Program-made: the position numbers and the translations under genes
Shown: positions 1 through 40,605 of the stretch, in pieces
Position numbering within the stretch: the first letter of the stretch is position 1
Layout of the letters: each line of letters starts with the position of its first letter
NCBI RefSeq assembly: GCF_000373925.1
Contig: NZ_KB892757.1
Span: 1 to 40,605 of the forward strand
DNA: 40,605 nucleotides
Direction of reading: 5' to 3'
Origin: Actinopolymorpha alba DSM 45243
Lineage (GTDB): Bacteria; Actinomycetota; Actinomycetes; Propionibacteriales; Actinopolymorphaceae
Notes under the pieces: model-generated
Seen by the model: only the letters and a program-made list of their open reading frames with translations
Database searches by the model: none
What the model was told of the DNA's origin: nothing

Positions 1-200
1 CACTTACCCACCATCGGCCGTGACACCCCGAGCTGGTCGGCGACCTGGCTGTTGTCCAAACCCGACGCGCACGCCAGCACGATCCGCGACCGCAACGCCA
101 ACTGCTGCGAGGTCTTCCGGCGGCGAACCCACCCCTGCAACGTCGCCCGCTCCTCATCGGTCAACACCAGCTCAGCCTTCGGCCGTCCACGTTTCCCCAT
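1..200 (-). CDS. IS630-family transposase, N-terminal part (cut by window edge)
   Basis: This would be the DNA-binding start of a transposase that moves an IS630/Tc1-mariner type element by a DDE mechanism. The first 66 residues are present. They begin MGKRGRPKAELVLTDEER, followed by an arginine-rich stretch (residues 20-32) and a helix-turn-helix ending LGVSRPMVGK, which is the usual N-terminal pattern of actinobacterial IS630 transposases. The frame is open to position 1, so the catalytic DDE domain lies outside the window and intactness cannot be judged. The ATG at 198-200 is the first start compatible with the conserved MGKRGRPK beginning. No other mobility gene is visible nearby. The family call rests on recognised sequence pattern, not a search. 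Confidence 0.75.
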   Translation of the reverse strand, partial: MGKRGRPKAELVLTDEERATLQGWVRRRKTSQQLALRSRIVLACASGLDNSQVADQLGVSRPMVGK

Positions 201-423
201 GCGCCAATCATGGCAACAGATCACAGCGCGCCCGACGACAAGAACACCCGAACACGCAAACAATTAGATAACGAATTAAAGGCGCGGGACACTAGTCGGC
301 GTCGTCACCCGCGTAGGTATGCCTACACCGCGCGGCTCGTGGACTGGTGTGGTCTCGTTACCTCCCCCTAAACTCGCCCGCCCCGCACGCGATCTCTCAC
401 GGTGACCTCAAAGGGGGAGCGGA
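201..423. other. Intergenic: probable IS630 right end, then leader of the ABC operon
   Basis: No gene is seen here. The AT-richer segment at 258-295 (gataacgaattaaagg, then gcgggacactag) stands out from its GC-rich surroundings. It is a plausible terminal inverted repeat of the IS630 element, ending at a CTAG that could hold the TA target; the other end is outside the window, so this is inference. An imperfect palindrome, GTAGG-TATG-CCTAC (313-326), lies about 100 bp upstream of the ABC gene and could be an operator. No convincing -35/-10 pair was found. A Shine-Dalgarno run GGGGGAG (413-419) precedes the GTG start at 424. Confidence 0.35.
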
Positions 424-2280
424 GTGAACCGATCGCTGGTATTGGCGACCATCCGCATGTTGCCGGCAGTGAGCCTGCCCCTCACGCTGGTGCTCGGGTT
501 CCTGGCGGTGGCGCAGCCGGTGCTCGGTCTGGCGTTCATGCTGGCGGTGGCGAGGTTCGTCGGGCAGCTTCCCGCGGCCGTGGCGGACGGCGACGGGGCG
601 TGGGCGGTCAGTCTCGCCGTGGTGGCCGCGACCTATGTTGCCCAGCAGGGGCTCACGGCGCTTGCCGAGGTGGTGGAGTGGCGGCTCGGCCAGAAGCTGA
701 ACCACCGCCTGGACGACCGCGCGATGGCCCTGTTGCTGGCCCCTCCCGGCATCGGGCATCTGGAGGACGCCCGCATCCGCGACCTCGCGGCGGGCGTCGC
801 CGACGGTCTGGGTACCGGCTGGTGGCGCCCGGCGAAGGTGCCCGCGGCGGTGCGGAGCCTGACGGCGGGAATCCTGGGCCTTGGCCTGGCCTTTGCCGCC
901 GCGATCTGGCTGCAGTGGTGGTTGGGTGTGCTGCTGGCGGTGAGTGCCGGCTGGGCTCTGTACGCCGTTGTGCGGCACAGCCTCGTCATGATCCTCGGGC
1001 TCGTCGAGGCCAGCGGCGACGCGGAGTTCCGCCGGATGGAGTACGAACGCGATGCCGCGGTTTCGGCGGGCAGCGCGAAGGAGGTCCGCCTCTTCGGGTT
1101 CGCGCCGTGGGTGCTCGACCGCTGGCAGGAACGCCTGATGCGGGTGCTGGCCCTGGATCTGCGCAACATCGCCCGGCTCGACCCGCCGCTCGTCGCCTCG
1201 GTGGTGGCGTTCGCGGCCGTCGTGGGCGGCGGCTTCGCCTGGCTTGCGTACCAAACTGGTTCAGGCGGCGCGATCGGCCTGGCGGGGGCGACGGTGATCG
1301 CGCAGGCGCTCCTCGCTCCGTTGGCGCAGTTCGGGCCCGGTGGTCAGGCGGTCATCAACCTGGCGCTGACCACCCGACCCGTGAAGGCCCTGCTGGACTT
1401 GGAAACGACCCTGGAAGGGCGGCCCGACACCGAGCCGGCGACGGCGGCTGGAAAGCCGGTGCCGTCGTCTGACGGCTCCCTGTCGATGATCCGGCTGGAG
1501 AACGTCAGCTTCCGTTACCCGGGTTCTGACAAGGACGTGTTGCGGGGGCTCGACCTGGACATCCCCGATGGTTCGTCGCTTGCCATCGTCGGACTGAACG
1601 GCGCCGGAAAGACCACGCTGGTGAAGCTGCTGTGTGGGTTCTACGCCCCGACCGGTGGTCGGATCACGGTCGACGGAGTTGACCTGGCGACGCTTGACCA
1701 GAACGGCTGGCAGCGAAAGGTCGCGGCGATCTTCCAGGACTTCGCCCGCTTTCCGGTGAGTGCGTACGACAACATCGGCTTCGGTAGCCTGGGTGCGTCG
1801 CAGGAGAGCATCGAAGTGGCGGGCCGTCGGGCAGGTGTCAACGAGTTCTTGACGAAGCTGCCGGCCGGCTGGGACACCCTGCTCAGCAGGGAGTTCAGCG
1901 AAGGCACCGACCTGTCCGGTGGTGAGTGGCAACGCGTCGCGCTCGGTCGGGCATTGCTCGCCGGAACGTCCGGAGCGGGCCTGCTGATCCTCGACGAACC
2001 CGCCGCCAACCTCGACGTCCGCGCCGAGGCCGAGCTGAACTCCCTTCTCCTGCACGGCTTTCGAGATTCCGGCAACTCCGGCGACCTAACCGCCGATCCG
2101 CTCGACCAGATAACCACGATCGTGATCTCGCATCGGTTCTCGACCGTCCGGCAGGCAGACCGGATCTGCGTACTCGCGGACGGGCAGGTGGTCGAGTCCG
2201 GCAGCCACGAGCAACTCCTCGCCTCCGAGGGCCAGTACGCGCGGATGTTCACGTTGCAGGCGGAGAGGTTCGCGGTATGA
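424..2280 (+). CDS. ABC exporter, fused membrane and ATPase domains (first subunit)
   Basis: Half-transporter of the ABC exporter type: an N-terminal membrane domain (about residues 10-330) with several hydrophobic helices, then a nucleotide-binding domain. Walker A GLNGAGKTT is at 390-398, the signature LSGGEWQR begins at 497, Walker B LLILDEP is at 520-526 and the switch histidine is H570. All catalytic motifs look intact, so it should hydrolyse ATP. The GTG start at 424 is chosen for the GGGGGAG ribosome site just upstream. Its stop overlaps the start of the next ABC gene (ATGA), and the pair probably forms a heterodimer. Substrate is unknown: exporters of this kind move peptides, lipids or drugs. 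No precursor peptide gene is adjacent to suggest a cargo. Confidence 0.9.
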   Translation: MNRSLVLATIRMLPAVSLPLTLVLGFLAVAQPVLGLAFMLAVARFVGQLPAAVADGDGAWAVSLAVVAATYVAQQGLTALAEVVEWRLGQKLNHRLDDRAMALLLAPPGIGHLEDARIRDLAAGVADGLGTGWWRPAKVPAAVRSLTAGILGLGLAFAAAIWLQWWLGVLLAVSAGWALYAVVRHSLVMILGLVEASGDAEFRRMEYERDAAVSAGSAKEVRLFGFAPWVLDRWQERLMRVLALDLRNIARLDPPLVASVVAFAAVVGGGFAWLAYQTGSGGAIGLAGATVIAQALLAPLAQFGPGGQAVINLALTTRPVKALLDLETTLEGRPDTEPATAAGKPVPSSDGSLSMIRLENVSFRYPGSDKDVLRGLDLDIPDGSSLAIVGLNGAGKTTLVKLLCGFYAPTGGRITVDGVDLATLDQNGWQRKVAAIFQDFARFPVSAYDNIGFGSLGASQESIEVAGRRAGVNEFLTKLPAGWDTLLSREFSEGTDLSGGEWQRVALGRALLAGTSGAGLLILDEPAANLDVRAEAELNSLLLHGFRDSGNSGDLTADPLDQITTIVISHRFSTVRQADRICVLADGQVVESGSHEQLLASEGQYARMFTLQAERFAV

Positions 2281-4091
2281 CGACGTCGACGAAGAGCCCG
2301 ACCAAGAAGCGTCCCCTCACCCTGCGCGCGTTCTGGCTGATGGTGTCGCTGTCCTTCCGGGCCGATCCGCTCGGCTCGGTGTTGTTGTGCGTGGCGATGC
2401 CGACCTACTTCCTCGCGCCGGCCGCTGGTGCGGTCGCGACGAAGCTCCTGGTCGACGCCGCCGGTGAGGGACGTACGACCGCAGCGGTGTGGGCCGGGGT
2501 GTTCGCCGGGCTGGCGGCGCTGGCGGCAACGGCCTCGCTCAAGCTCGAGGTCTACCTCAGCTACACCCTGGAGAAGAAGGTCAACGCTCTGGTGGAGCGG
2601 CGGCTGGCCGAGATGTTGGTACGCCTGCCCGGCATCGAACACTACGAGCGGTCAGACTACCTCGATGAGGTCCAGCAACTCCGCGAGCAGTCCGGCAACC
2701 TCGGCGCTGGGCTGCTCGCGGCCCTCAACATGCTTGCCCACATCTGCCAGGTCGTCGTGGTGTGCGCGTTGCTGGCCGCACAGACACCGTTGCTGCTGCT
2801 CCTGCCGCTGTTCGCGCTTCCGTCGTTCGTGGCTGCCGGCATCTCCAACCGCCTGACCCGGCGTGCCTCCGAAGCGACCGCGGAATCCGAACGCCTGGTG
2901 CACCGCTTCGTGGGGATGGTCGGTGACCTGCCGGTGGCGCGGGAGGCGCGGTTGTTCGGGCTCGGCACGGAGTTGCGGGAACGCCGGCGACAGCAGGCGG
3001 CGAGGATCGACCGAGTGCGCGGCCGGGCGCTGGTCCGCTCCACGATGCTCGGCTGGACGGGCAACCTGATCTTCGCGGTGGGCTACTTCGGCGCGGTCCT
3101 GCTGGTCCTCCGCCGGGCACTGCGCGGCGAGCTCACCGCCGGCGACGTCGCCTTGACGGTGGTACTGGCGGGGCAGGCGCAGGGCTTCTTCGCCGGTTTG
3201 GTTGGCGCCGCGAAGTTCCTCGCCGGCATCTCCACGGTCGCGATCCGGATGGACTGGTTGACGGCGTACGAAAAGGCACAGCGACCCAGCGGCGCGGCCA
3301 GGCCGGCCCCCGCGCGGCTGTCCCGTGGTATCCGGCTTGAGGGCCTGTCGTTCCGCTATCCCGGCACCCAGCCGATGGTGCTCGACGACGTGTCCATCGA
3401 CCTGCCGGCCGGCTCGGTGGTGGCCCTCGTGGGGGAGAACGGCGCCGGCAAGACGTCGCTTGTCAAGCTGCTCTTGCGCTACTACGAACCCACGTCCGGA
3501 CGGATCCTGGCCGATGACGCCGACCTGGCTGACATCGACCTCCAGCAGTGGCGGCAGGGCAGCAGTGCGGCGTTCCAGGACTTCCTGAAATTGGAGTTTC
3601 GGGCCGGAGAATCCATCGGGCTCGGCGAGTCCCGCGACCTCGACGACGACGGCGCCGTACGCGCAGCGGCCAAACGAGGTGGCGCGGTCGAGGTCGTCGA
3701 GAGCCTTCCGAGCGGCCTCGAGACCCAGCTCGGCGCCGGTTGGGAGGGCGGCGTCGACCTGTCCGGCGGGCAGTGGCAACGCCTCGCACTTGCCAGGGCG
3801 CGGATGCGGGAACGCCCGCTGCTGCTGGTCCTGGACGAGCCCACCGCCGCGCTGGACGCACAGGCGGAGTACGAACTCTTCGAGGGATTCGCGGCGGCCG
3901 CTCGTGAGACCGGCCAGAACGGCGGGATCACCCTGCTCGTGACCCACCGCTTCTCGACCGTACGCATGGCCGATCTCATCCTCGTCCTCGACGGCGGCCA
4001 GATCCGAGAGGCCGGCACGCACGAGGAGCTGATCGCGCGGGGAGGCACGTACGCCGAACTCTTCGAGCTACAAGCCGCGGCCTACCGCTGA
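2277..4091 (+). CDS. ABC exporter, fused membrane and ATPase domains (second subunit)
   Basis: Partner of the preceding half-transporter, 604 residues. The open frame extends further upstream, but the ATG at 2277 overlaps the TGA of the first gene (ATGA), which indicates translational coupling and is the natural start: MTTSTKSPTKKRPLTLRAFW. The membrane domain occupies about residues 20-330. Walker A GENGAGKTS is at 386-394, the signature LSGGQWQR begins at 495, Walker B is LLLVLDEPTAALD, and H557 is the switch histidine. Both ATPase sites of the predicted heterodimer therefore look complete, unlike heterodimers with one degenerate site. It converges on the next gene with one base between the stops. 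Substrate not predictable from sequence. Confidence 0.9.
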   Translation: MTTSTKSPTKKRPLTLRAFWLMVSLSFRADPLGSVLLCVAMPTYFLAPAAGAVATKLLVDAAGEGRTTAAVWAGVFAGLAALAATASLKLEVYLSYTLEKKVNALVERRLAEMLVRLPGIEHYERSDYLDEVQQLREQSGNLGAGLLAALNMLAHICQVVVVCALLAAQTPLLLLLPLFALPSFVAAGISNRLTRRASEATAESERLVHRFVGMVGDLPVAREARLFGLGTELRERRRQQAARIDRVRGRALVRSTMLGWTGNLIFAVGYFGAVLLVLRRALRGELTAGDVALTVVLAGQAQGFFAGLVGAAKFLAGISTVAIRMDWLTAYEKAQRPSGAARPAPARLSRGIRLEGLSFRYPGTQPMVLDDVSIDLPAGSVVALVGENGAGKTSLVKLLLRYYEPTSGRILADDADLADIDLQQWRQGSSAAFQDFLKLEFRAGESIGLGESRDLDDDGAVRAAAKRGGAVEVVESLPSGLETQLGAGWEGGVDLSGGQWQRLALARARMRERPLLLVLDEPTAALDAQAEYELFEGFAAAARETGQNGGITLLVTHRFSTVRMADLILVLDGGQIREAGTHEELIARGGTYAELFELQAAAYR

Positions 4092-4092
4092 C

Positions 4093-4830
4093 TCATCGCA
4101 GGGCGTTGACCGCGCGGGCGATGACGAGCAGGACCACCAGGAAGGACACCGCTGCCTGGGACATCATCGTGAGCTTCGCCCACCGCGACAGCGGCATGAC
4201 ATCGGTCGGGCTGAACGCCGTGGAGTTGGTGAAGGCCAGGTAGAGGTAGTCGATGAAGCGCGGCTCCCAGTCATGGTGGGTCAGGTGCGGCATTCCCATC
4301 TGGGGGAAGAGGAAGTCCGGATGGGCTCGCCGCGCGTTCGCCCGGGCAGCGGGCCCGCCACTGTCGAGTTCCCAGTACCACAGCGCGAACACGATCACGT
4401 TCGTCAGCCAGATGGCGCCGCCGTTGATGATGAGCCCGACCGCGCTCGGCGCGCCGTGACCGGTCACGATGCTCCAGGCCAGGAGACCGGCCGACCAGGC
4501 GGTCGCGAGGCTCGCCGCCGCGACGAGCGCGAGACCAAGTGCGCGAAGCCGGGAGGACTCGCGGTTGATCCGGCCGGGGTTGGCGATCGCGAGGACACCG
4601 ACCAGGGCGAGTTCGACGGCCGGCAACACCCACCGCGGGTGCAGCGCGAGATGGGCGGGGACCGAGAGCTGCAGAGCGACGGCCACCAGGACGGCGAAAG
4701 CGGCCGGATAGCGGTGCTCGCCACCCGTCGGCCGCCGCCACGCTGGCAGCGGCCGGCCGCCGCCGTCGTTGCCGTGGTCCCGTCGGGGCGGCTCCTGGCG
4801 CCCCTCGGCGGCGGCATCGTCGTCCGTCAT
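4093..4830 (-). CDS. Integral membrane protein, DUF1345-like with channel-like C-terminus
   Basis: Membrane protein of 245 residues. An acidic, arginine-rich cytoplasmic-looking N-terminus (MTDDDAAAEGRQEPPRRD) is followed by hydrophobic segments near residues 45-65, 68-85, 98-120, 128-150 and 218-243. The C-terminal part (IDYLYLAFTNSTAFSPTD, then a hydrophobic helix) has the layout of a two-helix ion-channel pore, but the potassium filter TVGYGD is absent and TAFSPTD sits in its place. This tail also resembles DUF1345 proteins, so conduction is not established. The ATG at 4830 is preferred to the longer frame because upstream residues look non-coding. It is divergent from the TPR gene and tail-to-tail with the ABC genes. 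Confidence 0.6.
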   Translation of the reverse strand: MTDDDAAAEGRQEPPRRDHGNDGGGRPLPAWRRPTGGEHRYPAAFAVLVAVALQLSVPAHLALHPRWVLPAVELALVGVLAIANPGRINRESSRLRALGLALVAAASLATAWSAGLLAWSIVTGHGAPSAVGLIINGGAIWLTNVIVFALWYWELDSGGPAARANARRAHPDFLFPQMGMPHLTHHDWEPRFIDYLYLAFTNSTAFSPTDVMPLSRWAKLTMMSQAAVSFLVVLLVIARAVNALR

Positions 4831-4942
4831 GCGTCCATTGTGGGCGCCCAGGCCAGGTCCGTTCTCCAGGCCCGGGAACACCCGACCTCGCCTGGTGGTT
4901 GGAGGCTGCGTCCGTTCACAACCGCGTGGAAGGGAGGCGGGA

Positions 4943-5332
4943 ATGAGCATGGATCCGCGCGTCGCGGACCGTTTCCGGCTGGCGGAGGAGTATCTGGCTG
5001 ACAAGGCGCCCTTGGCGGCGTTGGAGACGCTGGCACCCGTCCGCGACGAGTTGCCGGACGTGGTCGCCGTACACCTGTTGCTGGGCCGCGCGTACTTCGC
5101 GTCGGCTCAACTTCGCCGCGCGCAGGGCGCGTTCGAGCGGGTCCTCGAGTTGGACCCGAGCGACGACTACGCGAGGTTCGTCCTGGGTCGTACATTCGAG
5201 CGGATGAGCCAGTACGCACCCGCGCTGGCGCAGTACCGCCTGGCGGTGGCGATGGCGCCCCGACCGGAGTACCAGCAGCGCCTTGAGTCGCTGACCGCGA
5301 GGATGTCTCGGCCGGACGTCCCCACGCCCTGA
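4943..5332 (+). CDS. Small tetratricopeptide-repeat protein
   Basis: Predicted cytosolic protein of 129 residues made of about three TPR units. Helix pairs are visible around residues 8-40 (RLAEEYLADKAPLAALETL), 41-73 (AVHLLLGRAYFASAQLRRAQ) and 75-108 (ARFVLGRTFERMSQYAPALA), with the small and aromatic residues at TPR consensus positions. Such proteins act as protein-protein scaffolds; no partner is evident. The ATG at 4943 follows a good GGGAGG site (4932-4937); the longer open frame upstream overlaps the promoter region and is rejected. It is followed by a strong hairpin at 5366-5395, so it is probably a single-gene unit. TPR-only proteins like this are common in actinobacteria. Confidence 0.8.
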   Translation: MSMDPRVADRFRLAEEYLADKAPLAALETLAPVRDELPDVVAVHLLLGRAYFASAQLRRAQGAFERVLELDPSDDYARFVLGRTFERMSQYAPALAQYRLAVAMAPRPEYQQRLESLTARMSRPDVPTP

Positions 5333-5365
5333 CCCAGGTGGAGTCGGGGCGACTCAGGTGGCGTC

Positions 5366-5395
5366 GGGGCCCGGCTGTTCTCATTGCCGGGCCCC
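5366..5395 (+). terminator. Hairpin terminator after the TPR gene
   Basis: Perfect 10-bp stem GGGGCCCGGC / GCCGGGCCCC with a 10-base loop, 33 bp after the TPR stop. It has no T-run, as is usual for actinobacterial terminators. Confidence 0.65.
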
Positions 5396-5510
5396 GGGAC
5401 CGGCCGGCGGGTCCGAGTCCGGCCAACTGTGTGGATTTCGGGCGCAGCCCTCTTGACGCTCGCCAGGCCGCCGATGTCACCGTGCGTAGCGAAAACACGC
5501 ATTTCCGAAG

Positions 5511-5540
5511 TTGATAAATGGGGTTACCGCCTCGTACAGT
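5511..5540 (+). promoter_or_regulatory. Possible promoter of the small DNA-binding protein gene
   Basis: TTGATA (5511-5516) and TACAGT (5535-5540) are separated by 18 bp, about 30 bp upstream of the ATG at 5569. The surrounding sequence is AT-richer than average. Spacing and composition fit a housekeeping-type promoter; there is no further support. Confidence 0.4.
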
Positions 5541-5568
5541 TTCGACACCACGGAATCCCACGGTCAGG

Positions 5569-5802
5569 ATGAACGCCATGGTTGATGACGACTGCCGCAG
5601 TCGGGGACGGCCCGAGGTCGGGCCGACGATCCAGGTTCGGATCCCGAGCGACCAGCTCGAGATCATCGACGATTACGCCGAAGTGCAGGACATCAGCCGC
5701 GCCGAAGCCATCCGCCGCCTGCTCACGGCAGGGTTGAAGACCACGGCGACCTGGCACACGCGTTGGGTGCGCTCCCAACTCGGTGGGCCGCAGGCGGTCT
5801 GA
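5569..5802 (+). CDS. Small ribbon-helix-helix-like DNA-binding protein
   Basis: Protein of 77 residues (74 if translation begins at the second ATG, 5578). The segment TIQVRIPSDQLEIIDDYAE reads as the beta strand and first helix of a CopG/Arc ribbon-helix-helix fold, and ISRAEAIRRLLTAGL as the second helix. Such proteins bind DNA as dimers and often repress their own promoters. Neither start has a strong ribosome site, so the exact start is uncertain. No toxin gene follows: the next gene is on the other strand, ending 6 bp away, so an antitoxin role is not supported. Target genes unknown. Confidence 0.65.
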   Translation: MNAMVDDDCRSRGRPEVGPTIQVRIPSDQLEIIDDYAEVQDISRAEAIRRLLTAGLKTTATWHTRWVRSQLGGPQAV

Positions 5803-5808
5803 TCCGTC

Positions 5809-6579
5809 TCAGTCCGTCGTCACCACCTGGCCGTCCTTGAGAAACGGCTCGAACGCCGCCCACGGCTTGCTGCCGTCCCGCGTCACGATGACCTCGGGGG
5901 AGTACTGCGCGAGATACACCCGGCGCAGTTTGTCGGTGAGATTCGGCCCGCTGCGGTGGATCATCACCGACGAGAACACCGCGATGGAGCCGGCGGGCAC
6001 GATGACGGGCACACCCGGGTCCGAGCCGAAATAGCAAACCTCGTCGTGGCCCTCGTCGCTGTGGATGTGTTTGACGTAGCTGCGGATACCTGAGCGGGAG
6101 TACGGCAGAAGATAGACCGAGCCGTTCTCCTCGCTGACGTCATCCAGGGCGATCCAGCAGGTGACGTACGGCGGGTGATTCTCGTGAACGTATCCAGAAT
6201 CCTGGTGCCAGGCGAACTTCGTGTCCGGGTCACCGGCCTTGATGACGTACTGCTCGACAAACAGATACGCCTCCGGCCCGATTGTCGCGCGGCAGATTTC
6301 GGCCATCAGGTCGCTGAAGAGAAAGGTCCGGAGTTCGGGCCTGTCCTTGTGGACCCATGCGCTGAAATAGCGTTTGCCGCGGAGGTTGATGCCGATCCGG
6401 TCGACGCCTTCGGCGTCCATGGCGGCGTCGAGTTTCTTCACGGCATAGTCCGCGAGTCGTCTGAGCAGGGCGAGCTGCTCCTCTGGCAGGACGCGTTCGA
6501 GGATGAAGTATCCCTCTTCGGTGTACTGCTTTCGCATCTCGGGCGTGATGAGGTCCGCCAGTCCGGTGGGTGTCGTCAT
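5809..6579 (-). CDS. Phytanoyl-CoA dioxygenase (PhyH) family oxygenase
   Basis: Predicted Fe(II)/2-oxoglutarate-dependent dioxygenase of 256 residues. The metal-binding facial triad is visible: HxD in FAWHQDSGYV (H125, D127) and the distal histidine in VMIHRSGPN (H208), followed by a basic KLRR segment that may bind 2-oxoglutarate. Family members hydroxylate small molecules, including phytanoyl-CoA, ectoine and natural products; this substrate cannot be told from sequence. The ATG at 6579 is chosen because residues before MTTPTGLADL look unlike the family. The AraC-type regulator gene starts 73 bp away in the opposite direction, which suggests that the regulator controls this gene. A second PhyH gene lies on the far side of the regulator. 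Confidence 0.85.
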   Translation of the reverse strand: MTTPTGLADLITPEMRKQYTEEGYFILERVLPEEQLALLRRLADYAVKKLDAAMDAEGVDRIGINLRGKRYFSAWVHKDRPELRTFLFSDLMAEICRATIGPEAYLFVEQYVIKAGDPDTKFAWHQDSGYVHENHPPYVTCWIALDDVSEENGSVYLLPYSRSGIRSYVKHIHSDEGHDEVCYFGSDPGVPVIVPAGSIAVFSSVMIHRSGPNLTDKLRRVYLAQYSPEVIVTRDGSKPWAAFEPFLKDGQVVTTD

Positions 6580-6652
6580 GGCCTTGACGGTACGAAGCGG
6601 CGGCGCGGAACGACCATGGTCGAGATGGCGGGTCCATGTATGTTCTGCGCAC

Positions 6653-7474
6653 ATGGGCTTCACGTTCACGGGCACCAGCGGCGCCCGGACGCGGCTCGGT
6701 TGGATTTCCTTCGCCGGCGAGGTCGTGGACGAGCCACCCCGGGTGTCGTCGCCGTACCGCACGATGGACGACTGGGTCCTGTCGTACGTCAGCGCGGGAA
6801 ACGGCAGCTACCGGCACGCTGACGGCCACACCTGCGCCGTCGCCCCAGGGACCGTGATCCTCATCCCGCCGCGGGTCCGGCATTGGTACGGCACGCCGGG
6901 TGGGCGGCCCTGGACCGAGACCTTCGTTGTTTTCAACGGCCCGTTGTTCGATCTGCTCCTGCCACGGTCGGGGTCGGCTCGCCGGGAGGGGAGTCGCCGG
7001 GACGGTCCGCGGACGCCGCGCCCGGAGCCTTCGGTCGAGGCGTTGCGCGCGATCGTGCGGACGTCGACCGCGGGTGTCGTCGATGCCGAACACCGCCTCC
7101 TGGCGCTCGCCGGCTGGTTGCTCGAGGCCGCGCGGGACAACGACGGCTCAGGGGAGCCCTCCACCGCCATCGCCACCGCGGCGCGGATACTGGCCGACGA
7201 CACCGCGGTCGAGCTCGACATGAACGACGTGGCAGCTTCGGTCGGCCTGTCGTACGCGACCTTCCGGCGCCGCTTCGCCGCCGAGATCGGCCGGCCGCCG
7301 GCAGCCCACCGCAACGAGGCACGCCTCGCGGCGGCCGCGAGCATGCTGAAACTCACCGACATGACCCTCCGGGAGATCGCGCGGCGCTTCGGCTTCAGCG
7401 ACGAGTTCCACCTGTCGCGGCGGTTCAAGGCGCGCTATGGCGTCGCGCCGAGTGAGTACCGCCGGCTCGGATGA
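6653..7474 (+). CDS. AraC-family transcriptional regulator
   Basis: Regulator of 273 residues. The N-terminal half has a cupin-like effector domain (the stretch HADGHTCAVAPGTVILIPP, then VRHWYG) and the C-terminal part (about 175-273) carries the two helix-turn-helix motifs of AraC/XylS proteins, including DMNDVAASVGLSYATFRRRF and LREIARRFGFSDEFHLSRRF. AraC proteins with an N-terminal cupin usually bind a sugar or related metabolite and activate neighbouring genes. The ATG at 6653 is chosen because no in-frame upstream start is near a ribosome site. The gene sits between two PhyH oxygenase genes, divergent from one and upstream of the other; direct repeats at 7624-7644 are candidate binding sites. 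Confidence 0.88.
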   Translation: MGFTFTGTSGARTRLGWISFAGEVVDEPPRVSSPYRTMDDWVLSYVSAGNGSYRHADGHTCAVAPGTVILIPPRVRHWYGTPGGRPWTETFVVFNGPLFDLLLPRSGSARREGSRRDGPRTPRPEPSVEALRAIVRTSTAGVVDAEHRLLALAGWLLEAARDNDGSGEPSTAIATAARILADDTAVELDMNDVAASVGLSYATFRRRFAAEIGRPPAAHRNEARLAAAASMLKLTDMTLREIARRFGFSDEFHLSRRFKARYGVAPSEYRRLG

Positions 7475-7491
7475 GAGGTCGCGCGACCTCT
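7474..7491 (+). terminator. Palindrome at the araC-type gene stop
   Basis: Perfect 18-bp palindrome AGAGGTCGCGCGACCTCT beginning at the last base of the stop codon. As RNA it would give a 7-bp stem with a GCGC loop, so it may be a weak terminator. A protein-binding site is also possible. Confidence 0.4.
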
Positions 7492-7623
7492 GAAGGGCTG
7501 CCGGGTCACCGCAGGGCCGCCGTGCCGGCCGGACACTGGCCGATGCCTGACGTCTCCCGGCGGTGCGGCTTGCCGGATGGGGACAGCGGGAGCCGTATCC
7601 GCCGTTGTTCGGCAATGCTGCAT

Positions 7624-7644
7624 ACGTATGCCAAACGTATGCCA
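7624..7644 (+). promoter_or_regulatory. Direct repeats upstream of the second PhyH gene (candidate AraC-type operator)
   Basis: ACGTATGCCA occurs at 7624-7633 and again at 7635-7644, an 11-bp period that places both copies on one face of the helix. The first copy also lies in the perfect palindrome CATACGTATG (7621-7630). Direct repeats in phase are typical of AraC-family sites, and the neighbouring regulator gene belongs to that family. The assignment is inference. Confidence 0.5.
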
Positions 7645-7674
7645 GGTCACCTTCGCCTCAGAAGGAGTTGTGTG

Positions 7675-8505
7675 ATGGACCCGTCGTGTCTTCAGCACCG
7701 CCTCACCGACCAGGAACGCGCGACGTTCGACGAGCAGGGCCTGCTCTATGTCGAGAACGCCTTGTCGCCTGAGCATCTGGAGGAACTCACCGCCGCCACC
7801 GACGAGCTGCACAAACGCGAACTCGCCGCTGGTCAGGCACCCGACAAGGCGATGTTCTATCCGAACTTCATTCCTCAACACCAGGCGTTCACCGATCTCG
7901 TCGACTATCCGCGGATCCTGCCCAAGGTGTGGGGAATTCTCGGCTGGAACATCTCCCTCTATCACGGACATCTGATCGTCACACCGTCGTCGGGTCAGGA
8001 GCGTTCTGACGCGACCTTCGGCTGGCACCAGGATTCGGGGCGGGTCAATTTCGACATCGACTCCAGCCCGCGTCCGCGGCTGTCGATCAAGGTCGCCTAC
8101 TTCCTCTCCGACACGAGCAAGGAGGGTCGCGGCAACTTCTGGGTCGTTCCGGGAAGCCACCTCCAGGACAGGATCGAGGTGCCGGGCGGCCACGGGCAGC
8201 CGGCGAACGCCGTTCCGGTCCTCGCCAAGCCTGGAACGGCCGTCCTCTTCGACCGTCGGCTCTGGCACGCCGCGAGCCCGAACTGGTCGGACGTGACTCG
8301 TAAGGTGCTTTTCTACGGCTACGGCTACCGCTGGATCCGTACGAAGGACGACATGACCGTGCGGGATCTGTGGGCGAGCAGCGAACCGATCCGCCGGCAG
8401 TTGCTCGGGCACGGCGTCAACGCCAACGGCCACTACTCGCCCTCGGATGACGACGTACCCTTGCGCGCCTGGCTTCGCGAGCACAGCCCTGACGAGGGTG
8501 CCTGA
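7675..8505 (+). CDS. Phytanoyl-CoA dioxygenase (PhyH) family oxygenase, second copy
   Basis: Predicted Fe(II)/2-oxoglutarate dioxygenase of 276 residues. The metal ligands are H118 and D120 in FGWHQDSGRV and H198 in LWHAASPNWSD, followed by the basic TRK segment (residues about 206-208) typical of the family. It is only distantly similar to the PhyH protein at 5809-6579, so the two are probably not a recent duplication. The ATG at 7675 follows a strong AGAAGGAG site (7660-7667). The direct repeats at 7624-7644 lie immediately upstream of this site. The substrate is unknown. The C-terminal tail (GHYSPSDDDVPLRAWLREH) resembles PhyH proteins found beside sugar-metabolism genes, but this is a weak hint. 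Confidence 0.85.
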   Translation: MDPSCLQHRLTDQERATFDEQGLLYVENALSPEHLEELTAATDELHKRELAAGQAPDKAMFYPNFIPQHQAFTDLVDYPRILPKVWGILGWNISLYHGHLIVTPSSGQERSDATFGWHQDSGRVNFDIDSSPRPRLSIKVAYFLSDTSKEGRGNFWVVPGSHLQDRIEVPGGHGQPANAVPVLAKPGTAVLFDRRLWHAASPNWSDVTRKVLFYGYGYRWIRTKDDMTVRDLWASSEPIRRQLLGHGVNANGHYSPSDDDVPLRAWLREHSPDEGA

Positions 8506-8656
8506 CGCCGGCGACCGCAGGCCTTAGGTCCTTCTGGATCCTGGCTGATGGACTCTGCTGAAGCGGAGCACACTGGGCAAATGTGGAGGTTCGAAGGACC
8601 TGTCCGGGTGCGTGCGGGTGTGGGACGCGCCCGGTGAGAAGCGTGAGGCGGCTGTG

Positions 8657-9409
8657 ATGAGCGACGCGAAAGCCGCTCCCGAGGTGGCGATCGGGATCGA
8701 CATCGGGGGTTCGGGCATCAAGGGCGCACCGGTGGCCCTGAACGCCGGTACCTTCGCCGCCACGAGAGTCCGGCTGCTCACGCCGACTCCTGCGACCCCC
8801 GATGCGGTGGCGGAGGTCGTCGCGCAGGTGTGGGAGCAAGTCGGTGTTGACGGCCCGCTCGGTGTGACGATTCCCGGTGTCGTACGCGATGGTGTGGTGG
8901 AGACCGCGGCGAACATCGATCGGGGATGGATCGGTGTGAACGCGGTCGACCTCTTCACCAAGGCGACGGGACGCGCCGTTGGCGTGGTGAACGATGCCGA
9001 CGCGGCCGGGATCGCGGAGATGAAGTACGGCGCCGGTCGGGACCGGGCCGGCGTCGTCGTGATGCTCACCCTGGGAACTGGTATCGGCAGCGCGGTGTTC
9101 GTGGATGGCACGCTGGTGCCCAACACGGAATTGGGCCATCTGCCGCTCCATCACATGGACGCCGAAGAATGGGCCGCGGAATCTGTGAGGGAACGCGAGA
9201 ACCTGTCGTGGAAACATTATGCGCATCGGCTCCAGAGCTATCTTGAACTCGTCGAGCGATTGCTGTGGCCGCAGCTGATCGTCATCGGCGGGGGTGTCAG
9301 CAAGAAATCCGAGAAGTTCCTGCCACATCTGACGCTCCGGACCGAAGTCGTTCCCGCGCAGTTGCACAACGATGCGGGCATTGTTGGAGCCGCGCTGCTC
9401 GCGCCGTGA
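8657..9409 (+). CDS. ppgK: Polyphosphate glucokinase (ROK family)
   Basis: Phosphorylates glucose to glucose-6-phosphate using inorganic polyphosphate, and often ATP, in the cytosol; a hallmark enzyme of actinobacteria. The 250-residue length fits the family. The ATP/polyphosphate motif [13 protein letters not shown] is at residues 14-26, followed by the sugar-site [13 protein letters not shown] and the second phosphate loop [21 protein letters not shown] supplies the E/H motif seen in PpgK. The ATG at 8657 is preferred over the longer GTG-started frame because conserved sequence begins only there and a GAGGCGG site precedes it. pgi, which uses its product, lies nearby on the opposite strand. 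It is probably monocistronic. Confidence 0.92.
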
Positions 9410-9453
9410 GGGTCCGGCCGAGTGGAAAAGGCGGGTGGCGCGCACACGTAGCC

Positions 9454-9494
9454 GAGGATGGTGAAGGGTTTCCGTCAAATGGCGACCCAAACCC
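9454..9494 (+). repeat. Degenerate copy of the dispersed hairpin repeat
   Basis: Identical at 31 of 41 positions to the copy at 22260-22300. Where that copy pairs GGATT with AATCC, this one has GGGTTT (9466-9471) and AAACCC (9489-9494), so the changes still pair. The outer part of the stem is lost. Confidence 0.55.
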
Positions 9495-9615
9495 GGCGAT
9501 GTCAGGCTCGCCGACCGCCGCTCAGCCAGCTGCCCGGCGCGACGGGTTTTTGAACAGGCCCCCGGTACGTCGGTGGCCGATCTCGCATGGTGAGCGACAC
9601 TCGAACCCGACCAAG

Positions 9616-9662
9616 GATCGTGAAGGATTCTGGTCATATATCGACGAAAATCCTTCACGATC
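9616..9662 (+). repeat. Dispersed hairpin repeat, copy 1
   Basis: Perfect 14-bp stem GATCGTGAAGGATT (9616-9629) / AATCCTTCACGATC (9649-9662) around the 19-base loop CTGGTCATATATCGACGAA. The same stem and a loop differing at two positions recur at 22263-22309. It has no coding potential and is probably a REP-like intergenic element. Confidence 0.8.
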
Positions 9663-9779
9663 ATGGCCCGCCACCTCGGCGAAGTTGATCAACGGTCCGG
9701 GTTCTGGCGGCTCGCCGCTGCCAAGTCAGAGGCCACGAGTTTTGAATAGGCCTCTGAAGGCACAGCCTCATGTCTCACT

Positions 9780-10547
9780 TCACCGGAGGCGGGACGAGGA
9801 CAGAATCGACCCGAGATGGGCCGCAACCATGACCCAGGTGACTGTGGCGATGGCGGCAACGGTGAACCGGGTGGGATCGCCGCTCCCGATAACAGCGTCG
9901 ACGACAGCGGCTGCCAGCAGCGCCAGGGACGCCTCGATGCCGTTCGTGAGGCGATGAATCTTGAGGGCTGACGCAAGCCGCCTGGCAGCGGCGATGCCGC
10001 GCGAGCGCGGTCTGGTCGCCTCATCGTCAGCGAGCGGCATCCCGTGGCGGGCGCGGGCCACATCGACGAGGTCGGTCGACGCCTTCAGCAGCACGACTCC
10101 CAGAGCTGCCGCCAGGCCGACCGAGATCCATCCGCCCGACGCGCCCTGAGCCGCCCGAAGACCCGCGCCCACCATGAGCGCCGCATCGGCAAGATATGCG
10201 CCGAGCCGATCCACATAGATTCCGGTCGCGCTGTACCGGCGCTTCCACCGTGCGACCTCACCGTCCACGCAGTCGAAGAGCAGGAAGAGTTGGAACAACA
10301 CTGCCGCCAGGATGGCCCCCGGCAGGCCAGGGATCAGCAGGGCGGCACCGGCGCCCACACCGCAGACGACCATGGTCCAGGTCAGGGTGTTCGGTGAGAC
10401 GGGAGTACGTACGAGCTGCCGGGTGGCGTGCAGGGAGAGGCGGCGCATGTACAGGCGACCCGCCCAGTGCTCACCGTTGCGGCTTCGCAGCTTCGCGCGC
10501 GGTTGGCAGACCGCACGCACCTCGGCCAATGAAGGTGCAGCGACCAT
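9780..10547 (-). CDS. CDP-alcohol phosphatidyltransferase family membrane enzyme
   Basis: Transfers a substituted phosphate group from a CDP-linked donor to an alcohol at the membrane, as in phospholipid or inositol-phosphate synthesis. The family signature DX2DGX2ARX8GX3DX3D is complete in FDCVDGEVARWKRR followed by SATGIYVDRLGAYLAD (about residues 92-121). Several membrane helices follow. The length (255 residues) is usual. The ATG at 10547 lies 6 bp after the pgi stop on the same strand, so the gene is probably co-transcribed as the second gene after pgi. The acceptor alcohol cannot be told; inositol-phosphate or glycerol-phosphate are the common cases in actinobacteria. Confidence 0.87.
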   Translation of the reverse strand: MVAAPSLAEVRAVCQPRAKLRSRNGEHWAGRLYMRRLSLHATRQLVRTPVSPNTLTWTMVVCGVGAGAALLIPGLPGAILAAVLFQLFLLFDCVDGEVARWKRRYSATGIYVDRLGAYLADAALMVGAGLRAAQGASGGWISVGLAAALGVVLLKASTDLVDVARARHGMPLADDEATRPRSRGIAAARRLASALKIHRLTNGIEASLALLAAAVVDAVIGSGDPTRFTVAAIATVTWVMVAAHLGSILSSSRLR

Positions 10548-10553
10548 GCCGAA

Positions 10554-12209
10554 TCAGCGCCCGCGCAGCGCGCGGTAGCGCTCGACCAGGGCGGCGGTGG
10601 AGGTGTCGAGCCCGGTGGTGTCGGACGGCCCGGTCAGCCGGGGTTCGAGCCGCTTGGCCAGGACCTTGCCGAGTTCGACCCCCCACTGGTCGAAGGAGTC
10701 GATGTTCCAGATCGCGCCCTGGACGAAGACCTTGTGTTCGTAGAGCGCGACCAGTTGGCCGAGCACGGACGGACTGAGCTCGCTGGCGAGGATCGTCGTG
10801 GTGGGACGGTTGCCGCGGAACGTACGGTGGGGCACCTGCTCCGCGGGCACCCCCTCGGCGGCGACCTCCTCCGCTGTCTTGCCGAACGCGAGCGCCTGCC
10901 CCTGGGCGAAGAGGTTCGCGATCAGAAGATCATGCTGGTCAGCGAGTTCACGGAGTTCGGCGACCGGTCGCGCGAAGCCGATCAGGTCGGCCGGGATGAG
11001 CTTGGTGCCCTGGTGAATCAGCTGGTAGTAGGCGTGCTGCCCGTTGGTGCCTGGCGTGCCCCACACCACCGGTCCGGTCTGCCAGTCGACCGGGTGTCCC
11101 TCGCGGTCGACCGACTTGCCGTCGGACTCCATGTCCAGCTGCTGGAGGTAGGCCGTGAAGCGCCCGAGGTAGTGGCTGTAGGGGAGCACCGCGTGCGTCT
11201 GCGCGTCGTGGAAGTTGTTGTACCAAACGCCGAGCAGCCCCAGCAGCATCGGCGCGTTCCTCTCCGGCGGCGCGCTCTTGAAGTGCTCGTCGACCAGCCG
11301 GAATCCGGCCAGCATCTCGCGGAAGCCCTCTGGGCCAAGGGCGATCATCAACGAGAGACCGATGGCTGAGTCGTACGAATACCGGCCGCCCACCCAGTCC
11401 CAGAACTCGAACATGTTCGCGGTGTCGATACCGAACGCCGCCACCTCCGCGGCGTTCGTGGAAACCGCGACGAAGTGCTTGGCCACCGCCGCCTCGTCAC
11501 CAAGACCCGCTACCAGCCAGCGCCGGGCCGAGGTCGCGTTCGTGATGGTCTCGATGGTGGTGAAGGTCTTGGACGAAACGATGAACAGTGTTTCGGCCGG
11601 GTCGAGGTCGCGGACCGCCTCGTGGAGGTCGGCGCCGTCGACGTTGGAGACGAAGCGGACCGTGAGCGACCGCTCGGTGAACGCCCGGAGCGCGTCGTAC
11701 GCCATCGCCGGCCCGAGGTCGGAGCCCCCGATCCCGATGTTGACGACGGTCCTGATCGGCCGCCCCGTGTATCCGGTCCACGCGCCCGACCGCACCTGCG
11801 CGGCGAAGGCGGCCATCCGGTCGAGGACGGAGTGCACCTCGGGTACGACGTTCTCCCCGTCCACCTCGATCTGCGCGTCTCGCGGGGCGCGGAGCGCGGT
11901 GTGCAGGACGGCCCGGCCCTCGGTGACGTTGATCTTGTCGCCGCGGAACATCGCGTCCCGCAGGTCGGAGACGTCGCGGGCGGCGGCCAGGTCCTGGAGG
12001 AGCCGCAGGGTCTCGTCCGTGACCAGGTTCTTGGAGAAGTCGATGTAGAGGTCGCCCACCTGGACGGAGTACCGCTCGGCGCGCCCGGGATCGGTGGCGA
12101 ACAAGTCGCGCAGGTGTACGTCACCGAGCCGCGTCCGGTGCTCCCTCAATGCACCCCACTGTGGCAGGTGGTCGAGTCGGGCGCGGTCAGGTCGCGGGGT
12201 CTCAGACAT
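10554..12209 (-). CDS. pgi: Glucose-6-phosphate isomerase
   Basis: Interconverts glucose-6-phosphate and fructose-6-phosphate in glycolysis and gluconeogenesis. At 551 residues it has the normal length of the long bacterial/eukaryotic form. Diagnostic motifs are present: [27 protein letters not shown], the strongly conserved [20 protein letters not shown], and [17 protein letters not shown] near the C-terminus. The ATG at 12209 has an AGGAG site upstream (minus strand, about 12216-12220). The phosphatidyltransferase gene follows 6 bp downstream. ppgK, which supplies its substrate, is nearby but on the other strand. Identification is secure. Confidence 0.97.
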
Positions 12210-12332
12210 CAGATCGCTCCTGGTCGTCGGTCGGTCGAGGAGTCCTCCGACCGCAACGGCGATCGGCGCGGCCAGCTTCCACTGCCATCTTGTCTGAAGC
12301 CTGGCACGACGGTGGACGGAGGTTGGTCTGAA

Positions 12333-13475
12333 CTACTGCACCGGCGTGGCGCTGACCGCGCGGAGATAGGCGGAGGCGGACTCGCGGGTCCGGATCTCGG
12401 CCGGGAGCACGATGTGTTGGACGTCGCGGTACGGGTCGTCACTGCCGATGCGTTCGGCCAGCAGCCGCATCGCGCGGACGCCCATGTCGAGGGAGGGGAG
12501 GGCCGCCGCGACCGCGGTGAGGGGGATGATGTCGTACGGCCCAGCGTCGTCCATGCCGGCCAGATCGACCTGCCCGGGGATGTCGACGCCAAGCTCGAGC
12601 AGTGCGTTCGCGGCGGCGGCGAGCACGTAGCCGTTGGAGCAGAGGAACACTGTCGGCGGCTCAGTGGCGCCGAGCAGGCGGGACAGAACTGCCCGGCGGG
12701 TGGCCGCGGGTTGGTCCCGGAACGACCGGAGCACGGTCAGCTCGGGCAGCACCGGAAGGTCATGCTCGCGGAGGGCGTGTTTGTGGCCGGTGAGCCGGTC
12801 ACGGACGCTCGTGCACTGAGTCTCGCTCCAGAGCGTGCCGATGCTGCGATGGCCACGATCGATCAGTTCCTTGGTCAGCTGGTAGCCGACCGTGAAGTTG
12901 TCGACGATGACGGCGTCGGTGGCGAGGTCGGTGCGGTAGCGGTCCGCCAGAACGACGGGTACGCGGCGACGGCGGAGGTCCTCGAGAAGATCGCCGTTGG
13001 CGTGGCCCTCGACGGGATAGAGCACGACGCCGGTCGCGTTCGTCGCGATCGCCTGCTGGAGGGCGCGTTCCTCCCGCTCCGGGGAGCCGTCGGAGTCGGA
13101 CAGGAACATCCGGTAGCCGAGTTCGGCGCACACGGATTCCACACCCTTGACCAGCCGCGACACGTGCGGGCCCTGCAGGCCGTGGACCACGCAGGCGATA
13201 CTGCGATCGTCGCTGCCCGGACCGCCCGAACTCGCGGGCCGCGGCGTCGGCTCCGCGACGAAGGTGCCCTTGCCGCGCCGGCGAACCAAGGCGCCCTCAG
13301 CCACCAGGTCGTTGAGGGCGCGGACGGCGGTCGTAGTGCTGACGCCGTACCTCTCGCACACCTCGCGCTGGGTGATGAACGGCGTGCCGGCGATGTAGTC
13401 GCCGCGGGCGATCGTCGCGCGGATCTCGCGCTTGATCTGCTCGTAGATCGGCTCGAGTGGTCCGGTATCGCTCAC
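12333..13475 (-). CDS. GntR-type repressor with LacI-like sugar-sensing domain
   Basis: Hybrid regulator of 380 residues. The N-terminal winged helix (about 9-75, LEPIYEQIKREIRATIARGD, then GVSTTTAVRALNDL, then RRRGKGTFVAE) is a GntR DNA-binding domain. Residues 90-375 form a LacI/periplasmic-binding-like domain (GIDIP-type segments such as NGYVLAAAANALLELGVDI and GMDDAGPYDIIPLTAVA), which normally binds a sugar. This AraR/GntR arrangement represses sugar-use genes until the ligand binds. The GTG start at 13475 is the only start that keeps the conserved N-terminus. It diverges from a secreted glycoside hydrolase gene; paired half-sites and a perfect palindrome in the 259-bp gap are its likely operators. 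Confidence 0.88.
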   Translation of the reverse strand: MSDTGPLEPIYEQIKREIRATIARGDYIAGTPFITQREVCERYGVSTTTAVRALNDLVAEGALVRRRGKGTFVAEPTPRPASSGGPGSDDRSIACVVHGLQGPHVSRLVKGVESVCAELGYRMFLSDSDGSPEREERALQQAIATNATGVVLYPVEGHANGDLLEDLRRRRVPVVLADRYRTDLATDAVIVDNFTVGYQLTKELIDRGHRSIGTLWSETQCTSVRDRLTGHKHALREHDLPVLPELTVLRSFRDQPAATRRAVLSRLLGATEPPTVFLCSNGYVLAAAANALLELGVDIPGQVDLAGMDDAGPYDIIPLTAVAAALPSLDMGVRAMRLLAERIGSDDPYRDVQHIVLPAEIRTRESASAYLRAVSATPVQ

Positions 13476-13523
13476 CAGGTCATCCCCGCGACGTCGGCCA
13501 ACACTCCTGCTCCTCCCCGCAAA

Positions 13524-13535
13524 TTAACGCGTCAA
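13524..13535. promoter_or_regulatory. Candidate operator half of the GntR regulator (left)
   Basis: TTAACGCGTCAA. Its reverse complement differs by one base from TTGACACGTTAA at 13593-13604. The two lie 69 bp apart in opposite orientation, on either side of a perfect palindrome, within the divergent promoter region. Confidence 0.55.
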
Positions 13536-13556
13536 ATAGCAATCGTCGCAATGACC

Positions 13557-13582
13557 GTAACACAGCCATCTGGCTGTGTTAC
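13557..13582. promoter_or_regulatory. Perfect palindromic operator candidate
   Basis: Arms GTAACACAGCCA and TGGCTGTGTTAC (12 bp, perfect) around TC, centred between the regulator and the glycoside hydrolase gene. It is too close to the promoter of the hydrolase to be a terminator of either divergent gene. It is probably a regulator-binding site, possibly of a second LacI-type protein. Confidence 0.6.
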
Positions 13583-13592
13583 GACAGATCGC

Positions 13593-13621
13593 TTGACACG
13601 TTAATACGGCATTACTAGCGT
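13593..13621 (+). promoter_or_regulatory. Promoter of the secreted glycoside hydrolase, overlapped by an operator
   Basis: TTGACA (13593-13598), 17-bp spacer, TAGCGT (13616-13621), about 115 bp before the ATG. The -35 lies inside the half-site TTGACACGTTAA (13593-13604), so a bound repressor would block RNA polymerase directly. Confidence 0.55.
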
Positions 13622-13734
13622 GCGGCGTGCGCGCAACCCGGCACTCACATCGCGATTCGCAGGCCGTCCCCGTCCTCCCGAATTTCCCAGCGACCTGTCA
13701 CCGAACGCAGGCAACGAAGGTCCGGAGAGGTGAG

Positions 13735-16700
13735 ATGCGCAGAGTTCGAAGAGTTCTCGGCTTAGTCGTGGCCGCCGCCCTCGCTGTGGCGGCGGGAGTG
13801 GCCGCCGCGCCGTTCACACCAGCCGGGGCGGCTGGCAAGGAACAGGTGATCGGCGGCTTCGAGTCAGATTCTGAAGGCTGGACCCTGGGGCTTGGAAACG
13901 AGTTTCCAGGAGCCCAGGGCGACTTCCGCCGCGACACCTCAGACGCCAAGGAGGGAACGAGTTCCGGCCTGCTGAGCGGAAACTTCAGCAATGGCGGCAA
14001 CTACGTCGAGACCGCCCGTGCCCTTGATATCGATGCGAACGCCCTACGGCTGTGGGCTCGGTCGGCGGACCTCAGTGGTGTCGCGCTCCGCATGACTGAC
14101 AGCACCGGCCAGGTGCACCAGCAACTGCTGCCCCTCGCGGCAGGTGGCGCCTGGCAGGAGTTGACGGTGAGCCGTTTCGACGGTGGCCAGGGCTATTTCC
14201 ATTTCGGTGGTGCGAATGACGGTGTCTGGCACGGGCCGGCGAAACGGGTGGCGTTCCTGCTCGACAGGGGCCGCCTCCTGGGCGGGAAGTCCAGCGGTGC
14301 GGTCCGTTTCGACGATGTCGCGGTGACCGTGCTCCCGCCCGACCTCGCCCTCGGTCAGGTCAAGTCGGGCAACGTGTTCGTGGGGTCGGAGCCAACGGCG
14401 TTCACGGTGACGACCGCGGGCGACGCCGTGTCGTGGGAGGCGTACGACTTCTCCGGCGCCCGCGTCGCCGGCGACCGGAAAGCCCTCGACGCGGAGGAGT
14501 TCACCTTGGCGGTCCCGGTGGAGAAGGCCGGCTACTACCGCCTCGTGGTGACCGCCGAGAAGGCGGGGGCGGTGCTCGCGACCCGGGAGACGACGTTCGC
14601 GCGACTAACGGCATTCGACAGCGCGGCGGTCGCGGACTCGCCGTTCGGGATGGCCGCCCACGTCACTGGAACGCCGAACCTCGACACCATCTCGCTGATG
14701 GCGAAGGCGGGTGTCAAGAACCTCCGCGAGGACGCTTTCTGGAACTCGATCGAACAGACCAAGGGCGTGTACGGCTTCAACCGTTACGACCCGTTGCAGT
14801 CGAAGCTGACCGCGAACTCCATGCGCTGGCTGCCGATCTCGGCGTACACCAACCCCCACTACGACAACGACGCGACGCCGTACACCGACGAGGGTCGAGC
14901 CGGGTTCGGCGCGTACTCCGCCGCCACCACCGCGCATTACGGAGACGAGGTCAAATGGATCGAGGTCTACAACGAGTTCAACATCGGTTTCGGTGACCGC
15001 GGTGACGGCCCGGCCGACAGCCGGCCCGACTATTACTACCCGCTGCTGAAGGCGACCTACGAGCAGGTCAAGGCCGCGACCCCGGACGTCGCGGTCGTGG
15101 GCGCGGCCACCGCCGGCGTGCCCCTGGACTGGCTGGAGGAGGTCTTCAAGCTCGGCGGGCTTCGCTACATGGACGCGATCTCGGTCCATCCGTACGTCTA
15201 TCCGTCCGTGCCTGAGCAGGCGGCGAAGAGCCTGGCCGACCTCAAGGAGCTGATCAAGAAGTACAACGGCGGCAAGCTCAAGCCGATCTGGATCAGCGAA
15301 CAAGGGTGGCCGACCCACCAGGCTGGCAATGGCGTGAGTGAGGCGACCCAGGCGGCCTACATCGTTCGCAGCCACGTGGTGGCGTTCTCGGAGGGCGTCG
15401 AGAAGTTCTTCTGGTACGACTTCATGAACGACGGCCTGGATCCGGCATACAACGAACACAACTTCGGAGTCATACGCAACACCAGTGACGCCAAGGGCAA
15501 GTGGACACCGAAGCCGGCGTACGTCTCGTACGCGGCGATGACCCGCCAGCTCACCGGCGCGACGTACACCCGCCAGGAGCAGATCGCCGACGGCATCTCC
15601 AGCCACGTCTTCACCAAGGACCGCAAGGAGACCCGCGTCCTGTGGTCGACCACACCGACCGTGGTGACCGTCACGACTGACGAGCCGGTCACCGTGACCG
15701 ACCTGACCGGTGCGAGCACGACGTACCACCCGCAGGCCGGGCGGGTGTACCTCTCGCTCTCCGGCGACCCGATCTACCTTGCCGGCAACGGCCTGCGCCT
15801 GGGCGTCGACGGCAAGCTGTCCTTGACAGCCGACGAGGGCGGGCAGGCGATCCTGGGCGACCCGGTCGCCATGACCCTCACCGTCGACAACACCAAGCCC
15901 CCGCGGGCGCCGATCCAGGGCACGTTCGAGATCGCGGGCGCCTCGGTCCCGGTCTCCGTGGCGGCTGGTGCCAAGAAGGCGATCCCGGTGAGCGCGCCGG
16001 CGCGATCGGCCACCGGCCGGCACGACCTGGTGGGTCAACTCCTCAACGGCGGAAAGCCGTCAGCTCGGTTGGGCTCCCGGGTCGAGGTGTCACATCCCCT
16101 CGCGGTGACGGCGAAGCACGTGCTGAAGGGCGGCGAGGACGTCCTCGCCGTCTCCGTGACCAACCGTGCGGCGCAGGACGTCCCGGTCGGCGACCTCACC
16201 TGGAAGGCGGGCAGCAAGCAGGGAACGGTCGACCTGCCCTCGCCAATGCCGGCACGTACGACGAAGGCGGTGGACATCCCGCTCTCCGGCCTGGCCGCGG
16301 GCACGACGCACCAAACGCAGCTTCGGCTGCCAGTGCCCGACTTCGGCGACGTGGTGGTCAACGGCAAGGTCGCGATGCTCCCGCACGACCAGATCCGCGC
16401 CCTGCCGAAGAAGACCATCACTGTGGACGGCTCGCTGGATGACCTGACCGGCGTTCCGGCGCTCGATATCGCTGCCGACGGGAAGGTGGAGATGCCCGGA
16501 TACGCCGGTGCGGATGACCTGAGCGGCTCGGTGTGGTGGACCTGGGACGACGACCACCTCTACCTGTCGGCCCGCGTCCACGACGACACGCAGGCGCAGC
16601 CGGCGACGGGGGAGCGGATCTGGTCAGGGGACAGCATTCAGTTCTCGGTCGGGTCCGGGCTGCCGGGGGAAACCGTTAGTTGGTACGAGTACGGCGTCGC

Positions 16701-16998
16701 TCTCACCTCCGCCGGGCCACAGGTTCACCGCTGGTTGACCGCTGAGGGAGCCGTCGGCCCGGTCACCGACGTGGCGGTGAAGGTGACCCGCGACGAGGCG
16801 GCGAAGGACACGATCTACGAGCTCGCCCTGCCGTGGCGACAGCTCACACCGTTCGTCCCACAGGATCGGCTGATGAGCCTGTCGTTCCTGGTCAACGACA
16901 ACGACGGCGCGGGACGCAAGGGCTGGATCGAGTGGGGATCCGGCATCGGCGGCGCGAAGGACGCGTCGCTGTTCAAACCGACCCAGCTGGTGGACTGA
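13735..16998 (+). CDS. Secreted multidomain glycoside hydrolase with CBM9-like module
   Basis: Predicted secreted enzyme of 1087 residues. A signal peptide (RRVRR, then a hydrophobic stretch ending near AGAAG, residues 1-33) leads into a beta-sandwich domain (about 35-200). A clan-A-like (beta/alpha)8 catalytic domain follows (about 300-600) with acid/base candidate E414 in YNEFN and nucleophile candidate E522 in WISEQGW. After beta-rich linker domains, the last 190 residues (from TVDGSLDDL, about 896) look like a family 9 carbohydrate-binding module. The exact GH family is not certain; GH39-like or GH5-like folds fit. The ATG at 13735 has a GGAGAGG site. Operators upstream suggest control by the divergent GntR-type repressor. 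The substrate is unknown, probably a plant polysaccharide. Confidence 0.8.
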   Translation: MRRVRRVLGLVVAAALAVAAGVAAAPFTPAGAAGKEQVIGGFESDSEGWTLGLGNEFPGAQGDFRRDTSDAKEGTSSGLLSGNFSNGGNYVETARALDIDANALRLWARSADLSGVALRMTDSTGQVHQQLLPLAAGGAWQELTVSRFDGGQGYFHFGGANDGVWHGPAKRVAFLLDRGRLLGGKSSGAVRFDDVAVTVLPPDLALGQVKSGNVFVGSEPTAFTVTTAGDAVSWEAYDFSGARVAGDRKALDAEEFTLAVPVEKAGYYRLVVTAEKAGAVLATRETTFARLTAFDSAAVADSPFGMAAHVTGTPNLDTISLMAKAGVKNLREDAFWNSIEQTKGVYGFNRYDPLQSKLTANSMRWLPISAYTNPHYDNDATPYTDEGRAGFGAYSAATTAHYGDEVKWIEVYNEFNIGFGDRGDGPADSRPDYYYPLLKATYEQVKAATPDVAVVGAATAGVPLDWLEEVFKLGGLRYMDAISVHPYVYPSVPEQAAKSLADLKELIKKYNGGKLKPIWISEQGWPTHQAGNGVSEATQAAYIVRSHVVAFSEGVEKFFWYDFMNDGLDPAYNEHNFGVIRNTSDAKGKWTPKPAYVSYAAMTRQLTGATYTRQEQIADGISSHVFTKDRKETRVLWSTTPTVVTVTTDEPVTVTDLTGASTTYHPQAGRVYLSLSGDPIYLAGNGLRLGVDGKLSLTADEGGQAILGDPVAMTLTVDNTKPPRAPIQGTFEIAGASVPVSVAAGAKKAIPVSAPARSATGRHDLVGQLLNGGKPSARLGSRVEVSHPLAVTAKHVLKGGEDVLAVSVTNRAAQDVPVGDLTWKAGSKQGTVDLPSPMPARTTKAVDIPLSGLAAGTTHQTQLRLPVPDFGDVVVNGKVAMLPHDQIRALPKKTITVDGSLDDLTGVPALDIAADGKVEMPGYAGADDLSGSVWWTWDDDHLYLSARVHDDTQAQPATGERIWSGDSIQFSVGSGLPGETVSWYEYGVALTSAGPQVHRWLTAEGAVGPVTDVAVKVTRDEAAKDTIYELALPWRQLTPFVPQDRLMSLSFLVNDNDGAGRKGWIEWGSGIGGAKDASLFKPTQLVD

Positions 16999-17011
16999 CA
17001 CAGGAGTAAAG

Positions 17012-17064
17012 GTGCCGGAGGTCTTCTCGGCGGCTTGCCTGAGCCGTCGAGGAGCCTCCGGCAC
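17012..17064 (+). terminator. Terminator after the secreted glycoside hydrolase
   Basis: Stem GTGCCGGAGG (17012-17021) / CCTCCGGCAC (17055-17064), with nearly continuous pairing inside (GGCGGCT with AGCCG). It begins 14 bp after the stop codon. There is no T-run. Confidence 0.75.
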
Positions 17065-17142
17065 TCGTGTGCGGGGTACGCTCGCGCGAGGTGGCCCACC
17101 GAGCCGGCGGTGGGGGTGGCCGGAACCACACAGGGGACGGGA

Positions 17143-17946
17143 GTGGGTTTGTTGATTCCGAACGTTGTTCACCTGATCTTCGGTCTGGCGCCCGACTTCG
17201 GTGGCAAGCCGTTCTCGCTGGTCCACCATCTCGCCATCGAGTCGATCAGGCGGACCAACAACCCCAGCGCCATCAACCTCTACTGCAGGTACGAACCAAC
17301 GGGGGAGTGGTGGGAGCGGAGCCGACCGCACGTCCGGCTCCATCACCTTGATCCGCCCACGGCGGTCGGCGGCCGCGAGATCAGGCACTACGCCCACCAG
17401 GCTGATCTCGCCCGGCTGGAGATTCTGTACCAGGAGGGCGGTATCTACCTCGATCTCGACGTTATCTGCGTACGCCCGTTCACCCCGCTGCTGTCTGAGA
17501 GTTGCGTGCTGGGCCTGGAGCTTGGGCGTCGGGTCGAGGGCTTGTGCAACGCCGTCATCCTCGCCGAGCCGCGAGCCAGGTTCATCGGTGAATGGCTGCG
17601 CGGCTTCGACCCGGAAACCTCGCTGTGGCAGGGATTCAGGTCAACGGGATTCGATGACCACTGGACGGAGTACTCCGTGCAGTACCCCTGGCTGCTGGCG
17701 AGGACGTACCCAGAACACGTCCGGGTCCAGGGACATCGCAGCTTCTTCTGGCCGAACTGGACCGACGAGGGTCTGGCCAGGCTCTTCGAGCGACCCGAGT
17801 CGGACTATCCCGGTGCGTACTGCCACCACCTGTGGGAGAACCTCGCCTGGGAGCCCTACCTGCGGACGCTCACGGTTCGCGACGTGCGGGAGGGCACGAG
17901 CTACTTCTGCCAACTCGTGCGGCGCTACCTTCCACCCGAGTCGTGA
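17143..17946 (+). CDS. Glycosyltransferase with DXD motif (Gly_transf_sug / GT32-like)
   Basis: Predicted sugar transferase of 267 residues using a nucleotide-sugar donor. The diagnostic block is HQADLARLEILYQEGGIYL followed by DLDVICVRPF. The DXD metal and nucleotide site is D104-L105-D106, as in capsular and mannosyl transferases of the GT32/TcdB-like group. The GTG at 17143 follows GGGGACGGG and begins where similarity should begin (LLIPNVVHLIFG, with IPxxxHxIxxG); the longer frame upstream overlaps the terminator and is rejected. It is the last gene before the RiPP locus, same strand, 233 bp upstream. It may decorate the RiPP or belong to envelope glycan synthesis; the sequence does not decide. 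Confidence 0.8.
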   Translation: MGLLIPNVVHLIFGLAPDFGGKPFSLVHHLAIESIRRTNNPSAINLYCRYEPTGEWWERSRPHVRLHHLDPPTAVGGREIRHYAHQADLARLEILYQEGGIYLDLDVICVRPFTPLLSESCVLGLELGRRVEGLCNAVILAEPRARFIGEWLRGFDPETSLWQGFRSTGFDDHWTEYSVQYPWLLARTYPEHVRVQGHRSFFWPNWTDEGLARLFERPESDYPGAYCHHLWENLAWEPYLRTLTVRDVREGTSYFCQLVRRYLPPES

Positions 17947-18069
17947 CCTGGCGCGGCGTACCTGCCGGGCTGGTTCTGTTCGATGCCCGCCCGGCCAATG
18001 GAGGCCGAACCAGCGTTGGTCCTTGCATTCGGCCATCCGCCGAGACACGATGATGATCTTGACGTCGTT

Positions 18070-18160
18070 GGGAATGATCACGTTTGCGTGATCGTTCCCC
18101 ACGAAACGTGGCAAATTTGCCTAGCCTGGTGGGGAATGACCACGTAAACGTGATCATTCC
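18070..18160. repeat. Array of four palindromes upstream of the radical SAM gene
   Basis: In order: hairpin 18070-18099 (arms GGGAATGATCACG and CGTGATCGTTCCC, loop TTTG); CCACG-AAA-CGTGG (18099-18111); perfect palindrome GGCAAATTTGCC (18110-18121); hairpin 18133-18160 (arms GGAATGACCACG and CGTGATCATTCC, loop TAAA). The first and last share the arm GGAATGATCACG with one mismatch each. The array ends 20 bp before the GTG start, so it lies in the promoter or leader. It could be an operator set, an RNA switch or an inserted repeat element. Confidence 0.7.
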
Positions 18161-18179
18161 GGCGGAGCCTGGAGGGGCT

Positions 18180-20276
18180 GTGGAGGACGCTCGACTGACC
18201 CTGGTCTCCATGCCCTGGAATCTGCCGACCCGTCCTTCCATCCAGCTCGGCGTGCTCGCTGGGTTCGCCCGCGCGCGCGGGGGTTCGGTGGTGTCCGTCC
18301 TGCCCCTGCACGTCGACTGGTTCGACTTCCTCCGCACGCGGATGGGCTCCGGCGCCGAGGAGGCGTTGGACTTCTACCGCTACGTCGCCGAGGGGCTTTA
18401 TCCCGCGCTGGCTGGCGACTGGGTATTCGCCGGCTGCCTTCACCCTGGCTTCCACGAGGAGGAGTACCTCTCGTTCCTCACCGACCGGCAGGTGGCCGCC
18501 GGACGACGCGAGCGCCTGCGGGAGCTGCGCGCAGTGGCCGCCGACTTCATCGAGACCGCGGCGGAGCAGGTGGTCGCGACCAGGCCGGACGTCCTGGGCA
18601 TGACCGCGACCTTCAGCCAGACCATGCCATCCCTCGCCCTCGCCAACCGGGTGAAGCAACTCGCGCCCGAGGCCGTCATCATCCTGGGCGGGAGCAACTG
18701 CGACGGCGTGATGGGGCCCGCGTTGCTCCGGTCGTACCCCTTCCTCGACGGTGTGGTCTCCGGCGAAGGTGAACGGCCGCTCGGGCACATCCTCGATTCG
18801 GTACGCGCTCACCGGTCTCTCACACCCACCAACGGCTTCCTGCCTCGGGAGGCCCTCGAAGACCACGACGACGGGGAACCGGGAGAACTAGGGGAACGCG
18901 GAGAACGCCCGCCGAGCTCCCGTACCGATCCCGGCCTCGACGGACTCGGGCTGGCCCCGACCACGCCGGACTATGACGACTACTTCGTCCGGCTCCAGGA
19001 CAGCCCCGACCACGACCTCCTCCTGCGCCACTGCGAGCTGCCGATCGAGATGTCGCGCGGGTGCTGGTGGGGTGAGAAACACCACTGCACGTTCTGCGGC
19101 CTCAACGGCACGACCATGAAGTTCAGGAGCAAGGACGGCAGCGCCCTTGCCGAGCAGCTCCAGCGGTTGGCCGGCAAGCACGGCGTCCTGAACTTCTACG
19201 CGGTGGACAACATCCTCGACATGCGCCACATCGACGAGGCGATGCCCGAGGTGGCCGCGCTCGACCTGGACTTCTCACTCTTCTTCGAGGTGAAAGCGAA
19301 CCTCCGCCGGCACCACCTGCGAAAGATCCGGGCCGCCGGCGTCACCCTGGTGCAGCCTGGCATCGAAAGCCTGAGCACGCCGATCCTGCGAAGCGTCGAC
19401 AAGGGCGTCACCGCGTTCCAGTGCATCAGGTTCCTGCTCGACTGTGCCGAGGTCGGGATCGCGGCGGAATGGAACATGATCCTGGGCCTGCCGGCCGAGA
19501 CGCCGGAGCGGTTGCGCGAGGTGATCCAGCTCGTCCCGTCGCTCATCCATCTGCGCCCGCCCACGATCAGCCCGCTCGAGGTGGAGCGGTTCAGCCCCTA
19601 CTTCGATCGCGCGAACGACCATGACATCCGGCTGCTGGGGCCGCGGGAGGGATACCGGCACGTCTTCGACGTCGACCACGACGAGCTCGCGGACATCGCG
19701 TACATGTTCAGGTTCGAGGTTGTCGACGAGGACGCGGCGAACGAGACGCTTCGCGAGCAGCTGCGGACCCGGGTCGGTATCTGGCGCAAGGTCTGGCGGG
19801 AAAGCACACTGGCGTACCGCCGAGGCCCGGGGTTCCTGGTCGTCGACGACAACCGGCGTGGGCTGCCTCGGCGCAGGCACCTCCTCCGGGGAGCGGACGG
19901 CGACCTCTTCGCCGCCTGCCTCGGTGGCACCAGTGTGTCGAAGCTGCGTGCCCTGGCCGGATCGCTCGGGTGCTCGGACGGCGACATCGACCGCCTGCTT
20001 GGCCAGTGGCGCTCCGCTCGACTGATCTATGAGGAGGCCGGGCAGGTCCTCGCGCTTCCGGTCAATCTGGCCCGGCCACGGCCGGACGACGGCGCCGACC
20101 GGACGCCGATCACGAACGGCAGCAGCGCGCACCTGAGCGACACCGGTCCCGCCAGTGACCTGGACACGCTCCTGGTGCCGGCACTCGCGGACTCTCGTGA
20201 CGTCGCGTCGCGGGCGTCCGCCCCAGGACCTCCCGGACCGCTCCCGCTCACATCGCGCGGGAGACGGGAGGGTTGA
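18180..20276 (+). CDS. RiPP-maturation radical SAM C-methyltransferase (B12-dependent type)
   Basis: Predicted enzyme of 698 residues that modifies a ribosomal peptide by radical chemistry, probably C-methylation. It starts like the family called RiPP maturation radical SAM protein 1 (LTLVSMPWNLPTRPSIQLG). The N-terminal part (1-230) is a cobalamin-binding-type domain with ILGGSNCDG. The radical SAM core carries an atypical CX7CX2C cluster motif: C295, C303, C306 in SRGCWWGEKHHCTFCGLNG. A winged-helix-like domain (about 575-620) and a low-complexity tail follow. The GTG at 18180 has GGAGGGG just upstream, although the spacing is short; ATG 18210 is an alternative. It is the first gene of a set with the precursor (38 bp on) and the YcaO. 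Methylation is the family expectation, not shown here. Confidence 0.88.
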   Translation: MEDARLTLVSMPWNLPTRPSIQLGVLAGFARARGGSVVSVLPLHVDWFDFLRTRMGSGAEEALDFYRYVAEGLYPALAGDWVFAGCLHPGFHEEEYLSFLTDRQVAAGRRERLRELRAVAADFIETAAEQVVATRPDVLGMTATFSQTMPSLALANRVKQLAPEAVIILGGSNCDGVMGPALLRSYPFLDGVVSGEGERPLGHILDSVRAHRSLTPTNGFLPREALEDHDDGEPGELGERGERPPSSRTDPGLDGLGLAPTTPDYDDYFVRLQDSPDHDLLLRHCELPIEMSRGCWWGEKHHCTFCGLNGTTMKFRSKDGSALAEQLQRLAGKHGVLNFYAVDNILDMRHIDEAMPEVAALDLDFSLFFEVKANLRRHHLRKIRAAGVTLVQPGIESLSTPILRSVDKGVTAFQCIRFLLDCAEVGIAAEWNMILGLPAETPERLREVIQLVPSLIHLRPPTISPLEVERFSPYFDRANDHDIRLLGPREGYRHVFDVDHDELADIAYMFRFEVVDEDAANETLREQLRTRVGIWRKVWRESTLAYRRGPGFLVVDDNRRGLPRRRHLLRGADGDLFAACLGGTSVSKLRALAGSLGCSDGDIDRLLGQWRSARLIYEEAGQVLALPVNLARPRPDDGADRTPITNGSSAHLSDTGPASDLDTLLVPALADSRDVASRASAPGPPGPLPLTSRGRREG

Positions 20277-20314
20277 CGTACCACCGAGAGTTGTGCCGAG
20301 AGGAGGAGATGGCA

Positions 20315-20458
20315 ATGGGCGTGGGCTGTAGTGGCGACGGTATCTACATGCTCGACGACGAGTTCCTCGAGGAGAGCCCGTGGTCGGCGGAACTCACCGA
20401 GCTTGAGCTCGAAGAGCTTCGGGCTTGGGAGCGCGACGAGAGAGTGACTCGCGTCTGA
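20315..20458 (+). CDS. RiPP precursor with bottromycin-like C-terminal follower peptide
   Basis: Peptide of 47 residues between the radical SAM and YcaO genes. The N-terminus is MGVGCSGDGIYMLDDE; the C-terminal half contains FLEESPWSAELTELELEEL and then RAWERDERVTRV. From memory, the bottromycin precursor has FLNDDPNNAELSALEMEEL at the same place, followed by a Trp at the same distance, with 12 of 23 residues identical in the aligned block. Bottromycin precursors start M-G and carry the core at the N-terminus, so the core here should be GVGCSGDG or slightly longer. Cys5 is the only cysteine and the likely YcaO target. The ATG at 20315 is chosen because AGGAGGAG (20301-20308) is 6 bases away; ATG 20309 directly abuts it. 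No homology search was possible. Confidence 0.82.
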   Translation: MGVGCSGDGIYMLDDEFLEESPWSAELTELELEELRAWERDERVTRV

Positions 20459-20467
20459 GCGACCGGG

Positions 20468-20510
20468 GTGGGGCGGTGCCGGCGGCGTTGTGTTCGCTGG
20501 ACCGCCCCAC
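20468..20510 (+). terminator. Hairpin between precursor and ycaO (likely attenuator)
   Basis: Perfect 10-bp stem GTGGGGCGGT (20468-20477) / ACCGCCCCAC (20501-20510) with a 23-base loop, starting 10 bp after the precursor stop. Its place suggests partial termination, or stabilisation of the upstream mRNA, giving more precursor than YcaO. The ycaO ribosome site (AAAGGA, 20527-20532) lies just past it. Confidence 0.6.
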
Positions 20511-20540
20511 GTCGTGTCCTTGACTGAAAGGACGAGCCGC

Positions 20541-21887
20541 GTGGGACGACCCGCGTTCGAGGCCGTGACACCGGAGCGCGAGATCAGCGTTCGGGCGGCC
20601 ATCGAACGCGCCCGGCGGGAGCTCGCGGCCCTGGATCTCGACGTCGAGGAACGCGTGCTCGGCGACACTGAGCTGCCGGTGACCATCTACACCGCGCGCG
20701 ATCGGGCCGGAAAGGTCGTGTCGAGGAGCCTCGGCAAGGGCCCGGGCGCGCAGAGTTACGCCAGCGGTCTCTTCGAACTCATCGAGCACTACTACCTCGA
20801 CTGGCGGCGACGTCCATATGACCGGGGCGAACCGGCGTTCCTTCCGGTTGAGGAGCTCGCGGCGCAGCCGCACCTCGCGCGGGCGAACCTGGTTCAGAGA
20901 CTGCGTGTCGGTCTGCGAGGCCAGCAGCTGTTCTCCGCCCGCTACCAACCGCTGGACGGCGGCCATCCCGCACTGAACGGCGGCGGTCCGCTGTGGTTTC
21001 CGGTTTTCATGCGCGATCCCGCCTACCCCCACCACATGGCGCCGGATGACCAGAGCGAGTTCCGGTCGTACCGCCACTTCTCCAGCGGCATCGGAACGGC
21101 CGCGGGCGTCACGACGGCGGAGGCGTTGCTGCACGCGATCTGCGAACTCGTGGAGCACGACGCGATGTCGCAGGCGCTCGCTGAGTGGTACGTCGGGCAT
21201 TGTGGTGACCATGCGGAGCGGCCGGTGCGGTTGCGCCGGGTGGATCCGGCGACTCTGTCTCCGGAGACGGCCGCCATCTTCGAACGCGTCCGTGCGCGCG
21301 TCGACGGCGAGCTCTGGTTGCTCGACATCACGGGTACGCCCGGGATTCCGGCGTACCTCGCGGGGACGGCCGATCCCACCCGACCCGTCGCGCGCACCGG
21401 ACGCGGCGCGTCGCTCCTGCCGGACTATGCGGCGCAGCGGGCGCTCACTGAACTCCTCCAGATCAGCCTGAGCCAAGAGCAGGATCCCGAGACGGCTCGG
21501 AAGCAGGGTCGCACCATGGTGGAACGCCTGGCGCGATGGCCATGGATGGCGCGGGCGGCGCGGCTCGACCTCACCGAACTCGCTGGTCGCCTGCCGACAG
21601 TTCGGACGCCCCTCAGGGCGTCGCCGGCACGGGCGAAGGACGTACCCGCGCTCCTGTCCGAAACGCTGCGCCGCCTTGCTGAGCGGGACATCGCGGTGTA
21701 CTTCCGCCACGCGAAACCGCCCGATCCTGGTGGCACGGAGCCGTCTGGCGAAGCGACCGGCGGTGCGACCGGCTCTGGTGTCGTGGTGGTGGACGTCCTC
21801 GCTCCGGGGCTGGAATTGCTCGACATCGTGCGCAACGGACTGCCGCTCCCGCCCACAGGCCGGCTCGCGCACCTCCTGAATTCCTGA
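20541..21887 (+). CDS. Stand-alone YcaO-family cyclodehydratase
   Basis: ATP-dependent enzyme of 448 residues that activates a peptide backbone carbonyl, giving azolines, amidines or thioamides in RiPPs. The ATP/Mg motifs are recognisable: LFELIEHYY (E79, E82), HAICELVEHDAM (E202, E205, H206) and LTELLQ (E304, Q307). The C-terminus ends with a proline-rich GLPLPPTGRLAHLLNS. No E1-like or ocin-ThiF partner gene is present, as in bottromycin-type and thioamide systems. The GTG at 20541 is chosen for the AAAGGA site 9 bases upstream; an earlier in-frame GTG at 20490 falls inside the hairpin. It closes the RiPP gene set; the next gene is on the other strand, 665 bp away. Which bond it forms cannot be told from sequence. 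Confidence 0.88.
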   Translation: MGRPAFEAVTPEREISVRAAIERARRELAALDLDVEERVLGDTELPVTIYTARDRAGKVVSRSLGKGPGAQSYASGLFELIEHYYLDWRRRPYDRGEPAFLPVEELAAQPHLARANLVQRLRVGLRGQQLFSARYQPLDGGHPALNGGGPLWFPVFMRDPAYPHHMAPDDQSEFRSYRHFSSGIGTAAGVTTAEALLHAICELVEHDAMSQALAEWYVGHCGDHAERPVRLRRVDPATLSPETAAIFERVRARVDGELWLLDITGTPGIPAYLAGTADPTRPVARTGRGASLLPDYAAQRALTELLQISLSQEQDPETARKQGRTMVERLARWPWMARAARLDLTELAGRLPTVRTPLRASPARAKDVPALLSETLRRLAERDIAVYFRHAKPPDPGGTEPSGEATGGATGSGVVVVDVLAPGLELLDIVRNGLPLPPTGRLAHLLNS

Positions 21888-21973
21888 GGTCGGAAGCCTC
21901 GCCGCACCCGTCCAGGTGGAGGGTTATTCAGAACCCGTCGCCGGATATTCCTGAAGCGGCCGGCGCTTCCTGG

Positions 21974-22019
21974 GTTGTCATAGGTTTCTCGGCTAAGAGA
22001 CCGAGAAACCTATGACAAC
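21974..22019 (+). terminator. Long perfect hairpin after ycaO
   Basis: GTTGTCATAGGTTTCTCGG (21974-21992) pairs perfectly, 19 bp, with CCGAGAAACCTATGACAAC (22001-22019) around the loop CTAAGAGA. It lies 87 bp after the ycaO stop and probably ends RiPP transcription. It has no T-run, and it may equally be a dispersed palindromic element. Confidence 0.6.
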
Positions 22020-22088
22020 TCGCGAGTTCCCTGATTCTCGGCAATGAAGCTGAGGCACCTCCGCCAAGTAGGGCGTGCCGCGGGTGCT

Positions 22089-22212
22089 GTCTCACATTGA
22101 GTACACCTTCTCCGATACGAGGCGGGGCATATTCCCGTCAGGCAAGGCAAGTTTGCCTAGTGAGGTGGGGACTTGCCGCGTGAGGTTTCGCCCGTCTCAC
22201 ATGGCGTACACC
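22089..22212 (+). repeat. Spaced 19-bp direct repeats
   Basis: GTCTCACATTGAGTACACC (22089-22107) and GTCTCACATGGCGTACACC (22194-22212) match at 17 of 19 positions and start 105 bp apart. They enclose the 36-bp element at 22146-22181. Function unknown. Confidence 0.55.
22146..22181 (+). repeat. 36-bp element related to DNA upstream of the RiPP locus
   Basis: Starts GGCAAGTTTGCCTAG and matches 18110-18145 (start GGCAAATTTGCCTAG) at 28 of 36 positions in the same orientation. The two copies bracket the radical SAM, precursor and ycaO genes. Confidence 0.55.
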
Positions 22213-22262
22213 CTGCGCGTACGGATGCTGAGAGATCAGGCCAAGGGGCCTAGGTAATCGAG

Positions 22263-22309
22263 GATCGTGAAGGATTCTGGTCACATAGCGACGAAAATCC
22301 TTCACGATC
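22263..22309 (+). repeat. Dispersed hairpin repeat, copy 2
   Basis: Stem GATCGTGAAGGATT (22263-22276) / AATCCTTCACGATC (22296-22309), perfect over 14 bp, loop CTGGTCACATAGCGACGAA. The same stem as at 9616-9662 and 17 of 19 loop bases are shared, so the copies are related by descent rather than chance. Confidence 0.8.
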
Positions 22310-22552
22310 ACGGCCCCGCGCTTCGAGACGGTCGCGGGGCGGTCGCGACCTCACGCGATATCTCCCGACGAAGCATACTGAATTCGTCTTACTTGGTGAC
22401 GACGTGGCGCACCAGAGCCCGAACTGGTCGCACATCTGCGGTACCTCGGTAAGACCGTGGAAACTACAGGGTGTTATAAAACCCCGGAGGCTCCACAATC
22501 TGACTCGGCGGGGGACCTGCACCCCTCCACGGGACTTGCCCGCGGTCTCTGG

Positions 22553-23593
22553 TCACGAGAGATAGGGCGCGAGGAATCCGGCGATCTCGGCGGGGCTACC
22601 CCATCGAAGGTCCTGGGCCGGATTCGTGCCACGCTCGATCGCCGCGTGGACAAGGGCCCACAACTCCTCGGCGGCTTCGTCGCCGTCCGCCACCGTGACC
22701 GCCGCATGGTGAGAGAGGAACTCCACCCGGCGGCGTTCGTCGGACTGCTTCGCGCAGACGGCGACCGTCGGGATGGCGTTCTTCACCAGTTCGTTGGTGG
22801 TGCTCCCGCCGACGGAAAAGACGACGTCGGACGCGCGGTAGTACGTGCTGGCCTGGTTACTCCGTCCCACCAGGGAGATGCCGGGTCCTTGGGGTACGGC
22901 GCCGAGCGTCTGCTCGGCCTCCCGCTCGTCGAAGAGGAGGAGCAGCCTGCTTCCCGCCGGCGCCCTGCTCCACGCCTGGACGACAACGGACGCGGCTTGC
23001 CGGAGAATCCCGGACTTGACAGAGTACATCCGCCCCAGCGCCAGCGTGGCGACGAACGCGGACTCGGGGATGCCGAGAGCGGCTCGAGCACTCTGTCTGT
23101 CCACCGTGATGTCGGGAACGATCGGACCGATCGCCGTCACCTTGTGGGAGAGGCGGGACGGGATCGGCTCGACCTCTGGCCAGTCGGGTAGGACGATGTG
23201 GTCGGCGGATCCGAGGAAGACGCCGACCTGGGGCTTTCCCTGCGTGAGATAGAACGAGCACATCATCAGCACACAAGGAATCCCGAGGCCCGCGCACATT
23301 CTGGGTACGAAGAAGAGATCATCGGAGAAGACCACCGCGGGCTTGTCCCCGCCCCGAAGGTAATCGAAGATCCGCTCACCCGCGCGTACCGAATGATCCT
23401 CGGTGTCCGCAATACCCAGATCCACGCAGGTAATTCCGTACATCCGCAGGTAGTCCACGCCGGCACCAGCTGAGGCGAGCTCCACCCGATGCGGACCGCC
23501 GGCCAGGGCCTGGAGCGCGGGGAGGATGAGACGGGCCCGCGAGGCGTGTCCGTAACCATGGCCTCGGCACAGATAGATGATCGATCGGTCCAC
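22553..23593 (-). CDS. Glycosyltransferase, GT-B fold (MGT/MurG-like)
   Basis: Predicted nucleotide-sugar-dependent glycosyltransferase of 346 residues. The N-terminal LCRGHGYGHASRARLILPAL is the acceptor-side motif of GT-B enzymes of the glycosyltransferase-family-28/MGT type, and FSVGGSTTNELVKNAIPTVA is the C-terminal donor-binding motif. No transmembrane helix is obvious. The GTG at 23593 is supported by GGAGGAG directly upstream on the minus strand. It diverges from the GT/acyltransferase fusion across 263 bp, so the two may share regulation and act on one glycolipid or glycoside. The natural acceptor is unknown. Confidence 0.8.
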   Translation of the reverse strand: MDRSIIYLCRGHGYGHASRARLILPALQALAGGPHRVELASAGAGVDYLRMYGITCVDLGIADTEDHSVRAGERIFDYLRGGDKPAVVFSDDLFFVPRMCAGLGIPCVLMMCSFYLTQGKPQVGVFLGSADHIVLPDWPEVEPIPSRLSHKVTAIGPIVPDITVDRQSARAALGIPESAFVATLALGRMYSVKSGILRQAASVVVQAWSRAPAGSRLLLLFDEREAEQTLGAVPQGPGISLVGRSNQASTYYRASDVVFSVGGSTTNELVKNAIPTVAVCAKQSDERRRVEFLSHHAAVTVADGDEAAEELWALVHAAIERGTNPAQDLRWGSPAEIAGFLAPYLS

Positions 23594-23621
23594 CGCTCCT
23601 CCGAAGACCCTGCGTCGCGCG

Positions 23622-23661
23622 TGCTCTGTCGTGCCGTGAGTTGCTCTACCGTGCCGTGAGT
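23622..23661. repeat. 20-bp tandem direct repeat in a divergent promoter region
   Basis: TGCTCTGTCGTGCCGTGAGT (23622-23641) is followed at once by a copy (23642-23661) differing at two positions. It lies between two divergent glycosyltransferase genes. It may be a regulator-binding site occupying two turns per unit, or simple replication slippage. Confidence 0.6.
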
Positions 23662-23856
23662 CCGTCCTACCTGGAATCAGCCGTTATGGGAGAGGTTCTG
23701 AGCGCGGCGGCGCCGCCCGGAGCCTCCATTGCGTCGGACAAAGATACCGACGTCACCTCACGAACCCGGACCTTCGTGCGCCAAAGAGCCCTCGGACGAT
23801 TGCCCGAACCTGACAAGCTGGGGATAAGCGCGAAGTGTCATGGGGGAGGCGTGGGC

Positions 23857-26421
23857 GTGGCCGCTGTCGCCACAGAGAGAGTTCGCTCCGGCTCGGCCGG
23901 TTCTGGGCGACGACGCGTCATGATCGTGTCGGCGCAGATGGGCGCGGGGCACGACGCGACTGGTCGTGCGCTCGAGGAGGCGTTCCGCGAGCACTGGCCC
24001 GACAGCGAGGTGCGCTGGGTCGACACCCTCGACACGATGGGTCCGGGCGTGGGCGCGGCGTTTCGCTGGATCTATGTGGCCAGCGTCGAGCGCGTGCCCT
24101 GGCTCTATGAGCTCTTCTACACCGCCACCTGGCGCTATCCCTGGTTCGCGCGGGCCGCCAAGCGCTTCACCGGCAGCTGGTCGGGTCGGCGGCTGGCCAC
24201 CGAGATCGACGGCTTCGAACCCGAACTCATCCTCAGCACCTACCCGCTCGGCAGCGCGGGGCTCGCCTGGCTCCGCAAACACCGTGGCCTCGCGGCACGG
24301 ACCGCGGCCTGGGTACCAGATTTCGCGCCCCACCCGTTCTGGGTCTACAGCGAACTCGACACGACGTACGTCATGCACGACACAGCGGTACCGCTGGCAC
24401 GGGTGGTCGACCAGACGGCGAATGTCCAGGTGTCCGCCCTGCCGGTCGTCCAGGCGTTCCACCCCGGCAGCCAGGCGTCGGCGCGCCGACGTCTTGGGCT
24501 CAGGCCGGACGCGTTCGTGGTGCTGCTGTCCGGTGGCGCGTTCGCGTTCGGGATCGTCGAGTCGATGATGCGGGCGGTTCTCTCCGCCGACGAACGCATC
24601 CAGGTGGTGACGGTGTGCGGGCGCAACCAGGCCGCGCTGGACCGCCTCGAGCGGCTGGGCGTCGGCCGGGACCGCCTGCTACCGCTCGGCTGGGTCGACG
24701 ACATGCCGCTGCTCAACCAGGCGGCAGACGTGGTGGTGACGAATGCCGGGGGAGCGACCGCGCTGGAGGCGCTGGCGTGCGGCCGGCCGGTCTTCATGGC
24801 CGAACCCATCGCCGCGCACGGTGCCGCGAACGCGAACCTGATGACGGTCGCCGGACTCGCCGAACTCTTCGCCTCGAAGGCACAGCTCACCGCCCGGATG
24901 CGCGCCGTCGTGGCGGACGCGGCGCCGCTGCGTTCGCTCGGGAGGGCGGCGCGATCCCATGTGGCGCGGTACGACCTGAGCCGTGAGGTCGGTGGGTTCG
25001 CCGGTCCGGTGCCGGTCCTGACCCAGAGCTTGACGCCGGGCCTGACGCCGGGCCTGACGCGAGGCTCGAGCGAGGGGAGCGCCCCGCTCTCCCCAGCGCC
25101 GCGTCCCTGGCCGGTGCGGTCGGCGGATGCGTTCTTCGTTCACGTGGAGGATGGCCGGGCGCCCCAGGAGGTCGGCGCGGTGCTCGAACTCGACCCGCTG
25201 ACCGATGGACGCGCAGAGACCGTCAGCCTTCGGCAGGTCCGCGAGCTCGTGACGGAGCGGATGCGCTACCTGCCGCCGCTGCACCGGCAGTTGGTACGGC
25301 GCGGACACCAGCTGGGTTGGGCCTGGCAGGACCACGTCGACGTCGACGCGCACGTGGTCGAGCATCCGGGCGGTGCCGGGTCAGACGCGGAGATGACCGC
25401 GGCGGTCGAGGGGTTCTGGTCGCGGGCGATGCCTCGGGCACGGCCGCCGTGGCAGATGATGCTGGTACGCCACCGCGCCGGCGGCCCGAGCATCCTCGCC
25501 GTCAAGGTGCACCACGCCATGGGCGACGGCATCTCGGCACTCGGGCTGCTGGACGGCTTCCTCGACGCTGACCCGGGTGAGTCTGGTGCCCGCGACGACG
25601 GCGACTCGCTGGCGTCGGCGCTGCCAGACACCCTGGGCGGGGCCGCATTCCTCCGGGGACTCTGGCAGCTGTCGACTCGCGGCCGCGCACCACACCACCC
25701 ACTGAACCATCCGGTCTCGGCTCCGGTGGAGCCCGGCAGGCGAAGCCCGCAGGCGCCGGATCCCACCACGGGGCGTTCGGTGGTGCTGGTTCCCCTTCCT
25801 GGTAAGGACTTTCGACGTACGGCGGAACAGTTCGACGTCCGTCTGCACGAGCTTGCGCTCGGGGTGGTGGCCGAAGGTCTGGAACGCGTCCTCCGCCCGG
25901 CCGGCCTGCTCGCTTCGCGCGGGCCGCTGCGGGCGATGGTCCCGATGACGACCCCGCGACGTCTCGACCGGATCTTCGGCAACTGGAGCGGCGCGGTCGC
26001 CCTCGACCTGGCGATGGGGCCGATGGCGCCGAAGGTACGCCTCGACCGGATCTGCGCGGAGGTCCGGCATGGTGTGTCCAACGGCGAGCCGCTCGCGGCC
26101 AGCGCGGTCATGCGTACCACCGCTCTCCTCCCGGCGCCCGCCCAAGCGTGGTTCGCCCGCCACAGCTACAGCGACCGGTACTTCAACCTTGTCGTGTCCT
26201 ACCTCCCGGGTCCACGTGGGCCGCGCCGGCTCGCGGGCGTGCCGGTGCGGGCGATCTATCCGGTCCTCCCGACCGCCGGCAATCTCCCATTGGCGGTCGG
26301 TGTGATCACCACCGAGGCGGTCGCGGCGGTGGGGATCGTGACCGATCGGTCGCTGGGACTCGACGCCGGCGCGGTGACCGCATCGGTGCAGGCAGCGTTC
26401 CAGGAGTTCGCGGAGGCGTGA
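23857..26421 (+). CDS. Fusion of a glycosyltransferase and a WS/DGAT-type O-acyltransferase
   Basis: Two enzymes in one chain of 854 residues. Residues 22-385 form a GT-B glycosyltransferase like MGDG synthases (MIVSAQMGAGHDATGRALEE, WVPDFAPHPFWVYSELDT, and the donor site VVVTNAGGATALEALACGRP). A Pro/Leu/Thr linker with a short repeat (LTPGLTPGLTRG, about 393-404) follows. Residues 420-854 form a wax-ester/diacylglycerol acyltransferase with the active-site HHxxxDG at 552-558 (HHAMGDG). The C-terminal NLVVSYLPGPRGP matches the usual end motif. It would fit a route that glycosylates and then acylates a lipid. The GTG at 23857 is chosen for GGAGG 7 bases upstream; longer starts give low-quality sequence. 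The transporter gene follows after 1 bp. Confidence 0.82.
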   Translation: MAAVATERVRSGSAGSGRRRVMIVSAQMGAGHDATGRALEEAFREHWPDSEVRWVDTLDTMGPGVGAAFRWIYVASVERVPWLYELFYTATWRYPWFARAAKRFTGSWSGRRLATEIDGFEPELILSTYPLGSAGLAWLRKHRGLAARTAAWVPDFAPHPFWVYSELDTTYVMHDTAVPLARVVDQTANVQVSALPVVQAFHPGSQASARRRLGLRPDAFVVLLSGGAFAFGIVESMMRAVLSADERIQVVTVCGRNQAALDRLERLGVGRDRLLPLGWVDDMPLLNQAADVVVTNAGGATALEALACGRPVFMAEPIAAHGAANANLMTVAGLAELFASKAQLTARMRAVVADAAPLRSLGRAARSHVARYDLSREVGGFAGPVPVLTQSLTPGLTPGLTRGSSEGSAPLSPAPRPWPVRSADAFFVHVEDGRAPQEVGAVLELDPLTDGRAETVSLRQVRELVTERMRYLPPLHRQLVRRGHQLGWAWQDHVDVDAHVVEHPGGAGSDAEMTAAVEGFWSRAMPRARPPWQMMLVRHRAGGPSILAVKVHHAMGDGISALGLLDGFLDADPGESGARDDGDSLASALPDTLGGAAFLRGLWQLSTRGRAPHHPLNHPVSAPVEPGRRSPQAPDPTTGRSVVLVPLPGKDFRRTAEQFDVRLHELALGVVAEGLERVLRPAGLLASRGPLRAMVPMTTPRRLDRIFGNWSGAVALDLAMGPMAPKVRLDRICAEVRHGVSNGEPLAASAVMRTTALLPAPAQAWFARHSYSDRYFNLVVSYLPGPRGPRRLAGVPVRAIYPVLPTAGNLPLAVGVITTEAVAAVGIVTDRSLGLDAGAVTASVQAAFQEFAEA

Positions 26422-26422
26422 G

Positions 26423-27325
26423 GTGGACGTCGGGACGGCCTTCGCCATCCCGGTCGCGATCGCGGCCGCGGCGGCGTTCGGTGGGGCAGCGGCGCTGCAA
26501 CACCGGGCGGCCCGGCGCGCGCCAGACGCTGGCCTCCTGAGCCCACGCCTGCTGATGGAGTTGCTGAAGCAGGAGGGGTTCATCCCAAGCATCGGCCTCG
26601 CCATCCTGGGGATCTGCCTTCAGGCCTTCGCGCTGTGGCTTGGCCCGCTGGCGGTGGTGCAGCCGGTCCTCATCACGGGCATCTTCTTCTTCATCGCCTT
26701 CCGCTCGGCGCAGCGGCGCCGCCGGCCGGACGGACGGCTGATCCTCGGTGCGGTGATCGCGCTCGTCGGGCTGTCCGTGTTCCTCCTCATCGCCCAACCG
26801 TCGGGTGGGCACGCGGGATTCGACACGAGCGCGGCGTTGCCGCTCGGTCTCGGGCTGGTGGCCGTGGTGGGTAGCTGCCTCGTGCTCGCGACCTGGCTTC
26901 GCGGTGATGCGCGGGTGATCCCGATCGCGGTGGCCGCCGCCGTCTGCTACGGCGTGACGGCGGGGTTGATTCGAAGCCTCGCCACCACCCTGGACGGTGA
27001 CCCGGTGGCGTTCGCGAGCCAGTGGCAGTTGTACGCCATCGCGATCGTGGGACCAGCGGGCTTCGCGCTCAACCAGCAGGCGTTTCAGAAGGGCCTGCTC
27101 GGCGTCGTCACGGTAACCATCATCACGGTGGGGGACCCCGCGGTGTCGATCGGTGTGGGGGCGGCGTGGCTGGGTGAGTCGCTCCGGGGCGGCGCGTGGG
27201 CGACGCTCGGGGAAGTGGTGTCGCTGCTGGTGGTCGCCGGCGGGGTGCTGCTCGTCGCCGCACGGTCGCAGCGGATCACCCAACGGCTGCAGGCCGGCGA
27301 GGAACCTGCCTGGGACACCCGCTGA
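26423..27325 (+). CDS. DMT-superfamily (EamA-like) membrane transporter
   Basis: Integral membrane protein of 300 residues with about nine or ten hydrophobic helices (for example IPVAIAAAAAFGGAAAL, LILGAVIALVGLSVFLLIAQ and LGEVVSLLVVAGGVLLVAA). The arrangement and length suit the drug/metabolite transporter superfamily, with resemblance to NIPA-like magnesium/DMT members. Substrate unknown. The GTG at 26423 begins 1 bp after the fusion gene stop, so the two are translationally coupled and the protein may handle a lipid or intermediate of that pathway; this is inference. A strong hairpin at 27450-27483 ends the operon. Confidence 0.75.
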   Translation: MDVGTAFAIPVAIAAAAAFGGAAALQHRAARRAPDAGLLSPRLLMELLKQEGFIPSIGLAILGICLQAFALWLGPLAVVQPVLITGIFFFIAFRSAQRRRRPDGRLILGAVIALVGLSVFLLIAQPSGGHAGFDTSAALPLGLGLVAVVGSCLVLATWLRGDARVIPIAVAAAVCYGVTAGLIRSLATTLDGDPVAFASQWQLYAIAIVGPAGFALNQQAFQKGLLGVVTVTIITVGDPAVSIGVGAAWLGESLRGGAWATLGEVVSLLVVAGGVLLVAARSQRITQRLQAGEEPAWDTR

Positions 27326-27449
27326 GCGCCGCGGGTGGCCAAAGCACGGGCACAGCCTCCATGTGAACGGCCAGCCGCCCCACGGACCGGACGGCTGACG
27401 GCTGGTTCAAGATCAACCCGCAATCCTGGCGTCGAACGGGGCGATCAGA

Positions 27450-27483
27450 CGCTGGGGCTCCTCCGGCGGGAGGAGCCCCAGCG
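27450..27483. terminator. Bidirectional terminator between convergent genes
   Basis: Perfect 15-bp stem CGCTGGGGCTCCTCC (27450-27464) / GGAGGAGCCCCAGCG (27469-27483) with loop GGCG, between the transporter stop (27325) and the stop of the minus-strand binding-protein gene (27523). Confidence 0.85.
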
Positions 27484-27522
27484 CCTGCATTCCTGGCGTC
27501 AATGGCGCATTGCGCGCCTTGC

Positions 27523-28989
27523 TTACCAGTCCTGCCCGGTGCCTTCCTTGCTCTTGATGTAGGCCGGTACGTCCTCGGTTTCGGTGACGATCAACGAGGA
27601 GTTGACGTCCATGCCGTCCTTCAGGACATGCCGCCGGAACACCCGGTAGAGCGGGATGTCCCAGTATTCCGTGTTCTGGTAGTTCTTCATGACGGCGTTC
27701 TGCCCCCAGAAGACCGCCGAGGTGTCGATGTCGGCCAACTCAGGGATGTTCTTTCCGAAGTTGGCGATCACGGCGTCGCTTTCCAGGGCGCCCTTGATGC
27801 CGTTCCTGGAAAGCTCGACCTGGGCTTCCTCCGACGCCAGCCACTTCACGATGGTGAAGGCCTGCTCCTGCTTGGTTGACTGCGGCGGAATGAAGGCCGC
27901 GCGGGTGTTGGGCTGGTAGATCGTGGACGACCCCGGGTCGAGGACGGGCACTGACGTGACACCGATGTCGATGTTCTTGGCCAGCTCCTGGTAGGTCTCC
28001 TCCTGGCCGTCCCTGACGTAGATCTCGCTCAATGCGTAGGTGTTGAGCTTGTAGAGCGTGTCAACCGCCATCGCCACGTGGCCGGGCCGGCTCATGTCGC
28101 CGCGCAGGAAGTCGTCCACAGTGGTGAAGCCGTTCCGCGGAATGGCGAGGAAGCGATACAGGTTGTCGCCGAGGCGGTGCCAGCCTGGCGAGGTGAGGTC
28201 GACCTTGATCTCGCTCGGGTCTGGTTCCTCGCTCTGGGTCGGGAGGAACGGATACAACCCCAACTGGTTGAAGGCCAGGTAGTTGTCGGGGTGCTGCATG
28301 TAGCCCTTGTAGGCGTCCAACCCGTCCTGCTTGGTGACCTTGGTGGCCAGCCTGTAGATCTTGTCGTACGTCATGCCTTTCGTTGGATACGCGACCTTGA
28401 ACTTGTCGAAGATCTTTTTGTTGTAGAACAACAGATACTCGTCGACGAAAACCGGGACGCCGTAGAGTCCGCCGTCCGAGCGGCTCTTGACCAACTCGAC
28501 GGCACTCTAGTTGAGCGTGCTGAGATCGAGGCCGCCCTGCTGGATCATGCCGGTCATGTCCTGCACGAGGTCGCGCGGCTCGAGATCCCGGTCGATGCTG
28601 GTCCGGGGGTCCTCGATGATGATGTCGGGAACGACGCCCGCCTTCTGGAGATCCTCGTACCTCACGGGGTAGTCCCAGGTGGCGTACTTGATCTTCACCT
28701 CCGGGAAATTCTCCCGGAGCTTGTTTCCGATCAACGTGTCGAAGACGCGCTCAGCGGTGCGCTCTGGGGTGACCGAACTCTCAAACGGTTTGTAGTTAAC
28801 GGCAAAGATGAACAGCTCGTCGTCACAGACGGAGAAAGGTTGGTTGTAGCGGTTGGGGACATCTGTGCAGGACGCGCTGTCCGTGACCGACGTGGGCGTC
28901 ACCGCACTGGCCGCGCTGGCTCCGGCGGACAATGCCAAAAGCCCGGCGGACGCCAGTAAGAGCGCCTTTCTTGTCAACCCGACTTTCAT
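27523..28989 (-). pseudogene. Extracellular solute-binding protein gene interrupted by an amber codon
   Basis: Would encode a sugar-type ABC binding protein of about 488 residues, starting MKVGLTRKALLLASAGLLAL (signal peptide, no clear lipobox) with a GGAGGTGG site upstream. Codon 161 is TAG (28507-28509), and the same frame continues at once with SAVELVKSRSDGGLYGVPVF, a normal continuation for the family (C-terminal half with FTIVKWLASEEAQVELSRNG). The context LSTLN-stop-SAVELV suggests CAG to TAG, a single change. A TTG at 28494 could restart the second half, but without a signal peptide. No permease genes adjoin it; the only permease pair in the window (32794-34571) has its own binding protein. 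It could be a true pseudogene, a read-through gene or a sequencing error. Confidence 0.85.
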
Positions 28990-29334
28990 CAACAATCCAC
29001 CTCCGCGAGGGGTTAATGTGCCCTTCAAATTTCCACAAAGTTACGTGCGGATCGAGCGACGGTGAAGCGGGCTGGCCTTACCTGGCCAGCATGAATATGA
29101 GACCGCATTAAAGCGCGGTCAGAGCAAGTTAATGGCGCACGGAATTACCGCGCGCGGTGCGGTTTCGACGAATGCGGATCGCGTCGTTCGCGATTTTGAC
29201 GGGCGACTCGACGGCACATAGTGAAGGTGCCGGCGACGTGATTTCGCCCTGAGCGGGTAACCGGTTGCCGGCGGCCCGCGCGAGCCTGGAAGGATGGCCG
29301 GCATCTGGATCGCCGGCGTGGAAGGGATGGCAGG
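28990..29334. other. Intergenic region between the broken binding-protein gene and GH42
   Basis: 345 bp, divergent. It contains the palindrome GCTGGCC-TTACCT-GGCCAGC (29071-29090) and GACCGC-N8-GCGGTC (29101-29120), both operator-like, in a locally AT-richer stretch that probably holds both promoters. No confident -35/-10 pair and no gene are seen. Confidence 0.5.
29071..29090. promoter_or_regulatory. Palindrome, operator candidate for the GH42 gene
   Basis: GCTGGCC and GGCCAGC arms around TTACCT, midway between the two divergent genes. LacI-type operators have this size, but no regulator gene is adjacent. Confidence 0.4.
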
Positions 29335-31410
29335 ATGGCCGACGGTGGCCGCCTTGACAGTGTTGACTTCGGGCGAGGTATTGACTTCGGGCGTGTTTTG
29401 TACGGCGCCGACTACAACCCCGAGCAGTGGCCGGAGGAGGTCTGGGACGAGGACATGCGCCTCATGCGGGAGGCGCACGTCACGACGGTGAGCGTCCCGG
29501 TGTTCGGATGGGTTGCGCTGCAACCCGACGAGGACACCTTCACCTTCGACTGGCTCGATGCCGTGCTCGACCGGATGGCCGCGCATGGGATCGGTGCCAG
29601 CCTCGCGACCGCCACCGCGTCGGTCCCCGCGTGGGTCGACCAGCGCTACCCCGACGTGCTGGTGGTCGACGAGGATGGCGTACGCCGGCGGCATGGCAAT
29701 CGGCACACGTTCTGTCCTTCCTCGCCGAGCTTCCGGCGCCTCTCCACCGATCTGGTGCGCGCGATCGCAAGCCGGTACGCCGACCATCCGGCGCTGCAGT
29801 TGTGGCATGTCGGCAACGAGTACGGCACGCTCTGCTACTGCGACCTGTGCGCGCAGGCGTTCCGTGACTGGCTGCGCGAGCGGCACGGCAGCCTGGAGGC
29901 GCTCAACCAGCACTGGAACACCGCGTTCTGGGGACACACCTTTACTGACTGGTCGCAGATCGAACCCCCGTTGACGAAGGGGGAGCGGGCGGTCCAGGCG
30001 CTGCGCCTTGACTGGCATCGCTTCGCCTCCGACGCCCTGCTCGGTTGCTTCCGGGCCGAGGCGGAGATCCTGCGTGAGATCACCCCGCGCGTACCCGTGA
30101 CCACCAACCTGATGGGGCCGTTCTTTCCGCTCGACTACCACCGCTGGGCGCGTGAACTCGACATCGTCTCGTGGGACAACTACCCCCGGCCGCATGATCC
30201 ACCGTCAACCGTTGCTTTCAACCACGCTCTGATGCGTGGCCTGCGGGAGGGTCAGCCGTTCCTGCTCATGGAGCAGAGCCCGTCCCAGCAGAACTGGCAG
30301 CCGTACAACTGGCTCAAGCCGCCGGGCCTGTTGCGGCTGCAGTCCTACCAGGCAGTCGCCCAGGGCGCTGACTCGGTGATGTATTTCCAGTGGCGGCGTT
30401 CCCGCGGTGGCATCGAAAAGCTGCACGGGGCCGTGGTCGAGCATCACGGACGCAAGGACGCGCGGGTCTTTCGCGAGGTCGCTGAGCTCGGCCGGGAGCT
30501 GGCGGGGCTCGGCACCCGCACCATCGGTGGTCGGGTGCCGGCGCGGGCCGCGGTGTTGTTCGACTGGCCGAACTGGTGGGGCCTGCGATTCTCCAGCGGG
30601 CCGAGCGTCGATCTGGACTACCTCGACCAGAGCCGGGAGGCGTACGCCGTCCTGCATGCGTTGGGCATCCAGACAGACGTGATCTCGCCGCACGCCGATC
30701 TTGGTGCGTACGACCTGATCGTCGCACCGGTCCTCACCATGGTGGACGAAGCGGCTGGCGCGGCGCTGGCCGAGAGAGTACGCGGGGGAGCGACCTTCCT
30801 GGCAACGGCGTTCACCGGGTTGGTCGACGAGCACGACTTCGTGCACCCGGGTGGTGCGCCCGGTCCGCTGCGTGACCTGCTCGGACTCACCGTCGAGGAG
30901 ACTGACGCGCTGCCGCCGGACCGGACGAACGCGCTGCGCTTCACCACACAGCTCGGAACGCTCCCCACTGGTGAGGTCCTGCCGTCAGGCATTCTTTGTG
31001 AGCGGCTCTTCCTTTCTGGTGCGGAGCCGGTCGCGGTATATGACCTGGACTTCTACGCCGGGGAACCCGCGCTCACCCGCCACAGCTTCGGTGCGGGTCA
31101 GGCGTACTACCTTCCGACGCTGCCCACCGGCGACAGCCTCCGCCGGCTGCTCGCGGCGATGTGCGCGGAGATCGGCATTGGCTCGCCGCTCGCCGAAGGG
31201 GCCGCCCCGCCTGCAGGCATTGAGGTGAGCCGGCGGATCGGCCCGGCCGGCGACGGAGTGCTGTATCTCCTCAACCACGGGGAGTTCGAGGCGGAGGTAC
31301 GCCTGCGGCCCGGCATTCACACCGACCTGTTGACCGGCGAGACGTGGGAAGGCGCCGTGAGCATCCCGAGCCGGGACGTCCGGATCCTCGCCGAGCCCGC
31401 GGCTGTGTGA
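29335..31410 (+). CDS. Beta-galactosidase, glycoside hydrolase family 42
   Basis: Cytosolic beta-galactosidase of 691 residues that releases galactose from beta-galactosides. The N-terminus YGADYNPEQWPEEVWDEDM is diagnostic of GH42. The acid/base residue is E162 in HVGNEYG and the nucleophile is E313 in LLMEQSP. The cysteine cluster CYCDLC (residues about 167-172), with an upstream Cys in HTFCPSS, is the metal site of the family. The trimerisation and C-terminal beta domains follow; the length is typical. No signal peptide is seen. The ATG at 29335 has GAAGGG upstream. A broken sugar-binding-protein gene lies divergently upstream, which may once have supplied its substrate. Confidence 0.93.
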   Translation: MADGGRLDSVDFGRGIDFGRVLYGADYNPEQWPEEVWDEDMRLMREAHVTTVSVPVFGWVALQPDEDTFTFDWLDAVLDRMAAHGIGASLATATASVPAWVDQRYPDVLVVDEDGVRRRHGNRHTFCPSSPSFRRLSTDLVRAIASRYADHPALQLWHVGNEYGTLCYCDLCAQAFRDWLRERHGSLEALNQHWNTAFWGHTFTDWSQIEPPLTKGERAVQALRLDWHRFASDALLGCFRAEAEILREITPRVPVTTNLMGPFFPLDYHRWARELDIVSWDNYPRPHDPPSTVAFNHALMRGLREGQPFLLMEQSPSQQNWQPYNWLKPPGLLRLQSYQAVAQGADSVMYFQWRRSRGGIEKLHGAVVEHHGRKDARVFREVAELGRELAGLGTRTIGGRVPARAAVLFDWPNWWGLRFSSGPSVDLDYLDQSREAYAVLHALGIQTDVISPHADLGAYDLIVAPVLTMVDEAAGAALAERVRGGATFLATAFTGLVDEHDFVHPGGAPGPLRDLLGLTVEETDALPPDRTNALRFTTQLGTLPTGEVLPSGILCERLFLSGAEPVAVYDLDFYAGEPALTRHSFGAGQAYYLPTLPTGDSLRRLLAAMCAEIGIGSPLAEGAAPPAGIEVSRRIGPAGDGVLYLLNHGEFEAEVRLRPGIHTDLLTGETWEGAVSIPSRDVRILAEPAAV

Positions 31411-31414
31411 GTCC

Positions 31415-31444
31415 GGCCCCTCACGGGCTTCGCCCGTCCGGGCC
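31415..31444. terminator. Terminator between GH42 and the convergent operon
   Basis: Nested hairpin: ACGGGC (31423-31428) / GCCCGT (31432-31437) with loop TTC, enclosed by GGCCC (31415-31419) / GGGCC (31440-31444). It starts 4 bp after the GH42 stop. Confidence 0.7.
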
Positions 31445-31552
31445 CACCCCCACCTCTGTCGCAAGCCGGCCTTGACTGACAGTTGACACCGGAGGCCGCG
31501 CCCGCTGACCGAGTGGTCGCTGGCGGTGGGCGTGGCCCTCCGGGAGCCCGAC

Positions 31553-31939
31553 CTACTCATCGACGTCGATGCCCAGCTCGTCGAAGGTCGATGTGGCCAC
31601 CGCGACCGCGTTCAGGGTGCGGGGAAACCCGATGTACTGCACGCAGTGGACGATCACCTCGAGAATCTGGCGGGCCGAGAGGCCGACGTTGAGGGCCGCC
31701 TTGATGTGGCCAGCCAGCTGGCGTTCGCAGTTTCCCAAGGTGACCAGGGACGAGATCGTCGCGATCTGGCGTTCCCTGAGGTCGAGGCCGGGACGGCTGT
31801 AGATGTCGCCATAGTTGAACTCGATGCCGTATCTCCCCAGCTCCTTGCCGACACCACGAAGCGACGCCAGGAGGCGGTCGGCGGCGCCGTCGCCGTAGAC
31901 CTCGTTGTAGCGTTCCCGTCCGCGTTCGAGCCTGTCCAT
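31553..31939 (-). CDS. Carboxymuconolactone decarboxylase family protein
   Basis: Small alpha-helical protein of 128 residues related to PcaC/AhpD-type proteins. The conserved segment is LRERQIATISSLVTLGN, then CERQLAGHIKAALNVG, then LSARQILEVIVHCVQYIGFP. The family includes the protocatechuate-pathway decarboxylase and many uncharacterised members in sugar and aromatic catabolism. Only one cysteine is present in the central motif, so an AhpD-like CxxC redox role is unlikely. The ATG at 31939 has GAGGAG upstream. It is the last gene of the minus-strand operon, 61 bp after the SDR. A decarboxylase or isomerase-like step after oxidation by the SDR is a possible role. Confidence 0.85.
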   Translation of the reverse strand: MDRLERGRERYNEVYGDGAADRLLASLRGVGKELGRYGIEFNYGDIYSRPGLDLRERQIATISSLVTLGNCERQLAGHIKAALNVGLSARQILEVIVHCVQYIGFPRTLNAVAVATSTFDELGIDVDE

Positions 31940-32000
31940 GTGATCTCCTCAGGACGTCAAGGCTTCCTTGTCAGTTCGAGTTGGATGGAGCCAGATCGAG

Positions 32001-32750
32001 TCAGATGGAGTGGCCGCCGTCCTGCGCGAGGACGGCGCCGGTGATGTAGCGGGCGGACGGCAGGCAGAGGAACACCACGGTCTCGGCCAGGTCCTCCGGC
32101 CGGCCCAGGCTCCGGGTGGGGATCTGGCTGAGCAGGGCCTCCCGGCGTTCTGGCGTGTCGTTGTCGCGGGCCGGGGTGAGCTGCGCGCCTGGAGCGATGC
32201 AGTTGACGGTGATGTGTTCGGTCGCGAGCTCGATCGCCAACGACTTGGTGAGGCCGATCACACCCGCCTTTGCGGTCGCGTAACCGGTCGCGTGACGCAC
32301 CAACCGGCCACCCCGGAGTGCGGCGACCGAGGAAATACTCACGATCCGGCCCGAGCGGCGCTCGAGCATGGTGGGCACGACCGCCCGGGTGACGTTGAAG
32401 ACGCTGGTGAGATTGCCGTCGATCATCTGCTGCCAATCGTTGCCCGACATCTCCGCGAACGGCCGCACCATCCCGCCACCCGCGTTGTTGACGAGGATGT
32501 CGATCCCGCCCCAACGCGCCCGGATGCCTGCTACGGCAGACTGCACGGCGTCGAAGTCACACAGGTCGACCTGGACGCCTTCCGCCTCGTGCCCGTCCTG
32601 GCGTAATGCGGTGCGGAGTTGGTCCAGGCCGTCGGAGCGGAGGTCCAGGCCGGCGACGGCACACCCTTCGCGAGCCAGGGCACGACTGATGGCGCCGCCC
32701 AGTGCACCGCCGGCACCGGTGACGATGGCCTTCTTGCCGTCCAGTCGCAT
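32001..32750 (-). CDS. Short-chain dehydrogenase/reductase (SDR)
   Basis: NAD(P)-dependent oxidoreductase of 249 residues, classical SDR. The cofactor loop TGAGGALG is at residues 11-18, D36 (GLDLRS) after the second strand suggests NAD preference, NNAG is at 88-91, and the catalytic S140/Y157/K161 appear in SISSVA and TGYATAKAG. The C-terminus YITGAVLAQDGGHSI is typical. The ATG at 32750 has an AAAGGA site upstream on the minus strand; the longer frame is rejected. It lies between the permease genes and the decarboxylase-family gene, so it probably oxidises a sugar, such as rhamnose or a lactone precursor, released by the operon's rhamnosidase. Confidence 0.9.
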   Translation of the reverse strand: MRLDGKKAIVTGAGGALGGAISRALAREGCAVAGLDLRSDGLDQLRTALRQDGHEAEGVQVDLCDFDAVQSAVAGIRARWGGIDILVNNAGGGMVRPFAEMSGNDWQQMIDGNLTSVFNVTRAVVPTMLERRSGRIVSISSVAALRGGRLVRHATGYATAKAGVIGLTKSLAIELATEHITVNCIAPGAQLTPARDNDTPERREALLSQIPTRSLGRPEDLAETVVFLCLPSARYITGAVLAQDGGHSI

Positions 32751-32793
32751 GATCGTCCTTTCGGTCAACAAGACAAGGCGAGAGCGGGTCCGC

Positions 32794-33678
32794 TCAGCGG
32801 AGGGCGCCGGCACTGATACCCCTGACGAAATGGCGTTGGAAGAGCAGGTAGACAACGATGATCGGGACGGTCGACAGGGATACGCCGGCCGCGATCAGCG
32901 AGCGGTCGACCGAGTATTCGCCGATGAAGAACATGATGCCGGTCGAGATGGGCCGGAGGTTCTCGTCCTGCCCATACAGCAGGGGGATCAGCAGCATGTT
33001 CCAGGTGGTCATGAACTGAAAGACGACCAGTGTCGTGAGTCCCGGGCGGGCCAGCGGCAGCATGATCAGGTGGAAGACCCGCCATTCACTGGCTCCGTCG
33101 ATGCGGGCCGCATCGGCGATCTCGGGTGGCAGGCCCCGAAAGAATGCCCGCATCACGAAGATCCCGAACGCGAGCCCGAGGGCGATGCTGGGAACGATGA
33201 CACCCCAGTAGGTGCCGAGGAGGTCGAGATCGCGGACGAGGTAGTACTGCGGGATCATGATCGACTGGAACGGAATCATGATTCCCAGCAGGAACGCCGT
33301 GAAGATGACCCGCTCACCCGGCAGCCTGAGCATTCCCAGCGCGTAGCCCGCGAGGCACGACAGCACGGTGACTCCGGGTACGACGAAAGCGCAGTAGAGC
33401 AAGGAGTTTCCGACGTAGCTCCCGAAACGGCCGGTGGTCCACGCCTCGACGACGTTGTGCCAGCGTAGGCTGCTTGGCAGCCCGAAGGGGTCGGCGTTGA
33501 TCTCGGCGTTGCTCTTCAGGGCCGAGGACCAGATCCACACGAACGGCAGCAGGAACACCAGCAGGAACGCCAGCAGGACGGCGTACCGACCAAGCTGCCA
33601 ACCCAACCTTGCCGGGCTTCGTCGCGGTCGGCGGGCGAGTCTCGTGCGCGCCGGCCGAGTCGTCGTGGTGGTGGCCAT
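32794..33678 (-). CDS. Carbohydrate ABC transporter permease (MalG-like)
   Basis: Inner-membrane subunit of a CUT1-type sugar importer, 294 residues with about six helices. The EAA loop EIADAARIDGASEWRVFHLI, then MLPLARPGL, is the site that contacts the ATPase. The N-terminal ALKSNAEIN segment is typical of MalG/LacG members. It starts 2 bp after the stop of the other permease. No ATPase gene is present in the operon, which is normal: many actinobacterial CUT1 systems share a single MsiK-type ATPase encoded elsewhere. Confidence 0.92.
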   Translation of the reverse strand: MATTTTTRPARTRLARRPRRSPARLGWQLGRYAVLLAFLLVFLLPFVWIWSSALKSNAEINADPFGLPSSLRWHNVVEAWTTGRFGSYVGNSLLYCAFVVPGVTVLSCLAGYALGMLRLPGERVIFTAFLLGIMIPFQSIMIPQYYLVRDLDLLGTYWGVIVPSIALGLAFGIFVMRAFFRGLPPEIADAARIDGASEWRVFHLIMLPLARPGLTTLVVFQFMTTWNMLLIPLLYGQDENLRPISTGIMFFIGEYSVDRSLIAAGVSLSTVPIIVVYLLFQRHFVRGISAGALR

Positions 33679-33680
33679 CG

Positions 33681-34571
33681 TCAGGCCCGCTCGCGTTCCC
33701 GGGCCCTGACCGTGATGACGGCAGTGGCCAGGCAGATGGCGGTCAGCACGAGCGAGAGCGTGGATCCGTATCCGACCTCGTTGTCCATGAATGCCTTCTG
33801 GTAGGTGTAGGTCGCGAGCAGTTGGGTGCTGTCGTCCGGGCCACCTCGGGTCATGATCCAGACGTGGTCGAACGCCTGGAAGCCATGCACCAAGAGCAGA
33901 ACCGCAACGAGCGTGACGGCGTTCGCGAGCTGTGGCACCAGCACATGCCGGACCCGTTGCCAGGTGTTGGCACCGTCGACCTGTGCGGCGTCGAGGAGTT
34001 CGGTGTCAACTCCTTGCAACGCGGCCGAGAAGAGTACGAACGCCAGACCGACTGTCGCCCAGATCGATGCGGCGAGGACCGCGTAGAGAGCGGTGCCCGG
34101 GTCGCCGAGCCAGCCTTTGGCCCAGGTGTGCAGACCCAGCGCGTCGAGCCCGCGGTTGAGGATCCCGAACGTCGGATGGTAGATCCAGCTCCAGACGATG
34201 CCGACGATGACGGCCGGAAGGATCTGGGGCATGAAGTAGACCGTGCGAAACACCGTGAAGCCCTGGGGTTTGTTCCACACCAGCAAGGCCAGCAGCAGAC
34301 TCAGCGTGAGCGCGACCGCGCTGCCGAGCCCCACCCACACGAAGTTGTGGCCGAGCGCCCGCCAGAATAGGCCGTCATGCAGCAGGCGGGCGTAGTTGGC
34401 GAGGCCGACGAACGTCGCGACCGGCCGGGCACCGTCCCAGTCGGTGAGGCTCAGCTGGACCGAACGCGCCAAGGGATAGAGGACGAAGACGAGGTAGACC
34501 GCGGCGGCGGGAAGCAGGAAGAGATAGCCGAGGAGGTAGATCCCGCCGTGACGCCCCCATCGCCGGGTCAT
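33681..34571 (-). CDS. Carbohydrate ABC transporter permease (MalF-like)
   Basis: First permease of the same CUT1 importer, 296 residues, about six helices starting with YLLGYLFLLPAAAVYLVFVL. The EAA loop is LLDAAQVDGANTWQRVRHVL followed by VPQLAN. The ATG at 34571 overlaps the stop of the binding-protein gene (ATGA), which indicates coupling; the frame could extend four codons upstream to a GTG. It pairs with the MalG-like gene just downstream. Confidence 0.92.
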   Translation of the reverse strand: MTRRWGRHGGIYLLGYLFLLPAAAVYLVFVLYPLARSVQLSLTDWDGARPVATFVGLANYARLLHDGLFWRALGHNFVWVGLGSAVALTLSLLLALLVWNKPQGFTVFRTVYFMPQILPAVIVGIVWSWIYHPTFGILNRGLDALGLHTWAKGWLGDPGTALYAVLAASIWATVGLAFVLFSAALQGVDTELLDAAQVDGANTWQRVRHVLVPQLANAVTLVAVLLLVHGFQAFDHVWIMTRGGPDDSTQLLATYTYQKAFMDNEVGYGSTLSLVLTAICLATAVITVRARERERA

Positions 34572-35929
34572 TTCGCTTCCCACGCCCGTTGCAGGTCGCC
34601 GGCCACCTGTGCGGGCTTCTTCGTACCAGCCACGATCGCCTGGAAGCCCGCGGTCATCGCCTTGAGGAAGCTTGGTCCGGCCTGGCCGTGGTTGACGAAG
34701 TAGCCGAGGTTGATCGACGGATCGCCGCCGCCGTTCTGTGCGGCGGTGAGTGCGGCCCGCTGCAGGCCGCTGAGCTTCCAGCCCGACGGGTCGAACTCGA
34801 CGGGCGGGACGACCCGGCCTTCCTCGACCCAGATACGTACCGCCTCAGGCGTGTAGAGAAAGTCGAGGAAGGCGGCGGCCTGATCTGCGTGCCTACTCTT
34901 GGAGGAGAGATAGTAGGCGGAGCCGCTGCCAGCGGGATAGACCCGCGGTCGGTCGCCGATCGAGGGGAGGGCTATGATGCCGATCTCCTGCCCCGGAAGG
35001 GCTTCCTCGATCCCGCCGACCGCCCACGTGCCGTTGAGGCTCATCAACGCCTTGCCGGCAAGGAACATCGCGTGGGCATCGCTGGCGTTCACGGCGTTCA
35101 GTTCGTCGATGAACGCACCCGCCTTCACCAGGTCGACGAAGAACATCCTGATCGCTTCGGTGATCTCAGGTGTGTCCCAGGAGCCGTCGTTGTCGAAGAC
35201 GAGTGCGCCCAGGGACTCCGCACCCAGCAGGTTGTTGGCGGCGAGTGAGAACGCCCACCAGCACGGGTAGATGTCGAGCTGTCCGTAGGCGATGGGCACG
35301 TGTCCTTTGCGCCGCGCCGTCGCCGCGAACGCGAGGAGCTCGTCGAAGGTCTCCGGCACTGTCAAGCCGGCCTTGTCGATGAGCGTCTTGTTGTAGAAGA
35401 GCGCGGCGACCTCTGACTCGTGGGGGAGTCCGTAGAGCGTGCCGTTGAGACGGGCCTCCCTCTGCGCGAACGGCGCGATCTCCTTGGTCCACCCGAACTT
35501 CTCAGCCAGGTCGTCCAACGGACGGATCAAGCCGGCGTCGGCGAGCAGGCCGGCGTTCCCCGCGCCGACCTGGTAGTAGATGACGTCGGGGCCGGTACCG
35601 GAACTCAGCGCCGTCTTGCCGATGGTGGTCATCTGGTCGCCGTTGTGGGTGGTGCGTGCGATCCGCAGATCACCGTGTTTGCTGGTGAAGAGGTGGTAGA
35701 TCTTCTCGACGGCCCTGCTCTGGGCTGTCGTGGTGAACTGGTCCCAGACCTTGAGTGTCGTGGCGGGTGACCCCGGACGGCCGCCCGCGTTGCTGTCCTC
35801 GCGGCCCCAGCCGCAGGCGCTGAGCCCGCTGCCCGCGGCGAGCGCGCCGGCCAGCCGGACCAGATCGCGCCGGGAAACCTGTCTCGTGAAGCCCTGCCGT
35901 GTGAAGCCCTGCCTCATGGAGTCGTGCAT
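34568..35929 (-). CDS. Sugar-binding lipoprotein (CUT1), Tat-type signal
   Basis: Substrate-binding component of the importer, 453 residues. The twin-arginine signal SRRDLVRLAG (19-28) and lipobox LSAC with Cys39 predict export by Tat and lipid anchoring outside the membrane. The mature part has the family's segments (ALFYNKTLIDKAGLTVPETF, FLAGKALMSLNGTWAVGG, ADQAAAFLDFLYTPEAVRIW). The first residues contain a duplicated RQGFT (MRQGFTRQGFTRQ), reflecting a direct repeat in the DNA, and the signal proper may begin downstream of it. Gene order rhamnosidase, binding protein, permeases suggests that it binds rhamnosylated oligosaccharides or glycosides. Confidence 0.92.
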   Translation of the reverse strand: MHDSMRQGFTRQGFTRQVSRRDLVRLAGALAAGSGLSACGWGREDSNAGGRPGSPATTLKVWDQFTTTAQSRAVEKIYHLFTSKHGDLRIARTTHNGDQMTTIGKTALSSGTGPDVIYYQVGAGNAGLLADAGLIRPLDDLAEKFGWTKEIAPFAQREARLNGTLYGLPHESEVAALFYNKTLIDKAGLTVPETFDELLAFAATARRKGHVPIAYGQLDIYPCWWAFSLAANNLLGAESLGALVFDNDGSWDTPEITEAIRMFFVDLVKAGAFIDELNAVNASDAHAMFLAGKALMSLNGTWAVGGIEEALPGQEIGIIALPSIGDRPRVYPAGSGSAYYLSSKSRHADQAAAFLDFLYTPEAVRIWVEEGRVVPPVEFDPSGWKLSGLQRAALTAAQNGGGDPSINLGYFVNHGQAGPSFLKAMTAGFQAIVAGTKKPAQVAGDLQRAWEAK

Positions 35930-35950
35930 GACGCGCTCCTGACGGGTGCT

Positions 35951-38767
35951 CTAGAAAGGTGCCTCGAAGTGGTAGTGGCCAGAAGGGACCGCGCAGACGA
36001 GGTGGTCCTTCTGCCGGGTAAGGACGCGCACCCCGGGTGCCTGGCCGAGCGGCAGCCCTGACTCGGAGACGGCGTCCGGCTGCTGGGTGGGTACGTGAAC
36101 GGTCGCGGTGACGCCAGGTGGCACGACGACCTCGAGGGTGAACGCGTTGTCGGCACGCCACCAACGGCTCGCGACGAGTCCGCGTGGCGTCTCCTGCTCC
36201 GCGCCTGCGGAGGTGAGCGAGGGACCCGGATCCGGGCGGATCACAAGTGCGGAGTACGCCACGGAGTCCGGTGCCCGCTCGATCCCGGCGACACCGCCGT
36301 ACAACCAGTCGCCCACGGCGCCCAGGCTGTAGTGGTTGAAGGAGTTCATCATCGGGGACTGGAAGCCCTGCTCCGGCGTCCAGCCGTCCCAGCGCTCCCA
36401 GATAGTCGTCGCACCGTGCCGGACCGAGAAGAGCCAACTGGGGAAGGTGTCCTGAGCGAGCAACGCGTGGGCGAGGTCGCTGCGCCCGATCCGGGCGAGC
36501 ACCGGGCACAGGAGTGAGACACCGATGAACCCAGTGGTGAGGTGGTGGTCGTGTGCCTCGACATTCGCCGCGAGCTGCCTGGCCGCGGCGGGTTCGAGCT
36601 CAGTTGGCAGGAGCCCAAACTCCAGCGCCAGCAGGTAACCCGTCTGGGTGTCGCCGTGGATCCGGCCCTCGCTGTCAACGAACTCCTGCACGAACGCGGC
36701 GCGGATGTCGGCGGCGAGCGCCGCGTGGTAGTCGACCTGGTCCGTCTCGCCGAGCACCCGGGCGGTGCGCGCCACGAGGTCGGCGGAGTGGGCGAAATAC
36801 GCTGTGGCGAGAACGTCGCGTGGGGTCTCGGCTCCGACCTGGAGCCAGTCCCCGTAGTTGCGGCCCATCCGGGTGCGCCAGAGCAGATCCGGGTTGTGCC
36901 GGCGGATGTGTTCGACCCAGCGCACCATCGCGGGGAAGCAGCGCCGGAGTATGCGTACCTCGCCGTACAGCTGGTACAGCGTCCAGGGGATGATCACGCC
37001 GCCGTCGCCCCATGCGGGTGCGCCTTCGCGAAGCGTGCAGACCTTCGGTGCCACGTCGGGGAAGGCGCCGTCGTCGTCCTGGGCGAAGACGACATCCTCC
37101 AGCCAACTGGCGAAGAACGCCGCGACGTCCGCGCTGCGGGCCGCCGTCGGCAGGAAGACCTGGGCGTCGGCCAGCCAGCCCAGGCGTTCGTCCCGCTGCG
37201 GGCAGTCGGTGGGAACTGAAAGGAAGTTGCCGCGTTGTCCCCAACTGATGTTGGCGGCGAGTTGGTTGATCTGGTCGTCGTCGCAGGAGAAGCTGCCTGT
37301 CCAGGGAAGGTCGCTGTGCATCACCAGGCCGGTGATGTCGTCCATGGTCAGCGTGCCGAGGTAGCCCTCGATGCGTACGTACCGGAAGCCGTGGAAGGTG
37401 AAGGTCGGCTCGTAGGTCTCGACCGGCGCGCCCCCGGCGACATAGACGTCGGTGGCCTCGACCCGGCGGAGGTTCTCCAGATAGAGGTCGCCCTCGGGCG
37501 TGAGCATCTCCGCGTGCCGCAGCTCGATCCGCGTTCCGCGCGGTGCGTCGCGCACTGTCAACCGCACCTTGCCGACGAGGTTCTGGCCGAGGTCGACCAT
37601 GGTGGTGCCGTCAGGCTCTGGCCAGATGGCGCGCGGACGGAGTTCGGTGGTGACGCGCACCGGCTCCAGGCGTTGGGAACGCAGCCTCGAGGTGTCGTGG
37701 TCGACGACGGCGACGGGCAGCCAGCCAGCGTCGTCGTACCCCGGCTCCGACCACCCGTCGAGCCGGGCGCGGGCATCGAAATAGTCACCCATCAGAAGGT
37801 CGGAGTAGCGCAGGGGCCCGGCCGACTCCCGCCAGCGTTCGTCGGTGACGATGCGTTCCTCGGAGCCGTCGTCGAAGGTGAGGTGCAGCTGCGCGATCAG
37901 GGCGGGGCTGTCGCCGTAGAGCTTGCCGGCCAGGCGCGGATCGAAACCCACGAAACCCGACCACCAGCCGTCGCCGAGAATCGCGCCGATCGCGTTGTCA
38001 CCGGACTTCACCAAAGCGGTGACATCGTAGGCCTGGTAGAGGATCCGGTCGCGGTAGTCAGTCCAGCCCGGGTCGAGTTCACTGTCGCCGATCCGGTGGC
38101 CGTTGAGATAGGCGCGATAGACGCCGCGGGTGCTGGAGTACAACCGGGCGCGGACCGGCCGGCGGTCGAGAGTGAACGAACGCCGCAGGTGCGAGCAGGC
38201 CTGGAGCCGGCGGGTGTTGGCGGTGAGGTCGTCGTTCTGTGGCGGGTCGAACGCGGGAGACACCGTGTCGTCCCTGCCGATCCAGGCCGCGGACCAGGCG
38301 CCGGTGTCCATCAGTCCGGTTTCGAACCACGATTCGGCCGCACCCGCGGGGGCACCGTCGACATCCCAGACGTCCACCCGCCAGCGATACGTCGTGGACG
38401 GCGCCAGGGTCGGGCCGTCGTAGGGAATGTGTAGCGTGGTGGTCGATTCGACCCGGCCAGAATCCCAGCGCGGTGCGGGGTCCTGAGAATTACCGGAATT
38501 CCGCCCGCTTTCGGCCAGGCCTTTGTCGGACTGGCCCCTCGGAATTTGGCCGGAATCGGAATCGACCAGGACGCGAATGCGATAAGCGCTCTGCGCGTCA
38601 CCCCGGCGAGATGAGGCGAGTTTCCACGACAGCCGGGGAACGAGTTCGTCGATTCCCCTCGGCTCGACGAGCTGCTCACAGGTGAGCCCATAGGGCCGCA
38701 GAGTGCTTGTTTTGTTGGCCGATCCGCTGGCTGCCATGCGTTCGCTCATGGACATCCGCCCCGTCAT
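35951..38767 (-). CDS. Alpha-L-rhamnosidase, glycoside hydrolase family 78
   Basis: Inverting hydrolase of 938 residues that removes alpha-L-rhamnose from glycosides or pectic chains. The GH78 signature DCPQRDERLGWLADAQVF (from D521) and the N-terminal module (LRPYGLTCEQLVEPRGID, PRLSWKL) are diagnostic, with the C-terminal beta domain (YSALVIRPDPG, VHVPT) complete. No signal peptide is present, so it should act in the cytosol on imported substrate. Several in-frame ATGs (38767, 38755, 38749, 38737) precede the conserved region and no ribosome site clearly decides; the longest is given. It is the first gene of the six-gene operon, 21 bp before the binding-protein gene. Confidence 0.92.
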   Translation of the reverse strand: MTGRMSMSERMAASGSANKTSTLRPYGLTCEQLVEPRGIDELVPRLSWKLASSRRGDAQSAYRIRVLVDSDSGQIPRGQSDKGLAESGRNSGNSQDPAPRWDSGRVESTTTLHIPYDGPTLAPSTTYRWRVDVWDVDGAPAGAAESWFETGLMDTGAWSAAWIGRDDTVSPAFDPPQNDDLTANTRRLQACSHLRRSFTLDRRPVRARLYSSTRGVYRAYLNGHRIGDSELDPGWTDYRDRILYQAYDVTALVKSGDNAIGAILGDGWWSGFVGFDPRLAGKLYGDSPALIAQLHLTFDDGSEERIVTDERWRESAGPLRYSDLLMGDYFDARARLDGWSEPGYDDAGWLPVAVVDHDTSRLRSQRLEPVRVTTELRPRAIWPEPDGTTMVDLGQNLVGKVRLTVRDAPRGTRIELRHAEMLTPEGDLYLENLRRVEATDVYVAGGAPVETYEPTFTFHGFRYVRIEGYLGTLTMDDITGLVMHSDLPWTGSFSCDDDQINQLAANISWGQRGNFLSVPTDCPQRDERLGWLADAQVFLPTAARSADVAAFFASWLEDVVFAQDDDGAFPDVAPKVCTLREGAPAWGDGGVIIPWTLYQLYGEVRILRRCFPAMVRWVEHIRRHNPDLLWRTRMGRNYGDWLQVGAETPRDVLATAYFAHSADLVARTARVLGETDQVDYHAALAADIRAAFVQEFVDSEGRIHGDTQTGYLLALEFGLLPTELEPAAARQLAANVEAHDHHLTTGFIGVSLLCPVLARIGRSDLAHALLAQDTFPSWLFSVRHGATTIWERWDGWTPEQGFQSPMMNSFNHYSLGAVGDWLYGGVAGIERAPDSVAYSALVIRPDPGPSLTSAGAEQETPRGLVASRWWRADNAFTLEVVVPPGVTATVHVPTQQPDAVSESGLPLGQAPGVRVLTRQKDHLVCAVPSGHYHFEAPF

Positions 38768-38820
38768 TCATGTGGCCATTTCGTGCCCACTCGGTGGCCG
38801 CACGTTACATCTCGATTGCG

Positions 38821-38854
38821 AAATTGGTCAACCGGTCAGCCGGTTGACCAATTT
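38821..38854. promoter_or_regulatory. Perfect 15-bp-arm palindrome, operator of the divergent pair
   Basis: AAATTGGTCAACCGG (38821-38835) and CCGGTTGACCAATTT (38840-38854) around TCAG, between the rhamnosidase operon and the ApnL-like gene. The position suits one repressor controlling both directions. A regulator gene is not in the window; LacI or GntR types are the usual binders of such sites. Confidence 0.7.
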
Positions 38855-38878
38855 CAGGTCGCTGATTACGTTGAGCGC

Positions 38879-40605
38879 GTGCTGCGGACCCGGGACAGTG
38901 CGACCGTGCCGCGGGTCAGGCCGTTCGAGCAGGAACCCGGCCGACTCGCCTACCTGCGGTGTGCGCGGTGGGGCGAAACCGCCCGGCAGCCACCCAGGTC
39001 GACCCATGCCTCTGGTGCGCTCGCGTTCGATCTGCGGGGCTCCTGGCTCGACGATGTTCGGTACGCCGGCCTGCCGTTGCTGCGGCGGATCTATGTGGGA
39101 GTCCGCGACCGGAACTGGTCGACAGTTCCCGGCACCGTCCTGCGCCGGGACTCCGTTGACGAGGCGGGCAGATCCGTGGCGACTGTCGAGGTGGTCCACC
39201 GGGCTCATGACGTCGACTTCGCCTGGACCGGCACCTTCGCGCTGTCTGGGCAGGAGTTGGTCGTAGAGATGGAAGGGCGGGTACGCCGCGACTTCCGCCG
39301 CACCCGGATCGGCCTGTGCCTCCTCCATCCCCTGCACCTGGCCGGCACGCCTGTCGAGGTCGTGGGCAAGGACGGCTTGACAACGAGCCGCTTTCCGACA
39401 GGGATCAGTCCATGGCAGCCGCTACGGGATATCTCCGAGCTTCGCTACGGCGACGGTGGGGTGCGGGTGTCGATCGCACTCGAAGGCGAAACCTTCGAGA
39501 CCGAGGATCAGCGCAACTGGACTGACGCGTCGTACAAGACCTACGGCACGCCACTCGCCCTGCCGTTCCCTGTTCTCGTCCGCGACGGCGACCGGGTGTG
39601 GCAACGGATGCGGCTGCGGGTGAGCGGTGACGATGGGACTGCTCGGGCCGGTGGTGGAGCGGTTCGGGTCGGCGGTGGAGCGGGGGACCACGGTGCCTGG
39701 GTTCCCGTCCTCGGTCCGGGGAGGGCGGTCCCGAGGGTCGAGCTTGGCAACGACGTAGGACCGCTTCCCCCGATCGGCTTGCAGCACGTGGGTCCCGCCC
39801 GCACTGATCAGCAGAGCTCGGTGGTATCAGCCACGGGACCGGCGTTTCTGCACGGGCGGGTGGAGCTGGACAACGACCGGTGGCGCCAGCGCGTTGACGA
39901 CGTGATGACCAGCGCGGCGAAACTCGGCGTTCCGGTCACCTTGACAGTGCGCTGCTCCTCAACGGAGCAGGTTGAGCAACTCGCCGACCTTCCCGGACCC
40001 GCCATCGACACCGTGCTGCTCTTCGACGCGCGGACGCACAAGACACTGCGGCCACTGGCTGAAGCGGGCCGGCGGGCACTCGCCGGCACTGGCATCCGGC
40101 TCGGCGGCGGGAGCTCTGCGCACTTCGCCGAACTCAACCGCACTGACGACCTCCCGATCGACCTTCTCGATGTGATCGCGTTCCCCGCCTCCGCCCAGAT
40201 GCATGACACCGACCGCGCCTGCGTGCGGGAAACCCTGCGGGTACACGCGGCTGTGGTCCGCCAGGCATGCGAGCGGGCCGAAGGGCGGCCCGTTCTCGTT
40301 GGCCCGGTGGGGTTCTGGCCGCCGTTCAACGCCGTCGCGACGGACGCGGGGGAGTTGGGGCTGGCGGGCGGGGAGCCGGTGGGCGCGGGCCGGGAGTCTG
40401 CGGGCGCGAGGGGTGAGCCGGTGGGGGCCGGGGCGTTCGAGCCGCGACAGCTCAGCGTTTTCGGAGCGGCATGGACCGTCGGAGCCCTTGCCGGGCTTGG
40501 CTATGGCGGGGCCGCCGCACTGTCGATGTACGAAACGCTCAGTTGGCGGGGGATTGCCGCACCTGCCTCGCTCGGGCGCTCGGGCGTTGGTGCGGTGGGG
40601 CGGGG
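38879..40605 (+). CDS. D-apionate lactonase-like protein (ApnL family), cut by window end
   Basis: Open frame of at least 575 residues that runs off the window. The segment LLRRIYVGVRDRNWSTVPGT, then RRTRIGLCLLHP, then FETEDQRNWTDASYKTYGTP and LALPFPV matches what I recall of the D-apionate lactonase family from apiose catabolism. Later parts look like a TIM-barrel-type domain (VTLTVRCSSTEQVEQLADL, IDTVLLFDA). The GTG at 38879 is the first start after the palindrome, with only a weak ribosome site; GTG 38906 is possible. A Gly/Glu/Val-repetitive stretch near 40345-40435 is oddly low in complexity. Divergence from a rhamnosidase operon fits pectin breakdown, since apiose and rhamnose both occur in rhamnogalacturonan II. 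The family call is from memory. Confidence 0.55.
   Translation, partial: MLRTRDSATVPRVRPFEQEPGRLAYLRCARWGETARQPPRSTHASGALAFDLRGSWLDDVRYAGLPLLRRIYVGVRDRNWSTVPGTVLRRDSVDEAGRSVATVEVVHRAHDVDFAWTGTFALSGQELVVEMEGRVRRDFRRTRIGLCLLHPLHLAGTPVEVVGKDGLTTSRFPTGISPWQPLRDISELRYGDGGVRVSIALEGETFETEDQRNWTDASYKTYGTPLALPFPVLVRDGDRVWQRMRLRVSGDDGTARAGGGAVRVGGGAGDHGAWVPVLGPGRAVPRVELGNDVGPLPPIGLQHVGPARTDQQSSVVSATGPAFLHGRVELDNDRWRQRVDDVMTSAAKLGVPVTLTVRCSSTEQVEQLADLPGPAIDTVLLFDARTHKTLRPLAEAGRRALAGTGIRLGGGSSAHFAELNRTDDLPIDLLDVIAFPASAQMHDTDRACVRETLRVHAAVVRQACERAEGRPVLVGPVGFWPPFNAVATDAGELGLAGGEPVGAGRESAGARGEPVGAGAFEPRQLSVFGAAWTVGALAGLGYGGAAALSMYETLSWRGIAAPASLGRSGVGAVGR

Follow-up and report, generated by a model that had tools for sequence, protein, structure and literature searches.

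Three genes of Actinopolymorpha alba DSM 45243, encoding a radical SAM protein, a precursor peptide and a YcaO protein in that order, probably make up a small RiPP cassette. It would represent a sister lineage of the bottromycin pathway in which the core differs. The gene, the follower likeness and the grouping of the enzymes are read from sequence, and the chemistry would follow by analogy with bottromycin. A conserved follower joined to a changed core is the best reading, since the likeness of the followers is genuine and, among the sequences compared, each of the two enzymes falls with its bottromycin counterparts. The enzyme groupings are evidence independent of the follower match, and stronger. 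The DNA analyzed (the window, 40,605 nucleotides) is part of a 261-kb contig of an 8.0-Mb genome that is about 96% complete. All three frames of the cassette are intact. The features are as follows.

17035..17946, plus strand: upstream ORF with a glycosyltransferase DXD domain (PF04488, E 5e-12)
18084..20276, plus strand: B12-dependent radical SAM protein of the RiPP C-methyltransferase type, 730 aa if read from the earliest start codon in frame (TIGR03975)
20301..20306, plus strand: Shine-Dalgarno sequence AGGAGG, 8 nt before ATG 20315 (read from the sequence)
20315..20458, plus strand: precursor peptide gene, 47 aa plus stop, MGVGCSGDGIYMLDDEFLEESPWSAELTELELEELRAWERDERVTRV
20318..20347, plus strand: predicted core GVGCSGDGIY, residues 2-11 (placed by the boundary before bottromycin Met10 and the presence of Met12)
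20348..20455, plus strand: predicted follower, residues 12-47 (bottromycin follower similarity)
20360-20428, plus strand: conserved follower block, residues 16-38 (12 of 23 residues identical to bottromycin, gapless)
20541..21887, plus strand: stand-alone YcaO, 448 aa (PF02624; tree; EHYxLDWRR motif)

The sequence-only reading had described a 47-residue peptide gene between a RiPP radical SAM gene and a YcaO gene. The open reading frame was found at exactly 20315-20458, with neighbors matching TIGR03975 and PF02624. An alternative ATG six bases upstream is also open, but lies only 2 nt from AGGAGG. The G + C content of the ORF by codon position (0.70, 0.40 and 0.79) is like that of coding DNA of the same type. 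The bottromycin precursor sequence used in the earlier reading was also correct, as the same peptide, MGPVVVFDCMTADFLNDDPNNAELSALEMEELESWGAWDGEATS, was read from two genomes (L142 and L143, Streptomyces by inference), where it scores 114 bits against the NCBIfam bottromycin model NF033414. A variant precursor, MGPAVVFDCMTADFLNDDPNNAELSELEMRELESWGSWSDENGSVE, with the core GPAVVFDC and a score of 104 bits, was read from Saccharopolyspora sp. NFXS83 (L042:6651-6791). The L042 locus is a bottromycin cluster comprising a radical SAM gene, the precursor, two YcaO genes and a second radical SAM gene; a third YcaO gene lies at 1038-2387 on the minus strand. The L142 cluster additionally contains P450, amidohydrolase, alpha/beta hydrolase, carboxyl-methyltransferase-like and transporter genes.

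The bottromycin follower presumably starts with Met10, after Cys9. We placed the core of the window peptide at residues 2-11 because of this boundary and the presence of Met12. Residues 16-38 align without gaps to bottromycin residues 13-35, and the 12 of 23 identities, Trp included, reproduce those first noted from the sequence. The local alignment score of the window peptide against the bottromycin precursor is 68. None of 20,000 shuffles of the whole peptide reached that score (maximum 59), nor did any of 20,000 shuffles of residues 12-47 (maximum 53). When the AELTELELEEL block was kept unchanged and only the remaining residues were shuffled, 24 of 20,000 runs still reached the observed score, indicating that F17, L18, P22 and W38 together with their spacing add real support. 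Similarity under proper alignment, which had been set as a check on the claim, is thus significant. The distance from the Phe to the last residue is 31 residues in both peptides. The N-terminal parts score only 11; Met1 and Gly2 agree, as the earlier reading had it, and beyond this Met-Gly start only Asp8 does.

Among 798 stop-to-stop pieces of the window (20-400 aa) the next best score was 35. Of 5,040 small ORF readings taken across 167 loci, only the two bottromycin peptides (187 and 148) scored above the window peptide, and the best other peptide reached 52. In a single-protein scan NF033414 matched residues 16-38 with an E value of 6e-4 and 19.4 bits, which fails the curated cut-off of 40 bits. 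A search of 392 genomes of one genus (inferred to be Streptomyces) with the same model at E ≤ 1 gave matches listed in 41 genomes, two of which are true bottromycin genomes, and the best non-bottromycin match among those listed scored 16.8 bits. No match was found in the A. alba genome itself at E ≤ 0.001, probably because a 19-bit match in a whole-genome search exceeds that limit. Chance similarity to bottromycin was rejected on the basis of the shuffles, the 392-genome search and the small-ORF scoring. In all likelihood, judging by sequence, the C-terminal half of the peptide is homologous to the bottromycin follower.

The peptide match by itself is not proof. Daptides share the ELxELExxEL block in the recognition region with both the window and the bottromycin peptides, and in single-protein scans with NF033414 two daptide precursors, taken from the below-cut-off matches of the 392-genome search, scored 16.5 and 17.8 bits (E 0.002-0.005) versus 19.4 for the window peptide. 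As daptide leaders carry so similar a block, the follower match alone is not unique and its margin on NF033414 is small. The daptide leader sequence AELVELEMQELE (L132, L137 and L138) is close to the bottromycin follower sequence AELSALEMEELE, even though it belongs to a leader in daptides and to a follower in bottromycin. These peptides give scores of 52 against the bottromycin precursor and 44-46 against the window peptide. The block could therefore be a general RiPP recognition helix within an ordinary leader-core precursor, in which residues 1-35 would be the leader and the last dozen residues, RAWERDERVTRV, the core. We consider this unlikely. The tail contains one Thr and no Ser or Cys and would be a poor YcaO substrate, the Phe-to-end length is that of bottromycin, and both enzymes group with those of bottromycin, in which the C-terminal part is the follower to which the modifying machinery binds (PMC7136475, in excerpt). 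In daptides, in contrast, the block sits in an N-terminal leader, the core ends in Thr and other enzymes are involved (PMC10036551, in excerpt). Assignment of the window peptide as a daptide precursor was rejected, as no daptide model matched it at E ≤ 1 and it ends in Val rather than Thr.

The YcaO protein provides a second line of evidence for a sister lineage with a conserved follower. A longer reading from GTG 20490 is also open. The two YcaOs that follow the precursor in bottromycin clusters were assigned by gene order rather than by direct comparison with BtmF: we took the first to be BtmE (thiazoline) and the second to be BtmF (macroamidine), the two functions being those given in PMC5103208 (in excerpt). 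The window YcaO scored 191-203 bits against the second bottromycin YcaOs and 177 bits against the next group, whereas the first bottromycin YcaO gave no match at 1e-6. A quick tree of 83 rows, which omitted near-duplicates (L017-L020), Rhizobium rows (L095-L098, L100, L102 and L105) and frames shorter than 300 aa, placed the window protein with three second bottromycin YcaOs at a support of 95. Careful trees were then built from 30 and 29 representatives chosen from 89, both without three very long first-YcaO bottromycin rows. In the 30-row tree a long Paenibacillus branch fell beside the clade; the free tree was better by 1.2 log units (p-AU 0.38), and the clade was not rejected. Without that Paenibacillus row (L051), the window and second bottromycin YcaOs grouped at 99/97. 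Union of the window protein with the group of the MGNSNSNG peptides (see below) was disfavored both with the Paenibacillus row (p-AU 0.035) and without it (p-AU 0.013). The EHYxLDWRR motif occurs in only four of the 89 YcaOs, namely the window protein and three second bottromycin YcaOs, and the window protein has the invariant columns of its relatives. On these features it is putatively of the macroamidine type.

The YcaO could instead form an azoline at Cys5 or Ser6 of an N-terminal core, with the same follower and no amidine. The predicted core does contain both residues, and oxazoline or thiazoline formation is a usual YcaO reaction, although it is described with a partner protein (PMC8442711, in excerpt). 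The grouping of the window enzyme with the second bottromycin YcaO, together with its failure to match the first, which is taken as the thiazoline enzyme, argues for the amidine. A 37-38% relative does not reveal the finer details of function. Azoline formation, though rather doubtful, is a reading to be taken seriously.

The radical SAM protein likewise falls with its bottromycin counterparts, as expected if the cassette is a sister lineage of that pathway. It matches TIGR03975 over residues 39-660 with 521 bits and retains the Cx7CxxC motif CWWGEKHHCTFC, and its Pfam B12 match falls below the cut-off of that model. The first 30-34 codons (18084-18185) recur on two other contigs (C79 and C2) at 65-73% identity, and they resemble a dispersed repeat more than they do enzyme coding sequence. 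Given that the DNA for residues 1-30 is repeated in this way, the true start is probably later, at GTG 18180 or ATG 18210. Seven of eight bottromycin rows scored 400-422 bits against the protein (the eighth, cut by the end of its locus, 241), versus 351 bits for the best non-bottromycin radical SAM protein among those fetched. A 34-row tree joined the window protein to the eight bottromycin rows at 100/99, and the bottromycin rows grouped together at 93/88 with the window protein outside them. When either bottromycin subset was omitted (L126 was left out of these trees), the window protein joined the other subset with an SH-aLRT value of 99. Note that the program warned of long branches in the 34-row tree and, in the subset trees, that the long branches of the window and bottromycin rows meet, and that in one subset tree the row with the highest identity to the window protein was the non-bottromycin L118 (40%). 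At E ≤ 1e-5 the A. alba genome has one radical SAM protein of the bottromycin clade; two other matches cover only query residues 1-34, the repeated stretch.

Both flanks of the cassette carry sugar genes. Among the window ORFs scanned, glycosyltransferase-like ORFs lie on each side, and beyond them are solute-binding and permease genes, a beta-galactosidase and a rhamnosidase. The upstream ORF at 17035..17946 is probably not part of the cassette. Downstream, ORF 23641-26421 is an MGDG-synthase-like glycosyltransferase fused to a wax ester synthase/DGAT acyltransferase. A scan for promoters and terminators detected none. Long inverted repeats, found by eye, lie 3' of the YcaO gene at about 21975-22023 and 22265-22310, for example TTGTCATAGGTTTCTCGG...CCGAGAAACCTATGACAA. 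No transporter or peptidase clearly belonging to the cassette was found alongside it among the ORFs scanned, and few bottromycin genes are present, as would be the case if a bottromycin-type cluster had decayed here or lost its activity. A remnant seems very unlikely, however, given three intact frames, the invariant columns of the YcaO, the retained radical SAM motif and an ideal ribosome site. Moreover, branching of the radical SAM protein outside the bottromycin rows is better explained by a separate lineage than by genes lost recently.

The cassette and bottromycin both have the Met-Gly start, the follower block, an equal length to the C-terminus and the radical SAM-precursor-YcaO order, and their YcaO and radical SAM proteins group with each other in trees. 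The window core is not GPVVVFDC, is about two residues longer and has no terminal Cys, whereas the bottromycin core GPxVVFDC ends in Cys. One YcaO and one such radical SAM protein are encoded, versus two and three (BtmC/G/K) in bottromycin. The first bottromycin YcaO is thought to form a thiazoline from the core-final Cys. No thiazoline-forming second YcaO was found in the approximately 96% complete A. alba genome at E ≤ 0.01 (all 38 candidates scored, although an empty result is weak when no positive control accompanies it), and this fits the absence of a core-final Cys. The window ORFs scanned include no amidohydrolase, P450 or aminopeptidase gene, and among them no O-methyltransferase gene adjoins the cassette. 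An amidohydrolase search of the genome gave matches that were all partial, with 30-45% identity, and that lie on other contigs. The amidohydrolase that removes the bottromycin follower is, going by the title of a paper on it, reportedly thiazoline-specific. The window cassette is not a bottromycin cassette: its core differs, the NF033414 cut-off is failed, no thiazoline YcaO was found and there is only one radical SAM protein.

In the pathway that we propose by analogy, residues 12-47 would act as a follower bound by both enzymes, and removal of Met1 would free Gly2. The YcaO would then activate a backbone amide for attack by the Gly2 amine, giving an N-terminal amidine. By analogy with bottromycin the amidine ring would comprise four residues, Gly2-Val3-Gly4-Cys5, closing on Cys5. 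The radical SAM protein would C-methylate a core residue (Val3, Ile10 or Tyr11 is a guess), and some protease would release the follower. The product would have no counterpart of the thiazole half of bottromycin, which agrees with the absence of both a thiazoline YcaO and a core-final Cys. In bottromycin itself, the Gly1 amine plausibly attacks the Val4-Val5 amide in a reaction of the YcaO BtmF and the amidohydrolase BtmI (PMC5103208, in excerpt), and a peptidase dedicated to this step takes off the Met (PMC10885120, in excerpt). The earlier reading had held that follower recognition was kept and that the product was entirely different. A conserved follower with a changed core is supported, but the product may resemble bottromycin in its chemistry and so be less different than that reading held, because the enzymes are of macroamidine and C-methylation type.

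Streptamidine offers a further comparison. Its biosynthesis (AmiA/AmiD) needs a stand-alone YcaO for an amidine formed from the N-terminal amine of the product (PMC8442711, in excerpt). The window cassette likewise has a stand-alone YcaO. Streptamidine differs in having a central HLSATH core with both leader and follower and other partner genes; the HLSATH core is absent from the window peptide.

Searches of relatives, class and family genomes found no second copy of the cassette. YcaO matches were obtained in 3 of 57 relatives (A. alba plus two weak matches) and, at 1e-10, in 8 of 394 class genomes including A. alba, and radical SAM matches in 21 of the 394 at 1e-30, again including A. alba; these large searches scored only a few candidates per genome. 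No second copy was found in the 35 genomes of one family, probably not Pseudonocardiaceae. In a further family 30 of 341 genomes matched at 1e-45, and none of the 20 loci fetched had EHYxLDWRR. A constant N-terminal leader with a varying C-terminus in close homologues, named beforehand as evidence against a follower, was not seen, as these searches found no close homologue at all.

A first scan of genome contigs for relatives gave none. A second scan, which applied two patterns drawn from a YcaO alignment to 84,980 species genomes, gave 208 relatives, of which 80 loci were kept. The scan was not exhaustive, because the 80 rows contain no Streptomyces though two bottromycin clusters occur in Streptomyces-type genomes. 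Small ORFs were defined by an ATG start, 24-70 codons and a ribosome site. The zone counted as near begins 500 bp ahead of the point where the YcaO match starts and ends 40 bp past it, and it holds 79 such ORFs in the 80 loci. In 55 of the 80 loci a small ORF directly upstream of the YcaO gene begins with Met-Gly (44) or Met-Ala-Cys (11), compared with 53 of the 973 small ORFs that lie outside this zone. The class was chosen once the data had been seen, and loci that are related do not count as independent. Recurring types (L026-L104) are MGNSNSNG, MGNVVDY, MGYMSSWNAN, MGIFNIPFLISG, MACAGYEW and MGxxRSE, and the peptides span Actinomycetota, Pseudomonadota and Bacillota. Many have L[ST]xxE...L near the C-terminus, and 35 of the 55 have a segment like it after residue 10 (a loose pattern, counted without a null). 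The MGNSNSNG, MGNVVDY, MGYMSSWNAN and MACAGYEW peptides resemble the window peptide in being small Met-Gly or Met-Ala-Cys ORFs directly before YcaO but differ in sequence, with local scores of 15-45 in ten examples. Eight of the YcaO-linked peptides gave no convincing match to NCBIfam or Pfam. Six strings from such peptides were searched for in the literature; only one occurs, in two papers unrelated by title. No TIGR03975-like radical SAM gene is present in the 80 loci except in L042. In Nonomuraea gerenzanensis (L004:4358-10352) an MGNVVDY peptide and YcaO lie between trypsin-like protease and NACHT-domain genes, an arrangement that recalls defense genes. In a Pseudomonas (L061:7805-11010) an MGYMSSWNAN peptide and YcaO are followed by methyltransferase and alpha/beta hydrolase genes.

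The view that follower-only RiPPs are very rare is made doubtful by these 55 candidate precursors. Bottromycin could be one tip of a large, mostly unrecognized group of YcaO pathways spread over several phyla. In such pathways the extreme N-terminus would be modified once Met removal has freed it, which would account for the Met-Gly and Met-Ala starts, and a C-terminal helix would be recognized. The window cassette would then be, of all those compared, the nearest relative that bottromycin has outside its own clusters, and a simpler, perhaps older form with one radical SAM protein and one YcaO. We offer this tentatively and with less than even confidence.

To our knowledge, no other follower-guided antibiotic has stood beside bottromycin, whose single core sequence varies only slightly, as in GPAVVFDC. 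We found no title or abstract on a bottromycin-type cluster with another core in a literature search whose coverage mostly excludes subscription papers. If the proposed relationship is true, the follower/enzyme system accepted new cores in evolution, and A. alba would provide a three-gene system for follower-guided YcaO amidine formation and B12 radical SAM methylation. It would also bear on the origin of the bottromycin radical SAM set.
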